This document shows, one piece after another, positions 1 to 64,000 of a stretch of 64,000 nt of DNA (position 1 is its first letter; every line of letters starts with the position of its first letter). The stretch is taken from NCBI GenBank assembly GCA_019694975.1, contig JAIBAY010000002.1, forward strand, positions 1 to 64,000, in the 5' to 3' direction. Origin of the DNA: Chitinophagales bacterium (GTDB lineage Bacteria; Bacteroidota; Bacteroidia; Chitinophagales; UBA10324). Below the pieces are notes generated by a model. That model searched no databases and was not told the origin of the DNA. It saw only the letters and a program-made list of their open reading frames with translations. A program made the position numbers and the translations under genes.

Positions 1-2
1 CC

Positions 3-3000
3 GATGCCGACCAGGATGGTTTTGGCACTGCTGCTGATGCCGGAACTGCCTATTGCAACCCGCCTGCCTTCTCCTCCTCTTCCAACACGGATTGTAATGA
101 TGCCAATGCAGCCGTCAATCCATCAGCACTGGAGATATGTGACATGGATCAGATTGATGAGGATTGTAATAGTTTATCTGACAATTCCGATCCTGCTGCA
201 ATCGGTAAAATGATATATTACACGGATGCAGACAATGACGGATTTGGTGCAGATACTGCTGCAGGAATCGCCTATTGCCATCCTCCCGCCGGCCTGATTA
301 ATAATAATGGTGATTGTGATGATGCAAATTATGAAGTCAACCCTTCAGTGGTTGAATTCCCTGATAATAATATCGACGACAACTGCAACGGATTGACAGA
401 TAGCGCCGATTCAGGAACAGTTGTCCTTACACTTTATTACTTAGACATCGATCAGGATGGATATGGAGATGCCAGTGATCCGGGGATGCTGTATGTCAAT
501 CAACCGGCAGGCAAGGTGGAAGATCATACAGACTGCAATGATACAGATAGCTTCATCAATCCGGGCAGAGTTGAAATCTGTGATGCCAATGAAGTAGATG
601 AAAACTGCAATGGATTATCAGATGACATTGATCCTTCCACAACCGGTAAACTGGCTTATTTCATTGATGCTGATCAGGATGGTTTTGGTGCTGCATCTTC
701 AGTTGCATCCTATTATTGTCATCCACCGGCTAACCAATTGACCGACCACACAGATTGTAATGATGAACTGCCGGCAATTCATCCCGGCGCTATAGAGCTG
801 TGCGATGCCAATAATGTGGATGATGATTGTAACGGCTTAGCGGATGACGCAGATTATGCAGCATCAGGCAAGAATACCTATTATACTGATGCAGATCAGG
901 ACGGATATGGCTCCTCTTCCGTTGCAGGAAATTACTATTGTCATCCTCCTTCAAACATGGTCAGCGATCATTCCGATTGTAATGATGCGGCTGCCGCCAT
1001 CAATCCTGCAGCTTCAGAGGTGTGCGATGCAAACAATGTGGATGAAAACTGCAACGGACTGTCCGATGATAACGATCCTGTGGCATCAGGAAAACTGATT
1101 TATTATACAGATGCAGATCATGATGGTTATGGCTCAATATATGCAACCGGCATAGCATTTTGTGATCCTCCGGCTTACCGCACAACAGATCACACAGATT
1201 GCGATGATGCTTCGGCCTCTGTTAACACAGGCACATCCGAAATTTGCGATGCTAACAATGTGGATGAAAACTGCAATGGCCTGTCTGATGATAATGATCC
1301 CGGTGCCGCCGGTAAATTGCTTTATTATACAGATGCCGATCTTGATGGATTTGGAGCTGCCACAGCAACCGGCGTCGCTTACTGTGATCCGCCGGTTAAT
1401 ATCGTTGTCAGCCATAATGATTGTAATGATGGAAATGCTGCAATCAATCCATCTGCAACAGAGATATGTGATGCGAATGATTTAGACGAAGACTGTGATG
1501 GCTTCTCCGATGATGCAGACCCTTCGGCAACAGGAAAAATACTTTACTATCCGGATGCTGACCTCGATGGCTTCGGAGCAATCAATGCAACAGGTGTTGC
1601 CTGGTGTAATCAACCGGTTGGCAAAGTAAGCAACCACACCGATTGCAATGACGCGAATTATTCCATCAAGCCAGGTGGAACAGAAATTTGCGATGCCAAT
1701 AATCTCGACGAAGATTGTGACGGTCTTTCCGATGACAATGATCCGTCTGCGACGGGAAAACTGAATTATTATACCGATGCAGATATTGACGGTTATGGCT
1801 CACCGTCATCTGCAGGAATCCTTTACTGTGATCCGCCTTTAGGAATGGCCGGTAACCAATCTGATTGTAATGATGGCAATGCCGCCATTCATCCGCTTGC
1901 TCCGGAATTTTGTGATATCAATGATGTGGATGAAAACTGTAACGGACTGGCAGATAATAATGATCCGACCGCTATTGGTAAGGTAGTCTATTATGTTGAT
2001 GCAGATGGCGACAATTATGGTTCATCTTCCCTGCCGGGAATCGCTTATTGCACACCTCCTTCCGGTGTTGTTACCGGTGCAGGCGATTGTGCTGATAACA
2101 ATGCAGCCATAAAACCAGGCGCAACAGAAATCTGTGATGGAATTGACAATAACTGTAACGGGCAAATTGATGAAGGCCTCAATCCATCGAATCCAATGCC
2201 TGTGCCTGTCATCACACCGGTTGGATCAACTTCTTTTTGTTATGATCAGAATGTAACACTGAATGCACAAACTGGATTTAACACTTATTCATGGTCTAAC
2301 GGCAAGACTGGGCAATCCATCACAGCCAACACGGCCGGTTACATCACAGTTACCGTAAAAGATGCCAATAACTGTTATGGCACTTCAGCACCGCTGAACC
2401 TCGTCGTGTGGGAACCTGCTGAACCTACGTTAACTTTATCAGGCCCTTCGACATATTGCGCAGAAACACCATCTGTATTATCAACTATTCCGGGTTACAG
2501 TTATCAATGGAAGAAAGGGTCTACGGTTTTAACAGGTGCTACAAATCAGACCTATGCTCCTACGTCAACCAGTACTGCTTATAAGGTAACTATTGCAGAT
2601 GAGCATAACTGTACCAAAACATCCGATAATTTCTCTGTTGTTGTAAACAATGCAGCAGTGCCGATTATTACGGCCGGCGGCACCACTTCTTTATGTGCCG
2701 GCCAAAGTGTTACGCTCACCGCTACTGCAGGATACAATTCCTATCAATGGTCATCAGGCCAGACCAACTCCGTCATCACTGTTGCTGATGCCGGAGGTTA
2801 TACGGTAACTGTAGTTGATCAGAATGGCTGCTCCGCTACCTCTGCGGTCAAAACAGTAACAGTGAATCCTTTGCCAACACCGGTCATCGCCGCTGCCGGA
2901 CCGATTCAATTCTGCGATGGTGGCAGTGTGGTACTCGACGCCGGAGCAGGTTATCTTTCCTATAACTGGTCAAATGGCAAAAACACACAATCAACCACCA

Positions 3001-5867
3001 TCAGCTCTTCCGGAACATACTCCGTAACGGTAACCAATGCAAACTCCTGCAGTGCCACCTCAGCACCGGTCACCGTTACTGAATGGATACCCGTTGTGCC
3101 GACCGTAACCACGAGCACAGGATCATCATCATTCTGTGCCAATACTGGTGTTTACCTGACTACAAATAGCGGCATCGCCTATCAGTGGTCAAAGTCAGGC
3201 ACCGATATCATAGGTGCTACAGGCCAAAACTATATTCCAACATCCGGTGGAAGCTATAAAGTGGTGGTAACTGATGAACACGGCTGCCAGGCTACATCTG
3301 CCGCCTTTTCAATCACTATACTCTCGAACCCCGTTCCTGTGATCTCCGGGCCTTCCGTCATCTGCAACGGATCCACCATCAACTTAAGTTGCGGCACGTA
3401 CAGCAACTACCTGTGGTCAACTGGTGCCACCACTGCCAGCATCACTACAGGAACAGCCGGCGATTATACTGTTACTGTTACGGATGCGAATGGCTGTGTA
3501 GGCACTTCGGCTAGTAAAAACACAGCCTTAGTTCCTTTGCCGACACCGGTCATTACCGCTTCTGGCCCGATTCAATTCTGTGATGGCGGCAACGTCACGC
3601 TGGATGCAGGTTCGGGATACTCCTCCTATAGTTGGTCGAATGGTAAAATAACGCAAACCAATAACATTACTGCTTCCGGAACCTTTACCGTTACCGTCAC
3701 CAATTCCAATAACTGCTCCGGTACTTCTGCACCTGTAAATGTAGATGAATGGATTCCGCCAACACCGGTGATTTCCACGAGCAATGGTGCAACTACTTTC
3801 TGTGCCAGTGCCAATGTATATCTCACTACGGTTGGAGGTTATAGTTATCAATGGCAGAAAACATCCATTGACATTGCAGGAGCAACCGCTCAGAATTATT
3901 TACCTACTGCCAGCGGAAGTTACAAGGTGATCATCACGGACATTCATGGCTGTTCCAAAACTTCAGCATCATTTAGTATCACCCTGCTGTCCAACCCCGT
4001 TCCTGTGATCTCCGGGCCTTCCGTCATCTGCAACGGATCCACCATCAATTTAAGTTGTGGAACATACAGCAACTACCTGTGGTCAACCGGCGCCACCACT
4101 GCCAGCATCACTACGGGGACAGCAGGCAATTATACTGTTACTGTTACGGATGCGAATGGCTGTGTCGGAACTTCGGCTGTTAAAAACGAAACGATAGTTC
4201 CTTTGCCGGCACCTGTCATCACCGCTTCTGGCCCGATTCAGTTCTGTGATGGCGGCAACGTTACACTTGATGCCGGCGCGGGATACACTACCTATAGTTG
4301 GTCGAATGGTAAAATAACGCAAACCAATAACATTACCGCTTCCGGAATCTATACTGTTACGGTCACCAATTCCAATAACTGCTCCGGCACTTCTGCCCCT
4401 GTTACCGTAGATGAATGGATTCCGCCTACACCGGTGATTTCCACGAGCAATGGTGCAACTACTTTCTGTGCCAGTGCCAATGTATATCTCACTACGGTTG
4501 GAGGTTACAGCTATCAATGGCAGAAATCTTCCGTGGATATTGCTGGCGCAACGGCTCAGAATTATTTACCTACTGCCAGCGGAAGTTATAAGGTTATCAT
4601 CACAGATATTCATGGCTGTTCTAAAACTTCAGCAACGTTTACCATCACCATACTCTCCAATCCCGTTCCTGTGATCTCAGGACCTTCTGTCATCTGCAAC
4701 GGATCCACCATCAATTTAAGTTGCGGAACATACAGCAACTACCTGTGGTCAACCGGCGCCACCACTGCCAGCATCACTACGGGGACAGCAGGCAATTATA
4801 CTGTTACTGTTACGGATGCGAATGGCTGTGTCGGCACTTCAGCTGTTAAAAACGAAGCGATAGTTCCTTTGCCGGCACCTGTCATCACCGCTTCTGGCCC
4901 GATTCAGTTCTGTGATGGCGGCAACGTTACACTTGATGCCGGCGCGGGATACACTACCTATAGCTGGTCCAATGGTAAAACCACGCAAACCAACAACATT
5001 ACTGCTTCCGGAATCTATACTGTTACGGTCACCAATTCCAATAACTGCTCCGGCACTTCTGCCCCTGTAACCGTAGAAGAATGGATTCCGCCTACACCGA
5101 CGGTAACCGTCGTCGGGCCCGCTACCTTTTGTGTAAATAACAGCACTACCTATCTTACAACCTTATCAGGGCCTTACACTTATCAATGGATAAAAGGATC
5201 AACCGATCAGGCCGGTGCCACCAATCAAAACTATACGCCGACAGCCACAGCATCCTATAAAGTAAAAATTACGGATACACACGGTTGCAGTAAAACGAGC
5301 AGCACGGTCAGCATCACTGCAAACAGCGCCCCGACCGCTTCGATCAATATTTCCGGCAGTGCTACTATTTGCGCCGGACAGACAAAGACCATCAATGCCA
5401 ATACTGGAACCGGCCTAACCTATCAATGGAAACGTGATGGCAATAATATTTCCGGAGCGACGGCATCAAGCTATGTGGCTGGCATTGCAGGTAACTATAC
5501 CTGTGTTGTCACGAATTCAAACGGATGTTCCACTACCTCCAATTCCATAACCATCATAGTTAACTGCAAAGAAGACCAGGCAGTTACTGCTTTTACCAAT
5601 GAAGTGGAATGGCTGCTGTATCCTAATCCTACGAATAATGAACTGCACATCAGCGTAAATATGGGCTACCTGGAGAACGGACAGTATGAAATCGAAATCA
5701 GAAACATGCTGGGGTCTGTTGTCTGGCTTAATAAATCGTCGTTTACAGATCATGTAATATCAGAAGACCTTTTCCTCGATGACAAGCTCGCCGGCGGTTT
5801 CTACCTGGTCATAATTAATGTGGACGACAACATTTATCATTCAGAATTCATACTTACCAGGAAATGA
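3..5867 (+). CDS. Giant T9SS-secreted protein with MopE-type metal-binding repeats and Ig-like repeats (5' end outside window)
   Basis: The frame is open from base 3, so the start codon and any signal peptide lie left of the window; an internal ATG at 144 falls inside a repeat and is not the true start. About 1954 residues are visible. Residues 1-725 hold ten copies of a roughly 72-residue MopE-type unit: a DADxDGxG acidic loop, a YCxPP step, DCNDxNxxIxP, then EICDxxxxDExCNGLxDD. The family is annotated as putative metal-binding; the DxDxDG loop also resembles calcium loops. Residues 726-1870 are Ig/PKD-like repeats (YxWSNG, YTVTVTDxNGC), including three 222-residue near-identical blocks. The last 85 or so residues form a type A T9SS sorting domain (LLYPNPTNNELHI, then AGGFYLVIINV). 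Probably a surface or secreted adhesin-like protein; its ligand cannot be inferred. A hairpin terminator follows at 5886. Confidence 0.85.
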   Translation, partial: DADQDGFGTAADAGTAYCNPPAFSSSSNTDCNDANAAVNPSALEICDMDQIDEDCNSLSDNSDPAAIGKMIYYTDADNDGFGADTAAGIAYCHPPAGLINNNGDCDDANYEVNPSVVEFPDNNIDDNCNGLTDSADSGTVVLTLYYLDIDQDGYGDASDPGMLYVNQPAGKVEDHTDCNDTDSFINPGRVEICDANEVDENCNGLSDDIDPSTTGKLAYFIDADQDGFGAASSVASYYCHPPANQLTDHTDCNDELPAIHPGAIELCDANNVDDDCNGLADDADYAASGKNTYYTDADQDGYGSSSVAGNYYCHPPSNMVSDHSDCNDAAAAINPAASEVCDANNVDENCNGLSDDNDPVASGKLIYYTDADHDGYGSIYATGIAFCDPPAYRTTDHTDCDDASASVNTGTSEICDANNVDENCNGLSDDNDPGAAGKLLYYTDADLDGFGAATATGVAYCDPPVNIVVSHNDCNDGNAAINPSATEICDANDLDEDCDGFSDDADPSATGKILYYPDADLDGFGAINATGVAWCNQPVGKVSNHTDCNDANYSIKPGGTEICDANNLDEDCDGLSDDNDPSATGKLNYYTDADIDGYGSPSSAGILYCDPPLGMAGNQSDCNDGNAAIHPLAPEFCDINDVDENCNGLADNNDPTAIGKVVYYVDADGDNYGSSSLPGIAYCTPPSGVVTGAGDCADNNAAIKPGATEICDGIDNNCNGQIDEGLNPSNPMPVPVITPVGSTSFCYDQNVTLNAQTGFNTYSWSNGKTGQSITANTAGYITVTVKDANNCYGTSAPLNLVVWEPAEPTLTLSGPSTYCAETPSVLSTIPGYSYQWKKGSTVLTGATNQTYAPTSTSTAYKVTIADEHNCTKTSDNFSVVVNNAAVPIITAGGTTSLCAGQSVTLTATAGYNSYQWSSGQTNSVITVADAGGYTVTVVDQNGCSATSAVKTVTVNPLPTPVIAAAGPIQFCDGGSVVLDAGAGYLSYNWSNGKNTQSTTISSSGTYSVTVTNANSCSATSAPVTVTEWIPVVPTVTTSTGSSSFCANTGVYLTTNSGIAYQWSKSGTDIIGATGQNYIPTSGGSYKVVVTDEHGCQATSAAFSITILSNPVPVISGPSVICNGSTINLSCGTYSNYLWSTGATTASITTGTAGDYTVTVTDANGCVGTSASKNTALVPLPTPVITASGPIQFCDGGNVTLDAGSGYSSYSWSNGKITQTNNITASGTFTVTVTNSNNCSGTSAPVNVDEWIPPTPVISTSNGATTFCASANVYLTTVGGYSYQWQKTSIDIAGATAQNYLPTASGSYKVIITDIHGCSKTSASFSITLLSNPVPVISGPSVICNGSTINLSCGTYSNYLWSTGATTASITTGTAGNYTVTVTDANGCVGTSAVKNETIVPLPAPVITASGPIQFCDGGNVTLDAGAGYTTYSWSNGKITQTNNITASGIYTVTVTNSNNCSGTSAPVTVDEWIPPTPVISTSNGATTFCASANVYLTTVGGYSYQWQKSSVDIAGATAQNYLPTASGSYKVIITDIHGCSKTSATFTITILSNPVPVISGPSVICNGSTINLSCGTYSNYLWSTGATTASITTGTAGNYTVTVTDANGCVGTSAVKNEAIVPLPAPVITASGPIQFCDGGNVTLDAGAGYTTYSWSNGKTTQTNNITASGIYTVTVTNSNNCSGTSAPVTVEEWIPPTPTVTVVGPATFCVNNSTTYLTTLSGPYTYQWIKGSTDQAGATNQNYTPTATASYKVKITDTHGCSKTSSTVSITANSAPTASINISGSATICAGQTKTINANTGTGLTYQWKRDGNNISGATASSYVAGIAGNYTCVVTNSNGCSTTSNSITIIVNCKEDQAVTAFTNEVEWLLYPNPTNNELHISVNMGYLENGQYEIEIRNMLGSVVWLNKSSFTDHVISEDLFLDDKLAGGFYLVIINVDDNIYHSEFILTRK
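3327..5324 (+). repeat. 666-bp in-frame tandem repeat, three units
   Basis: A 666-bp (222-codon) unit begins at 3327, 3993 and 4659 with no net indel between copies. Each unit encodes three Ig-like modules: the CNGSTINLSCG module, the ITASGPIQFCDGGNVTLDAG module and the TTFCASANVYLTT module. Units 2 and 3 are nearly identical at DNA level until about 5095, where unit 3 diverges. A more degenerate partial copy precedes unit 1 at about 2877-3326. Such copies are expected to expand or contract by recombination and are prone to assembly collapse. Confidence 0.9.
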
Positions 5868-6397
5868 TTTCAATAGCAATACGAGAAGACAGCATGTTGA
5901 TGAAGCATGCAGTCTTTTTCATTTATAGTGACTAAGCAAATTAGTGAGCCGCCTCACATTAAAAAGCGAATAACTCCGCTAGGTTCTTATGGATAATCAA
6001 CCATGACAACAACACCTGATATTGGAAAAATCACGCATTACTGCTAAATAGCAATCCGGAATTCAACGTCGAAACTGCCGGATGAATGCGCCTTTTGATA
6101 TTAATCAGGTCAGCAGCCTGTGGAAAATACATGCATAACAATTATGTCAGCACCAATCTACAGGATTCCATGGCTGAAAACATGCCTTCAGATTATATTT
6201 CAATCTCATATGCAAGCTCCAAATCCGGTTTTGGTTTAATATGTTTGCCGACCAGATATCCACAGCTTGAATTCATAGTGCTATCCACAATATTAACATT
6301 CATATTTTGTGATAAAATTCAGCCTATCTTACTGATTTGAAACAAATTAGCAGAACGCTACGTAATTTCCCCAACTGTCAACCAAACCCAAACCAAG
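5868..6397. other. Intergenic region before the second MopE-repeat gene
   Basis: About 530 bases without a credible gene. It contains the terminator at 5886-5919 and must hold the promoter of the gene at 6398. A TATGTTTG box at 6240-6247 fits the Bacteroidota -7 consensus but lacks a well-spaced TTTG upstream, so promoter assignment is weak. An 84-codon open frame at 6086-6340 has no recognisable features and is probably chance. Confidence 0.5.
5886..5919 (+). terminator. Rho-independent terminator after the first MopE-repeat gene
   Basis: AAGAC (5886-5890) pairs with GTCTT (5912-5916) and GCATG (5892-5896) with CATGC (5906-5910), separated by one A-A mismatch, with a 9-nt loop. The right arm runs into TTTTT ending at 5919. 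It sits about 20 bases past the stop codon. Confidence 0.6.
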
Positions 6398-9300
6398 ATG
6401 GCATTTTTTTTACCTGAACTTCGCGGTTCGATTGTCACCTTTCTGCTTGTTATTACCTTCTCTTTTACCGCCACAGCTTATACCGTTACTGAATTGCAGG
6501 CCGTTAAATACAATGGTCAGGTTTTCCTTACCTGGAAAAATGCAACCGCCACCAATCTGCAGTATAACGTTTACCGCTCCGCTTCCCCAATCACTTCTGT
6601 ATCCAACCTGAACGGCAGTACCTATCTCGGCTTTGTGAGGGACAACTCAGCAAAAAATATCCGTAAGTCAACTTTATATGGGGGAAATTACTACTATAAG
6701 ATTACTTCCACCGCAGCACCACTCGCCAGTGACCGCGGGTTATACGTAGCTACCTGTACAAGCAATGGCAACTTCTATTACGCAGTAACCGTAACCAATC
6801 TCACCACAGGCCAGGAAGATAAATCGGTACTGAATTCCGCTAATTCACTCGTGAGTCCGGTCGCAGAATCAATTGCCAATCCGCAACCCGTTCTGCAATA
6901 CCAGGGTGTGGAAAATGACGGCACCTTAAGATATGAATATGCGCAATGGGGAAACAATCAGTCTACGGCACAGTATCCGGCATTCACCAATGCCGGTTCT
7001 TATGCCTGGAATTTCACGGTTTTTAAATCAGGCAACAGCACCGGAAAATCTATTTATATGCTGTTTAAAGATGAAGATCCGTTTTCCGTTTCCGGAATTA
7101 ACCTCTGTACTGATTGCAACGTGATAAAGATAGACGACCGGTTGCCAAACGGTGTGGATACTTACTGGAGCGGTTGGAACGACAGCTATAACATGTATTC
7201 CACCACCAATACAATCCCTTCATCAGGCACAATCAAAATGTATACGCAGGCCAGGCTTAAGGAAACATTGGAATGGGTCAGGAAAAATATCGGAGCCGAC
7301 AGTAATAAGGTTTATCTGACAGGTATTTCACACAATGCTTTCGGCGCGTTGCTAACCTCTGAAATGTGGCCGCAGATGGTAACAGCTGTATTTGCCAAGA
7401 ATGCACCTATCCTGATCAAAGCGCTCGGCAATACAGACAGGCAAGAGCAATGGTGCAACAGTTCAGACAACTTCGATTCCGATTATCCTGATCCGGTTAC
7501 GGGTGTAGCTATTCCCATCTGGGACCTTTTTGATATGCGACATATGTACCTTGTAAATGAGAATCGTGATATTCCTTATACATGTGGTATCAATGGCAAA
7601 CAGGATGTGACCGTTGGATGGGTGCAAAAATACTGGTGGTACGATACTGTTAACTTAGCAAGGCATGGAGGTGCCTGGTATTGGGATCAGCGAAATCATA
7701 CGAATGCAGGGGCCACATTTACCGATGATGAGGTGACACCAAACTATGAGCGGTTTTCTATTGCCAAGTCTTATCCTGCCTTTTCCTACTGTTCCATTAA
7801 CCAAGATCCTGGTACCGGATCACCATCATCCGGCGATGCAATTGGTGCGCTCAATGGCTACCTTGACTGGAACGATGCTTCCATTACAGATAACCAGAAT
7901 GATTATAGTGTTACCTGCTTCGTGAAGTCAATGATTGCTAACGGGGTGCCTGTGCCACAGCAGTACGATTCATGCACCTCAGATGTGACGTTTCGAAGGG
8001 TACAGAAATTTAAGCCCAATGTCGGCCAATCCATATATTGGAAAGTTAAAAAGAACAACAATGTAATCGTTCAGCAGGGTTCATTCGCCTATGCGGGTGG
8101 ACCGATCACCTTATATGGTGTAAAAATTTACAAGACCAACAGTCTTATTTCGCTGTCGACAACGCCTTCCTGTACTACGCTTTATTATGCCGATGCAGAC
8201 GGAGACGGATATGGCGCTGCTGCTGATCCCGGAACGGTTTATTGTACTCCTCCTTCCGGATACGTAATCAATAACACTGATTGCAATGATGCCAACGCCG
8301 GTATTAAGCCGGGTGCACAGGAAGTCTGCGATGCAGGTGATATTGATGAAGATTGCGATGGTCTGAATGATGATGCTGATCCATCTGTTACCGGTAAAAT
8401 AATGTACTATGTGGATGCCGACCATGATTCCTACGGATCAGCTGCAGCGGCCGGTACCGGTTACTGCAATCCGCCTGCATGGTACACCACCAATCACACG
8501 GATTGCAACGATGCCAATGCAGCCATAAAACCGGGTGCGCAGGAGATCTGCGATGCCAATGATGTGGATGAAGACTGCGACGGCCTGGCCGACGATGCAG
8601 ATGCTTCGGTGACCGGTAAATTGAAGTACTATATTGATGCGGATCATGATGCTTTTGGAACAACTGCCGGTTCAGGAACATATTATTGCAATCCGCCAGC
8701 ATGGTATACCACCAATCACTCTGATTGCAATGATGCCAATGCCAACATAAGGCCGAATGCACAGGAAACTTGTGATGTCAATGATGTGGATGAAGACTGT
8801 GACGGCCTGTCTGATGATGCGGATCCTTCCGTAACCGGCAAACTAACCTATTATCCTGATGCCGACCATGATAATTTTGGATCATCATCTGCTGCAGGCA
8901 TCGCGTATTGTAATCCGCCTGCGTGGAATCTGACGAATAATAGCGATTGCAATGATCTTAGCGCAAGCATTTTTCCGGGAGCAGCAGAAATGTGTAACGG
9001 AGTGGATGACGACTGCGATGTTTTGATTGATGACAATGCCGGTATTCCCTATTATGCCGATGCCGACAATGACAGCTATGGCAATGCTGCCATGTTTATA
9101 ATTTCCTGTTCCGCTCCCAATGGCTATGTAGCGAACAGCGCTGATTGCAATGATCAAAATGTTTCGGTTAATCCAGGAGCTGTTGATATCTGTGACGGCA
9201 TTGATAATAACTGCAATGGCATCGTGGATGAAAATGCCATTTCGGTCTCCGTAACAGCATCAGGCCCATTAACAGGATGTAAGAGCGATATGATCACACT

Positions 9301-10684
9301 TACCGCTTCCGGCACCAACATCAGCACCTTCAAGTGGTATAAGGGAAATTCCGGAAATCCGGTGAGTGGGCAGACAAATGCCACCTATGCACTGAATTAT
9401 GATAATACAACCGTCACCGCCATTGTGTCAAATGCTTTTGGCTGTTCAGCTACTTCCAACATCATCACGCTGTCAAGCATAGCAAATCCTTCCGCTTCCA
9501 TCACGGTACTGAATAATGGCAACCTCAACCTCTGCCAGCCGGTTGAACTTGCTTCATCCGGAACCGCCAACTACACCCGTCAATGGCTCAGGAATGATAT
9601 TTTTATTACCGGTGCAACTGGCATTAACTATTCACCGCAAACCGGCGGTAGTTACAGCGTGATTATCACCAATGCATCCGGCTGCAGCAAACTTTCCTCC
9701 TCCATCACCGTGATCGATCCAGTTTATTACTATTCGGATGCAGACTCAGATGGCTTTGGATCTTCCGCTGATGCCGGAACGGTTTACTGCGATCCACCTG
9801 CAGGAAAAGTTATCAATAACAGCGATTGCAATGACTTAAACAATAAGATCTATCCCGGCGCTCCGGATATGTGTGATGGCATTGATAATAATTGCAATGG
9901 AATAGCCGATGATAATGCGATCACTGTTTCATTGAACCCTCCCGGACCAATCAATGGTTGTAAAAATGATTTTGTCACCATAACCGCCACCGGAACCAAT
10001 ATTGAAAGTTATAAATGGTATAAAGGAAATAATCAGAATGCTGTAGCAGGGCAGACGAATTCAAGCTATACTTTAACTTATGATAATACCAGCGTAAAGG
10101 CCGTGATATCCAACAGTTTTGGCTGTACTGCCACATCGGCGAGCACGGTTATTACCAGTACGCTGAATCCGACTTCTAACATTACTGCAGTTAACCTGAA
10201 TCTGTGCGCTGGCCCGGTTATTTTAACCGCTTCGGGTGGTGCAATCTTGAGCTGGCAGTGGTATAAAAACGGAATATTGATTCCGGGAGCCGTGACCTAC
10301 ACCTATATCGCCACCGAGCCGGCCTACTATGAAGTGAATGTGACTAACACCAATACAGGATGCGCGAAGCTATCTCCACCGGTTACCGTGATAAATTCCT
10401 GTAAAGAAACCGGTTATTCAGAAAGGGAATTCACCGCTTCCTTAAGCATCTTTCCTAACCCTTCCAGGGGTCAGTTTCATGTGACAATCGATAACCTCCA
10501 CAGCACATCTGTTACGCTCCGATTGTCTGATCTGACAGGACGGCGGATATCCAGTTCTAATGAAGGAATCGTCCAGGACCATTACGAGACCGATATTGAC
10601 TTACGGCCGTATGCTCCGGGAGTCTATAGCCTTGAAGTAATTATGGGAGAACAGGTTATACGGCAACAATTGATCAATCAGTAA
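6398..10684 (+). CDS. T9SS-secreted protein: alpha/beta-hydrolase-like N-terminal half, six MopE repeats, Ig-like domains
   Basis: 1428 residues with a signal peptide (cleavage near TATAYTV, residue 26 or so). Residues 30-110 look FN3-like (VFLTWKNATATNLQYNVYR). Residues 200-560 resemble a secreted alpha/beta hydrolase: an arginine-containing helix (ARLKETLEWVRKNIGADSNK) leads to YLTGISHNAFGAL near residue 310, the usual place of the nucleophile elbow, though the motif is GxSxxA rather than GxSxG. Five tandem MopE-type repeats follow at about 595-945, then Ig-like repeats, a sixth MopE unit at about 1108-1174, more Ig-like sequence, and a T9SS type A sorting domain from about 1350 (SIFPNPSRGQFHV, ending APGVYSLEVIMG). 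Probably a surface-attached esterase-like enzyme or an inactive homologue; the substrate is unknown. It is a paralogue of the preceding gene only in the MopE and Ig parts. Confidence 0.8.
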   Translation: MAFFLPELRGSIVTFLLVITFSFTATAYTVTELQAVKYNGQVFLTWKNATATNLQYNVYRSASPITSVSNLNGSTYLGFVRDNSAKNIRKSTLYGGNYYYKITSTAAPLASDRGLYVATCTSNGNFYYAVTVTNLTTGQEDKSVLNSANSLVSPVAESIANPQPVLQYQGVENDGTLRYEYAQWGNNQSTAQYPAFTNAGSYAWNFTVFKSGNSTGKSIYMLFKDEDPFSVSGINLCTDCNVIKIDDRLPNGVDTYWSGWNDSYNMYSTTNTIPSSGTIKMYTQARLKETLEWVRKNIGADSNKVYLTGISHNAFGALLTSEMWPQMVTAVFAKNAPILIKALGNTDRQEQWCNSSDNFDSDYPDPVTGVAIPIWDLFDMRHMYLVNENRDIPYTCGINGKQDVTVGWVQKYWWYDTVNLARHGGAWYWDQRNHTNAGATFTDDEVTPNYERFSIAKSYPAFSYCSINQDPGTGSPSSGDAIGALNGYLDWNDASITDNQNDYSVTCFVKSMIANGVPVPQQYDSCTSDVTFRRVQKFKPNVGQSIYWKVKKNNNVIVQQGSFAYAGGPITLYGVKIYKTNSLISLSTTPSCTTLYYADADGDGYGAAADPGTVYCTPPSGYVINNTDCNDANAGIKPGAQEVCDAGDIDEDCDGLNDDADPSVTGKIMYYVDADHDSYGSAAAAGTGYCNPPAWYTTNHTDCNDANAAIKPGAQEICDANDVDEDCDGLADDADASVTGKLKYYIDADHDAFGTTAGSGTYYCNPPAWYTTNHSDCNDANANIRPNAQETCDVNDVDEDCDGLSDDADPSVTGKLTYYPDADHDNFGSSSAAGIAYCNPPAWNLTNNSDCNDLSASIFPGAAEMCNGVDDDCDVLIDDNAGIPYYADADNDSYGNAAMFIISCSAPNGYVANSADCNDQNVSVNPGAVDICDGIDNNCNGIVDENAISVSVTASGPLTGCKSDMITLTASGTNISTFKWYKGNSGNPVSGQTNATYALNYDNTTVTAIVSNAFGCSATSNIITLSSIANPSASITVLNNGNLNLCQPVELASSGTANYTRQWLRNDIFITGATGINYSPQTGGSYSVIITNASGCSKLSSSITVIDPVYYYSDADSDGFGSSADAGTVYCDPPAGKVINNSDCNDLNNKIYPGAPDMCDGIDNNCNGIADDNAITVSLNPPGPINGCKNDFVTITATGTNIESYKWYKGNNQNAVAGQTNSSYTLTYDNTSVKAVISNSFGCTATSASTVITSTLNPTSNITAVNLNLCAGPVILTASGGAILSWQWYKNGILIPGAVTYTYIATEPAYYEVNVTNTNTGCAKLSPPVTVINSCKETGYSEREFTASLSIFPNPSRGQFHVTIDNLHSTSVTLRLSDLTGRRISSSNEGIVQDHYETDIDLRPYAPGVYSLEVIMGEQVIRQQLINQ

Positions 10685-11091
10685 ACGGCTGCTCAATCTG
10701 TTTTATCAAAGTTTATGCTCCATAGTCCTGGATTGCAGCAATGTGCTAATTCAAGGAGTACATGAATTACCGCTAATGCTGCATTCATTACTTCAATCAA
10801 TCCATGATTGTCAGCAAGGTTAGCGAGGATATCTATACAATTAATAGCTCATTGAATGCTGAAGAGTTTTGTATTTGGCAGGAAAAGCAGCCCTGACCAT
10901 ATTGCATTTGAGCCCTTTTTGCATGCCTCAGGGTGCCGTCAAAATTTATTGACGAAAAGCCACTCAAACGCCGGACAAATCAGGGAAACTTATCGTTTAC
11001 TCATGATGCTTCAGAAAACCACCGGAGCATACTCCGCAATAATATTTCGAACACTCTCGTTTTCATGATTTTACAGTATCTTTGCCCGCCC
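10685..11091. other. Intergenic region upstream of bamD
   Basis: About 400 bases with no credible gene; the bamD frame is open further upstream (to 10933), but that stretch is not protein-like. The only clear signal is the -7-type box just before bamD. No convincing terminator is seen for the gene ending at 10684. Confidence 0.5.
11077..11084 (+). promoter_or_regulatory. Bacteroidota -7 box of bamD
   Basis: TATCTTTG matches TAnnTTTG exactly and ends 7 nt before the ATG at 11092. No TTTG at the usual -33 distance is evident. If used, the transcript would have a very short leader. Confidence 0.5.
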
Positions 11092-11913
11092 ATGAAAAGC
11101 TGGAAGCACTTATTCTATAGCCTGATAGCTTTCGGACTCATTGCACTAACCGGTTGCAGTGAATACCAGGAAGTACTAAAGACTACTGATCCCAACCTGA
11201 AGCTGCAAAAAGCTAATGAATATTATAATGCCGGCCAGTATTATAAAGCACTCCCTTTGTATGAGGATTTAATCAACCTTTACAAAGGGACCAAGGAGAT
11301 GGAAGATATTTCCTACCATTATGCCTACACACATTTTTACCTGAATGAAAACCTGCTCGCTGCTTATTATTTCAAGAATTTCGCCACAACCTATGCTGCC
11401 AACGAGCATGCGGAGGAATGTCTGTTTATGAATGCGAAATGCTATTACATCCTTTCGCCGGATATTCAACTAGAGCAGTCCTATACGGAAAAAGCTATCG
11501 GTGAGCTGCAGCTTTTTGTCAATCAATATCCATCCGGAAAATATGTGGCGGATGCAAATCAGATGATTGATGACATGCGTCGCAAACTGGATCTGAAAGC
11601 ATTTAAAAGCGCTGAGTTGTATTTTAAGATGGGCCGCTACAACGCATCAGCTGTAGCTTTTAAAAACCTGCTGCATGATTACCCCGACAGCCCTTACCTC
11701 GAACGCGCTATGTTTATGGTTATCAAATCCAATTATTTGTATGCATTGAACAGTGTTCCGGCGAAACAACAGGAACGATACCAGACAACAATTGACAGCT
11801 ACCAACTTTTTGCCGGTAAATACTCCGGCAGTGCCTACCTGCCTGAAGCCAAAGACCTTTACGAATCATCCGCTAAAAACTTAACCAAAATCAAAACTGA
11901 TGAGCAAGAATAA
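11092..11913 (+). CDS. bamD: Outer membrane assembly lipoprotein BamD
   Basis: 273 residues. BamD is the TPR lipoprotein partner of BamA in folding outer-membrane beta-barrels. The start at 11092 gives a lipoprotein signal (KSWKHLF, hydrophobic run, lipobox LTGC with Cys at about residue 20); the open frame continues upstream to 10933 but lacks signal-like sequence. The mature part is helical, with TPR-like repeats (ANEYYNAGQYYKALPLYEDL; AELYFKMGRYNASAVAFKNL; HDYPDSPYLERAMFM), typical of BamD. The 3' end overlaps rpoZ by 14 bases, implying translational coupling. A TATCTTTG box precedes the start. Confidence 0.93.
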   Translation: MKSWKHLFYSLIAFGLIALTGCSEYQEVLKTTDPNLKLQKANEYYNAGQYYKALPLYEDLINLYKGTKEMEDISYHYAYTHFYLNENLLAAYYFKNFATTYAANEHAEECLFMNAKCYYILSPDIQLEQSYTEKAIGELQLFVNQYPSGKYVADANQMIDDMRRKLDLKAFKSAELYFKMGRYNASAVAFKNLLHDYPDSPYLERAMFMVIKSNYLYALNSVPAKQQERYQTTIDSYQLFAGKYSGSAYLPEAKDLYESSAKNLTKIKTDEQE

Positions 11914-12244
11914 ACGCAATGGAAACGGTACCATCTCCCCGGTGATGGAAACCAAGAACCTGTCTGAGATGCAAAAAAAGACCGGTAACCTCTACGAATC
12001 TATCGTCGTTATTGCCAAAAGGGCAAACCAGATTTCTTCACAGCTGAAGGAAGAATTGCACAGCAAACTTGAAGAGTTCGCTACCACAACGGACAATCTG
12101 GAGGAAATTCATGAGAACCGTGAGCAGATTGAGATCTCCAAATATTATGAAAAACTGCCGGATGCCACGTTGATTGCCACGCAGGAATTTATGGAAGACA
12201 AGGTGTACTTCCGTAATCCGGTCAAAGACAAAGGTGTAGCGTGA
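11900..12244 (+). CDS. rpoZ: RNA polymerase omega / Rpb6-like subunit
   Basis: 114 residues, in the position and with the sequence character of the Bacteroidota omega subunit. The core MQKKTGNLYESIVVIAKRAN resembles the omega/Rpb6 helix that clamps the beta-prime C-terminus, followed by charged helices (EELHSKLEEF, ENREQIEISKYYEKLP). It lies between bamD, which it overlaps by 14 bases, and coaBC; this order is common in the phylum. E. coli-type rpoZ is shorter and differs in the C-terminal half, so identification rests on the Bacteroidota form. Confidence 0.85.
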   Translation: MSKNKRNGNGTISPVMETKNLSEMQKKTGNLYESIVVIAKRANQISSQLKEELHSKLEEFATTTDNLEEIHENREQIEISKYYEKLPDATLIATQEFMEDKVYFRNPVKDKGVA

Positions 12245-12391
12245 TTTAACTGACCCCTGCATTGGAGGTCGCGCCTTCTTAAACACAGTTGGCATCTCTC
12301 CTGCAGGCAGGTTGCATGCATCTTCATTAAGCAGCATACCGTGCTCAGCAAAGCCGGTTAATAAAAATTGATTTCAACCTAAACTTTTGCC

Positions 12392-13654
12392 GTGAGCGCA
12401 CTCTCCGGAAAAAAAATTTTGCTTGGCATCACTGGCAGCATTGCCGCATATAAAAGTGCGTTGCTCGTTCGTGAACTCGTCAGGAACGGCGCGGCAGTAA
12501 AAGTGGTGATGACCAGCGAGGCGACTCATTTCATCACACCATTAACCCTTGCCACACTTTCGAAAAACAAGGTCTTAACAGATCTCGTGAGTGAAAAGGA
12601 ATCGCTTTGGAACAATCATGTTGAGCTGGGTCTCTGGGCCGATATGATGGTGATTGCTCCGGCATCCGCCAACACTATTGCTAAATTTGCCACCGGCCTT
12701 TGCGATAACCTTTTAACGGCAGTTTATTTATCCGCCCGTTGTCCGGTGGCCATCGCCCCTGCGATGGATGAAGATATGTGGAAACACGCTGCAACACAAT
12801 CCAATATTTCAAAGCTGTCAGCCTTTGGAAATATTATCATTCCCGTTGCGTCCGGCGAACTAGCCAGCGGCCTCACCGGTCCCGGCCGTATGGCAGAGCC
12901 CGTCCAGATTATTTCAGTACTGGAATCGCATCTTGCCGGCAAACAGCCAGATAACTTAAGCAAGGGATTGTTACAGGGAAGAAAAGCGGTGGTTACTGCC
13001 GGCCCGACGTACGAAGCCATCGATCCGGTAAGGTTCATCGGCAATCACTCATCAGGAAAAATGGGTATTGCCATTGCCGACGCCCTTGCAGCAGAAGGTG
13101 CAGATGTGGAACTTATTCTTGGACCTACGGCTTTCAGGCCAAACCATCCTAAGATAAAGACAACTTTGGTCACCACTGCCACGGAAATGTATGATGAAGC
13201 CAACAGGGCTTTCATCGGATCAGATATCACCATCATGGCTGCAGCCGTCGCCGACTATGCGCCGGAACACACTGCCGGCGAAAAAATCAAGAAGGGCAGC
13301 GATGCCTTTTTGCACCTGACCTTAATTAAAACACCGGATATCCTGCGGTCATTAGGCGAGCGGAAAAAGCCGGGACAACTACTTATCGGATTCGCATTGG
13401 AGACAAACGATGAGATCACACATGCAAAGGAAAAATTACGGAGCAAAAACCTTGATCTGATTATCCTGAATTCGCTGCGTGATGAAGGCGCCGGATTTCA
13501 GCATGACACCAACAGGATTACCATTATCGACAGGCAGGAAAAACTGCATCGGTTTGACTTAAAAACCAAGCGGGAAGTTGCTGCTGATATCATTAAATTT
13601 GTAACAGGGCTGCTGCCTGCAGCAGGACTGGCTGTTGTTGCCGCCAAAGTTTAG
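12392..13654 (+). CDS. coaBC: Bifunctional phosphopantothenoylcysteine decarboxylase / phosphopantothenate-cysteine ligase
   Basis: 420 residues; catalyses two consecutive steps of coenzyme A synthesis. Residues 1-180 are the FMN-dependent CoaC flavoprotein: GITGSIAAYKS near the N-terminus, the catalytic-His segment NHVELGLWADMMVIAP, and PAMDEDMW, where the E. coli enzyme has Asn in PxMNxxMW. In the flap ELASGLTGPGRMAEP, Ser stands where E. coli has the active-site Cys. I believe both variants are usual in Bacteroidota but could not check. Residues 190-420 are CoaB (VTAGPTYEAIDPVRFIGNHSSGKMG; AAAVADYAP; KTPDIL). The start is GTG at 12392, which gives the standard N-terminus (LSGKKILLGITG). 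A 147-base gap separates it from rpoZ. Confidence 0.93.
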   Translation: MSALSGKKILLGITGSIAAYKSALLVRELVRNGAAVKVVMTSEATHFITPLTLATLSKNKVLTDLVSEKESLWNNHVELGLWADMMVIAPASANTIAKFATGLCDNLLTAVYLSARCPVAIAPAMDEDMWKHAATQSNISKLSAFGNIIIPVASGELASGLTGPGRMAEPVQIISVLESHLAGKQPDNLSKGLLQGRKAVVTAGPTYEAIDPVRFIGNHSSGKMGIAIADALAAEGADVELILGPTAFRPNHPKIKTTLVTTATEMYDEANRAFIGSDITIMAAAVADYAPEHTAGEKIKKGSDAFLHLTLIKTPDILRSLGERKKPGQLLIGFALETNDEITHAKEKLRSKNLDLIILNSLRDEGAGFQHDTNRITIIDRQEKLHRFDLKTKREVAADIIKFVTGLLPAAGLAVVAAKV

Positions 13655-13710
13655 TAACTACCGTGCTGCTGCAGTCATTTTAAGCTTCAATGAAGTCAAC
13701 ATCAAACATC

Positions 13711-14610
13711 ATGAGAAAATACCTGTTCGCTTTAGCATTATTATGTTCCGCTTCATTGGCCCATGCGCAGGAATTGAACTGCACTGTCAAGGTAATCACC
13801 GCTCAGCTGCAGACGGCTGATCCTAAAATTTTCCAGACGCTGCAAAAATCTGTCACCGAATTCATGAACAACCGGAAATGGTCGAATGATAACTTCACCG
13901 CGGCGGAAAGAATAGAGTGCAGCATATTAATCAACATCACGCAGGAAATATCATCGGATAAATTCGGTGCACAGATTTCCATTCAAAGCAACCGTCCCGT
14001 CTTCAGTGCCGGATACAATTCCACGCTGTTAAAATGGGTGGATAAGGATTTTCAGATTCAGTACACGGAATATCAGCCGCTGGAGTTTAATGATAACAAT
14101 TATATCTCCAACCTTACTTCCGTTCTTGCCTATTATGCTTATACCATCATCGGATTTGATTATGATTCCTTCTCTCCTTCCGGCGGAACTCCGTTCTATC
14201 AAAAAGCGCTCAGCATCGTCAATGCAGCGCAATCAAGTGCTGAACCGGGCTGGAAATCATATGAGTCACTCCGCAACAGGTATTGGCTGATCACCAACCT
14301 GCTCGATACAAAGTTCTCCGACGTAAGAACTGTTTTATATAAGTATCACCGCGAAGGGCTTGATAAGATGTATGAAAACACCGACCAGGGACGCAAAGCC
14401 ATTAACGATTGCCTCAGCCTTTTAAGCAAGACCAATGAAAACGCTCCCAACTCTATGATTATGCTGGTGCTGTTACAGGGCAAGTCAGATGAACTGGTAA
14501 ATATCTATTCCAAGGCAACACCACAGGAAAAAGCGAATGCGGTGCAGATTCTGTCAAAACTGGATGCTTCCAATGCAACGAAGTACCAGTCCATTATGAA
14601 ATCGAACTGA
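13711..14610 (+). CDS. porD: DUF4835 family protein, PorD-type T9SS-associated periplasmic protein
   Basis: 299 residues from ATG 13711, which gives a clean signal peptide (MRKYLFALALLCSASLAHA, then QELNC); an ATG seven codons upstream is less suitable. The family begins with QELNCxVxV, followed by FQTLQKSVTEFMNNRKW, IECSILINI, FGAQISIQSNRPVF and YYAYTIIGFDYDSFSPSGGTPF, all present. Reference annotations label DUF4835 proteins PorD, a type IX secretion protein; the biochemical role is poorly defined. It sits in the conserved coaBC-recN interval, and its presence agrees with the several T9SS cargo genes in the window. The gene symbol follows family labelling only. Confidence 0.8.
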   Translation: MRKYLFALALLCSASLAHAQELNCTVKVITAQLQTADPKIFQTLQKSVTEFMNNRKWSNDNFTAAERIECSILINITQEISSDKFGAQISIQSNRPVFSAGYNSTLLKWVDKDFQIQYTEYQPLEFNDNNYISNLTSVLAYYAYTIIGFDYDSFSPSGGTPFYQKALSIVNAAQSSAEPGWKSYESLRNRYWLITNLLDTKFSDVRTVLYKYHREGLDKMYENTDQGRKAINDCLSLLSKTNENAPNSMIMLVLLQGKSDELVNIYSKATPQEKANAVQILSKLDASNATKYQSIMKSN

Positions 14611-14761
14611 CGAAGGAATCAATTACCGTTATCCGTCAATTCCTGCCATAAGATTATTAAAGCAGTCACGAAATATCAGGAATAGATTATATCAGACTGA
14701 AGTTGCTTTCACCCTGTGGAAAAGTAGCAGCTCAAAACAGTAAACTTCTGTGGTATCACTT

Positions 14762-14769
14762 TAACTTTG
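14762..14769 (+). promoter_or_regulatory. -7 box of recN, possible leaderless promoter
   Basis: TAACTTTG matches TAnnTTTG and ends 4 nt before the recN ATG at 14774. A start site 5-6 nt past the box would coincide with the start codon. No -33 TTTG is apparent. Confidence 0.5.
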
Positions 14770-14773
14770 ATTT

Positions 14774-16432
14774 ATGCTTCAAAAATTATCGATCCGCAAT
14801 TATGCCATCATCGAACAACTGGAGCTTGTTTTTTCCGGCAAACTCACAGTGATAACAGGTGAAACAGGTGCAGGCAAATCAATCGCCATTGAAGCGTTGT
14901 CCCTTGTGTTAGGTGAACGTGCCGATGCATCCGTCTTATTTGACAAAGAAAAAAAGTGCGTGGTGGAAGCCACATTTGAATCACTGCCGGAGGGATTAGT
15001 TGACTTTTTTCGTCAGCATGACCTTGATTTTGAAGACACCCTCATTCTCCGGAGAGAAGTGCTTACGGCAGGCAAATCACGTGCATTCATCAATGATACA
15101 CCGGTAAACCTGTCGGTGATGCGATCATTGGGTGATCAGCTCGTAGATATGCATAATCAGCATGAATCACAGGAGTTAAGCTCCACACAATTCCAGATCA
15201 CGCTGCTGGATTCAATGGCAAAGCAGGAAGCAGAGGTGATGCGATACCGCATACGTTTTCATGCTTGCCAGGAAGATCTGAAAAAAAGCAGGCAACTCAG
15301 GGATCAGCACCTGCGCGAAACGCAGGAACTGGATTACCTCTCCTTTCAGTTGCAGGAACTCACCGCTGCATCGCTGAAGGATGGTGAGCAGGAAACATCA
15401 GAACAGGAGCTGCAGCAACTCGAACATGCTGAAGATATCAGGAAACTGCTTTCCGGCGCATTCAATTTACTGGATGAAGATGAACAGGCTATAAAATACA
15501 GGCTGAAGGAAGTTATCAGCCTCTTAAATCAGGCGAAGAAGTATTTCCCGCAGGCAGCATCACTGGCCGGCAGGCTGGAGAGTTGCCGCATTGAGCTGGA
15601 TGATATTGCCGGTGAAATTGAAAATATACAGTCCACGCTGCAGCTTGATCCTGAACGGCTGGAAGAAATCAATCAGCGGTTGAATGTAATATACCGGCTG
15701 GAAAAAAAACACGGGTTGAATTCAGTAGCGGAACTTTTGCAACTCGCAGGTGAACTGGAGGCGAAAATTCAATCCATCAGTATCCATACAGGTGAACTGG
15801 AACAACTGGAGAAAAAGACGGCAGCTGACAGTATTGAACTGGTGGCCATTGCGCAAAAAATTTCGCGGGAAAGAAACAAACAGGTTCCCGTGGTACTGCA
15901 AACAGTGAACAAGATGCTCAAAAGTGTAGGTATGCCGCATGCTGCAATCAGCATTGAACATGAGCCCTTGCCTGCAGCATCACTGAACAGCAATGGCATG
16001 GATCATTTCCGTTTTCTTTTTGCATCCAATAAAGGCAGTGAGTTCCAGGAGATAAGAAAGATCGCGTCAGGTGGTGAGTTGTCACGGCTGATGCTCTGTA
16101 TCAAGTCGCTGATTGCGGCATCTGCTGATCTTCCCACTCTTATCTTTGATGAGATTGATACCGGCATTTCCGGTGAAACTGCGATGAAGGTATCTGCCAT
16201 CTTAAAGCAGCTTTCAGCGCATCACCAGGTTATCTGCATCACGCACCTTCCTCAGATTGCTGCTAAGGGTGACCTTCATTACTTTGTGTATAAGGAAACT
16301 TCTCAGTCACGCACCTTTACCCGCATCCGTACGCTCGACCGGCAGGAAAAGATTAAAGCCATCGCGCAAATGATCAGCGGTGAAAAAGTCACACCGGCAG
16401 CATTAGAGAGCGCACGTGAACTGCTGAATTGA
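14774..16432 (+). CDS. recN: DNA repair protein RecN
   Basis: 552 residues, full family length. SMC-like ATPase acting in double-strand-break repair. The Walker A motif GETGAGKS lies at about residue 30, followed by the RecN-typical ALSLVLGERAD and LRREVLTAGKSRAFINDTPV. A long central coiled coil (about 150-370) is rich in Gln, Glu and Leu. The C-terminal head has the ABC signature ASGGELSRLML, Walker B LPTLIFDEIDTGISG and the switch segment VICITHLPQIAA. It starts 163 bases after porD with its own -7 box, so it may be transcribed independently. Confidence 0.96.
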   Translation: MLQKLSIRNYAIIEQLELVFSGKLTVITGETGAGKSIAIEALSLVLGERADASVLFDKEKKCVVEATFESLPEGLVDFFRQHDLDFEDTLILRREVLTAGKSRAFINDTPVNLSVMRSLGDQLVDMHNQHESQELSSTQFQITLLDSMAKQEAEVMRYRIRFHACQEDLKKSRQLRDQHLRETQELDYLSFQLQELTAASLKDGEQETSEQELQQLEHAEDIRKLLSGAFNLLDEDEQAIKYRLKEVISLLNQAKKYFPQAASLAGRLESCRIELDDIAGEIENIQSTLQLDPERLEEINQRLNVIYRLEKKHGLNSVAELLQLAGELEAKIQSISIHTGELEQLEKKTAADSIELVAIAQKISRERNKQVPVVLQTVNKMLKSVGMPHAAISIEHEPLPAASLNSNGMDHFRFLFASNKGSEFQEIRKIASGGELSRLMLCIKSLIAASADLPTLIFDEIDTGISGETAMKVSAILKQLSAHHQVICITHLPQIAAKGDLHYFVYKETSQSRTFTRIRTLDRQEKIKAIAQMISGEKVTPAALESARELLN

Positions 16433-16525
16433 TGACAACTGTGCTGCGCGAATGATCACCTTTTTGATGACCTTATTCTGTGGGCAATTTTACAGGCTCA
16501 TCCCGTCAAATTCCAAATTGATAAT

Positions 16526-16533
16526 TACATTTG
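16526..16533 (+). promoter_or_regulatory. -7 box of fabI
   Basis: TACATTTG matches TAnnTTTG and ends 15 nt before the ATG at 16549. It overlaps the in-frame TTG at 16531, which argues against that TTG as the start. Confidence 0.5.
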
Positions 16534-16548
16534 TCAAAACGAGCTACA

Positions 16549-17370
16549 ATGGCCCATAACCTATTGAAAGGAAAGAAAGGACTCATCTTCGGTGCACTGG
16601 ACGAAAGTTCCATTGCCTGGAAAGTTGCCATGCGCTGTCATGATGAAGGCGCAACACTTACGCTATCCAATGCACCGATTGCGATGCGAATGGGGAAAAT
16701 AGCAGAACTGGCCGCTGCGGTGAAAGCGGAAATTATCCCGGCTGATGCTACCAGTGAGGAAGATCTCAATAAACTGGTGCAACGCATGATGGAGATTCAT
16801 GGCGGGCCTGTTGATTTTGTGCTGCACTCCATTGGCATGTCACCCAATGTGAGGAAAAACAAACATTATACGGAGCTTAACCATGAATTCATGCTGAAGA
16901 CAATGGATATCTCCGCATTGTCGCTGCATAAGATTATGCAGAGCTTTTATCAGATGGATGCACTGAATGAAAACGCCTCCGTGCTGGCATTAAGTTATAT
17001 CGCAGCACAGCGTGTCTTTCCTAATTATAATGATATGGCTGATGCGAAAGCATTGCTGGAATCAGTGGCAAGAAGCTGGGGCTACCACTATGGCATGAAG
17101 AAAAAGGTGCGCGTGAATACCATCTCACAGTCTCCTACATATACTACTGCTGGTTCAGGTGTTGCTGGTTTTGATATCTTTTTCAACTATGCCGAAGCTA
17201 TGTCACCATTGGGTAATGCCACTGCCGATGAATGTGCCGACTACTGCGTTACCATGTTTTCTGATCTTACGAAAAAAGTCACGATGCAGAATCTCTTTCA
17301 CGATGGTGGTTATTCCTATACCGGCGTAAGTGAAAAGATGATGGAGCTGTTTAGGAATAAGGAAGGATAG
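16549..17370 (+). CDS. fabI: Enoyl-[acyl-carrier-protein] reductase (NADH)
   Basis: 273 residues; reduces the trans-2-enoyl-ACP double bond in the last step of each fatty-acid elongation cycle. It is an SDR of the FabI branch: cofactor-binding N-terminus LLKGKKGLIFGALDESSIAWKVA, the VLHSIGMSP strand, and the catalytic Tyr-x6-Lys in YNDMADAK. The longer frame from TTG 16531 is rejected because the -7 box overlaps it and homologues begin MAxNLLKGK. It is the last gene of the housekeeping run and is followed by a strong terminator hairpin at 17444. Confidence 0.95.
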   Translation: MAHNLLKGKKGLIFGALDESSIAWKVAMRCHDEGATLTLSNAPIAMRMGKIAELAAAVKAEIIPADATSEEDLNKLVQRMMEIHGGPVDFVLHSIGMSPNVRKNKHYTELNHEFMLKTMDISALSLHKIMQSFYQMDALNENASVLALSYIAAQRVFPNYNDMADAKALLESVARSWGYHYGMKKKVRVNTISQSPTYTTAGSGVAGFDIFFNYAEAMSPLGNATADECADYCVTMFSDLTKKVTMQNLFHDGGYSYTGVSEKMMELFRNKEG

Positions 17371-17394
17371 TTGAATGGTGAGGGGTCAATAGTC

Positions 17395-17440
17395 CTCACT
17401 CACTATTCACTATTCACTTTTCACTATTCACTACTCACTA
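17395..17440. repeat. Short tandem TCACTATTCAC-type low-complexity repeat
   Basis: Several imperfect copies of CTATTCACTATTCA/CTTTTCA/CTACTCA follow one another between fabI and its terminator. No coding potential or pairing partner was seen. Confidence 0.7.
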
Positions 17441-17443
17441 CTT

Positions 17444-17486
17444 AAAAAGAAACGGTGATGGAATCAAGCCATCACCGTTTCTTTTT
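17444..17486. terminator. Strong bidirectional terminator between fabI and the propeller gene
   Basis: The arm AAAAAGAAACGGTGATGG (17444-17461) is perfectly complementary to 17469-17486 across a 7-nt loop, an 18-bp stem. It ends in T5 on the plus strand and, by symmetry, in T5 on the minus strand, so it can serve both converging genes. Confidence 0.9.
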
Positions 17487-17584
17487 GCATGCTGAGCTTG
17501 CTAATGTAGCAATCGTTTGAAAATTCCCGCATACTGTCAACGCATCATTTGCACGGTTAATTTAGTGCATGACAGGACGCTATG

Positions 17585-20500
17585 TTATTTCACAATTTCA
17601 ATTTTCTGTACCTCCGTTTCTTCACCGCGTTTTACCTTTACAAAGTACATTCCGGGTAACAGCGTTCCACCATCCACCTCAAATTCAACATGACCGGTTT
17701 GTGCCACGCGACCAGACTTCCATACCTCGCGGCCGGTTATGTCAAAGACGCTGATTTCATAATTATCATCACAGTAGAATGAAACAGTAAAGTTGCTTTG
17801 CGACGGGTTCGGATAAACGCGCATGCCTTGATCGGCGAACAAATCAACACCATCCTTGCAGGTGATATTCACGATGCACTCCTTCGAAATCTTATTGCAA
17901 CCGCCGGGATTGGTTGTTTTAACGGTATAACTTCCTGCTGCAGAAGCAGTATACGTGCTGTTGGTAGCCCCGCCGATATTGCTTCCATTGAGCTGCCATT
18001 TATAAGTATAACCATCTCCCGTTTTCGCAGTGAGCACCACTGTTTGCCCCTGGCAAATATTTACAGGGGAATTATTGGTGATTTTAGAAATTGGTGAAGG
18101 ATTTACAGTAACCACCACAGGAGCGGAAAGAGTAGAGCAACCGTTCGCTGTAACAACGAGTGTATAGCTGCCTCCTGTTTTTGCAGTATAGTTTTTCTTG
18201 GTCGCACCTGCAATATCCACCGTATTCAGTTCCCATTGATAGGTCAAGCCATCTCCGGTATTGGCATTCAGCTTCACCTTGGATCCGTCACAGAATGTGG
18301 TTGCGCCGGCCGGAGTTATTACGGAAACAGGGCCGGCTCCGGCTGTGGTCGAAATGGGCGATGAAGTACCACTGCATGCATTGACATCTGTAACAGTCAC
18401 GGAAAAGCTACCGCTGCTGCTGACAAAAATACTTTGCGTGGTGGCACCATTGCTCCACAAATAAGAAGCAAATCCCGCAGGCGCCGAAAGCGTCACACCG
18501 CCATTGCAAAAAGTGGTGGGGCCGTCAGGCGTGATTACTGGAGTAATTACATTGCAGGGTGCAGCCTGGCTGCCGGTTAATGCCGGTATCAGATATGCAG
18601 TGTAGTCGGATGTTCCATTGTATTCCAGCACTGCGAAATAATAAGCGTGATTGGGAAGCAGGTCGGTTACTGTTACGCTGCTGCCTGTTCCATCATAAAC
18701 TGCATAGCATGCATTCCCGAGATTAGAACCGGTTTTAAACGCAGCACTGGCATTATACGATTGTCCGTTCATGGGCAGATTGTTTACGCCACTCCCTTCT
18801 TTAACAACCACTATTCTTCTTTCACCTGTTCCGGCTGTGAAGTTTGCCTGAATAGATGTTGGTGTGATATTCGAAAACTGCAAGGCAGCGCTTTGCGTAA
18901 GCGGAGCTAATGTAGAAGCAGCAAAGTAAGGGCTTGTACTTGCACTATTGTAGGTAAGATCCCAGGTTCCTCCGGCAAGCAACCGGTTATTGCCGGTTTG
19001 AATACACCACGCACTACCGTTTTTGGGTTGAGGATCATAATCCAAAAGGTTTGAAGAAGTAATGTCAATAGATGCAATATTCCCACGATCCGAACCATTA
19101 ATATTCATTGTTGAAGTATTAGCACTGAAAAAAAGTGTATTGCCCCAAAGTGCTATGTCATATACACCCTGGTAAGCAGGGAGAATTACAGGATGCAGGG
19201 AAGTAAGAGTTCCGCTTGCCAGATCGAAAGCCGCAATGGAACTTCTCGCCTGGCTGGAAATATTTTCGAAATTACCACTCACGAATAATGTAGACGCATT
19301 TGCCGCAAGTGACCAGCAATAAGAATCAGGACTTGGGTTCCAGTTGTTCAGGTTGCCGTTTGTATTATTCACCTTTGCCAGATAATTTCTTGAACTGCCT
19401 TTCACGGTAGTGAAATATCCGGCCAGGTAAACATCACTCCCAATAGTAAGAATATCTTCCACAGTACTATTTGGATTGGGTTGCCAGTTAGTGACTGAGC
19501 CGTTACCAATAGTGGAAACTGCAGCCGCATAATTCCTGCTTTGTGACTTGATCGAAGTGAAGTATCCGCCCACATAAAGGGTAGTGCCACTCATTGCGGC
19601 AGCCCAGACATAGCTGTTGCAGTCAGCATTCCAGGATGTTGCCGTTCCATCTGATGCATTTAATGCAGCAAGATAGAGCCTGCTTTGCCCGCCGATATTA
19701 CTGAATTCACCGCCTGCATACACTGTGCTGCCGGACGATGCCAATACATTGACATTTCCATTTGCATTCGGATCAAATGCTGTGACTATTCCAGATGTGG
19801 CGTCTATTGCTGCAATTCTGTTTCTTGTCACAGATCCCATTAATGTAAAGTCACCGGCAAAAATCAGGTCGTTGTCATCACCCAGCATGTCATACACGAA
19901 GCCATTGGGAGCATAATCCATATCGGAGAGCTGAAAATTGCTCAGGTCATACGCAGCCAGATTTTTCCTGGGAATGTAAGAGCTTGTATTCCAGTCATAA
20001 AAATTGTTGAAGTAACCGCCGACTACCAGTTTTCCATCGGCTACTGCCAAAGCTGTTACCGGTTGATCAGGATACTGATGGAGTGAATGCGACAGCTCGC
20101 CTGTCTGATCATCTAAGGAAATCAGGTAATAATCATAATAAAGACTATCATAGTAATAGAAATATCCGCCTGCAAAAACATCGGTGCCATGATGCAGGAT
20201 TTTACCGATGTAACTCACACTGTAAAATGATGGAACCGGATTCCAGGCTGTGAGTTGATTGTTGCTGAGATCAAAGCATGCCAGGTGATTTTTGCTGATC
20301 AGATGATCATAAGCGAATATGCCACCGGCAACAACAGTGCTGCCATTGACCGAAATGGCACTTACCGCATCACTCAGGTTTCCCTTCCAGGTAGTATCAA
20401 TAAGGCCGGTGGAAAGATTGATGCGTGAAAGGTAATTGGTACTCACTCCCTGCAGTTCTGTAAAATAACCACCGACATACAGGTTATTTCCGGCTAAGCT

Positions 20501-22108
20501 GAAAATATTAATGGCATTATTGGCATCCACCTGCAGTGATGTGGGTTGTGTTGCACCTTCGGTTATAGCGGCAAAATATAGTCTCGAGGAACTTCCTACC
20601 TGCGAAAAAATTCCACCCATATACAACGTAGTGCCATTGAGCAAGAGTGTCCAGACTTCATTATTAACGGTTGGGTTCCAGGAATTCACATTGCCATTGG
20701 TGCTGTTCACCTTGGCAATATAATTATGCGTTGCACCCTTTACCGTGGTAAAACTTCCACCAAGATACACGTTGCTGCCTGTTCCATCCATAATAAGCGT
20801 ATAAACATAATTATTTGTACTTGGTGACCAGCTTTGCAGGTTACCGGTACCGCTGCTACTGACTGCGGCTGCGTAGTTGCGGGCTGTGCCTTTCATCGAA
20901 GTGAATCCTCCTCCCATATATACATTAGTTCCGGACAATGCCATGGCCCATACACTACTATTTGCATTAGGATCCCAATTGGTCAGTGTGCCATTGCTGC
21001 AGAGTACGGCACCGGCCTTGTTCCTCGTCACTCCGTTTATTGCGGTAAAATCGCCCCCTATGAATAAGTTAGTGCCATCAGTTGCCATGCACCAGACAGT
21101 AGAATTGGTGCTTGCGGTAAAATTCGGATCCACGGTACCGTCAGCAAGGATATGCGCCAGGTATTGATGTTGTTCACCACCGACATGGGTGAAATAGCCA
21201 CCAATAAAATTACCTCCACTGCCATCCTGTACCATGGTATAAACGGATCCATCCGTCTGCGGGAAATTGGCAACGGGATTTGTACTGCTGGTAGACATCT
21301 TAGCCAGTCCTCTTACAGGAGTTCCTATACTGTTAAATGTTCCTCCCACATAAAGTTGATTCCCGTCCGATTCTATAGTGTTGATAGCGCCGTCGCCAAC
21401 GGGAAAGGATGTATTCACCTTTCCGGTAACAGCATCCAATGCAGCAAAATTTCCCGGCAAGTAATGATTTCCTACATAAGAGAAAGATCCCTGAATAAAC
21501 ACAGTTGTGGGTGTTGCGCGCACAAGATTTAAATATTGGTCTGGGGCATCAGGTATCCATGGCAGCGTAGCTCCGGTTGCTGCATCAATGGCGGCAAGGT
21601 TCGTGCGCGGATCGCCGTTCACAGCGGAAAAAGAGCCGGCGATATACAATTTATCATCCAGCTTTGAAATGCCATACACTTCGCCGGTGACCGATACATG
21701 AAAAGCAGTATCAAGCGAGTTATCGTTCAGCATGTGAAGGATGTTGGATGTTACGGTATTGCCGTTAAAGTAACCGGTACCTCCGGATGTGTAATAACCG
21801 CCGTTTCCATCCGGTTCAATGTCATAAACCGGCCCGCCACCAAGTTGCGGAAAGCTGTTGTCCGGTCTGGTTTCCCCGGGTTTGAAACGGGCAATACGGT
21901 CGGCAGGCCAGCCGACGTGGCTAAACTCTCCGCCCAGGTAGATGGTATTGCCATCCTGAATGGTGGTGCGCACCGTTCCGTCGGTGGTCATCATATTCCT
22001 GTTGATGGTTTGTGCAAAGCCGCTGAAGCACCAGAGGAGCAGTAACAGCGTGTGCAGCATGTTGCCTTCGACATGGCGAAGACAGGTGAGGGATTGTAGT
22101 GGTTTCAT
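17585..22108 (-). CDS. Giant T9SS-secreted delta-60/beta-propeller protein with Ig-like domains
   Basis: 1507 residues. The N-terminus is signal-like; an internal Met at residue 17 (22060) gives the more compact signal MLHTLLLLLWCFSGFAQ and may be the real start. Residues 35-1090 carry more than a dozen delta-60/propeller-type repeats of about 45 residues with the pattern LYxGGxFTxxxGxxRNYLAAxxxxxGxxxxWxPxxN. Residues 1100-1185 resemble an FN3 module, and 1186-1420 are Ig-like (TTFCNGGVTLSAPAGFASY; YxWQLNGxNIGGATN). The last 80 residues are a type A sorting domain (RVYPNPSQSNFTVSF, LLPGMYFVKVKRG). Probably a surface adhesin or scaffold; no catalytic motif was seen. It lies directly downstream (in its own sense) of the 279-bp array, separated by about 170 bases. 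Confidence 0.85.
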   Translation of the reverse strand: MKPLQSLTCLRHVEGNMLHTLLLLLWCFSGFAQTINRNMMTTDGTVRTTIQDGNTIYLGGEFSHVGWPADRIARFKPGETRPDNSFPQLGGGPVYDIEPDGNGGYYTSGGTGYFNGNTVTSNILHMLNDNSLDTAFHVSVTGEVYGISKLDDKLYIAGSFSAVNGDPRTNLAAIDAATGATLPWIPDAPDQYLNLVRATPTTVFIQGSFSYVGNHYLPGNFAALDAVTGKVNTSFPVGDGAINTIESDGNQLYVGGTFNSIGTPVRGLAKMSTSSTNPVANFPQTDGSVYTMVQDGSGGNFIGGYFTHVGGEQHQYLAHILADGTVDPNFTASTNSTVWCMATDGTNLFIGGDFTAINGVTRNKAGAVLCSNGTLTNWDPNANSSVWAMALSGTNVYMGGGFTSMKGTARNYAAAVSSSGTGNLQSWSPSTNNYVYTLIMDGTGSNVYLGGSFTTVKGATHNYIAKVNSTNGNVNSWNPTVNNEVWTLLLNGTTLYMGGIFSQVGSSSRLYFAAITEGATQPTSLQVDANNAINIFSLAGNNLYVGGYFTELQGVSTNYLSRINLSTGLIDTTWKGNLSDAVSAISVNGSTVVAGGIFAYDHLISKNHLACFDLSNNQLTAWNPVPSFYSVSYIGKILHHGTDVFAGGYFYYYDSLYYDYYLISLDDQTGELSHSLHQYPDQPVTALAVADGKLVVGGYFNNFYDWNTSSYIPRKNLAAYDLSNFQLSDMDYAPNGFVYDMLGDDNDLIFAGDFTLMGSVTRNRIAAIDATSGIVTAFDPNANGNVNVLASSGSTVYAGGEFSNIGGQSRLYLAALNASDGTATSWNADCNSYVWAAAMSGTTLYVGGYFTSIKSQSRNYAAAVSTIGNGSVTNWQPNPNSTVEDILTIGSDVYLAGYFTTVKGSSRNYLAKVNNTNGNLNNWNPSPDSYCWSLAANASTLFVSGNFENISSQARSSIAAFDLASGTLTSLHPVILPAYQGVYDIALWGNTLFFSANTSTMNINGSDRGNIASIDITSSNLLDYDPQPKNGSAWCIQTGNNRLLAGGTWDLTYNSASTSPYFAASTLAPLTQSAALQFSNITPTSIQANFTAGTGERRIVVVKEGSGVNNLPMNGQSYNASAAFKTGSNLGNACYAVYDGTGSSVTVTDLLPNHAYYFAVLEYNGTSDYTAYLIPALTGSQAAPCNVITPVITPDGPTTFCNGGVTLSAPAGFASYLWSNGATTQSIFVSSSGSFSVTVTDVNACSGTSSPISTTAGAGPVSVITPAGATTFCDGSKVKLNANTGDGLTYQWELNTVDIAGATKKNYTAKTGGSYTLVVTANGCSTLSAPVVVTVNPSPISKITNNSPVNICQGQTVVLTAKTGDGYTYKWQLNGSNIGGATNSTYTASAAGSYTVKTTNPGGCNKISKECIVNITCKDGVDLFADQGMRVYPNPSQSNFTVSFYCDDNYEISVFDITGREVWKSGRVAQTGHVEFEVDGGTLLPGMYFVKVKRGEETEVQKIEIVK

Positions 22109-22280
22109 TGGTATCAGGTTTTAGTGAAATGAATACCACAAATCTTCACGAATGCAAGGTGGCAGAGAACACCGGAAATGGTGTTTTCCAAATATCACGG
22201 AAAAGGGTTAGATGATTTATAGATGAAATGCCAATAGCGGTAGATTAAATGAAGAAATTCTGTTGAATTATTGAATCAAA

Positions 22281-23707
22281 GATCCCGAAATAAATTCGGG
22301 ATGACGTGTGGGTAAATTTTATCTCCGTATCAGCCGGCAAGTAATGTTAGCTTTGAATGAGAGAGCTCATATTAAACTTAACTACAAGTGATCATGCTGA
22401 ATTCAGCAGCGAAATGTCATCAGGAATTGTGCAGCGAGAGGTCATGCTGAATTTATTTCAGCATCTTATTGCGAATCCTTTGGAATTATTCATGCCCTGC
22501 TCCGGTGCCGTACTCTTTTGAAAGAATTATCCATGCCGAAGTTAAATCGGTATATGAAAGATCCCGAAATAAATTCGGGATGACGTGTGGGTAAATTTTA
22601 TCTCCGTATCAGCCGGCAAGTAATGTTAGCTTTGAATGAGAGAGCTCATATTAAACTTAACTACAAGTGATCATGCTGAATTCAGCAGCGAAATGTCATC
22701 AGGAATTGTGCAGCGAGGTGTCATGCTGAATTTATTTCAGCATCTTGTTGCGAATCCTTCGGAATTGTTCATGCTCTGCTCCGGTGCCGTACTCTTTTGA
22801 AAGAATTATCCATGCCGAAGTTAAATCGGTATATGAAAGATCCCGAAATAAATTCGGGATGACGTGTGGGTAAATTTTATCTCCGCATCAGCCGGCATGT
22901 AATGTTAGCTTTGAATGAGAGAGCTCATATTGAGCTTAACTACAAGTGATCATGCTGAATTCAGCAGCGAAATGTCATCAGGAATCGTGCAGCGAGAGGT
23001 CATGCTGAATTTATTTCAGCATCTTATTGCGAATACTTTGGAATTATTCATGCTCTGCTCCGGTGCCGTACTCTTTTGAAAGAATTATCCATGCCGAAGT
23101 TAATTCCGTATATGAAAGATCCCGTAATAAATTCGGGATGATGTGTGGGTAAATTTTATCTCCGCATCAGCCGGCAAGTAATGTTAGATTTGAATGAGAG
23201 AGCTCATATTGAGCTTAACAACAAGTGATCATGCTAAATTCAGCAGCGAAATGTCATCAGGAATTGTGCAGCGAGAGGTCATGCTGAATTTATTTCAGCA
23301 TCTTATTGCGAATACTTTGGAATTATTCATGCTCTGCTCCGGTGCCGTACTCTTTTGAAAGAATTATCCATGCCGAAGTTAATTCCGTATATGAAAGATC
23401 CCGAAATAAATTCGGGATGACGTGTGGGTAAATTTTATCTCCGTATCAGCCGGCATGTAATGTTAGCTTTGAATGAGAGGGCTCATATTGAGCTTAACTA
23501 CAAGTGATCATGCTGAATTCAGCAGCGAAATGTCATCAGGAATTGTGCAGCGAGAGGTCATGCTGAATTTATTTCAGCATCTTATTGCGAATACTTTGGA
23601 ATTATTCATGCTCTGTTCCGGTGCCGTACTCTTTTGAAAGAATTATCCATGCCGAAGTTAAATCGGTAAATGAAAGATCCCGAAATAAATTCGGGACGAC
23701 GTGTAGG
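22281..23707. repeat. Non-coding tandem array: five exact 279-bp units plus a partial sixth
   Basis: Units begin at 22281, 22560, 22839, 23118 and 23397, each opening with GATCCCG(A/T)AATAAATTCGGG; a sixth begins at 23676 and fades after about 30 bases. The period is exactly 279 bp every time, with substitutions only. No frame longer than 60 codons crosses it. Each unit contains three palindromes: ATCCCGAA/TTCGGGAT (loop ATAAA), the 12-bp GCTGAATTCAGC, and ATGCTGAA/TTCAGCAT (loop TTTAT). In unit 1 they lie at 22281-22305, 22396-22407 and 22441-22467. The array lies between the 3' end of the response regulator and the 5' end of the propeller gene. Function unknown; the palindromes resemble REP-like dispersed repeats, and no transposase or RAYT gene is nearby. 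Confidence 0.95.
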
Positions 23708-23747
23708 GAGACAGGTACCTTTCAACAGCAATTTAAAAGTTAAATTG

Positions 23748-24395
23748 CTACTGCTCTGAATCCAGCAGTCCATTCTGTATCGCATATTTAACCAGGCCCG
23801 CCGTATTTTTAAGATTCAGTTTGCTCAGCAGATTCTTTCTGTGAGTCTCAATGGTATTGATACTCAGGAAAAGCCTATCAGCTATCTCCTGCGAAGTAAA
23901 CTCCTGCGCAATCATTTTCAGCACTTCCTTCTCACGCTCAGTCAGTTCCACCACGCCATCAAAAACCGTCGCTTTTCTGCCTTGCATACTTTCCATAATT
24001 CTCCGCGTAACCGCTTCGCTGAAATAGGTTTCTCCATTTTTCAGAGCATAGATTGCTGCCAGCAATTCTTCCTTGCCGGTATTTTTCAGAATATAACCGG
24101 AGGCACCAGCAGCCAGCAAACTGGCAACAAATTCGCGGGTGTTGTACATGGTTAAGGCCAGCACCTTCACATCAAGATGTTCTTTCCTTATCTGTCGCGT
24201 TGCCTCTACGCCATCCATGCCCGGCATATTAATATCCATCAGCACGATGTCGGTTTTCACCTTGTGTAGGATATCCATCAGTTCTTTCCCGTTCAAAGCC
24301 TCCCCGGCAATGATTATATCTTTGCGGCTTTGCAGGAGCGATTTGATGCCATCAATAAACATCTGGTGATCATCGGCAATGACGATGCTGATCAT
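23748..24395 (-). CDS. NarL/FixJ-type response regulator
   Basis: 215 residues. The receiver domain spans residues 1-120, with acidic pocket Asp8/Asp9, phospho-acceptor Asp54 (VLMDINMPGMDG), Thr82 and Lys104. The LuxR-type helix-turn-helix at about 149-205 (LTEREKEVLKMIAQEFTSQEIADRL, then SINTIETHRKNLLSKL) binds DNA. It starts 21 bases downstream of the histidine kinase on the same strand, so the two form a cognate pair. Targets are unknown. Its 3' end runs into the 279-bp array, whose first palindrome on this side may act as a terminator. Confidence 0.93.
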   Translation of the reverse strand: MISIVIADDHQMFIDGIKSLLQSRKDIIIAGEALNGKELMDILHKVKTDIVLMDINMPGMDGVEATRQIRKEHLDVKVLALTMYNTREFVASLLAAGASGYILKNTGKEELLAAIYALKNGETYFSEAVTRRIMESMQGRKATVFDGVVELTEREKEVLKMIAQEFTSQEIADRLFLSINTIETHRKNLLSKLNLKNTAGLVKYAIQNGLLDSEQ

Positions 24396-24416
24396 GGGTT
24401 GTAAAGATTAGGAGAT

Positions 24417-26375
24417 TCATTCATTTTCATCAGGCATTGGAATTTCTATGATGGCTGTAGTGCCCTTGCCCGGTGTGGAATCAATAGCAAAAGTACCATG
24501 GAGTTTCCGGGCACGCGCATCAATGTTCTTCAAGCCCATACCGGTTTTTGCCTTGCTGGCTTTCACATCGAAACCAATGCCGTCATCTTCGATAACGATG
24601 TTCAGCTGCCGCTCCAATTTATTCAGTTGCACGGTAATATTTTTCGCGGCCGCATGTTTGAGAATGTTGCTTATACATTCCTGTATGATCCTGTAGATGC
24701 CAATCTCCAAAGGCTGATGCAGCCGTTCCGGCAGGCCATAAAACAATAGTCTGGTTTTGATCTTCCCGCTTCCCTCAATGCTTTCCATCAATTCACGCAA
24801 GGCAGCCTGCAAGCCGAAATGCATAAGCATACCGGTATGCAGATTATGGGATATTTTGCGCACTTCATCGCATGCTTCGTCCAGCAGTTGATTTGCCCGT
24901 TCAAACTGAATCACGTTTTGAGACTGATAATTCTCCACCTTTTCTTCCAGAGCATTGAAATGCATTTTCACGGTAGAAAGCATGCTGCCAAGCCTGTCAT
25001 GCAGGTCTGATGCAATGCGCTTTCGTTCTTCTTCCTGTCCTTCCATCATGGCATTGTATGTTTTGAGCTCTGAATCTTTCAGCAGGTCATCCACTTTTTG
25101 CTGCTCAATCAATACATTTTTCTTGTGCAGCAGCGCGCGCTGACGATAATAGCTCAGGAGCAGGAATGCCATCAATACAATCAACAGCAAACCACCTGTG
25201 AGGACATTTCTTTCCCTTGTCTTTTTTAACAATTCAAGGGTCAGGATTTTATTCACCTGTTCCTTTTTTTCCGTTTCATATTTCTGTTGCACATCGGCAA
25301 TCTGCTTTGATTTTGCTTCATTAAACAGTGTGTCTTTGAGCCTGGAATAACGTTGATAATACGAAAGGGCACTTTTATAATCATTCATGTTCCAATAAAC
25401 ATTGGAAATATTATGGTAGAGCGATTTCTGTTTGTCTTTCCGGAGATTTACTTGGATGGAATCCAGGAGGTTCAGTGCACGGAAATACACTTCCAGCGAT
25501 TGCCCGTACATCTTGGATTTGTTATAGGCGGAGCCCAGGTTGGTCAGCGTCCTCACTTTTCCATCGAGGTCATGAACCTTTTCACGATAGGCAAGCACCT
25601 CATTGAAATATTGAATTGATTTGCTGTAATCGCCCAGGTCTTTGTATTTCAGCCCCAGGTTGTTTTTCACATCCATCACCCCTTCCGTATCTCTATTCTC
25701 CTCAAAGAGCCGCAGCGCATTGTTCCAGCAATGTAGTGCCGAATCAGACATATCCTGCAAATCGAAATCAATCCCGAGGTTGTTCAGCATCATGGCTTGC
25801 AGCACTTTGTTGCCGGTTTGAATAGCTGATTCAAGGTTTTTGCGGTGGAACTCTTCGGCCTTATTTCCATTCTCCATCTGCTGATACACGATACCAAGTT
25901 CAGAACTTACTTTGATGACCGGTGCTTCCATATCCTGACTTTCTGCAATTGTCAGGGCACGGAGAAGATGGATGACGGCGGAGTCGTATTCGCTTTCGTA
26001 TGCATAATACCTTCCTCTATCAAAAGCTATCCTGTACGAAAAACGCGGATCTGGAGGATTATTTAACGAGTCAAGTCTTGCAATGGCGTGATAGGCCTGC
26101 TGTGGCAATGACAAATTAAACAGGACATCAATCAACTGCACATATCCTTCTTTTACTCCTTGATCATATTGTAGTTTCGATGCAATATGCAGCGATCGCA
26201 ATATTTGGTTATGAGCATATTTCGGATTGGCTTCTATAGAATCCTTACTCTGCCGCAGCAGCCGATTAACGAGGGATGTATCCTCCATGTGCTGCGATTT
26301 GCCCGGAGAAGTAAATAAGATCAGCATTAGACTAACAACATATGCAAGGACAATGCTCCATGAATTTTTCATCAT
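24417..26375 (-). CDS. TPR-containing sensor histidine kinase (HisKA_3 type)
   Basis: 652 residues. A signal or membrane segment (residues 5-22) is followed by a periplasmic TPR region at about 35-350 (AEEFHRKNLESAIQTGNK; LGDYSKSIQYFNEVLAYREK; YGQSLEVYFRALNLL), a coiled stretch, one transmembrane helix at about 391-410, a short coiled coil and a HisKA_3 dimerisation domain with phospho-accepting His459 in ERKRIASDLHDRLG. The HATPase C-terminus has the N box ECISNILKHA, DDGIGFD, GMGLKNI and GKGT. This is a common Bacteroidota kinase architecture paired with a NarL-type regulator, which follows 21 bases downstream. The signal sensed is unknown; TPRs suggest a protein or peptide partner. Confidence 0.93.
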   Translation of the reverse strand: MMKNSWSIVLAYVVSLMLILFTSPGKSQHMEDTSLVNRLLRQSKDSIEANPKYAHNQILRSLHIASKLQYDQGVKEGYVQLIDVLFNLSLPQQAYHAIARLDSLNNPPDPRFSYRIAFDRGRYYAYESEYDSAVIHLLRALTIAESQDMEAPVIKVSSELGIVYQQMENGNKAEEFHRKNLESAIQTGNKVLQAMMLNNLGIDFDLQDMSDSALHCWNNALRLFEENRDTEGVMDVKNNLGLKYKDLGDYSKSIQYFNEVLAYREKVHDLDGKVRTLTNLGSAYNKSKMYGQSLEVYFRALNLLDSIQVNLRKDKQKSLYHNISNVYWNMNDYKSALSYYQRYSRLKDTLFNEAKSKQIADVQQKYETEKKEQVNKILTLELLKKTRERNVLTGGLLLIVLMAFLLLSYYRQRALLHKKNVLIEQQKVDDLLKDSELKTYNAMMEGQEEERKRIASDLHDRLGSMLSTVKMHFNALEEKVENYQSQNVIQFERANQLLDEACDEVRKISHNLHTGMLMHFGLQAALRELMESIEGSGKIKTRLLFYGLPERLHQPLEIGIYRIIQECISNILKHAAAKNITVQLNKLERQLNIVIEDDGIGFDVKASKAKTGMGLKNIDARARKLHGTFAIDSTPGKGTTAIIEIPMPDENE

Positions 26376-26397
26376 GCTGGTCTGTTCAACTGTTCCG

Positions 26398-27201
26398 TCA
26401 AAACCTCAGCGCCCTGAAAATACGCATGAGCATTTCTAAAATGGATTGTCGCGGATGTGATGGATCGTATTTTTTTTCATCATCATCGTTAGTATCCGTA
26501 TTATCTACAATGATCTTCGTGATAATATATCCTGACCGGGTAACGCTGAATTTTGGAGATATCACAGACCGCTGGCCGCCTACAATTGCAGTTTTTGTCA
26601 GGTAGATGGTCCACCGCGCAGGATTTACCGTGCTGTCAAGACTTTGAGAAACACAATACTGATTCATGCTCCAACTCGCCTTCATAGTCAGATTGTCATC
26701 TGATTCGGTATAGGGTGGTGTAATTAAATAATTCCTTGATGTAGTTCGTCCGGGATCAAATACTACCTTGGTTTCCAGCATCCTCGCAAAAAGTAACTTT
26801 ACAATCCTTTCCAACTGTTCATTACCGGAATTACTTTGAGCGAACTCAACAGAGACCTGCTCACTGTTCATTTTCAGTTCCTCAGGATAGCTGATGTTTA
26901 TGATCAGTAGTTTGGAAGGATCCACTTCGCTTTCCACTGCAAAATCAAATGAAGCCGCGATCAGATAGCCAAGCGGATCTTTACCTTGCTTAACCTTCAC
27001 TTCCGTATGCCAGTTACCGTCCGGCATTTTTACCGGACCGGAGACGGAATCTATCACGAATAGACGATCTTCATCTTGTATGAAACAGATAAAGGAATAT
27101 TTTTTTGATCCCTCATCCAGTATTAAAAAGGGCTCATTTCCCGGCAGCAGGTCAGCGGTAATACGGACTGAATGTTTTTTTCTTTTTTTGGATGTTGCCA
27201 T
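26398..27201 (-). CDS. Uncharacterised protein, possibly cytosolic
   Basis: 267 residues; not recognised. The N-terminus is very basic (MATSKKRKKHSVR), with no signal peptide or membrane segment. The rest is predicted mainly beta by residue pattern (KKYSFICFIQDEDRLFVIDS; LLIINISYPEELKMN). An acidic patch (DNTDTNDDDEKKYD) precedes a hydrophobic-basic C-terminus (ILEMLMRIFRALRF) that could form an amphipathic helix. It ends 22 bases upstream of the histidine kinase on the same strand and follows the 550-residue gene by 90 bases, so it is likely co-transcribed with the two-component system. It could be an accessory or regulated factor; no function is claimed. Confidence 0.7.
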   Translation of the reverse strand: MATSKKRKKHSVRITADLLPGNEPFLILDEGSKKYSFICFIQDEDRLFVIDSVSGPVKMPDGNWHTEVKVKQGKDPLGYLIAASFDFAVESEVDPSKLLIINISYPEELKMNSEQVSVEFAQSNSGNEQLERIVKLLFARMLETKVVFDPGRTTSRNYLITPPYTESDDNLTMKASWSMNQYCVSQSLDSTVNPARWTIYLTKTAIVGGQRSVISPKFSVTRSGYIITKIIVDNTDTNDDDEKKYDPSHPRQSILEMLMRIFRALRF

Positions 27202-27291
27202 GTTTGTTTGCTTTAGAATTTAGTATGAATCAGATTGCCGGTTCCGGGTTAAATCACCCGCCGTATTACATTTGTCAGTTTGCAGATGAAT

Positions 27292-28944
27292 TTATTGTGC
27301 ACCACTGCTCGGTATCTTATTCTGTTCTTTGGTAAATCCAAAACTGAAAGTCAGCCCCAGGTATCCGCCAAATTTGAATTTATCATATACCGGTGGACTA
27401 TCGGGCAGGTTTACAGGGTCGTATAGTCTGTTGATGGTATAGTCGGCTGACAGTTGTTCCACGGCACCATAAGCGAGGCCTGCATTGAGTACAAGACGTT
27501 CCCTCGATCCGAAAATCAGGCTGCCTCCGGCAAGGAATCTCAGTTTCCCGCTCAGGTCAACCATTGCTCCTAGTGTTGCCGCCGGATAAAATGCATAACC
27601 ACAGCGCCATCCGATGTGCATCAATGCCGCAATGCCGACATCGGGAAGAGCATTTTCCTGCTGCCTGATTAGTTTTTGCTGGTAGCTGGAATCCGGTTCC
27701 GACACCACAATAGTGGAATCAAAATAAGTAAAAACCTGGTTCATTAAGCCCAGGGAAAGCACAGGTCCGGAACTGAAAATTACCTTGGTTCCTCCTTTTA
27801 CCCAAACCGGATAATCAAGTTTTAAGGAACGTGCCGGTGTGTTGTATGCAAGCCCTGTTTTAGGAGCAATGCTGAGACTGAAAACGACCTCATCTTTCTG
27901 TGCAACTATGGGCGATGAGCGTATCATAAAATTCTCCTTATTGAGCCTTGTATAATTACCAATTATTGAATTTACAACATTTAAATAGCCATTCGTTGCC
28001 CAGTCATTTGCTTCCTTAACAAGCTTCTTCAGTTCATCATAGAATTTCTTATCAGGATACAATTTATTTGCCGCGACTTTTTTTTCAGCATCAACAGAAT
28101 CGAGAATCCGTATCATCATATCGCAGGAATCGCTCAAGGCTGCATAAAGTTTCCGGATGGTATCTTTTCTGCTTAACAGGTTCTGATAGATAAGGGCACG
28201 GTTGAGATCCGCTGATTGCCTGCCAAAAAAATTATTCAGCGATTTGTCTACTCTTGCTTTAATGGTATCATACGTCACGTAGTCTTCCTGTGCAATCATC
28301 AGAATGGTTTTGTCCAAATTTTCCGCTGCCTTTAATGAATCATAGCGCGGCTTAAACATCGTGTACATCGTTGCAGGGTTGTTAGCACTGCTCAAATACC
28401 GACAAAACCACTTTCCGTGTATTGCAGGATCGCATCCCACTCCGGTCGGCAACACAGTATTAATTTCCCAACCTCCGCTAAGTTTTGCTATGTAGTCCAG
28501 GTCCGGTAACATGAATGAAGTGATCCCTTCCGGCAGAGTTGACTTATACTCCACAATAGTTCCATCAATAGTAGTCGTGTATAGAAACGGATTGACATTG
28601 TTGACCTGGAATCGTGCAATATCTCCATGATGAATGAAATTCGACTTTGTGTTGCAAAAGTTTTCCGGAAGGTTATCCGGATCGGAAAAATCATAACAAA
28701 AGGTTTTTACACAGGACCTTGCCGTATCCGGGCAGGAACTGATTTTATCTGCAGCTTTGTCTTTTCCCTTTTGAGCAGATAAAGCAGGTGCGGCCTTATT
28801 TGGTTTATTATTGTTGTTTTTGAGAGGATGGTTACCGGTGGTATCATGTAATGCTAGCTCCTGCCCATAAACGGGTGATTTCAATAATAATAAGAGTGTG
28901 ACGAAGCAACAAAGGGAACTATTACGTATAGACGGGAATTTCAT
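27292..28944 (-). CDS. Uncharacterised exported protein, possibly with an outer-membrane beta-barrel-like C-terminus
   Basis: 550 residues. The signal peptide (MKFPSIRNSSLCCFVTLLLLLKSPVYG, cleavage before QELAL) is followed by a low-complexity Asn/Lys/Ala linker (about 38-70), a region with four Cys (CPDTARSCVKTFCYDF), a segment FQVNNVNPFLYTTTIDGTI, a helical charged middle (230-340), and a glycine- and aromatic-rich C-terminal third (GTKVIFSSGPVLSLGLMNQV; KFGGYLGLTFSFGF) with alternating strand character. The gene does not end in the aromatic residue usual for barrels. Family not recognised. It heads the minus-strand run leading to the kinase-regulator pair, which suggests an envelope-linked role. 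Confidence 0.7.
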   Translation of the reverse strand: MKFPSIRNSSLCCFVTLLLLLKSPVYGQELALHDTTGNHPLKNNNNKPNKAAPALSAQKGKDKAADKISSCPDTARSCVKTFCYDFSDPDNLPENFCNTKSNFIHHGDIARFQVNNVNPFLYTTTIDGTIVEYKSTLPEGITSFMLPDLDYIAKLSGGWEINTVLPTGVGCDPAIHGKWFCRYLSSANNPATMYTMFKPRYDSLKAAENLDKTILMIAQEDYVTYDTIKARVDKSLNNFFGRQSADLNRALIYQNLLSRKDTIRKLYAALSDSCDMMIRILDSVDAEKKVAANKLYPDKKFYDELKKLVKEANDWATNGYLNVVNSIIGNYTRLNKENFMIRSSPIVAQKDEVVFSLSIAPKTGLAYNTPARSLKLDYPVWVKGGTKVIFSSGPVLSLGLMNQVFTYFDSTIVVSEPDSSYQQKLIRQQENALPDVGIAALMHIGWRCGYAFYPAATLGAMVDLSGKLRFLAGGSLIFGSRERLVLNAGLAYGAVEQLSADYTINRLYDPVNLPDSPPVYDKFKFGGYLGLTFSFGFTKEQNKIPSSGAQ

Positions 28945-29347
28945 GGAGTTAACATTTTTAAAGCGGTTATCAATATGTCAAATGAAACTGTTCATACAAA
29001 AATGATTCATCAGGCACCGATACACCAACACCATTTTCCGTCAATTCTCAAAATCACCGGAAACCGTGACTTCAATCCTTACCGAAATATATGCAAATAA
29101 TTCAGAATAACACTACTGTCCGAAATGTTTTATGGGATTCCACTTTGGGTAAGTCACCACACCTTTGCTGAAGAAAAGATTGCGATAGAAGGCAAATAAT
29201 ATGCTTCGGATCATCCGATACACTGAGAATAATTGTGACTGCCTAAAAAACTTCCCCGTCTCAATGGTTGACTGAGAATAAAAGTCCATAAAATAACAAA
29301 GCCCCCTTCCGGAGGCTTTGTCAAAAAAATGTTATAGATAAGCCTTG
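28945..29347. other. Intergenic region between the exported protein gene and clpC
   Basis: About 400 bases. It must contain the promoter of the minus-strand gene starting at 28944; no box fits the consensus well. The only clear element is the clpC terminator hairpin at 29296-29321. Confidence 0.5.
29296..29321 (-). terminator. Terminator of clpC
   Basis: ACAAAGCC (29296-29303) pairs with GGCTTTGT (29314-29321) around a 10-nt GC-rich loop. Read on the minus strand the stem is followed by TATTTTAT, a modest U-tract, about 27 bases after the clpC stop. Confidence 0.7.
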
Positions 29348-31888
29348 TCAGGCGTCCATCTTCTCTTCCTTAGGTTGTTTTTTGATGGAAGCTTTCAGCT
29401 TCTCTGCATCAGCCGGATCAATATCTACAAGGATGGTATCACCCGGCTTCATGGAAGCGTTGAGCAACTCTTCTGCCAACGGATCTTCGAGGTATTTCTG
29501 AATGGCACGCTGCAGCGGACGTGCTCCGTATTTGGAATCATAGCCACGCTCGGCAATGAAATCTTTTGCGGATTCGGAAATGTCCAGTGCATATCCAAGG
29601 GTGCTGATGCGCTTGAATACTTCACGCAGCATGATGTCAATGATCTTATGGATATGATCCTTGCCAAGCGAATTGAAGATGATCACATCATCAATACGGT
29701 TGAGGAATTCCGGTGAGAAGGTGCGTTTCAGCGCATTCTCAATCACCGATTTTGAATGTGTATCAGCCGCCTCTTCTCTTGCGCCGGTGCTGAATCCAAT
29801 GCCTTGCCCGAAATCTTTCAACTGCCTTGCACCGATGTTGGAGGTCATGATTATGAGTGAATTTTTGAAGTCCACCTTCCTGCCCAGTCCATCGGTCAAT
29901 ATGCCGTCATCAAGCACCTGCAGCAGAATGCTGTAAACATCCGGATGTGCCTTTTCAATTTCATCCAGTAATATTACGCTGTAAGGCTTACGGCGGACTT
30001 TTTCCGTCAGTTGTCCGCCTTCTTCATATCCAACATATCCGGGAGGAGCGCCAATCAGCCTCGAAACGGAGAATTTCTCCATGTATTCACTCATGTCAAT
30101 TCTCACTAATGAATCTTCACTGTCGAACAGGTAACGCGCCAGCACTTTTGCCAGCTCTGTTTTGCCGACACCGGTGGGACCAAGAAATACAAATGAACCG
30201 ATAGGCTTGCGCGGATCTTTCAATCCTGCACGGTTGCGCTGGATAGCCTTCGTGATTTTCTGAATGGCTTCTTCCTGTCCAACCACGCTGCCCTGCAGTT
30301 CTTCTGCCATATTCAGCAGTTTCGTGCTCTCACTCTGCGCTACACGTTTCACCGGAATACCGGTCATCATGGCCACTACTTCCGCTATATCTTCTTCCGT
30401 TACAGGATAGCGCTTCACCTTTGTTTCTTCCTCCCATGCAGCTTTTGCCTGATCCAGTTCTTCAATCAGTTTCTTTTCCGAATCACGCAGCTTCGCTGCT
30501 TCTTCATACCGCTGACTTTTCACCACGCGGTTTTTCTCCACTTTCACATCTTCAATCTTCTTTTCGAGATCGATAATGCTCTGCGGAACGTGAATGTTTT
30601 TCAGATGCACTTTTGCGCCCACTTCATCCATCACATCAATTGCTTTGTCGGGCAATAAACGGTCGGTGATGTAACGGTTGCTCAGTTTCACGCAGGCATC
30701 AATGGCTTCATCCGTATAATTCACATTATGAAAATCTTCATACTTACTCTTGATGTTATTGAGGATCGTCATTGTTTCCTCCGGTGAAGGCGGGTCGATG
30801 AGCACTTTCTGGAAACGGCGGTCGAGAGCACCATCCTTCTCAATGTACTGACGGTATTCATCCAGCGTGGAGGCGCCAATGCACTGCAGTTCACCGCGCG
30901 CGAGTGCGGGCTTGAAAATGTTGGAAGCATCAAGTGAACCTGTAGCACCACCGGCACCAACAATAGTATGTATCTCATCAATAAACAGAATGACATCCCT
31001 GTTCTTTTCCAGTTCATTCATGATGGCCTTCATCCGTTCTTCAAACTGTCCGCGGTATTTCGTTCCTGCCACCAGAGCAGCCAGATCGAGCATCACGATG
31101 CGTTTGTCGAACAATACGCGCGACACTTTGCGCTGATGTATTCTTAATGCCAGCCCTTCCACGATAGCGGTTTTCCCCACACCGGGTTCACCAATCAGAA
31201 TCGGGTTGTTCTTCTTTCTGCGGCTGAGAATCTGCGATACTCTTTCGATCTCCACATCACGGCCTACAATTGGATCAAGGGCGCCTTCTTCCGCCTGCCG
31301 GGTGATATCGCGTCCGAAGTTATCGAGCACAGGTGTCCGTGATTTCACGGCAGGCGCCTTCCTGGAGCCGCTTCCGGGTCTCGCCTTTTCTTCTTCAAAA
31401 CTCTCATCTTCATCAGGATGATCATGCGGTGATTCCGATTTCATCTCCTGCTGCAGAAAATCCAGTTCTGCTTTAAACGCATCATAGTCAATTTCAAAAC
31501 GCGCCAGCACTTCCGTTACTACAGCGTCTTTATTTTTTAATATAGAAAGAATCAGGTGCTCAGTGCCAATCGTATCCGACTTCTGCACCTTCGCCTCCAG
31601 GATGGTGATCTTGAGCACTTTTTCTGCCTGTTTTGTCAGTGGAAGGTTATTCACATTGACATTATGATGGTGAATTGCTTTATCGCGGATAGAATCTTCA
31701 ATTGCTTTGCGCAGCAAAATGATATCAATGTCCATCGACTTCAGCACCTTGATGGCAAGCCCTTCGCCATCGCGGATGAGGCCCAGCAGCAAATGCTCTG
31801 TACCTATGAAATCATGGCCCAGCCTAAGAGCTTCTTCCCTGCTGTACGATATTACTTCTTTGACTTTCGGTGAAAATTTTGCTTCCAT
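29348..31888 (-). CDS. clpC: ATP-dependent Clp protease ATP-binding subunit ClpC
   Basis: 846 residues. AAA+ unfoldase that feeds substrates to ClpP and remodels aggregates in the cytosol. The double Clp N-domain spans 1-145, with a charged linker at 150-190. AAA-1 has Walker A GEPGVGKT at 233-240 and Walker [15 protein letters not shown]-type coiled middle ([18 protein letters not shown]) marks it as ClpC rather than ClpB or ClpA. AAA-2 has [12 protein letters not shown] and [13 protein letters not shown], followed by the D2 small domain ([23 protein letters not shown]). No ctsR, mcsA or mcsB gene is adjacent, unlike in Firmicutes. Confidence 0.96.
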
Positions 31889-31902
31889 AATCCGTTTTTA
31901 AA

Positions 31903-31935
31903 CAAAGGTTGAACCAACAATCTGAAATGTCCAAA
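31903..31935 (-). promoter_or_regulatory. Candidate clpC promoter
   Basis: On the minus strand TTTG (31935-31932), a 21-nt spacer and AACCTTTG (31910-31903) match the TTTG / TAnnTTTG pattern with one mismatch. The ATG at 31888 lies 14 nt beyond the box. Confidence 0.45.
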
Positions 31936-32376
31936 ATGTCAGTTTCTGCGTTAAACTTAACAAGAGTTAAAGTTATTTACAAATTTCTGCCTTGAATTGA
32001 ATTTGTTTTCAACAGGTGAAATGAAAATTGTCTGCTTGCAACATCACTGTCTCCAACGTTCAAACCACACATGCAGCGTAATACAACAAAGGATGACGAT
32101 TCAATCTTACGGCTATTTTAAGGCGACACATTATATTTCAAAGCAACATGATGATTAACAATTCCGTGTGTGATAACAGAAATATCTGTAATTAATTCAC
32201 TCATGCTGATTTTTTCTTGTATGATTTAATGCCGGCACTATTCATTTAACACTTCCGGTTCAAAAGTGTTTAGCGGTTGTCGCCGAATTATTGATCTGGG
32301 ACATCATATCGGAATATCACATGCGATGTCCTGACCTCTCTTCGAGCAAAAGATCCACAATACCTTTAAAGTGTCT

Positions 32377-32410
32377 TTTGATTTCTGTGACCACCTTACA
32401 TATATTTTTG
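32377..32410 (+). promoter_or_regulatory. Candidate promoter of the STAS-rnz operon
   Basis: TTTG at 32377-32380, a 22-nt spacer, then TATTTTTG at 32403-32410, an exact TAnnTTTG match. The predicted leader before the ATG at 32442 is about 25 nt. This is the best two-part promoter match noted in the window. Confidence 0.55.
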
Positions 32411-32441
32411 GTTATTTTACACGCAAATAATTAAGCATCGC

Positions 32442-32822
32442 ATGAAGTTCAGTATTGATAAGCAGGAAAAATACAGTGTATTCACTTTGGCGAATGAGAA
32501 GCTGAATTCTCAGATTGCGCCATTGCTGAAATCAGAAATGATCCTGTTGAATGCCGAGGGTATCAGGAATATCATTTTCGACATGGGCATGATAAAATTC
32601 GTGGATTCATCGGGACTGAGTTCCATTCTTATCACCAACAGGCTTTGTAAAAATGCCAATGGCACCTTTGTATTAACCGGTGTGAGTGATACCGTAATGC
32701 GGCTGATCAGGATTTCACAACTCGACACCATCCTTCAGATCGTTCCCACCATACAGGAAGCAAAGGACCTTGTGCTGATGGAAGAACTTGAAAGGGACAT
32801 CAATGACGAAAGTGAAGCATGA
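32442..32822 (+). CDS. STAS-domain protein, anti-sigma factor antagonist type
   Basis: 126 residues, a single STAS domain. Strands FSIDKQEKYSVFTL and IRNIIFDMGMIKFVDSSGLSSIL are typical; the Ser in DSSGL is the position phosphorylated by anti-sigma kinases in SpoIIAA-type proteins. A C-terminal acidic tail (MEELERDINDESEA) extends past the fold. No kinase or sigma factor gene is adjacent, so the partner is unknown. The 3' end overlaps rnz by 4 bases (ATGA), implying coupled translation. Confidence 0.88.
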   Translation: MKFSIDKQEKYSVFTLANEKLNSQIAPLLKSEMILLNAEGIRNIIFDMGMIKFVDSSGLSSILITNRLCKNANGTFVLTGVSDTVMRLIRISQLDTILQIVPTIQEAKDLVLMEELERDINDESEA

Positions 32823-33745
32823 CGTTTGAAGTTACCATCCTGGGCAGCAATTCGGCTTTGCCGGCACATGGCCGTCATCCCACCGCTCAGGTACTCAATC
32901 ATAATGAGAAACTGTTTCTGCTTGATTGTGGTGAAGGAACACAGATTCAACTGAGCAGCTATCACATCAGGCGCTCAAAAATCAACCATATTTTCATCAG
33001 CCATCTGCATGGCGACCATTACTACGGCCTCATCGGCCTGTTGACGTCTTATCATTTATTGCGCAGAACAGAACCGCTGCATCTGTTTTGCCCTAAAGGA
33101 TTATCTGATATTCTTCAGCTGAACTTTAAATACTCCGACACGCGCCTGATCTATGAGCTGATTGTACATGAGATAGAAAGTTCTGTACATCAACTGATTT
33201 ATGAAAACGAACATATTACGGTGCACACTATTCCGATGCGTCATCGCATACCCTGTTGCGGATTTCTTTTCCGTGAAAAAAAACGTGACCGCCGCATCTT
33301 GCCGGAAAAGCTTGAAGCCTTTGGCATTCCTGTCGCAGATATTCACGCTTTAAAGGAAGGCAAGGATTTGGTGATTGACGGAAAGCTGATTCCCAACAGT
33401 GCGCTCACAACCGATCCTCCAGCGGTCAGGTCCTATGCTTTTTGTTCCGATACACTCTACACGGAAGAATTGACCAGTCAGATCAAAGGTGCTGATCTCT
33501 TGTATCATGAAGCCACATTTATGGAAGAATCTTCAGAAAGGGCTGCCCTTACCTACCATTCCACCACATTGCAGGCAGCGGCGATCGCACGAAAAGCCGC
33601 CGTTAAAAAACTCATGATCGGCCATTTTTCTGCCAAATATGAAGACCTGAATCTTGTTCTGCGGGAAGCACAAACCGTTTTCGCGGATACGATGCTGGCC
33701 GTGGAAGGCAGTACCGTCAGGATTGGTGATGGAATACAGCAATAA
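32819..33745 (+). CDS. rnz: Ribonuclease Z
   Basis: 308 residues, a zinc-dependent beta-lactamase-fold endonuclease that trims tRNA 3' trailers. Motifs: VTILGSNSALPAHGRHPTAQ near the N-terminus, LLDCGEGTQIQL, the metal motif SHLHGDHYYGL, the RNase Z exosite-like region (FREKKRDRRILPEKLEAFGIP), FCSDTLYTEEL and C-terminal IGHFSAKYED. Length and order fit the short bacterial RNase Z. It is translationally coupled to the STAS gene and ends 5 bases from the convergent LRR gene. Confidence 0.94.
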   Translation: MTFEVTILGSNSALPAHGRHPTAQVLNHNEKLFLLDCGEGTQIQLSSYHIRRSKINHIFISHLHGDHYYGLIGLLTSYHLLRRTEPLHLFCPKGLSDILQLNFKYSDTRLIYELIVHEIESSVHQLIYENEHITVHTIPMRHRIPCCGFLFREKKRDRRILPEKLEAFGIPVADIHALKEGKDLVIDGKLIPNSALTTDPPAVRSYAFCSDTLYTEELTSQIKGADLLYHEATFMEESSERAALTYHSTTLQAAAIARKAAVKKLMIGHFSAKYEDLNLVLREAQTVFADTMLAVEGSTVRIGDGIQQ

Positions 33746-33750
33746 GACAA

Positions 33751-34500
33751 TTATCTGATGATCATCTGAAAATGCCCCATCCTCGTCTGCAGGCAGCCGG
33801 GCACAAGCAGTGAATTATCTATATACAACACTTCAAGGTTATGTAAACTGCATAACGATTCCGGGATACGCACCATGGCCCCGCAATAAGCCAGATCAAG
33901 TTCATTCAAAACGGATAATTTGCCGAGTGAAGCAGGCAAATCCTCCAAAGCATTTCGTCCAAGGAATAAAAAATGAAGATTATCCAGGTTGCCTATCTCA
34001 TCGGGCAAAGTCACAAGGCGGTTTTCATTGAGGTAAAGAAACTCAAGGTTAGTGAGTTTACCGATTGATGATGGCATGGATGCGATGAAATTATTCGAAA
34101 GTTTCAACTCCTGCAGGTACACAAGGTTGCCGAGTTCGCGTGGCAGACTGTCCAGTTGATTATATTCCAACGACAGCCGCGTGAGCTTTTGCAACATGCC
34201 TATTTCCGGTGGAATTTTATGCAGCCTGCTGGCCGTTACGGACAGGTATTCCAATTCCTTTAACTGGCCAATCTCAGCAGGCAGAGAGTCGATGTGAACA
34301 CGCGTCAGTATCAGTTGTTTCAGGTGCGACAATCTGCCGATTTCCGACGGAAGCGAACCAAGATCTTTATTAGCGATTTTTAGCCGCTGTACAGCCTGTG
34401 GATTGTCAAGAGCCTTGTCGAGGCTCGTATAAGTCCTGTAGGTGCTGCAACCGCAGCAGCTGATAACGATGCAACTGACTATGATGCGGAGTCTGATCAT
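33751..34500 (-). CDS. Leucine-rich-repeat lipoprotein
   Basis: 249 residues from the ATG at 34500, which gives the lipoprotein signal MIRLRIIVSCIVISCCGC; the frame is open 17 codons further upstream but that adds nothing signal-like. About eight 23-residue LRRs of the plant/bacterial type follow (LPSEIGRLSHLKQLIL, LPAEIGQLKELEYLSV, IPPEIGMLQKLTRLSL, LPRELGNLVYLQELKL). LRR lipoproteins usually mediate protein binding at the cell surface; the partner is unknown. AAAGG lies 5 nt upstream of the start. Confidence 0.87.
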   Translation of the reverse strand: MIRLRIIVSCIVISCCGCSTYRTYTSLDKALDNPQAVQRLKIANKDLGSLPSEIGRLSHLKQLILTRVHIDSLPAEIGQLKELEYLSVTASRLHKIPPEIGMLQKLTRLSLEYNQLDSLPRELGNLVYLQELKLSNNFIASMPSSIGKLTNLEFLYLNENRLVTLPDEIGNLDNLHFLFLGRNALEDLPASLGKLSVLNELDLAYCGAMVRIPESLCSLHNLEVLYIDNSLLVPGCLQTRMGHFQMIIR

Positions 34501-34579
34501 TAACCTTTGTTCAAGCCGATGGATCAAATTTCGGTTATAAATTTTAATCACAAATTGATCAAGTGGTACTATCTGAAGA

Positions 34580-35215
34580 TCAAAGCATATTCAATGCTGC
34601 GTAAAACAAAATCTGCAAAACCAGTATTGGAATAGCCACCTGATTCTCCTGTACGGGCTTCACCCTGTTTAAAAAGAGCTGCAGCAGGAAACTGATGTAA
34701 AACCATGCAACAAAGTTTTGAACGGGTATAATGCCATCCTTCCATTGCCAGAGATCATATTGCATGGCTACCGGTTCCGCCAGGTAGTCGATTGCCGTCA
34801 TTAAAGCAGCAGCAGTCAGTTCAATCCATGGCCTGGCAATTCCGATGAGCCGCACGGATACATGCGTGACATATACGAGGATGAACCAGTGCAGTCCAAT
34901 TACAATCGGTGTATTCATGATCTTCCGGCCCAAAGCACTTCCGTATGCATATTCGCCAAAAATCAAACCGGTATGCGCTCCTGCATATCCGATGCAAAGG
35001 CCTGTCACCATCAGCAACAACAGGATGAAGATAGATTTAGCGGTACGTGGCTGATGGAAGATCAATAATACCATTACCGAAAAAAGTAAGGTGAATGGAA
35101 TGGCCAGGTTTAACAATGGCGAAGGAATAACGCCCGTAATGCTAATAAAGCAAATCACATATGCCACAGCGAGCAATGCCATTGCTATAATCAGCCTGTA
35201 GTTTTTTTTACACAT
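34580..35215 (-). CDS. Carotenoid biosynthesis-type membrane protein (CruF/DUF422 family)
   Basis: About 211 residues from the ATG at 35215 (MCKKNYRLIIAMALLAVAY); the frame extends further upstream to 35359 but that part overlaps the region of the divergent gene and is not membrane-like. About seven hydrophobic segments are seen. The signature GLIFGEYAYGSALGRKIMNTPIVIGLHWF, split around residue 100, and the acidic segment ELTAAALMTAIDYLAEPVAM are typical of the carotenoid-synthesis membrane family that includes bacterioruberin hydratase CruF. Members hydrate or modify C40-C50 carotenoid ends; the exact reaction here is unproven, and no other carotenoid gene is in the window. Confidence 0.75.
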   Translation of the reverse strand: MCKKNYRLIIAMALLAVAYVICFISITGVIPSPLLNLAIPFTLLFSVMVLLIFHQPRTAKSIFILLLLMVTGLCIGYAGAHTGLIFGEYAYGSALGRKIMNTPIVIGLHWFILVYVTHVSVRLIGIARPWIELTAAALMTAIDYLAEPVAMQYDLWQWKDGIIPVQNFVAWFYISFLLQLFLNRVKPVQENQVAIPILVLQILFYAALNML

Positions 35216-35386
35216 CCGGTTTAATGCTGCAAATGAAAAAATTCTGTTACCCGCAACAATGATAATCATTACTTGCCGGCTGTCAGCGAAAGGTTGTACC
35301 GGTTGAAAAGGATGCACGCTAAAGCACACGCCTCTCATGGATATGGCGTGATTTCTCAAAACTGCGACGATAAATATTTTATGTCT

Positions 35387-35394
35387 TATTTTGG
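35387..35394 (+). promoter_or_regulatory. -7-like box before the HExxH protein gene
   Basis: TATTTTGG matches TAnnTTTG with one mismatch and ends 4 nt before the ATG at 35399, the same spacing as at recN and ribD. It overlaps the alternative start at 35381, favouring 35399. Confidence 0.3.
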
Positions 35395-35398
35395 CTGC

Positions 35399-35941
35399 AT
35401 GAACATACTCTTGCTACTTGCGCTGCTTTACATGCCATTCAACGGGCCGCCTGATACCAGTGATGATGATGAAATCAGGTGGACTGACCGCAGTGAGATA
35501 ACATTCGACGACTTTAAAGGCAGTGTGCCGGAATCTTCCCCATGGGCTGCCCTGACTGCCAGCTATATTTATTTCAATTACAGCACTACCAATGGCCGGA
35601 TCAGTATGATTAAAGTTTATGCATCGTTCAAGAAGAATGAATCATGGATGAAGACCAACCGCGATGATGTGCTGGGTCATGAGCAGTTGCATTTTGCCAT
35701 CACCGAATATTTTGCCAGGAAACTCTATGCGGAATCGCAGGCGCTGAAAGAAAAGGCCGGCGATCCTTCTGCTGCGGCGAATTCACTTTTCAAAAAGATC
35801 AATGAATCCTGTGACCGGTTGCAGGCAACCTATGACAGTGAGACAGAACATGGTATCAAAACGGAAGCACAGGCACAATGGAAAGCAAAGCTGGAGAGCA
35901 TGCTCAAAGAGTATGATGCGTATCCGGCAATGACCGACTAA
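35399..35941 (+). CDS. DUF922-like exported protein with an HExxH motif
   Basis: 180 residues from the ATG at 35399, giving a short signal-like start (MNILLLLALLYMPFNG). The body contains IRWTDRSEITFDDFKGSVPESSPWAA, the usual opening of DUF922 proteins, and GHEQLHFAITEYFARKL, where HEQLH is a zinc-metallopeptidase-type HExxH followed by a conserved Phe. The family is annotated as putative secreted Zn-dependent protease; activity is not demonstrated. The C-terminal third is helical and charged (SETEHGIKTEAQAQWKAKLE). It is divergent from the carotenoid-type gene. Confidence 0.75.
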   Translation: MNILLLLALLYMPFNGPPDTSDDDEIRWTDRSEITFDDFKGSVPESSPWAALTASYIYFNYSTTNGRISMIKVYASFKKNESWMKTNRDDVLGHEQLHFAITEYFARKLYAESQALKEKAGDPSAAANSLFKKINESCDRLQATYDSETEHGIKTEAQAQWKAKLESMLKEYDAYPAMTD

Positions 35942-36069
35942 AATTCACCCGTTCAAAGCAATTGATTGCAGGACTATGCCGTAATGCACAACCTTGCGGA
36001 TTACGCCTGAACCTTTACAACACACAACCGCTCAAAAAATTTCAGCAGACAGAAAAATAAAATCATACA

Positions 36070-37032
36070 ATGGAATCATCCATTTTCGGAGCACCGGAAA
36101 TAACCTTTCAGCAAGTAAAAGAAATTGACGCAAATGCTCCGCAGCTTATTATGTGGGCTATTCCCGTTATGGTGTTTTTTACAGCTGTGGAATACTTCGT
36201 GGCAAAGTATCAGCACCGCGACGATGTCTACGATGATACTGAATTGCGCGGATCCGTTTTGGTTGGGCTCGGTAACCTGATGAGCAACTACGTATCCAAA
36301 CTTGTGCTGTTTATCCTGGTTGCTTTCTTCTATAACCTCGTACCCTGGAGAATGGAATTCCGCTGGTGGCTCTTCATACCCTGTTATGTACTGCTCGATT
36401 TATGCAGCTACTGGGCGCACCGTATTTCCCATCATCAGCGATTCTGGTGGACCACGCATGTGCCTCACCACAGCGCCAATAATTACAACCTTGCCGTATC
36501 ATTCCGCCTGTCGTGGATACAGGAATTCAAGGTGCTATTTTTCATACCGGTTACCATTGCTGGTTTTCACCCCATGATATTTTTTGTGGTGAACCAGGTA
36601 GCGGTGCTTTTTCAATTCTGGGTGCATACCGAATACATCAAAAAACTGCCCCGCTGGATTGAATATATATTTGCCACACCTTCCAATCATCGTGTGCATC
36701 ACGGATCGCAGGAGAAGTATCTTGACAAAAATTTCGGCGCCACCTTCATCATCTGGGACCGCATGTTCGGCACCTTTCAGCCGGAGGAAGAACGACCTGT
36801 TTACGGCATAACAACCCCTGTTCACACCGGTAACCCCTTCCGTCTTGTCTTCCAGGAAGCCATTGATATGATACAGGATGCGAGAAAAGCAAAATCATGG
36901 AAAGAACGGATCTGGTACCTGTTCGGAAGCCCGGTAAGCATTGCGAAACACAAACGCGAACTCGCGGAGAAACAGGCACAACCGGAAATACAACCGGAAG
37001 TAAAAATAAAACCACAATTGATCTCTTCCTGA
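36070..37032 (+). CDS. Sterol desaturase / fatty acid hydroxylase family membrane protein
   Basis: 320 residues with several membrane segments. The eight-histidine di-iron signature is complete: HRISHH (about 118), HVPHHSANNYN (about 131) and HRVHHG (about 213). The family hydroxylates or desaturates lipids using di-iron and O2; the Bacteroidota substrate is not known from sequence. The C-terminal 50 residues are soluble, charged and low in complexity (ELAEKQAQPEIQPEVKIKPQ). Confidence 0.9.
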   Translation: MESSIFGAPEITFQQVKEIDANAPQLIMWAIPVMVFFTAVEYFVAKYQHRDDVYDDTELRGSVLVGLGNLMSNYVSKLVLFILVAFFYNLVPWRMEFRWWLFIPCYVLLDLCSYWAHRISHHQRFWWTTHVPHHSANNYNLAVSFRLSWIQEFKVLFFIPVTIAGFHPMIFFVVNQVAVLFQFWVHTEYIKKLPRWIEYIFATPSNHRVHHGSQEKYLDKNFGATFIIWDRMFGTFQPEEERPVYGITTPVHTGNPFRLVFQEAIDMIQDARKAKSWKERIWYLFGSPVSIAKHKRELAEKQAQPEIQPEVKIKPQLISS

Positions 37033-37087
37033 TAGCTCGTTATGGTTTTGCCATCTTGGAACTTTGAGCGGTTATTGACCTGCACCG

Positions 37088-37867
37088 TCAATGGAATTCT
37101 ATCTGCACAAAGTCGCCTACGCTGAGGTTGAGCAGGCCCATTGCATTGCCTTTGTGGATGGCAATTTCAAGATATCCGCTGCTGTTAAAGAGGCATACCT
37201 TCTCACTTTCCGGCACATCATAATAATTTTTGCTGATGGTGTCCACATCTTCATATTTTTTAAAATATACGAGGAACGGACGGTTTTGCCGTATCTGTTC
37301 GAATTCCTCTTTCCTGATATTCACCACCGCATTTTCGAAACGGTCGAAGTAGATGATGGAAGCTTTGATATAACCTGCTGCCACAATAGGTCTCCCTATC
37401 GCTGACTGCCGGAAGGAAGAAACCTTTACCCCTACCGCTTCAGGCATGCCGCCTTCTGCAAGATGTTTCAATACCCTTACATACAGATCTTTCATCGGCA
37501 GCGTGCTCTCCGCTTCTTTGCCCTGCACTTTCAACTGATACACCCTGTCCGGTACCACCCCATCCCATAGCAGTCCGAAGATGCCATTATCAGGACCAAT
37601 GAAAACATAACCATCCTTCATCACGGCAAGGTGTACCATGCCCTCTTCGCTGTTCATGTTCACGCCAATCAGGTGATAGGTGCCTGCCGGAAAATGATGG
37701 TAACAATTCTTCAGTACAAATGAACCATGCATAATATTAAACGGTGCAATATCATGCGTGATATCCACCGGCACAGCTCCGGGAAGCGCTTTCAGCAATT
37801 CACCCTTCACTGCAGCCGCATAGTGATCGTGCGAGCCAAGGTCAGTGGTAAGTGTGATTATTGCCAT
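37088..37867 (-). CDS. SAM hydrolase family protein (DUF62, SAM hydroxide adenosyltransferase)
   Basis: 259 residues. The N-terminus IITLTTDLGSHDHYAAAVKG and the following VPVDITHDIAPFNIMHGSFVLKN, split by the strand pattern, plus FIGPDNGIFGLL are the hallmarks of the DUF62 family, whose characterised members split S-adenosylmethionine to adenosine and methionine. Fluorinases and chlorinases are distant relatives, and there is no reason to call this one a halogenase. It converges with the sterol-desaturase gene (55-base gap) and is divergent from phoH. Confidence 0.87.
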   Translation of the reverse strand: MAIITLTTDLGSHDHYAAAVKGELLKALPGAVPVDITHDIAPFNIMHGSFVLKNCYHHFPAGTYHLIGVNMNSEEGMVHLAVMKDGYVFIGPDNGIFGLLWDGVVPDRVYQLKVQGKEAESTLPMKDLYVRVLKHLAEGGMPEAVGVKVSSFRQSAIGRPIVAAGYIKASIIYFDRFENAVVNIRKEEFEQIRQNRPFLVYFKKYEDVDTISKNYYDVPESEKVCLFNSSGYLEIAIHKGNAMGLLNLSVGDFVQIEFH

Positions 37868-38154
37868 GCAGATCAGGTGCCTCCCTTTTTATGGTGAAGC
37901 AAAAAGTTTTGCAAAATAACAGCATTAAAATCAGGATGCCGCTATTCGCTGAAAGGATTTGTAAACGGATGCCCTGCTTTATCGGATTCCCTTCCTTAAA
38001 TTTTCCTGTAGCAGCTTTTCACAAAGTGCCGGCCATGCACATTATCCACAATCAGTGCTTAAACCCGCCACACTGAACTGTTTGCAACGTGAATTTCGTT
38101 TAGGTGCTGACCTTGTCTTTTCTTTAATTTTACAAAACAAAATACTGTAAAGCT

Positions 38155-39153
38155 TTGACTGAACTGATCATTCACCTCGACTCCATCGAACCAATCGATT
38201 TGCTGGGCATCAATAATTCACGCCTGCAGATTCTGAAGAATGCTTTTCCTCGGGTAAAATTCACCAGCCGCGGCAACAAGATAAAAATCGAAGGCAATAG
38301 CGAAGACCTTGAATTGCTGGAAGACAAGATCAACAGCCTTGTACATTTTATTGAAAAGTATGGCCGGCTGACGGATAAAGCCGCGGAAGACCTGCTGGAT
38401 GATGTGGATCCGTTTGATGTGCATATGCCAAAGGCCAATGATGATGCCCTTGTGTACGGCCCCAATGGTATTGTGGTGAAAGCCCGTACGCCCAACCAGA
38501 AAAAAATGGTGGAACTATCGGAACATAATGACATCATTTTTGCCATCGGGCCGGCCGGTACCGGCAAGACCTACACCGCAGTGGCATTGGCTGTGAGAGC
38601 GTTAAAAAACAAAGAGATCAGGAAAATTATTCTCACCCGCCCGGCAGTGGAGGCCGGCGAAAACCTCGGTTACCTTCCCGGTGACCTGAAAGAAAAAATT
38701 GACCCGTACCTGCGTCCTTTGTATGATGCGCTGGACGACATGATTCCGCTTGACAAGCTGAATTATTATATGACCAACCGGGTGATAGAAGTGGCGCCGC
38801 TCGCTTTCATGAGAGGCCGCACCTTGGATCATGCCTATATTATTCTCGACGAAGCACAGAATACCACCGATTCGCAGCTAAAGATGTTCCTGACCCGTAT
38901 CGGCGCTTCCGCCAAATGTATCGTCACCGGTGACATTACACAGATTGACCTTCCAAAGTCGCAGCGCAGCGGGTTGTTCCGAGCATTAGACATTCTATCT
39001 GAAATTAAGGGTATAGGAACGGTTAAACTCACCGAGCAGGATGTAGTTCGTCATCCTTTGGTGAAGAAGATCATTACGGCTTATGAAAATTCAGATCCGA
39101 AAGATGATCGTTCCAGCACGTCACCCTTTACCGGTGATCAGCCGCTGAACTGA
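38155..39153 (+). CDS. PhoH-like ATPase (YbeZ type)
   Basis: 332 residues. Translation appears to begin at TTG 38155: homologues begin MTE(L/I)I, and the next in-frame ATG is some 90 codons in. An N-terminal KH-like domain (residues 5-75) precedes the PhoH ATPase: Walker A GPAGTGKT (about 139), TRPAVEAGENLGYLPGDLK, Walker B AYIILDEAQNTT and the sensor region CIVTGDITQIDLP. PhoH/YbeZ proteins work with the endonuclease YbeY in RNA maturation; no ybeY lies within view. The C-terminus is a short Ser/Asp-rich tail. Confidence 0.92.
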   Translation: MTELIIHLDSIEPIDLLGINNSRLQILKNAFPRVKFTSRGNKIKIEGNSEDLELLEDKINSLVHFIEKYGRLTDKAAEDLLDDVDPFDVHMPKANDDALVYGPNGIVVKARTPNQKKMVELSEHNDIIFAIGPAGTGKTYTAVALAVRALKNKEIRKIILTRPAVEAGENLGYLPGDLKEKIDPYLRPLYDALDDMIPLDKLNYYMTNRVIEVAPLAFMRGRTLDHAYIILDEAQNTTDSQLKMFLTRIGASAKCIVTGDITQIDLPKSQRSGLFRALDILSEIKGIGTVKLTEQDVVRHPLVKKIITAYENSDPKDDRSSTSPFTGDQPLN

Positions 39154-39534
39154 TCCATGCGGTTTTGCTCATCGGCAATGAGCAATCGGCATACGGCTCC
39201 CGTAAAGCGTAGCACTTTACCCGACCACCATATTATCCTTCTTTTTACCCGGTGGTACATATCATCTTGCTTTTCGCTGCGCAAGGCAATATCGGTTGTT
39301 GAAATGCATGCCACAAAGTTAAATGACAGGCCATCCGAAAATCAATGCCTTGACTGTTGCAGCTGAAAGGATTATTCACAGCCTGATGTATGAAAACAAA
39401 ACAAAATGAGTAACAATGTGCTTTTTTTTTATTTAACTTTCCTTTTTCACATAATTTTTTTTCAGTATGTATGATCCATAAAGTGGACGGCTACCGGAAA
39501 AAAACCGCTTATACGGGAAACGATAAAACACCGA
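39154..39534. other. Intergenic region with a hairpin and T-rich tract
   Basis: About 380 bases without a credible gene. A perfect 8-bp hairpin, TTGCTCAT/ATGAGCAA with a 5-nt loop (39165-39185), follows the phoH stop but has no U-tract, so it is not a canonical terminator. The stretch 39418-39464 is very T-rich (runs of T8-T9) and may hold the promoter of the next gene. Confidence 0.5.
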
Positions 39535-41820
39535 GTGCTTTTGAATAAAAAAACACAACTACGTTTTCAGTTGTTGCTTTTGTCATGTATCACGCTGCTG
39601 CCCGTTAAGGGCATTGGGCAGTCATACAGTATGACAAACGGAACCATTTCAACCTGCAGCGGCACCTTTTATGATGATGGCGGGTCGGCTTCCACCTATT
39701 CCGCCAGCGCCACCCTTACAGAAACTTTTACCAGCAGCACAGGTAATTGCCTGGTGATGACCTTCACCACTTTTCTTACCCAAACCGGTAATGATATTCT
39801 CACCATCTATGACGGTCCGTCTACCTCATCTACAGTGATCGGTAATTATTCCGGCAATGTATCTCCGGGAACCATTGTGGCAAGCACTTCTTCCCTCACT
39901 TTCAAATTCGTGAGCAATGCCTCCGGTAACAAGGCCGGATGGTCGGCCACCATCAGTTGCGGGAGTTGCGGGACCATTTTTGTGCTGAACAACAATTCCA
40001 CAGTCAGCGCCTGTGACGGATTATTTTATGACAGTGGCGGCGTGGGCGGCACCTACGGTAACCTGGAAAACTATACCCAAACCTATTGTTCCAACACGTC
40101 CAGTTGCATTCAGTTTACCTTTTATTCCATGAGCCTGAATGCAGGCGACACCCTTACAATTTACGACGGCCCAAACACTTCTTCAACCCTTATCGGAAAA
40201 TATTCAGGAACCACTTTTCCCCCACCGCTGCTTTCAAAAACCGGCTGCCTCACCTTTAACATGACAACCAACAGCAGCGGAACAGGCCCCGGCTGGACGG
40301 CAGCTATTGCCTGCACTACTTGTCCTTCCGCTCCTTCCGGCACTGCAGATTATACGCAGCCCATCGTGGGCCTCGGCGGCTCCTACCTTGGCGGACCGAT
40401 GGTGGCAGCCTGCAGTGGCACCTTTACGGATGATGGCGGCGTATCTGGTAACTACAGCAATGGTGTTTCTTTGCAGGTTTATAAAACATTCTGTCCGGCC
40501 AGCATTAACAACTGCCTTCGGGCCAACTTTTATTCCGTTGATCTTAAAACCGGTGACAAGCTGCAAATCATCAACGGCCCCACCATGGACTGCGCCGCCT
40601 TTACCACCGGATCACCACTCATCAACACCAACTGTTCTTCCTATGAAGCCTGTATGGCTTTAGGTTACGGACCTTATCTATCGAATGATCAAAGTGGCTG
40701 TATCTCCTTCATATTCAACTCCAATGCCTCCGGCAGCGGAACGGGTTGGGTAGCTACCTTCGACTGTGTGCCTTGTGCCAGCGGGCCTAACGGCACCGAC
40801 AATAACGACTGTGCACTGATCACTCCAATTTGCACCAATACCGGCTTCAGCGATGCCAGTACCGGGCCCGGCGTTGGCGCCGATGTCTCGGATGATTGCC
40901 TCATAACAGAAACATATTCCAACTGGTACACCTTTACCGTTTCCGCTTCCGGAACACTCGGCATGACGATCGATCCGCTTTCCACGGGCAATTCGCAGCC
41001 GGAAGATTACGACTGGGCGCTTTATGGCCCCAACGTATCCTGTGGCGCATTGGGCCAGCCTATCCGTTGTTCAACCGCTACCACGCAAGGGCAAACCAAC
41101 AATACCGGCAGCCAGGGTAATACAGGCATCAGCACTGCCAACAACAACACCTATCCCGGCTATTCCTGCTCGTCCTCCAATGACGTGAACGAAACTTCCT
41201 GCGGCAACGGATGGGTGAACGACCTCGCCGTTACCACAGGTCAAGTTTATTACCTCTGCGTAAGCAAATGGTCGGCCGGTGGCAGCGGCTTCAATCTCAA
41301 CTGGACCCTGACCAATGGCGCCGGCATTGACTGCACGGTGTTGCCGATTGAACTCACCTCATTCGAATGCTCGGCAGCAGAAAATGTAATGACCATAAAC
41401 TGGACTACAGCCAGTGAACTGAACAACGATCATTTTCTGGTAGAAAAATCGGCTGACGGGGAAAATTATCAGCCGCTGGCTACTGTTCCGGGCAAGGCCT
41501 TCAGCAGCGTGCCCACCGACTATTTTATGATTGACTATCATCCAGTGAAAGGAAATAACTACTACCGGCTTTCACAGACGGATAAAGACGGCCATGTGCA
41601 ACAATTAAAAACATCGGTATGCAGTTTTAACAATAAGGAAGAAGAAATTCTGCTGCAGGTATTTGATCTCTCGGGGCGTGTTGTCTTTTCCGGCCGCTTG
41701 AAAAATACCCTGGTAGAACCTGTACTGCAAAGCATGGCTTTACAGCCGGGGCTTTATTTGACTGCCATCAGCTATAAGAATGGCACCGCTTCCGTCAGTA
41801 AGTACCTGAAGACCGAATAA
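39535..41820 (+). CDS. CUB-like-domain secreted protein with a shortened T9SS sorting domain
   Basis: 761 residues. The start is GTG 39535 or TTG 39541, both giving a basic N-terminus and a hydrophobic signal ending near KGIGQ. Three CUB-like domains follow at about 30-145, 146-265 and 275-420, each opening CSGTFYDDGG or CDGLFYDSGG and containing DxLTIYDGPxxSSTxIGxYSG. A domain at about 425-600 (NDCALITPICTNTGF, DWALYGPNVSC) is often seen in Bacteroidota surface proteins. From about 610 a SFECSAAENVMTINWTTASE segment precedes a terminal QVFDLSGRVVFSGRL, LQPGLYLTAISY, which matches the second half of a T9SS sorting domain but lacks the usual PNP start. Probably surface-exposed; ligand unknown. 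Confidence 0.8.
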   Translation: MLLNKKTQLRFQLLLLSCITLLPVKGIGQSYSMTNGTISTCSGTFYDDGGSASTYSASATLTETFTSSTGNCLVMTFTTFLTQTGNDILTIYDGPSTSSTVIGNYSGNVSPGTIVASTSSLTFKFVSNASGNKAGWSATISCGSCGTIFVLNNNSTVSACDGLFYDSGGVGGTYGNLENYTQTYCSNTSSCIQFTFYSMSLNAGDTLTIYDGPNTSSTLIGKYSGTTFPPPLLSKTGCLTFNMTTNSSGTGPGWTAAIACTTCPSAPSGTADYTQPIVGLGGSYLGGPMVAACSGTFTDDGGVSGNYSNGVSLQVYKTFCPASINNCLRANFYSVDLKTGDKLQIINGPTMDCAAFTTGSPLINTNCSSYEACMALGYGPYLSNDQSGCISFIFNSNASGSGTGWVATFDCVPCASGPNGTDNNDCALITPICTNTGFSDASTGPGVGADVSDDCLITETYSNWYTFTVSASGTLGMTIDPLSTGNSQPEDYDWALYGPNVSCGALGQPIRCSTATTQGQTNNTGSQGNTGISTANNNTYPGYSCSSSNDVNETSCGNGWVNDLAVTTGQVYYLCVSKWSAGGSGFNLNWTLTNGAGIDCTVLPIELTSFECSAAENVMTINWTTASELNNDHFLVEKSADGENYQPLATVPGKAFSSVPTDYFMIDYHPVKGNNYYRLSQTDKDGHVQQLKTSVCSFNNKEEEILLQVFDLSGRVVFSGRLKNTLVEPVLQSMALQPGLYLTAISYKNGTASVSKYLKTE

Positions 41821-41959
41821 AGCATCGGCAAAGTCTTGTCATCGCTTTCTGGTGCTTTTACAGGAGGATATTTACAGACTGGCATACCTGTAAGCAGCAT
41901 GTGGTTCAACTCAGCACAATAAAGCCAACGTTCACGCCCTCTCAAAAATATCACCACTT

Positions 41960-42322
41960 ATGACACCGGATCAACTGAGTCACATAGCACAGCAGTGGTT
42001 TCATGCATTCAACAGCCATGACCTTGAGGCACTGCTTGCCCTGTATGCAGATGATGCCGAGCACTACAGCCCGAAGCTGAAACTGCGACAGCCGGCGACA
42101 CAGGGCTGGATTAAAGGCAAAGCGGCGCTGCGCACGTGGTGGCAGGACGCCTTTCAACGTTTACCTACGCTGCAGTATGAACTGTTGAAACTCACTGCCA
42201 ATGAACACCGTGTGTTTATGGAATACATCCGGCATGTAAAAGGTGAAGAAGATCTGCCCGTAGGTGAAGTGCTGGAGATCCGGAACCACCTGATTGTTAG
42301 CTCGAGGGTTTATCATGGGTGA
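41960..42322 (+). CDS. SnoaL-like / NTF2-fold small protein
   Basis: 120 residues with the SnoaL-like pattern: AQQWFHAFNSHDLEALLALY near the N-terminus, DDAEHYSP, GKAALRTWWQDAFQRLP and a C-terminal strand series (VGEVLEIRNHLIVSSRVYHG). This fold serves polyketide cyclases, ketosteroid isomerases and many proteins of unknown role, so no reaction is assigned. It stands alone between a T9SS protein and a pseudogene remnant. Confidence 0.82.
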   Translation: MTPDQLSHIAQQWFHAFNSHDLEALLALYADDAEHYSPKLKLRQPATQGWIKGKAALRTWWQDAFQRLPTLQYELLKLTANEHRVFMEYIRHVKGEEDLPVGEVLEIRNHLIVSSRVYHG

Positions 42323-42410
42323 GGTGAGGTGATTGACTATTGTTTACTCAAAGGTGTAAGTGAGTTGATGCTAAAATTATATATCCGGAAAGTTAAAGTA
42401 CCTCTCCCAC

Positions 42411-42850
42411 CTACCTCACAATCTTCACCAAATAAGCCCCACCCTCATCACGGTAGCGAAGGAAACAGATCCCTTTTGCCATTGACTTCATATCCAACAT
42501 CTACCTTTCATTCAACACCACATTCGACAGCAGCACAATGCCCGCGGCATCTATTAGTTGCAACAATGCCGTATTACCGTGGTTATGTTTCGGTATGTCA
42601 ACCGTCAGCAGTTCGGTTACCGGGTTGGGGCTTACCTTTAATTGCGGATAGAGTAGAGCGGCAGGATTTGTTCCGGTAGCAATCTCTGCCACATGCATTG
42701 TGAAGTCGTCGAAGTTGCCGTATTAGTACACGCAGCAGGCGCCGAAGCCATTGGCACTTTCCGTATAGCAGTCGGTGCCGCAGCCGGCAATCACCCGCAT
42801 GCGGTAGTTGCAGGAATCATTTGCTGCACCCGCATTATCAGGCTGCATCC
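42411..42850 (-). pseudogene. Remnant of a T9SS cargo C-terminus (GEVED-like plus sorting domain) with two in-frame stops
   Basis: One minus-strand frame reads GAANDSCNYRMRVIAGCG...ANGFGACCVY, stop TAA (42723-42725), YGNFDDFTMHVAEIATG...LKVSPNPVTELLTVDIP, stop TAG (42501-42503), then MLDMKSMAKGICFLRY...GGAYLVKIVR and the final stop at 42411-42413. The first part resembles the GEVED domain (YRMRV then a YGxxxDFT motif), the rest a complete T9SS type A sorting domain. The frame is intact between the stops, so decay is recent, the codons are read through, or the sequence has errors. The upstream part of the gene is missing; the frame runs into the hppA terminator. Confidence 0.8.
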
Positions 42851-42870
42851 TGCCGGGTTTATTAATACGC

Positions 42871-42900
42871 AAAAAAAATCCGCTCGAGAGCGGATTTTTT
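42871..42900 (-). terminator. Terminator of hppA
   Basis: AAAAAATCCGCT (42873-42884) and AGCGGATTTTTT (42889-42900) form a perfect 12-bp stem with a 4-nt loop (CGAG). Read on the minus strand it ends in eight Ts, about 28 bases after the hppA stop. It also works in the plus direction. Confidence 0.9.
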
Positions 42901-42927
42901 GTAAGCATTATGAAGCAATTTTTTCAG

Positions 42928-45267
42928 TTACTGCGCTGTTCCGGTATTGCCGGAAGCAGTACTGCCGTCGCTGTTGTTGTTTGCGGTGGCAACGGCCGTT
43001 GTTTTACCTGCACTGCCGCAATCGGTTCCGGCAGCATCCGCGGTGGCTTCAGCTGGTTTTGCACAACAGGCGCCGCCATGTTCAGCGGCTTCCATACCGG
43101 GCGATTGCATCATCAGGCTGAAGTTATGTTTAGAAGCATCATCTTTATGCAGCCCGAGCAAACCATTCAATGGAATGGAAGGCGCGATTACCAGGCTCAC
43201 AATACTCATGAGTTTGATGAGAATATTCATGGATGGTCCGCTCGTGTCTTTGAATGGATCACCTACGGTGTCACCGGTTACCGATGCCTTGTGCGGCTCT
43301 GACTTTTTATAAAACACCTCTCCGTTGATCTCCACGCCTTTCTCGAAAGATTTCTTTGCATTGTCCCAGGCACCGCCGGCATTAGACTGAAACATGCCCA
43401 TGAGCACACCGGAAACCGTAACGCCGGCCAGCAATCCACCGAGCACTTCCGGGCCAAATAAAAACCCTATCACAACCGGAACAACCAATGCTATGGCGCC
43501 CGGCAACATCATCTCACGCAGCGATGCTTCCGTGGAGATGGCCACGCACTTATCGTATTCAGGTTTGCCGGTGCCTTCCATGATACCCGGAATTTCGCGG
43601 AACTGCCTGCGCACTTCCTGCACCATACTCATGGCGGCACGTCCTACGGCGGCGATGGCAAGCGAGGAAAAGAGAAATGGTATCATGCCGCCAATAAATA
43701 AGCCGGCCAGTACATCGGCTTTATAGATATCAATGGAATCAATACCGGAGATACCCACGAAGGCGGCGAACAGGGCCAGTGAGGTGAGGGCCGCGGAAGC
43801 AATGGCAAATCCTTTTCCGGTTGCAGCCGTGGTATTGCCGACAGCATCCAGTATATCTGTTTTTTCACGCACCTCTTTAGGTAACTCGCTCATCTCGGCA
43901 ATGCCGCCTGCATTATCGGCAATAGGGCCAAATGCATCAATGGCCAGCTGCATGGTAGTGGTAGCCATCATGCCCGCTGCCGCTATGGCAACACCATAGA
44001 TGCCGGCAAACTGATAGGCGCAGAAGATACCGCTTGCCAGCACAATGATTGGCGCCATGGTTGATTCCATACCAACGGAAAGTCCGCCGATGATGTTGGT
44101 AGCATGGCCGGTGGAAGACTGTTTGATGATCATCTTCACCGGGCGTTTACCCATGGAGGTGTAATACTCGGTAATCATGCTCATCAGTGTTCCCACCACG
44201 AGGCCTACCACGATGGCACCAAACACACCGTTGCTGGTGAAGTCCATGCCTCTTAAAGTCAAAGTATCAGGTAGAATGGCACCTACGATGAAATAGGAAG
44301 CAACTGTGGTGAGAATAATGGCTCCCCAGTTACCGTTGTTTAAGGCTTTCTGCACGATGCCTGTGTTCAATGTGCTGGTCTCTCCTATTCTTACGAAGTA
44401 CATGCTGATGATGGAAAAAATTATTCCTGTGCCGGCAATAATCATCGGCAGCAGGATGGGTGCAAGGCCGTTATAGGCATCTACCGATTTTGTTTCTCCT
44501 CCCAGCACCATGGTAGCAAGAATGGTTGCCACGAACGATCCAAACAGGTCGGCTCCCATACCTGCTACATCACCCACATTATCACCAACGTTATCGGCAA
44601 TTGTAGCAGGATTGCGCGGATCATCTTCCGGTATGCCGGCTTCCACTTTTCCAACAAGGTCGGCGCCAACGTCGGCAGCTTTTGTATAGATACCGCCACC
44701 TACGCGGGCAAAGAGTGCTATGCTTTCCGCGCCAAGCGAAAAACCGGTCAGCACTTCCAGCGCAGTGGTGAGGTGTTCATTGGTAGAAGGGTCAACATAC
44801 ATCGTATAAAAAACCACGAAGAGTGAGCTCAGACCCAATACGGCAAGACCGGTTACGCCAAGCCCCATGACGGAACCTCCGGTAAAAGAAACGGCCAATG
44901 CCCTGGAAAGTGAAGTACGGGCAGCATGCGCAGTGCGTACATTCGCTTTAGTGGCGATGCGCATTCCGATAAAACCGGCTGTGGCAGAAAATACTGCACC
45001 GGTGATAAAAGCACCCGCGATAAGCCAGCTCGATTCGGGATTCGACCAACCGAGTACAGCGAGCAATACGGCCGCAATGGCCACAAAGAATCCAAGAATT
45101 CTCCATTCTGCACGCAAGAAAGCCATGGCGCCTTCGGCGATGTGCTTCGCAATTTCCTGCATCCTGTCGTTACCTGCATCCTGCTTTGTAACCCACGATG
45201 CCTTCATAGCCGTGAAGATCAATGCAACGATGCCAAATAAGGGTACTACGTAAAACAAATTATTCAT
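42928..45267 (-). CDS. hppA: Membrane-bound ion-translocating pyrophosphatase, K+-dependent type
   Basis: 779 residues, polytopic (16 helices in the family). It couples hydrolysis of pyrophosphate to Na+ and/or H+ export. The catalytic core is intact: DVGADLVGKVEAGIPEDDPRNPATIADNVGDN (split) and the DNAGGIAEM loop. The segment GNTTAATGKG carries Ala where K+-independent enzymes have Lys, so the enzyme should need K+; such enzymes in this phylum are often Na+ pumps, but the ion is not fixed by eye. Oddly the C-terminus extends about 60 residues as an Ala/Ser/Thr/Gly-rich tail with GGACCAKP and DCGSAGK. It has its own -7 box and a strong terminator, so is probably monocistronic. Confidence 0.95.
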   Translation of the reverse strand: MNNLFYVVPLFGIVALIFTAMKASWVTKQDAGNDRMQEIAKHIAEGAMAFLRAEWRILGFFVAIAAVLLAVLGWSNPESSWLIAGAFITGAVFSATAGFIGMRIATKANVRTAHAARTSLSRALAVSFTGGSVMGLGVTGLAVLGLSSLFVVFYTMYVDPSTNEHLTTALEVLTGFSLGAESIALFARVGGGIYTKAADVGADLVGKVEAGIPEDDPRNPATIADNVGDNVGDVAGMGADLFGSFVATILATMVLGGETKSVDAYNGLAPILLPMIIAGTGIIFSIISMYFVRIGETSTLNTGIVQKALNNGNWGAIILTTVASYFIVGAILPDTLTLRGMDFTSNGVFGAIVVGLVVGTLMSMITEYYTSMGKRPVKMIIKQSSTGHATNIIGGLSVGMESTMAPIIVLASGIFCAYQFAGIYGVAIAAAGMMATTTMQLAIDAFGPIADNAGGIAEMSELPKEVREKTDILDAVGNTTAATGKGFAIASAALTSLALFAAFVGISGIDSIDIYKADVLAGLFIGGMIPFLFSSLAIAAVGRAAMSMVQEVRRQFREIPGIMEGTGKPEYDKCVAISTEASLREMMLPGAIALVVPVVIGFLFGPEVLGGLLAGVTVSGVLMGMFQSNAGGAWDNAKKSFEKGVEINGEVFYKKSEPHKASVTGDTVGDPFKDTSGPSMNILIKLMSIVSLVIAPSIPLNGLLGLHKDDASKHNFSLMMQSPGMEAAEHGGACCAKPAEATADAAGTDCGSAGKTTAVATANNNSDGSTASGNTGTAQ

Positions 45268-45289
45268 AGAGGTCTGAAATTTTAGCCCG

Positions 45290-45297
45290 CAAAAATA
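45290..45297 (-). promoter_or_regulatory. -7 box of hppA
   Basis: On the minus strand TATTTTTG (45297-45290) matches TAnnTTTG exactly, 22 nt before the ATG at 45267. No good -33 TTTG was found at the expected distance. Confidence 0.45.
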
Positions 45298-45336
45298 GTC
45301 CGTTAAGGATGAAAATGGAACTTTTTACCGGATATT

Positions 45337-46206
45337 TTACCACCCTGCTTTCAGCATCCGGCGTTTGCCCTGCATATCGGTCTTTACCTGTAGCTGTTGA
45401 TAGCCATGCTGATAAAAGACAGCCGATACCTGATCAGTCATGTTTTCATGCATTTCAACATATATGAATCCTTCCGGCATCAGCCATTTTGCACCAAAGG
45501 CAGCAATAGCTTTATAAAAGACTAAAGGATCATGATCGGGCACAAACAAGGCGATATGCGGCTCAAACCGCACCACATTGTCCGGCATCTGCTGCTGTTC
45601 CGATTCCGGGATATAGGGCGGATTGCTGCAGATGATATGATAACGGTTTGCAGGCCATGCTGCCTCCGGTTCATTGTCTTGCATAAGGCTGAGGAAATCA
45701 ACCTGCTTAAACAGGATCTCAGCTTCGAGCTGTTGTGCATTATCGGAAGCTACAGCCAGGGCTTCGCCGCTGATATCAATAGCGGAAACGGTTGACTGAT
45801 TAAGCTGCTTTTGCAATGCAATAGCCATGCAACCACTGCCGGTGCCGATATCGAGTATGTTCACCGGCCCTTTCGTTTGATTATCCTTAATGATCCAATC
45901 CACCAGCTCTTCCGTCTCAGGACGTGGTATCAGCACATTTTTATTAATGTGCAGCTGCATGCCATAAAATGAAGTGCCACCGAGCACATATTGAACAGGT
46001 TCACCTTTCAGCAGCCGTACAAGTTTCCAGGCAAGGTCATTTGCTTTAACTTCCGAAATAATATCGTTCTCGCGTAACAGCAGCCCTGCTTTTGAAAGGG
46101 ATAGCCGCTCTTCAAAGATCCAGTGCGTGATGTTTTCAGCTTCTGACTTATCATACAGCCTGGTCAGTGACTTCACATAGTGATCGAAAACATGGCGGAT
46201 GGTCAT
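45337..46206 (-). CDS. prmC: Peptide chain release factor N5-glutamine methyltransferase PrmC
   Basis: 289 residues. Methylates the Gln of the GGQ motif of release factors. An N-terminal helical domain (1-90, ending VQYVLGGTSFYGMQL) precedes IPRPETEELV, SAM motif I ILDIGTGSGCMAIAL, and the catalytic NPPY in IICSNPPYIPESE. The C-terminal strand is typical. Divergent from ribD across 142 bases; upstream of hppA on the same strand with a 69-base gap that carries the hppA -7 box. Confidence 0.94.
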   Translation of the reverse strand: MTIRHVFDHYVKSLTRLYDKSEAENITHWIFEERLSLSKAGLLLRENDIISEVKANDLAWKLVRLLKGEPVQYVLGGTSFYGMQLHINKNVLIPRPETEELVDWIIKDNQTKGPVNILDIGTGSGCMAIALQKQLNQSTVSAIDISGEALAVASDNAQQLEAEILFKQVDFLSLMQDNEPEAAWPANRYHIICSNPPYIPESEQQQMPDNVVRFEPHIALFVPDHDPLVFYKAIAAFGAKWLMPEGFIYVEMHENMTDQVSAVFYQHGYQQLQVKTDMQGKRRMLKAGW

Positions 46207-46280
46207 GCGACGAAGTTATATCAAATCGCATTCGGAGTTTCTCTGTGGTAGAGCACCCTGCAACAGCAGACATTTTTCTT

Positions 46281-46292
46281 CCGGTTAACCGG
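46281..46292. promoter_or_regulatory. 12-bp palindrome in the prmC-ribD divergent region
   Basis: CCGGTTAACCGG is a perfect palindrome 57 bases upstream of the ribD ATG. It could be an operator half-site pair; no regulator is assigned. Confidence 0.25.
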
Positions 46293-46336
46293 TGAAGATA
46301 TCATGGATGATATTCCATCCTTATCTCAAATTCTAT

Positions 46337-46344
46337 TACGTTTG
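46337..46344 (+). promoter_or_regulatory. -7 box of ribD, possible leaderless promoter
   Basis: TACGTTTG matches TAnnTTTG and ends 4 nt before the ATG at 46349. It overlaps the longer in-frame version starting at 46292, supporting 46349 as the true start. No FMN riboswitch precedes it. Confidence 0.5.
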
Positions 46345-46348
46345 TCGT

Positions 46349-47386
46349 ATGCCGCAGCCTGATGAAATCTTCATGCAACGTTGCATTGAACTTGCCTTGC
46401 AAGGAGCCGGTAAGGTGGCACCCAACCCTTTGGTAGGTTCGGTGATTGTGTATGAAGGGCATATTATCGGTGAAGGCTATCATGCGCAATTTGGCGGTCC
46501 GCATGCAGAAGTAAATGCCATCCGGTCTGTTGCTCAAAGCGATCTTGCATACCTGCCGTCATCTACGCTCTATGTTAACCTGGAGCCTTGTTCTCATACC
46601 GGAAAAACACCGCCCTGTGCCGATCTGATTATTGAAAAGAAAATTCCGGCCGTTATCGCCGGCATGCAGGATCCCAATCCGCTTGTTGCCGGTAGCGGCA
46701 TTGCAAAGCTGATTCAGGCCGGTTGCAAAGTGAAAACCGGTGTGCTGTATGATGAAGCAATTCATCTGAACCGCAGATTTGTTACATGGATTGAGAAAAA
46801 GCGGCCTTATATTATCCTGAAATGGGCACAAACCATAGATGGTTTTATAGGGAAGGAAAATCAGTCGTTGGCCATCAGCCATCATTACGCAAAGACACTC
46901 GTTCACAAATGGCGGAGCGAAGAAGCTTCCATCATGGTTGGCACCAACACGGCGCTGACAGACAATCCGAGACTGGACAGCAGGCACTGGAACAGGCAGA
47001 ACCCGGTGCGGCTGGTGCCTGACCGCTATTTAAGGCTGCCACAGACCTTACACCTTTTCGATGGCAGCATTCCGACTATAGTTTTTACGGCTCAGCAAAA
47101 AGAAAGTACCATAAACACCACTTATGTGACGATTGATTTTGAAGCACATTTTATCGCTTCCTTTCTTGATAAACTATACGAACGACAACTTCAGTCGGTG
47201 CTGGTGGAAGGCGGTAGCCGCTTATTGCAGTCATTTATTGACAGCGGCCTGTGGGACGAAGCGCGAATTATCGTGGCGCCAGAAACGGCAGGCAGTGGCG
47301 TGCCGGCACCCAGGATGCAAGCAACTCCTTTCTCCAGGAAATATGTGGGAGAAGATGAACTGATCATTCAATATCATATTGCATGA
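46349..47386 (+). CDS. ribD: Bifunctional riboflavin biosynthesis deaminase/reductase RibD
   Basis: 345 residues from the ATG at 46349 (MPQPDEIFMQRCIELA), matching homologue N-termini. Residues 1-145 are the deaminase: APNPLVGSVIV, the zinc motif GGPHAEVNA, and PCSHTGKTPPCADLI. Residues 150-345 are the NADPH-dependent reductase (PYIILKWAQTIDGFIG; IMVGTNTALTDNPRLDSR; VLVEGGSRLLQSFI). Together they perform the second and third steps of riboflavin synthesis. It overlaps the EamA gene by 4 bases. Confidence 0.94.
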   Translation: MPQPDEIFMQRCIELALQGAGKVAPNPLVGSVIVYEGHIIGEGYHAQFGGPHAEVNAIRSVAQSDLAYLPSSTLYVNLEPCSHTGKTPPCADLIIEKKIPAVIAGMQDPNPLVAGSGIAKLIQAGCKVKTGVLYDEAIHLNRRFVTWIEKKRPYIILKWAQTIDGFIGKENQSLAISHHYAKTLVHKWRSEEASIMVGTNTALTDNPRLDSRHWNRQNPVRLVPDRYLRLPQTLHLFDGSIPTIVFTAQQKESTINTTYVTIDFEAHFIASFLDKLYERQLQSVLVEGGSRLLQSFIDSGLWDEARIIVAPETAGSGVPAPRMQATPFSRKYVGEDELIIQYHIA

Positions 47387-48249
47387 TCGTTCTTTTGCTC
47401 AGCATTATCTGTTCTACCTACCTGGTTCTTGCATTCAGGTTTTTCAAGCTGTATCAGATTGATATGATGCAGGGCATAGTGGTCAACTATATCACCTGCG
47501 TGGCAACAGGTATTTTGGTTTCCGGTGCGGTTCCTTCAACGCAGGTGTTCCGGCAAGACTGGTTCCCTTACGCTGCTTTCCTGGGTTGTATGTTTTTCTT
47601 CATCTTCAATATGATGGGATTTGTGGCGGCAAACATTGGCGTAACGCTTACGTCTGTTGCCAGTAAGCTCAGCATGGCCATTCCGGTAACGCTGGCCATC
47701 TACCTGTATGACCAGGAACTGACACTGGTAAAGATCGCTGGATTGTTGCTGGCGATACTGGCCGTTTATCTAACCTCTGTCACCCCTGAAGAACACAGGC
47801 ATGCCCTGCATACAAGAGGCCTGTTGCTGGCATTGATTATTTTTATCGGCAGCGGCATCAACGACTCTGTCGTCAACTACGCTTTTGCCAGGTTATTGAC
47901 GCCGGGAGAATTCAATCTTTTCAATATCTCCATCTTCGCGGTAGCAGCAACAGCAGGAAGCATGGCCCTATTCTACCGCGGCATCTTCCAGCATAAACGG
48001 CTTCAATGGAAAGCGGTGGCGGGTGGCATCCTGTTAGGTATTCCGAATTTTTTCTCGATGTATTTTCTGCTGAAGGCGCTGAATATACCGCAATGGGAAA
48101 GTTCTGTGATTTTTCCGGTGAATAATATGGGCATCGTTGTGCTTACCGCTGTATGCGGATGGCTGCTTTTCCGGGAACATCTTTCCCGAATTAACATAGC
48201 GGGCATCATGATCGCATTAATTTCCATCGCCCTGATGATCATTGAATGA
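47383..48249 (+). CDS. EamA/DMT-family transporter
   Basis: 288 residues with about ten hydrophobic segments in two five-helix halves, the EamA layout. Features include ANIGVTLTSVASKLSMAIPV in the first half and NNMGIVVLTAVCGWLLFREHLS near the end, with the usual acidic/basic LFREHLS motif. The substrate is unknown; a 4-base overlap with ribD might hint at flavin or precursor export, but this is only position. It ends 4 bases from the convergent yggU-type gene. Confidence 0.85.
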   Translation: MIVLLLSIICSTYLVLAFRFFKLYQIDMMQGIVVNYITCVATGILVSGAVPSTQVFRQDWFPYAAFLGCMFFFIFNMMGFVAANIGVTLTSVASKLSMAIPVTLAIYLYDQELTLVKIAGLLLAILAVYLTSVTPEEHRHALHTRGLLLALIIFIGSGINDSVVNYAFARLLTPGEFNLFNISIFAVAATAGSMALFYRGIFQHKRLQWKAVAGGILLGIPNFFSMYFLLKALNIPQWESSVIFPVNNMGIVVLTAVCGWLLFREHLSRINIAGIMIALISIALMIIE

Positions 48250-48253
48250 TGAC

Positions 48254-48529
48254 TCAGTATGCGGCAGGCAGCTGTAAACTGAGCCGCCGTATAACTTCCC
48301 TTTCTTCCAATCCTTCAATCAGCAAACGCTTATGACTGCTTTTATGGCCGCTTCTTATCGCAATAGCTGCTTTAGGAAGTTGCAGCATTTTGGCCAGTAC
48401 GGCTATCACCTCTGTATTTGCTTTTCCTTCCACCGGAGGTTGCTTTATACGCAACACCCAATTGCCAGCTGCGTCTTTTAGCAGTTGTGTTGACCTGGAA
48501 TTGGGTTTGACATTGATGGAGAGCATCAT
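48254..48529 (-). CDS. DUF167 (YggU-type) small protein
   Basis: 91 residues. The family signature is present: INVKPNSRSTQLLKDAAGNWVLRIKQPPVEGKAN (interrupted here for length at VLRIKQPPVEGKANTEVI) and IRSGHKSSHKRLLIEG. YggU-type proteins are small, widespread and of unknown function. It follows tamL on the same strand by 48 bases. Confidence 0.9.
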   Translation of the reverse strand: MMLSINVKPNSRSTQLLKDAAGNWVLRIKQPPVEGKANTEVIAVLAKMLQLPKAAIAIRSGHKSSHKRLLIEGLEEREVIRRLSLQLPAAY

Positions 48530-48577
48530 GGTTATATGATTGATGGCAACTGCATAAACTGATTTAATCCGGCTGCA

Positions 48578-50932
48578 TCAGAACGGATATCCGATTCCAA
48601 AGTTGAGGATGAGATTATTTCTTCCGTAAGCGTCTTTTGAAAATGGATCAAAGGTCCAGCCGTCATTCGCTGTTACGTATGGTTTACGCAACGCTGTTGC
48701 CACGTCGAGGCGAACGACTACATAAGTGATATCCAGCCGTAGCCCGAGGCCTGCATCAAATGCCAGTTGCCGGTAAAAATCCGCAAACCTGAAAACACCA
48801 ACATCGCCGTAAAGCTTTGTGCTTTGCATCCAGATATTACCACCTTCTGCAAAGAATGCACCTTTGAGATAACCAGCTATCGGAAAGCGGAACTCCGTGT
48901 ACAACCCCAGCTTGATATCTCCTACCTGGTTATAGAAACCAATGCTGTCGATGTCAGGATCATAGAATGTGCCTGGACCAACGGAACGGGAACGAAAGCC
49001 GCGCAGATCACTCACACCGCCAACAGAAAAACTTTTATAGTATGGAATGACATCCGAATTTCCATAAGGCAATGCAACACCCGTGAAAATCCGTGATGCC
49101 AGCTTCGTCTGCTTTCCGGTGCTAAAGTAATAGCGGAAGTCGAGTGAAACGGATCCGTACTGCGAATAAGGATTTTGGAAAATCGTAAATGGATTTTCAG
49201 GCGTACCTTTTTCCTGGTTGAAAAGGCTCTGTAGGGCGTAAACCGTATTGCCGGAGAACTCAATGCTTCCTTTAAAATATACAGGATTTTTAACCCAGGC
49301 ATATACCTGGTTGGTAAAGGTATATGCATAATTAAAGCCGAGCACAAATTGCCGGTCGAAACTTTCTTTCAATGCTTCATTCTGATTTAGAATGGAGTCA
49401 TAAGCCTCTGTGGTCTGCGTGGTATTTACAAAGTTGATGGAGAACGGCGTGAACAGATGTTCTTTGCTGATGCTCTCTTTCCAGTTATAACCGAAATTGA
49501 TGTAGAAGGAATTCATCAGGTAATAGCCTTCCCTGTTCTCAATCGTGTAGTTGGTTTCAATTTTTGTTTTGGGTACAAATGCGCTTTGCGAACGGGTTAT
49601 GTGAAAGGGAACAAGGAATTTCGGGAAAATGAGTTGTGGTGTAATTCCAAATTTGAATGACTGCAGAGGCGGAAGGTTTTTGGAAATCTGCAGTTCATAG
49701 TTACCGGTGAAGTTCAGCACAAATAATTCCGCTCCGCGAAAGATGTTCCTGTTCCTTGTACTGATGCTTAAGCCCGGCCCTGCAAAGCCATTATCTTTTA
49801 AAATGGCCTGCACTTCTCCGCGCAGCGACCGCTTTGGAAACGGTGTCAGGAAGATTCGTGTGGTGAGCCATCCGTCGCGGGTGGTATCCGGTTCAAACCT
49901 GATATTGCCATACTTAAAAACACCAAGGCTCATCAGCCTGCCAAGTGTAAGGTTATAATTCCGCACATCATAGATCTGGCCTTTCTGAAAATATACATTG
50001 TCAACAATCGCATGCGGTTTAAACAAATGATCGGTGGAGATATACTGTATGCTGTCAACCATGATCGTATCAGTCAGCTGCAGTTCAGTTACTTTCCGCA
50101 CCAATGTAAATTCCGGGAACACCATGATATCGCCTATATGGTAATAAGACAGTGCTTCCTGCGGAATATTATGCTTCAGGCCGACATACATTTTGCAGTG
50201 ATGATTACCAATGTTAGTATCCACCCTCACTATGAGAAAATCCGGGCCGAAGAAAAAGTAACCTTCCATTTTCAAAACACGGTCGATCCGGTCACGCTCA
50301 TCGCTGATGGTTTGCAGGTTGTAGAAATTTCCGGCTTTTAACAGGCTGCTATCCTTCACCTCCGCAATCTTCTTCGTCAGCCTGTCTGTCACCACAGGAA
50401 AAAAAACAGAATCAATGATATATGGCGTTGCGACTTTTACGAAGTAGGTTACCTGCGCCTTCCGGTTTTTGTATCGCATTGTATCCGTTATCGTGCTTCT
50501 GAAATGGCCATATGTATTCAATCTGTTTGCCATCAGCAACCGGGTTCGCCTTATATCGGCTTCCTGTAATATCACCGGTGCTTCGCCGATCTTGTATTTC
50601 ATAAAATACTTAAACCCTGATTCCTTCTTCGGTTCTTTCACCCTGTTGTAAACGGCCAGGCCGAATCTGGCGCCCAGCAGTTTCTTATTGGGTACAGGAA
50701 CCATCACAGATTGCAGCGAAGCAATGACTTCAGCTGAGGCAGTTTTTTTTGAAGCATCATCGAGTTCAATGTTGCCTTTTGTGTACAGCATCTCCCCAGA
50801 TGCCAGGTATTTTGTGTTGCTGCATGAAGCACTGAAAAGAATCAGGATGAGCAGTATTACACAACCGGTGTATGGCCTGTAAATTAATTTCCTGCCCGCA
50901 TTACTGATTCCGTTAGATGTCATGCTCCTCAT
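48578..50932 (-). CDS. tamL: TamL: lipoprotein TamA/BamA-family outer-membrane protein
   Basis: 784 residues, Omp85 superfamily. The N-terminus is a lipoprotein signal (ILILFSASCSNTKYLASGE, Cys at about residue 37), which distinguishes TamL from proteobacterial TamA. POTRA-like domains occupy about 60-400 (VTYFVKVATPYIIDSVFF; LQTISDERDRIDRVLKMEG), and the C-terminal half is a 16-stranded barrel with FRGAELFVLN, VGGVSDLRGFRSRSVGPG and a terminal Phe (LNFGIGYPF). It starts 14 bases after tamB ends; the two probably act together in inserting or supplying lipids or proteins to the outer membrane. Confidence 0.92.
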   Translation of the reverse strand: MRSMTSNGISNAGRKLIYRPYTGCVILLILILFSASCSNTKYLASGEMLYTKGNIELDDASKKTASAEVIASLQSVMVPVPNKKLLGARFGLAVYNRVKEPKKESGFKYFMKYKIGEAPVILQEADIRRTRLLMANRLNTYGHFRSTITDTMRYKNRKAQVTYFVKVATPYIIDSVFFPVVTDRLTKKIAEVKDSSLLKAGNFYNLQTISDERDRIDRVLKMEGYFFFGPDFLIVRVDTNIGNHHCKMYVGLKHNIPQEALSYYHIGDIMVFPEFTLVRKVTELQLTDTIMVDSIQYISTDHLFKPHAIVDNVYFQKGQIYDVRNYNLTLGRLMSLGVFKYGNIRFEPDTTRDGWLTTRIFLTPFPKRSLRGEVQAILKDNGFAGPGLSISTRNRNIFRGAELFVLNFTGNYELQISKNLPPLQSFKFGITPQLIFPKFLVPFHITRSQSAFVPKTKIETNYTIENREGYYLMNSFYINFGYNWKESISKEHLFTPFSINFVNTTQTTEAYDSILNQNEALKESFDRQFVLGFNYAYTFTNQVYAWVKNPVYFKGSIEFSGNTVYALQSLFNQEKGTPENPFTIFQNPYSQYGSVSLDFRYYFSTGKQTKLASRIFTGVALPYGNSDVIPYYKSFSVGGVSDLRGFRSRSVGPGTFYDPDIDSIGFYNQVGDIKLGLYTEFRFPIAGYLKGAFFAEGGNIWMQSTKLYGDVGVFRFADFYRQLAFDAGLGLRLDITYVVVRLDVATALRKPYVTANDGWTFDPFSKDAYGRNNLILNFGIGYPF

Positions 50933-50946
50933 GATACGCGCTGCAA

Positions 50947-53900
50947 TTATTCGTTATTTTCGATTTTAGCCTTCGGGGTTTCATCCGGCACCTGTTGTTT
51001 TTTCTGTTCCTCTCTGGCATTTGTTTTTCCCTGGGTAAACAGCTGGCGGTAGGTATTGAAATCGCGGTTGAAGATGAGTGAGAGGCCATTCTCTATGGTC
51101 TGCCCTTCAAATATTCCCTCGTAACTTCCTTTTCTGAAGAGGTTTAACCGGAGCCGGCCGTCAGGCCGTACGAGGTATTCGAGTGAAAAATCTCCGCTGA
51201 GATCGCTTGGTGCCGCGCTGAATCCGCTGCTGCCGCCGATGTCGAAATTCGTTCCTACATAAATTAAGAGTCGGTCGTTAAAGAGTTGCTCCCGCACACC
51301 GACATTCAGCCTCGTTTTTTCTTCTTCCACGCCATTGGAATAATCGGTTACTGATTTCAGGTCGAAGTTCAGGTCCACACCTTTAACATACTGGCCCGAC
51401 AGCTTATTCAACTGGCTGCTGAGCATGCTGCTCACGCTGCTTTTTGCCAGGTCGCTGATGTAGTTAGTACCTGTTCCTGCAAGCGGATCAGCGGCTATAA
51501 ATGCGCCAAAAACCATTAAGGCAAACACCTGTTTATTCATCTCCCCTTCCTGTTCGCGCAATTCAGCAAGTTTCGCATCCACAATGCCATCCATGGCGCC
51601 TTTATTCTTCTCATCGAGTTCAATGTCAAAGGAGATCTGCGGAGCCATCAGTTTCTGCTGCATGATGAGAAATACATTGAAGTCGAGCGGGTTTTTGTAC
51701 TGTGCCTGTTGCTCATCGCTGGCTGTGGCAGCCTGCGAGCCAATCAGTGCATACGGTGAGGTGCGAACAGCGAGGTGACCCTTGAGGTCAATGTCTGCAT
51801 TGTAAATATCACCGGTCCAACTGATGGAACTGCCTTTATCCAGCAGGAACTGCCGCTTCACCACATTATATAAAGTCAGGTTATAACTCCCATCCGTAAT
51901 TTCATAACGGCCCGTTAGTGTCATCTTGCCACTGGGATTGACATCATAATTAAAGGAGCCATTTCCATTAATCTGCAGCCGGTCGCCGGCTGCCGGATCC
52001 ATCACAATATTGAACCTGCTTTTATCATCCACTTCTACGGATGCTGTAATGTTATAACCGGAGAAGACAGGTTTTAATGAATCTTTCTGTTGCGCCAGGA
52101 TAGCGTCAAGCCGGTCGCCGATATTGATAAATTCCACCATGCCTTCTTCCGTGCTGAAGGAAGTATCGGAACGTTGATATACGTAGGTAACATCAGTGCC
52201 ATTACGCAGTTTGATCTTAATATCTGCCGCAGGCCGGTCCAGGTCGCCTCTCAGCGCGGCAAGCACATCGAGCCGAAGCATCCCATAGTAGTCAGTAGTA
52301 ACGGATGATGCAGCATTCATCAAGACAAAGTCATAGGCCTTCAGGTCAAGACCAAACTTAAAGTTGCTGTAGTCGGTGGTCATCAGGTCGCCGTTAATGG
52401 TGGCTTTGTTTCCCTGCTGATCACGCACCGTTACCGCATTAAAATGAATGCCCGAATTATCAAATGTCAGCGGTTCACGGCCAAGCTGCAATGGCGTATT
52501 GGTATAAGAAGGCACGAGGCTGGCGGAATCAAAACGCATGGAACCATTGATAGAAGGTACATCAATAGTGCCCCTTATCATAAAACTTCCGTTAAGTGAT
52601 CCACGCAGATCGTAGAGATAAGGCCTGACAAAGGGTGTTGCCAGGGAAAAATCAGCGCTGTCAATCTGAACGTCAAAATGCAGTTCGCTTGCTGCTGCAG
52701 CACTGCGGTAATAGCCTGCTGCCTCTATACCATTGCCTTCACCAAGCAATACCAGTTTAACATCATATTTTCCGGCTTCATCATTGGAAGCATCAAGTGA
52801 CAGATCTCCATAATCATAGTGCAGCAGGGAAAACCCCTTTATGCTCAATGCGGAGTTAAAGGTGAATGTCTTGGCATCCTGCAACAGGAAATTTCCATTC
52901 ATCACACCGGTAAATACTGCTGCAGAAGAGTCAATGATGCCGGACAACACCGATAAGTCAAAATCGCTGAAAGTAAAATTGACAGGCGCATTCAACATTT
53001 CATCCTCACTTTGCACAAGCAGGTAACTGTTGTTGTGCGCCATCCTGAGGTTATGCGCCCAGATACCGTTCTTTCCGAAAGCAAGAAAATTGTCTTCCGG
53101 CACCGACCATTGAGCACCATCGAGGATTAGCTGATCCTGCAGCAGGTGCAAACGGTACAAATCATCTGCCGCTGTTACCGATGTCGCCATCAGCAGATCG
53201 ATGTGATTTGAATCAGGTTTTATAGCCAGCAATGAATAGACAGAATCATTCCGGGCATTACCGGAAAAAGACAAACCGCTGAGTTGCAAAGTGTCTTTTT
53301 GCAGTTTTTTTGCAGTGAGGCGATAATCGAACTGAGCCGGATTTGATCCGGCATAAAGAAGCAGCGAATCCACCTTTATTCCTTCATAAACTAATGCTAC
53401 GGGCGTAGAGGCCAACTGAAGTTTTTTTTCTGCACTGCTAAAAGAACCGGTGATATTAAAGGGCTCCATCTCCTGCAGTCCTGGTATAAACAAAGGCAGG
53501 AGTTTTTTCTGGTCGTGAATATTCATTACAAAATCAAACGACTGCAGTCCAAGTGTATCTGCCTGCCGGTATGCTTTTCTGCTGAAATAATAATTGAAAT
53601 GATTCGTGAGCAAAGGGATGCCCACTGCTGCACTGGAAGTGCCAGTGTAATGACCATCCAGTACAGGTGTGTAGAGATTCCAGTCATATTTGCCTTCGGC
53701 AGAAGATGCGATAAGGCTAATGGAATCCAGCGAGATGATTTTATCACCGGATGAAATGGCCGCATCGGCAACATGGATCGCCCCATTCAGTGTGCTCAGG
53801 TCATCCCCTGAAAAATTACCTGTTATCTTCCCTTGCACCTTCAGGTCGCTATCGTAGAGATGAAGCTGCTGCAGGTCGGCGTATTTTATATCCATCAGAA

Positions 53901-55923
53901 AATTATACTCCGGACGCTCCGGATCGAGGCTTGCCCGGCCTGTAAATGAAACATCTATTGCATCATCATTGACGGATATGTCTCCTTTAAAAGCCTGTCC
54001 GGCAATCTTGCCATTCACTGCAATATCCCGGTATTCATAACCTAAGAGATCAAGTCTTTTAACAGTCGCTTCGATGGTAGCATTCATATCTTCCACGGTC
54101 AGCCCTTCTCCTGCTGCTGTGGCGGTGAGATGAACAATGCCGATGATCTCTTCCCGTTGAAGCAGCTTTCCAAGATTAAAATTCTCGAGGTCAATTTTTG
54201 CATGGTAGGTGGAAGTTTCTTTGCCGGCCACAGGTTGCATACGGGCTTCTACCAGTGCATTACCAAATGAGCTTTGCAAAAAAACGATGCCATTGAAGTC
54301 TTGCATGGTGCCGCTGTAATTTCCGGAAAGTGTAAAAGTTTCCGGAAGAACGATGGCAGATGGCAAAAGGCTGTCAGGCAGTATAGCGAGGAGGTCAGTC
54401 CTGGTAGACGAGAACCTGGACAGTTGTACATCAAACGACAGATTGCCCGCATCAGGCAATCCTTTAATGCTGCCACTGATGAGCATATCAGTGTTACCTG
54501 TACGAACCTTTAGGCTTTTAAACAACAGGTTGCCTAAAGTTCCATTGATGTTTCCGTCAACGGTCAGTACACGGTCAACAGCAGGACGGACATATTCATT
54601 TTCTGCAAGCGGCGGATAGAAATAAAGCAGATCGCTTACCGCAATAGTTGCATTGCGGAAATGGCCATATACACCCATGCTGCCAACATTGCTGCTTAAG
54701 GAAGCAAGTGAACTATACCTGATACCTGCAGCACTCCGGATAGTGCTTTTATCAGTTATAAGCAGGCAACTGTCGAAGGTGATACCCGTTTCAGACATCC
54801 TGAACCGGCCGTAACCATCGAGTATGGTCAAACCGCATTGCTCCGATGCCTTTATCTTATGGATATCAATATTCAGCTTGTCGGCCTGATAAAAGATATT
54901 ACTGAAACTTCCTGTAATGTCCTTCACATCCAGATGACTGTAATCCATTCCTCGTGCCGCAATTGGTGCAGTTTTATCATTATACCGGAAATCAAATCCC
55001 TTCAGCGATAGCTGATCACATCGCGCAGTAAGTGCATCGCCTGTGTCGCCTGCTTCTGGTTCCGAAAGTGTATCGATGCTTTCAGCAGCACCGGTTGCAA
55101 CATAAAATGATGACTGCTCCACACTAAGTTGCCTGAAGTCAAAAACTAAATGCTGAAGATCAATCGTATCAGGATAGGCTTCGAGAAATGATATTTTGCT
55201 GCGAAGGTCCAGCTCTGCTGTAGTGTCGGTATACAACAGGTCGAGGTTGGAAAGTTGCAGATGATGAGCGCTTATTTGCAGCGTAAGAGGCGCAGTTGAA
55301 GAAGCGGCTGTTGCCACTGGTTTTATCTGCCGGAAATGCACCACTGAATTATTCCAGTTCAGCTCATCCACCATAATCCTTTGTGCTGAAAGGTCGAATT
55401 CCTTAAAGTCAACATCAAGGTGACCGATGCGTGCTTCCCCGACCATACCACCCACTTCATCGTTTAGTATGAAATGAACCTGGTCTGTTTTCACCCTTTC
55501 AATGGAAAAGCTGAATGAAGATTTTCCGGTATCCTGCTCAATAGTATTTTCTCCGGAAGAGGCAAAAGTTTCCGTGATGAAATTAAAATTAAAACTGCTG
55601 TCGCGCAATGAACGATTGATATGAACGGTTGCGCCATTTAGTTCAACTGAATGCACAATGGCCGCTCCGTGGAGCAGGTTCATCATGCTGATATCTACCG
55701 TCAGCTCTTTAATATTGATCAGCGTATCGTACTGCAGGTCCGCAACGAATAAATTCTTCAGGTAAATGGATTTCGGAAATGAAATATTAATTTCTTCGAG
55801 TCGTACTGTTGTTTTAAGCTTCGACGACAGCCAAGCAGTTGCTTTACCTGCAACGAATTGCTGAAACCAGCAGGTTTGCAGCAGGATGATGAGGGAGATG
55901 AAACCAACGATGATGACTGACAA
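50947..55923 (-). CDS. tamB: TamB-type translocation and assembly module protein
   Basis: At least 1658 residues: an N-terminal membrane anchor (VIIVGFISLIILLQTCWF), a very long AsmA-like beta-rich body spanning the periplasm, and the conserved TamB C-terminal domain (about 1200-1620; SSMLSSQLNKLSGQYVKGVDLNFDL, GVREQLFNDRLLIYVGTNF). The only standard start in the frame is TTG at 55923, yet the open frame continues to 56004 and encodes YVRIPLRIILWLL just before it, which looks like the natural cytoplasmic edge of the anchor. Translation may therefore begin upstream at a rare codon such as ATT 55992. Co-directional with tamL (14-base gap). Confidence 0.9.
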   Translation of the reverse strand: MSVIIVGFISLIILLQTCWFQQFVAGKATAWLSSKLKTTVRLEEINISFPKSIYLKNLFVADLQYDTLINIKELTVDISMMNLLHGAAIVHSVELNGATVHINRSLRDSSFNFNFITETFASSGENTIEQDTGKSSFSFSIERVKTDQVHFILNDEVGGMVGEARIGHLDVDFKEFDLSAQRIMVDELNWNNSVVHFRQIKPVATAASSTAPLTLQISAHHLQLSNLDLLYTDTTAELDLRSKISFLEAYPDTIDLQHLVFDFRQLSVEQSSFYVATGAAESIDTLSEPEAGDTGDALTARCDQLSLKGFDFRYNDKTAPIAARGMDYSHLDVKDITGSFSNIFYQADKLNIDIHKIKASEQCGLTILDGYGRFRMSETGITFDSCLLITDKSTIRSAAGIRYSSLASLSSNVGSMGVYGHFRNATIAVSDLLYFYPPLAENEYVRPAVDRVLTVDGNINGTLGNLLFKSLKVRTGNTDMLISGSIKGLPDAGNLSFDVQLSRFSSTRTDLLAILPDSLLPSAIVLPETFTLSGNYSGTMQDFNGIVFLQSSFGNALVEARMQPVAGKETSTYHAKIDLENFNLGKLLQREEIIGIVHLTATAAGEGLTVEDMNATIEATVKRLDLLGYEYRDIAVNGKIAGQAFKGDISVNDDAIDVSFTGRASLDPERPEYNFLMDIKYADLQQLHLYDSDLKVQGKITGNFSGDDLSTLNGAIHVADAAISSGDKIISLDSISLIASSAEGKYDWNLYTPVLDGHYTGTSSAAVGIPLLTNHFNYYFSRKAYRQADTLGLQSFDFVMNIHDQKKLLPLFIPGLQEMEPFNITGSFSSAEKKLQLASTPVALVYEGIKVDSLLLYAGSNPAQFDYRLTAKKLQKDTLQLSGLSFSGNARNDSVYSLLAIKPDSNHIDLLMATSVTAADDLYRLHLLQDQLILDGAQWSVPEDNFLAFGKNGIWAHNLRMAHNNSYLLVQSEDEMLNAPVNFTFSDFDLSVLSGIIDSSAAVFTGVMNGNFLLQDAKTFTFNSALSIKGFSLLHYDYGDLSLDASNDEAGKYDVKLVLLGEGNGIEAAGYYRSAAAASELHFDVQIDSADFSLATPFVRPYLYDLRGSLNGSFMIRGTIDVPSINGSMRFDSASLVPSYTNTPLQLGREPLTFDNSGIHFNAVTVRDQQGNKATINGDLMTTDYSNFKFGLDLKAYDFVLMNAASSVTTDYYGMLRLDVLAALRGDLDRPAADIKIKLRNGTDVTYVYQRSDTSFSTEEGMVEFINIGDRLDAILAQQKDSLKPVFSGYNITASVEVDDKSRFNIVMDPAAGDRLQINGNGSFNYDVNPSGKMTLTGRYEITDGSYNLTLYNVVKRQFLLDKGSSISWTGDIYNADIDLKGHLAVRTSPYALIGSQAATASDEQQAQYKNPLDFNVFLIMQQKLMAPQISFDIELDEKNKGAMDGIVDAKLAELREQEGEMNKQVFALMVFGAFIAADPLAGTGTNYISDLAKSSVSSMLSSQLNKLSGQYVKGVDLNFDLKSVTDYSNGVEEEKTRLNVGVREQLFNDRLLIYVGTNFDIGGSSGFSAAPSDLSGDFSLEYLVRPDGRLRLNLFRKGSYEGIFEGQTIENGLSLIFNRDFNTYRQLFTQGKTNAREEQKKQQVPDETPKAKIENNE

Positions 55924-56241
55924 CAGCCAAAGTATTATCCTGAGCGGGATCCGGACATATGTAGGAAGCTGTTTGATAAAGAGTAGTTGAATAAAGGAAA
56001 AGCTTTAGCACTTTTCGGCCCTAAATTTAATTGATGCATTTGAATCATTGCACTGCAGGCAGGAACTTGCGAACAACGAGGCCTTATACTGTCCTTAAAG
56101 CTGAAAGACAGCAAGGTTCTTTTCCGCGCCATGCTGCTTCATTGTTGTAAGACACTGTAAAAAGTCCGATGCAATCGCCCGGGCATTCATACGACCATAC
56201 TACATACATCTCCTGTTATTCATCAGCGCTGTATGAAACAA
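55924..56241. other. Region upstream of tamB
   Basis: 318 bases between the FMN reductase stop and the annotated tamB start. The first 81 bases (55924-56004) are open in the tamB frame and look coding. The rest shows no gene; no clear promoter or terminator was recognised. Confidence 0.5.
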
Positions 56242-56817
56242 TTATTGCGCTGCACTCCGCTTGGCATGAATTGCACCGGCCAGCCAGATAAACTCTTTGG
56301 TGAACAGTGATACATTTTTTTCAAAGGAAGCGTCGAGCAATACACCATCATTATCAAACCGCTGATGAATGTTTGGCACAAGCAACATCTGTGGTACTGG
56401 AATGGCGAAAATCGCAAGAATCAGTTGTTGCAGCTGCAGGCCGGCACGAATTCCGCCAAGCCCACCGGTTGAAACAGCAGCCACACCAATAGTCTTCTTC
56501 TCGAATACATTCAATCCAAAATAATCCACCATGTTTTTCAAGGCAAGAGAATAGCCTCCATTGTATTCCGGTGTGACAAACACCATGGCATCAGCCTCCT
56601 GCAACTTCCGGTGCAGTTGAACACACTTCTCCGGCGGGTTTTTTTCCTTTTCGAAAACCTGCTTCCAGATCGGGTAATCATAATCCTGCAGGTCTACCAC
56701 TCCGGCTTGAACACCATGATGCCGCGCAAAATGCTGTGCAAGATTTAAAGCTACTTTCTTCGTGCTGGCGTTTTCGCGAATGCTGCCGGAAACAATATTG
56801 ATCTTCATATCGGTCAT
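56242..56817 (-). CDS. NADPH-dependent FMN reductase (flavodoxin-like)
   Basis: 191 residues. The fold signature is clear: KINIVSGSIRENASTKKVA at the N-terminus, FVTPEYNGGYSLALKNMVDY in the middle, and VAAVSTGGLGGIRAGLQLQQL for the second FMN loop. The Met at residue 4 (56808) is the better start by homologue length. The family reduces FMN, quinones, azo dyes or chromate; the substrate is not determined. It lies 97 bases downstream of the small 4Fe-4S protein gene. Confidence 0.9.
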   Translation of the reverse strand: MTDMKINIVSGSIRENASTKKVALNLAQHFARHHGVQAGVVDLQDYDYPIWKQVFEKEKNPPEKCVQLHRKLQEADAMVFVTPEYNGGYSLALKNMVDYFGLNVFEKKTIGVAAVSTGGLGGIRAGLQLQQLILAIFAIPVPQMLLVPNIHQRFDNDGVLLDASFEKNVSLFTKEFIWLAGAIHAKRSAAQ

Positions 56818-56914
56818 TTAGTTTTCTATTTAATCTTCTGGTGAAACCGGCATCAAATGCGAACTGCTCCGTAATTATTCCGCAAATTTTCAGCGCAACC
56901 ACGGCTTGCAGGCC

Positions 56915-57169
56915 TTACTCGGCTAATGATTTTTCTTCCGGTTTTATGGTATCATTCCTGAAATAACTCAATGCACCGGAAGGGCATTTTTGCACCTGTC
57001 GTATTATTCGTTCCGTGGTGCTTCCTTCCGGCTTTATCCATGGACGTGCATTGTTATCAAACACTTCCGGCAAACCGCTGAAACATCTTCCCGAATGGAT
57101 GCATAAATCCGGTTTCCACACGATGGTGATTTCACCATTGGAATATTTTTTTGTGATTTTCCTTTCCAT
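56915..57169 (-). CDS. Small divergent 4Fe-4S mono-cluster protein
   Basis: 84 residues. Cysteines in WKPDLCIHSGRCFSGLPEVF and VQKCPSGALSYF fit the divergent single 4Fe-4S domain of the Fer4_19 type. The other typical segment, the N-terminal KKYSNGEITIVW, is present. Probably a small electron carrier. Adjacent to an FMN reductase on the same strand, so the two may form a redox pair; this is inference from position. Confidence 0.87.
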   Translation of the reverse strand: MERKITKKYSNGEITIVWKPDLCIHSGRCFSGLPEVFDNNARPWIKPEGSTTERIIRQVQKCPSGALSYFRNDTIKPEEKSLAE

Positions 57170-57307
57170 AGGATGATTTTATCAATAAAGTTATAAAAAC
57201 CTGCGTACGGTCATTTTGTTCATCTGATGCAAGACAAGAACCTTTTAAAAAAAATTCCTTGATGGTGTTACTTTTTACATCATTCACGTTCTGTACTAAA
57301 CCTGTTC

Positions 57308-59665
57308 ATGAAAAAAGTCCTGTCAATATTCATCCTTCTTGTCCTGATTATTTCAACTGCGCATGCCCAGCCGATCACACAAACCCTGCGGGGAACCATT
57401 ACGGCTCAGCATGTGGCAACGCCCTTATCCGATGCAAGCATTATCGTACTCAATACTGATCCGCTGATCGGATCTTATTCGGACGAGCAGGGCAATTTTA
57501 AGCTGGAAAAAGTACCGCTGGGCACCTACAGCATCCACATTTCTTATGTTGGATACAAAGAACTTACGATACCCAACGTAGTAGTGAATGCAGGTAAAGA
57601 AACAGTATTGACCATTGAGATGGAAGAAAACATTATTGAAGGTGAAGAAGTAGTGATAACGGCAGAAGGCCCGCGCGAGAAGCCATTAAATGAAATGTCT
57701 ACGGTGAGTGCCCGTACCTTTTCCGTTGCAGAGACGCAGAAATATGCAGCGGCAGTAAACGATCCTGCACGCATGGCGCTATCTTTTGCCGGTGTTGTAT
57801 CAGCCGATGACGGTAACAACAGGATTGTTATACGTGGCAATTCGCCCGGCGGACTGCAATGGAGAATGGAAGGCATAGATATTCCCAATCCCAATCATTT
57901 TGCAGATGCAGGAAGCTCAGGTGGTGGTATCTCCATACTCAGTTCGCAATTGCTGGCTAACTCCGACTTTATTACAGGTGCATTTGCCGCTGAATATGGA
58001 AATGCTCTATCCGGCGTGTTTGACCTGCGCCTGCGAAAAGGGAACAATGAACAAAAGGAATGGACCCTGAGTGCCGGTGTGCTTGGTATTAATGTTGCGG
58101 CTGAAGGTCCTTTTGCTGCGGGTTACAAAGGGTCATATCTGGTGAACTATCGCTACTCCACTTTAAGCATTCTTGGAAAAGTGGGTGTGCTGCCGGATGA
58201 TTACGTCACCAACTTTCAGGATCTTTCCTACAATATTTACCTGCCTACTAAAAAAGCAGGCTACTTTACATTGTTTGGTTTCGGCGGGCTGAGCGATCAG
58301 AAGAACCAGGCAAAAAAAGATTCTTCAGCCTGGGAATATGACTATCAGAAATACAGCAGCAGGTTCTATTCAAATACCGGCGCGGCAGGTGCAACGCATG
58401 GTTTGCTGATCAGTAAAAAAGCATATCTCAAATCCGCTATGTTGTATTCTTACATAGGCAATGGCTACAAAGAAGAATATTATAACCACGATTACACTAC
58501 CATCACCGATGAGGATCTTGGCTACGCGCAGCAAAAGCTGACGCTGACATCTGTGTTAAATTACAAACTGAATGCGCGCAATGCCCTGCGTACGGGCATC
58601 ATTGTTTCCAACCTGCATTACGATCTGTCGGGGAAATCAGCCAATGATTCCACGCTGGAACTGGAATCAACGATCAACACAGACGGCAATACCTATACAA
58701 TGCAAACGTATGCGCAATGGCAGATTCGGTTATATGAGGCGATCACCATCAATGCCGGATTGCATTACCTGCATTTGTTGCTCAACAATTCAAAATCCAT
58801 TGAACCACGGGCAGCCATCAGCTATCAACCCGGAGACCGGCAAACCATTAGTGTTGCGTATGGCCTGGTGAGTCAATTGCAGCCCATCGGCACTTATTTC
58901 TCGCAGGCAAATACTGAAGGTGTCACCACGCTTCCGAATGAACAGCTCGGGTTCACCAGGGCACATCATTTTGTATTGTCCTATGATTACCTGTTCACGG
59001 CTGATTTACACCTGAAGACTGAATTATACTACCAGTCTCTTTTCGATGTTCCGGTATCCGCAACAGCAAGCAATTCCTTTTCCATGCTGAATTATGCCGG
59101 TGGCGACTATGTAACCGAGGCTTTGGTGAATTCAGGCACCGGGAAAAATTATGGCATGGAGCTGACACTCGAAAAATTCCTGAGCCGTAACTATTATGCA
59201 TTGCTTTCTGCATCAGTTTACCAGTCGAAATATAAAGGCTCCGATGGCATCGAACGTGATACGCGTTACAATGGAAAGTATGCAGGAAGCCTCACGGCAG
59301 GTAAAGATTTTATCTTATCAGGAAAATTCAGGAACCGGGAATTAGGTCTGAACGCGAAGGTGATCTATGCCGGTGGATTTCGATCCACACCGATTGACCT
59401 GGAAGCTTCCCGTGAAAACGGATCAGCAGTGTATCTGGAAGATTTGGCATTTACGGAAAAGATTCCTGATTATTTCCGCGCCGATGCCGGCATCAGTTAT
59501 AAACGCAACAGGACCAAGACAACGAGTACATGGTCACTGGATATTCAGAATGTCACCAACCGGAAAAATGTTTTCAGCGAATATTATGAACCGAAGCAAG
59601 AACGCATCGTCACCATTTACCAGGCGACGCTGATTCCTGTTTTGAATTACAAAATTGAATTTTAA
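57308..59665 (+). CDS. TonB-dependent outer-membrane receptor
   Basis: 785 residues. Signal peptide MKKVLSIFILLVLIISTAHAQ, then a carboxypeptidase regulatory-like domain (about 25-115; YSDEQGNFKLEKVPLGTYSI, ISYVGYKEL), a plug domain (MEGIDIPNPNHF, ITGAFAAEYGNALSGVFDLR) and a 22-stranded barrel to the end (VLNYKIEF). No SusD partner follows, so it is not a standard glycan utilisation pair; iron-siderophore, vitamin or peptide uptake are all possible. It diverges from the 4Fe-4S gene. Confidence 0.93.
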   Translation: MKKVLSIFILLVLIISTAHAQPITQTLRGTITAQHVATPLSDASIIVLNTDPLIGSYSDEQGNFKLEKVPLGTYSIHISYVGYKELTIPNVVVNAGKETVLTIEMEENIIEGEEVVITAEGPREKPLNEMSTVSARTFSVAETQKYAAAVNDPARMALSFAGVVSADDGNNRIVIRGNSPGGLQWRMEGIDIPNPNHFADAGSSGGGISILSSQLLANSDFITGAFAAEYGNALSGVFDLRLRKGNNEQKEWTLSAGVLGINVAAEGPFAAGYKGSYLVNYRYSTLSILGKVGVLPDDYVTNFQDLSYNIYLPTKKAGYFTLFGFGGLSDQKNQAKKDSSAWEYDYQKYSSRFYSNTGAAGATHGLLISKKAYLKSAMLYSYIGNGYKEEYYNHDYTTITDEDLGYAQQKLTLTSVLNYKLNARNALRTGIIVSNLHYDLSGKSANDSTLELESTINTDGNTYTMQTYAQWQIRLYEAITINAGLHYLHLLLNNSKSIEPRAAISYQPGDRQTISVAYGLVSQLQPIGTYFSQANTEGVTTLPNEQLGFTRAHHFVLSYDYLFTADLHLKTELYYQSLFDVPVSATASNSFSMLNYAGGDYVTEALVNSGTGKNYGMELTLEKFLSRNYYALLSASVYQSKYKGSDGIERDTRYNGKYAGSLTAGKDFILSGKFRNRELGLNAKVIYAGGFRSTPIDLEASRENGSAVYLEDLAFTEKIPDYFRADAGISYKRNRTKTTSTWSLDIQNVTNRKNVFSEYYEPKQERIVTIYQATLIPVLNYKIEF

Positions 59666-59811
59666 ACAAACGCGAAGGGATGAAAATCTGTGGTTTAAAC
59701 CGCTTGCTTATTCCGCTACCGCAAATAATACTGCAGCGATAAAATGGCAAAAACATTTTTTACGATTGCTAGCAAAGGTGCGACATGACAAAGCTCACAC
59801 CATTTTCTTTT

Positions 59812-60294
59812 TTAGTATGCAATGCCAAGTTTTCCATAGATGAAATGGAGCAGCCAGACCGGACCGATTAACAGAAACTGTATGTCCTTCAGAAAGGATG
59901 GTTTCTTCCCTTCAATTTTATGACCCCAAAACTGGCCTACCCATGCTGCGGCAAAAATGATTAGGCAGACTGCCCAAAGTGGTAATGCGGTAATCAGTGA
60001 TAACTGATAAATGATGAACAAAAAGAATGAGCCCACGAACAACATACCAACAGCAAGCGAAACAGACAGCCGCAGATAATAAATCATGGCAAGGGTCATA
60101 AAAATAATTGCCCAGTTAAGGGAAACGGGTCCCCAGTTGAGTTGATGAAAAAATGCCGGAGTCGGGATACTCCATAGCAGGCCAAATAAACTTACCATGA
60201 TAGCCGGCACACAAATCCAATGCACTGCCTTATTGGTTGGATGCTGATGGCTTTCGCCATATTCATTCAGTAGTGTCTGAATCTGACTCATCAT
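59812..60294 (-). CDS. DUF962 / Mpo1-like membrane protein
   Basis: 160 residues. The start LLNEYGESHQHPTNKAVHWICVP has the conserved His residues (HxxPxNKxxHxxCVP) of the DUF962/Mpo1 family. Several hydrophobic segments follow, then WVGQFWGHKIEGKKPSF, also conserved. Yeast Mpo1 is an Fe(II)-dependent dioxygenase acting on 2-hydroxy fatty acids; whether that holds here is unknown. Convergent with the TonB receptor gene. The 298 bases upstream, to 60592, contain nothing recognised. Confidence 0.88.
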   Translation of the reverse strand: MMSQIQTLLNEYGESHQHPTNKAVHWICVPAIMVSLFGLLWSIPTPAFFHQLNWGPVSLNWAIIFMTLAMIYYLRLSVSLAVGMLFVGSFFLFIIYQLSLITALPLWAVCLIIFAAAWVGQFWGHKIEGKKPSFLKDIQFLLIGPVWLLHFIYGKLGIAY

Positions 60295-60592
60295 CTGTGG
60301 TTTTAAGGAACGTAAAAATAAAGGTAGTGCATTATTGATGATGCTGATCCAATTGACAAATGAAGTAGTCTTGAAGCGGAACCCTGGTAGATAACTGTGA
60401 TATGCCTGTCAATATTAGCATCGTCATAAACAAATGATGAATAATCGAACCTCCTCCGGAATGATCCATGCTGCACAAATCAATCAGGAACTTACTCAAT
60501 GAAAAGCAAGCCATGCTTCACTGAGCAAACACAGGATGCGTAAAAACCGCATTTTAAAATTCAACAAAATTTCGCAACGGAACAGCTTACTG

Positions 60593-62725
60593 CTACTTTG
60601 CTGTTTTCAGGGATTTAACACCCATGTTCCAGAACATGAATGAATAAATGTCGGTGTCTTCCTCAATCACCTTTGCCACGGGACGTCCGCCGCCATGTCC
60701 GGCCTGCGTATCGATCCTGATCAGGGTTGGTGCCGTTCCGGCCTGTGCAGCCTGCAGCGCTGCAGCATACTTGAAGGAATGGGCGGGCACCACACGGTCA
60801 TCATGATCAGCAGTTGTTATCAGCGTTGCGGGATAACTGGTGCCGGGTTTGATATTATGCAAAGGGGAATACCTGTACAGGTTCCTGAAATTGACGGAAT
60901 CAGTGCTTGCACCGTATTCCACGGCCCAGCCCCAGCCAACGGTAAAAGTATGATAGCGCAGCATATCCATGACACCGACTCCCGGGAAACAAACCTTGAA
61001 AAGATCAGGGCGTTGTGTTTCACAGGCTCCGACCAGTAAACCACCATTTGATCTCCCGATGATGGCCAGTTTTTCACTGGAGGTATATTTTTCTTTAATC
61101 AGGTATTCAGCAGCGGCAATAAAATCATCAAACACATTCTGTTTTTTCAGCAACATGCCGGCCTCATGCCATTGCTCACCATATTCACTCCCGCCGCGAA
61201 TATTGGCCAGCACATAGATGCCTCCGTTTTCCAGCAATACCATCCTGGAAGGATTGAAATCCGGCGTCTTCGCAATATTAAATCCACCATAAGCATAAAG
61301 CAGTGTCGGGTTGTTGCCATCGAGTTTTAATCCCTTCTTATACACGATGAACATCGGAATCTTTGTTCCATCCTTTGAAGGATAAAAGACCTGCCGTGTT
61401 TCATAATCATCCGGGTTAAATTTCACATTTGGTTTTTCATAAACTTCAGACACACCGCTGGCGATATCGTATTTGTAAATGATAGACGGAGCAGTGAAGG
61501 AGGTAAAGGAATAAAACAAGATCTTATCATCTCGTTCTCCTGAAAATCCACTCACGGTTCCATAACCCGGCATCTTTGCTTCCCGCACCAGTTTTCCGGC
61601 CCTGTCGAACTGGTAAATACGTGAAGTGGCATCCTGCAGGTATTCAGCAAACAACTGGCCACCCGCTACAAATACATTTTTCAACAGCATCTGCTTTTCC
61701 GGAATCACATTTTGCCAGGAGTCTGGCGCAGAATTATTCGGATCAACGGAGATTACACGATAATTAGGTGCACCGTTATTTGTGAATACAAGCAGCTTCT
61801 CTCCTTCATTGTCCAGTACGGTGTAGTTATAGCGGAATCCTTCAAACAACTTCTTAAATCCTGCTTCCCTGTTGCGCAGGTCCATGTACCAGATTTCTGA
61901 GCCATCAGTGCCTTCAGCGATATTAATGATCAGAAACTTTTCGTCTTCCGTGGTTTGCGCTCCCATGTAACGAAGCGGATGTTCCTTGTCTGAGTAAACC
62001 AACTCATCCTTACTTTGCGGATCACCCAGTTTATGGTAATAGATCTTCTGAAATTTATTGGCTTGAGAAAGCTCCTCTCCCTTTTCCGGTGCGTCATAAC
62101 GGCTGTAGTAGAAACCATCTTTGTACCATGCTGCACCGGAGAATTTTGTCCACTCAAGCTTGTCAGCAAGTTTTCGCTTCGTGGACACTTCCATTACATA
62201 GATGTTCTGCCAGTCACTGCCGGCTTCTGCCACCGTATAGGCTAAATATTTACGGTCGTTGGAAAAACCAATGAAGTTGACTGCCGAAGTGCCTGCTGCA
62301 TTCAGTGCATTAGGGTCGAGAAAAACCGATGGCTCGCCTGTTAAGCCCTTCCGGTAATAATTGACACTCTGAGGCTGGAGGCCATCGTTCTTTGTAAAAA
62401 AATAATAATCCCCTGCCCTGAATGGTGCCGTTGTTCTCGGGTAATTATAGAGCGATGTAATCCGCGAGCGGATCTGATCGCGATATGGAATCTGCGACAG
62501 ATAATCAAAAGTCACCTTGTTCTGCGCTATTACCCAATCTTTCGTTTCGGGAGCATTGTCATCTTCTAACCAGCGATACGGATCGGAAACCTTAGTACCG
62601 AAGTAATTATCTGAAACATTTCCTTTCCTGGTGACCGGGTACTGCAGCTGAGCTGCTGCCGGGCAGTTTACCAGCAGGTGCTGAATCGAGAGCATGATGA
62701 TTAATGAGAGAACAATTTTTTGCAT
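60593..62725 (-). CDS. Prolyl oligopeptidase (S9A) with signal peptide
   Basis: 710 residues from the ATG at 62725, giving a signal peptide ending near CPAAAQ; the longer frame from TTG 62764 adds nothing signal-like. The N-terminus has YPVTRKG and DPYRWLEDDNAPETKDWV, followed by a seven-bladed propeller, then the hydrolase domain: nucleophile Ser in IIGRSNGGLLVG, Asp in TTADHDDRVVP and His in TQAGHGGGRP. The family cleaves short peptides after proline. Exported, so it acts in the periplasm or outside. It diverges from the RNA methyltransferase gene. Confidence 0.95.
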   Translation of the reverse strand: MQKIVLSLIIMLSIQHLLVNCPAAAQLQYPVTRKGNVSDNYFGTKVSDPYRWLEDDNAPETKDWVIAQNKVTFDYLSQIPYRDQIRSRITSLYNYPRTTAPFRAGDYYFFTKNDGLQPQSVNYYRKGLTGEPSVFLDPNALNAAGTSAVNFIGFSNDRKYLAYTVAEAGSDWQNIYVMEVSTKRKLADKLEWTKFSGAAWYKDGFYYSRYDAPEKGEELSQANKFQKIYYHKLGDPQSKDELVYSDKEHPLRYMGAQTTEDEKFLIINIAEGTDGSEIWYMDLRNREAGFKKLFEGFRYNYTVLDNEGEKLLVFTNNGAPNYRVISVDPNNSAPDSWQNVIPEKQMLLKNVFVAGGQLFAEYLQDATSRIYQFDRAGKLVREAKMPGYGTVSGFSGERDDKILFYSFTSFTAPSIIYKYDIASGVSEVYEKPNVKFNPDDYETRQVFYPSKDGTKIPMFIVYKKGLKLDGNNPTLLYAYGGFNIAKTPDFNPSRMVLLENGGIYVLANIRGGSEYGEQWHEAGMLLKKQNVFDDFIAAAEYLIKEKYTSSEKLAIIGRSNGGLLVGACETQRPDLFKVCFPGVGVMDMLRYHTFTVGWGWAVEYGASTDSVNFRNLYRYSPLHNIKPGTSYPATLITTADHDDRVVPAHSFKYAAALQAAQAGTAPTLIRIDTQAGHGGGRPVAKVIEEDTDIYSFMFWNMGVKSLKTAK

Positions 62726-63140
62726 AGCAGGATTTTGAGGTAAGGAGGCGAAGATAGGTATCAAACTTTAAACAGATATCCATGCATGAAAACTGCCGTT
62801 GCTTTTGTAAAAGATCCTCTAATTATCCATGTTTACCGTTGTACTCAGGTCTTCTTCATTTACGCATTCAATCATACAAGTCTAGTGACACTTTTCAGAA
62901 GACATCATATTGCGAAAATGGAAACCGGTGTAATCTGCTTGGTAAACATTCCCTGATTCTTCTTTTTTATGTACATGCATAACAAAAAGTCTGCGTATCA
63001 ATTCAGCGTAAATAAGCAGCAACAGCATGTTAGCAGTTGCAAGCATGGAAAGTAAATTAATTGAAGTACTGATAGCTTGCTCCGGCGCGTCATATCTCCG
63101 CGATTCCTGATTTTTGCTGAACTAAACTACCTTAGCAGCA
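62726..63140. other. Divergent intergenic region between the prolyl oligopeptidase and RlmL-type genes
   Basis: About 415 bases. A minus-strand TATCTTCG (62756-62749, one mismatch to TAnnTTTG) may serve the peptidase, and a plus-strand GATTTTTG (63109-63116, one mismatch) the methyltransferase. Nothing else was recognised. Confidence 0.4.
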
Positions 63141-64000
63141 ATGCAGGACATTCATCCACTTTTTTCAGAAAGGCGTACTATTCTCATTTCTTCCTCGCCC
63201 TATATCACTACTTACGTGAAACAGGAAGTCGTGACTTTGGGCTTCCAGGTAACAGCAGAAGGCTTCACGACTGTGGAAACGTCAGGAACTTTTGAAGACT
63301 GCATGCTGCTGAACCTTCACTTACGAACGGCTAACCATGTGTATTTCATGGTTGAAAAATTCACGGCAGCTACCATGGATGAGTTGTATAGCCTGGTAAC
63401 GGCCATTGAATGGGAAAAAATTCTCCCTGCCGATGGCTTCTTCAGTGTGCACAATGTGAGCAATCATGAAGAAGCCGGCAATACCATGTTTCTCAACCTG
63501 CGGGTTAAAGATGCCATCGCTGATCGTTTTATGAAGGTGTTGGAGAAACGCCCTGATTCCGGCTCGGGAAAGGAACGGGCAGTACTGTTTATTTTCTGGA
63601 AAGATCATGAAGCATTTCTTTACATCGACACTTCCGGCGAACCGCTGACTAAACATGGCTACCGCAAAATATCTATGAAGGCGCCCCTGCAGGAATCACT
63701 TGCTGCCGCTATGATTATGGCCACGAAATGGAATACGGCCGCCACTTTCATCAATCCAATGTGCGGCAGCGGCACGTTGGCTATTGAAGCCGCTTTGATG
63801 GCCTGCAATAAGTCACCGGGGCTCATTCGATCTAACTACGGATTCATGCATGTCTCAGGTTATGCGCCGTCCGTTTATGATGAACTGCTTGCATCCGCAG
63901 AAAAAAAAGTGCTGCCGGTAACAGGCTGTAAAATAATTGCGAGCGACAAAAGTATCGATGCCCTCGAAGCTGCGCGAAGCAATGCGCAGCTTGCCGGTGT
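63141..64000 (+). CDS. RlmL-type 23S rRNA methyltransferase, 3' part outside window
   Basis: 286 residues are visible from the ATG at 63141; the frame is still open at the right edge. The N-terminal THUMP region (about 20-165) is followed by LTKHGYRKISMKAPLQESLAAAM, where the GYR...APL..E.LAA pattern is typical of RlmL/RlmK-family enzymes, and SAM motif I INPMCGSGTLAIEAA at about 205. RlmL methylates a guanine N2 of 23S rRNA; the precise target here cannot be settled from the fragment. No strong -7 box precedes it. Confidence 0.9.
   Translation, partial: MQDIHPLFSERRTILISSSPYITTYVKQEVVTLGFQVTAEGFTTVETSGTFEDCMLLNLHLRTANHVYFMVEKFTAATMDELYSLVTAIEWEKILPADGFFSVHNVSNHEEAGNTMFLNLRVKDAIADRFMKVLEKRPDSGSGKERAVLFIFWKDHEAFLYIDTSGEPLTKHGYRKISMKAPLQESLAAAMIMATKWNTAATFINPMCGSGTLAIEAALMACNKSPGLIRSNYGFMHVSGYAPSVYDELLASAEKKVLPVTGCKIIASDKSIDALEAARSNAQLAG

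Follow-up and report, generated by a model that had tools for sequence, protein, structure and literature searches.

A 279-bp non-coding tandem array in a Chitinophagales genome, very probably a cluster of CGTC-type REP dimers

REP palindromes and their described clusters

Palindromes of the CGTC-tagged REP superfamily possess an 8–9-bp stem starting with AT, a 4–5-nt loop, a CGTC head for which TGTC or CCTC is allowed, and a tail that is mostly CCA (Di Nocera et al. 2013, PMC3733652). CGTC REPs are dispersed and mainly intergenic, and they flank no transposase gene. Head-to-head dimers predominate, and heterodimers occur in the CGTC-2 family. These REPs have been reported in five phyla, including Bacteroidetes, and clusters of them are called rare (PMC3733652).

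In Pseudomonas fluorescens SBW25, tandem REPIN clusters include flanking DNA, and the largest cluster packs four REPINs into slightly more than 700 bp (Bertels and Rainey 2011, PMC3116915). In Neisseria, the dRS3 elements are CGTC-1 REPs. Intergenic arrays of 200–2700 bp and an association with genes for cell-surface proteins have been reported there; the elements called NIMEs combine several RS families in a mosaic, and a filamentous phage uses dRS3 as an integration site (PMC3898611, PMC9778887).

Here, we focus on a non-coding tandem array in the window, a 64,000-nucleotide stretch of DNA from a Chitinophagales bacterium. Very probably, it consists of tandemly clustered dimers of CGTC-type REPs, which are short palindromes of mobile type. 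Identification of so striking an array as a REP cluster makes a locus-specific mechanism unneeded. The array is an ordinary kind of bacterial repeat, and it offers one lead worth a census.

The focal array and its palindromes

The existence of the focal array is confirmed. It spans 22278..23707, with no strand assigned, and consists of five units of 279 bp followed by a partial sixth of 35 bp (23673-23707), as delineated by Tandem Repeats Finder, BLAST on the own genome, and alignment. Specifically, Tandem Repeats Finder reports a period of 279, 5.1 copies, 96% matches, and 0% indels at 22278-23704. BLAST of unit 1 against the whole 4.3-Mb genome returns exactly five full-unit starts (22278, 22557, 22836, 23115, and 23394). 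In the alignment, 22 of the 279 columns vary among the five units, which differ pairwise at 6–16 positions and have no gaps. These three analyses bear out the original prediction of five units identical in length that differ by substitutions only. The accompanying claim that the array carries no coding frame also stands: the longest frame touching it is at most 59 aa, although 279 is divisible by 3, and a coding repeat is thereby ruled out. The absence of indels had, in addition, been read as a sign of recent origin. The absence is real, but it is not by itself proof of very recent origin because the units differ by 2–6%. The array has no Rfam matches at gathering thresholds.

Each unit holds two oppositely oriented copies of one palindrome with an 8-bp stem, a 5-nt loop, and a GTCAT head. 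The stem-loop forms are ATCCCGAA-TTTAT-TTCGGGAT and ATGCTGAA-TTTAT-TTCAGCAT. REP(-), with which the units start, reads CGTCATCCCGAATTTATTTCGGGATCTT on the minus strand in its first copy (22279..22305) and is present six times, opening each unit (22280, 22559, 22838, 23117, 23396, and 23675). The terminal REP(-) (23673..23707, minus strand) closes the array on the response-regulator side and is the first terminator-like hairpin after the regulator gene. REP(+) reads GTCATGCTGAATTTATTTCAGCATCTT on the plus strand in its first copy (22441..22467) and is present five times (22441, 22720, 22999, 23278, and 23557). In each unit, 25-bp sub-repeats found by Tandem Repeats Finder (2.5 copies; 22392..22453, plus strand) lead into REP(+). 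Together, the two orientations form a head-to-head REP heterodimer (22441..22584, no strand assigned; inverted-repeat pair I3), with tags outside and 90 nt between the arms, that recurs every 279 bp. The partners of the heterodimer differ in stem sequence.

The nearest described family is CGTC-2. Shared with CGTC-tagged REPs are the 8-bp stem starting from AT, the 5-nt loop, and, in part, a CGTC-type head outside the stem. Also shared are the head-to-head heterodimers, the intergenic location, and the absence of a flanking transposase. Three features differ. First, the tail is CTT in the focal array and CTG in dispersed copies, not the usual CCA, which is no bar to membership because CCA is ascribed only to "most" CGTC REPs (PMC3733652). 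Second, one REP per unit has a GGTC or TGTC head: the head of REP(+) is GGTC in four of the five units and TGTC in the remaining one, while REP(-) carries CGTC in five of six copies and a TGTC-type or altered head in the other. Third, more than half of the copies are clustered. The palindrome agrees with the CGTC-REP superfamily in its stem and loop, the AT base, the type of dimer, and the absence of a transposase; its head fits only partly, and its tail does not.

Like the SBW25 REPIN clusters, the array consists of near-identical tandem units that combine a REP dimer with flanking DNA, and such arrays occur at many genomic places. The SBW25 elements are GTAG-type and linked to RAYT transposases, whereas here, five units occupy 1.43 kb and no RAYT is linked. 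Thus, the focal array works like a REPIN cluster, but it is not classed as one because no cognate RAYT is flanked by the same REP. Specifically, this REP does not occur within 1.5 kb of any of the genome's three REP-associated-type tyrosine transposase genes, and RAYT is ruled out as the cognate transposase. A perfect 10-bp-stem hairpin, AGTCCGGATT-TGC-AATCCGGACT, lies just 5' of a REP-associated tyrosine transposase gene (L019 1325-1347); it is unrelated to the CGTC-type REP.

Resemblance to the Neisseria dRS3 and NIME arrays lies in the CGTC REPs, the intergenic repeat arrays, and perhaps the surface-gene neighbors (here at three of seven loci, noticed post hoc). Unlike a NIME, the focal array repeats one unit exactly. 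A phage link was sought and not found, and a search for a plasmid or phage origin of the unit returned no matches. An array in a family-level relative, G008, mixes repeat families and looks more NIME-like than does the focal array.

Recurrence across the genome and origin of the array

Following the suggestion in the original prediction that the unit be sought elsewhere, we find that its fate differs from that of its parts. No full-length unit exists elsewhere in the 4.3-Mb genome by BLAST of unit 1, so the 279-bp unit is private to the focal locus; the palindrome part is genome-wide. BLAST yields ~60 short genomic matches, all to unit stretches near 1-37 and 161-192, which are the two orientations of one palindrome. 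Allowing at most three mismatches, four versions of the palindrome give 70, 77, 112, and 54 sites, and the reversed-pattern control gives zero. Merged, the sites number at least 131, and 70 of those listed fall in clusters of five or more. Dispersed sites that were examined lie mostly outside called ORFs (44 outside, 3 inside).

Most single REPs are embedded in an element of 122-130 bp that is bounded by 16-bp terminal inverted repeats, AGAAGCTATCTCAAAA; 42 elements were measured, and the terminal repeat was counted 82 times in the genome. The element, present in at least 42 copies, encloses a head-to-head REP dimer, shows no clear target duplication, and looks like a MITE with a nested REP dimer. 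Examples, all outside the window, lie near position 2000 in L057, L060, L064, L072, and L107. A 1.1-kb pair of the same termini (C6:57469-58594) flanks a degraded fragment with a weak match, below the curated cut-off, to an IS4-family transposase. The 122-130-bp element was considered and rejected as the source of the focal array: its termini occur neither in the window nor in the five other array loci fetched.

Beyond this genome, the exact 28-mer has a single occurrence in each of five records (Prolixibacteraceae, Ignavibacteriales, Chitinophagaceae, and Treponema), and at least three of these records have an oppositely oriented partner nearby or a few hundred bases off. An exact 27-mer is present once each in four IMG/VR contigs. 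No clear orthologous locus was found in relatives, in which the best regulator matches are ~50% identical.

Seven further tandem arrays contain the same palindrome. With arrays defined as having five or more REPs, the total including the focal array is at least eight. The others lie at C7:8.3-9.6 kb (units of 143/164/185 bp), C7:108.4 kb (175 bp), C7:109.4 kb (192-211 bp), C7:118.0 kb (175/193 bp), C1:431.5 kb (288 bp), C12:73.3 kb (250-292 bp), and C12:87.8 kb (332-374 bp; running towards a contig end). Array coordinates in the fetched stretches are L009 4294-5660; L010 4343-6092 and 13926-14901; L011 3435-4129; L075 5200-6800; and L055 3700-5441. Units, 143-374 bp in length, are unrelated apart from the REP, and by BLAST the focal unit matches the other arrays at the REP only. 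In seven of the eight arrays, among them the focal one, tags are outside and orientations mostly alternate; tags are also outside in all seven dispersed pairs; the C7:8.3-9.6 kb array repeats a single REP orientation. Several arrays have 19-25-bp sub-repeats resembling iterated 5' halves of the REP, and unit lengths of the other arrays vary in steps of 18-21 bp. GTCAT-type heads number 6-20 per kb in arrays versus 0.7 per kb in a 15-kb control; heads without a full hairpin make up half or more in the C7:8.3, C1, and C12:73 arrays. Two REP arrays flank a GIY-YIG nuclease gene (L010 5027-5365; C7:109.0-109.4 kb). It was dismissed as a REP partner, as only one of five such genes lies between arrays and the other four are not at arrays; we found no literature joining GIY-YIG and REP.

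How the focal array arose is suggested by its ends. It begins 2 bp before one REP(-) and ends just past another. Such REP-exact ends occur in two of the eight arrays (the focal array and that at C7:109.4 kb); in the remaining arrays, repeat homology extends past the REP. The REP-to-REP extent of the focal array makes it likely that recombination or slippage between REPs amplified it, and, for the same reason, the "recombination hotspot" of the original prediction is plausible. Probably, as far as one assembly allows it to be reconstructed, an ancestral REP-X-REP segment with both REPs in direct orientation was duplicated via homologous recombination or replication slippage between REP copies, which would yield REP-(X-REP)5. 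Later exchange among units could then have mixed their substitutions. In the four-gamete test among units, all four combinations occur at three pairs of variable sites (51/63, 63/269, and 63/272), which suggests exchange between units, with homoplasy possible given so few sites. Of the alternatives first proposed, amplification or homogenization, these incompatible pairs support amplification with some homogenization.

Several points speak against a cluster of CGTC-type REP dimers: the start-to-start spacing of the heterodimer is 117 in the focal array versus 35-58 elsewhere in the genome, the REP(+) head is GGTC/TGTC, the tail is CTT rather than CCA, and REP-exact ends are confined to two of the eight arrays. 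The points in its favor are the at least 131 sites, the eight arrays, the REP-to-REP ends, the four-gamete pairs, the hairpin geometry, the heterodimer orientation, the lack of a flanking transposase, the precedent of tandem REPIN clusters in P. fluorescens, and the terminator-like sites at REP(-) copies. We know of no mobilizer of CGTC REPs, and this genome, with its eight arrays and numerous dispersed copies, is therefore a useful test case for them.

Flanking genes and surface proteins

As originally described, the array lies ~40 bp from a response regulator and ~170 bp from the start of a propeller gene. The upstream neighbor is a NarL/LuxR-type regulator (23748-24395, minus strand; Pfam PF00072, PF00196) that, from spacing and strand, probably shares one operon with a TPR-HisKA_3 histidine kinase (24417..26375, minus strand; Pfam). 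The downstream neighbor is a DUF5122 beta-propeller protein with a type IX sorting tail (17585..22108, minus strand; Pfam PF17164, PF18962); first called giant, it measures 1507 aa. With both neighbors encoded on the minus strand, transcripts of the kinase-regulator operon would extend into the array. On that strand, five of the six REP(-) copies, whose hairpins have CTTT tails, are terminator-like, and the region has 10 terminator-like sites versus 1.3 in shuffles. U-runs at these hairpins are short. The unit folds only slightly better than its shuffled versions do (z -1.7 and -1.3), and a search for propeller-gene promoters gave none that was prominent; neither result lends direct support to the structured leader or regulator landing array first suggested. 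Most likely, the effects of the array are passive: it would place a series of weak terminator-like hairpins between the propeller gene and the kinase-regulator operon, and form a recombination-prone stretch in which copy number can vary.

Immediately past the regulator, the first 131 nt have a favorable predicted fold (z -3.35), largely because of a separate AT-rich hairpin that precedes the array. Together with the terminator-like REP(-) sites, this stretch makes a role as transcript end or insulator plausible. A stricter version, which we consider possible but less likely than not, confines function to the upstream operon: a REP-type 3' end terminates or stabilizes the kinase-regulator transcript, and the tandem copies are a by-product. 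The CTTT-tailed hairpins do start ~50 nt past the regulator stop codon and face transcription, but their short U-runs are unfavorable, and the well-folded 131 nt count for less with much of the fold lying outside the array. Likewise, REPs are reported mainly downstream of genes, yet the dispersed copies here show no such bias (20 unidirectional, 11 convergent, and 11 divergent).

Regulation of the propeller gene by the array is possible. Three of seven array loci lie within ~300 bp upstream of genes for type-IX-secreted proteins. Among dispersed REP sites, the count within 700 bp is 4 of 74 (Fisher p = 0.012; binomial values of 0.0006-0.026 if the background is set at 2.7-10%). The many type IX tails in the genome point to Bacteroidota. 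Random positions fall upstream of cargo genes in ~2.7% of cases, a lower bound because cargo genes are the 150 type IX tails, 150 of 314 candidates being scored. The seven loci are the eight arrays with the neighboring C7:108/109 kb arrays merged, and open-frame lengths served to estimate gene starts. A fourth array lies ~490 bp upstream of a ~6,470-aa ORF with Ig_7 (CHU_C-associated) domains (C7:88433-107848; L109, L092, L010), and the remaining three loci lie between convergent genes. In the relative G008, an ORF of at least 3,380 aa that encodes Ig_7 and GEVED domains is preceded, at a distance of ~500-900 bp, by a mosaic REP array. That intergenic array (L114 5466-7420) contains REP dimers and two other palindrome families, TTTCTTTTGGCTTGATCCAAAAGAAA and CCCTAAAGGGAG/CCCCTTTAGGGG.

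The location of about half of the REP clusters just 5' of genes for large secreted surface proteins is the sole unusual side of the arrays. Random scatter without a link to surface genes had been named as evidence against a special role; the palindrome and the array type do recur genome-wide, yet arrays precede type IX cargo genes more often than do dispersed REPs. We treat the link as a lead with modest support because it was tested after the pattern was seen and on few loci. Should placement 5' of type IX cargo genes hold in more genomes, the proximity of REP arrays to surface genes seen in Neisseria would gain a counterpart in another phylum, along with a testable source of surface variation.

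Alternatively, the array could be a selected cis-element (a tandem leader, attenuator ladder, or binding-site array) that sets or varies propeller expression with copy number as the dial. We consider such an element unlikely. The array does lie 170 bp 5' of the start codon with repeated terminator-like hairpins on the transcribed strand, and the cargo-gene enrichment, the Ig_7 ORF, and the similar arrangement in G008 are in keeping with it. However, a leader role is impossible for the arrays between convergent genes, units are unrelated between loci except for the REP, the unit folds no more strongly than expected, and the association was noticed post hoc on few loci with an incomplete list of cargo genes. 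Rather unlikely, too, is the broader notion that tandem amplification of CGTC-REP dimers in some Bacteroidota favors sites upstream of genes for large secreted surface proteins, the resulting arrays being a NIME counterpart in which copy number or REP recombination could diversify or tune those proteins. Finally, an assembly artefact concealing a true locus of one or two units is highly improbable: REP repeats do break assembly, with clusters of them found twice at the end of a contig (C12:87.8-89.4 kb and C7:28-187), but each unit has its own substitutions, similar arrays recur in the genome, and the focal array lies well within a 793-kb contig.

Other tandem repeats are present in the window. 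A 222-bp repeat (8269-8926; 3 copies, 75% matches) lies inside a coding frame (6398-10684), and a 7-bp repeat, TCACTAT (17400-17440; 5.9 copies), occupies the gap between convergent genes ending at 17370 and 17585.
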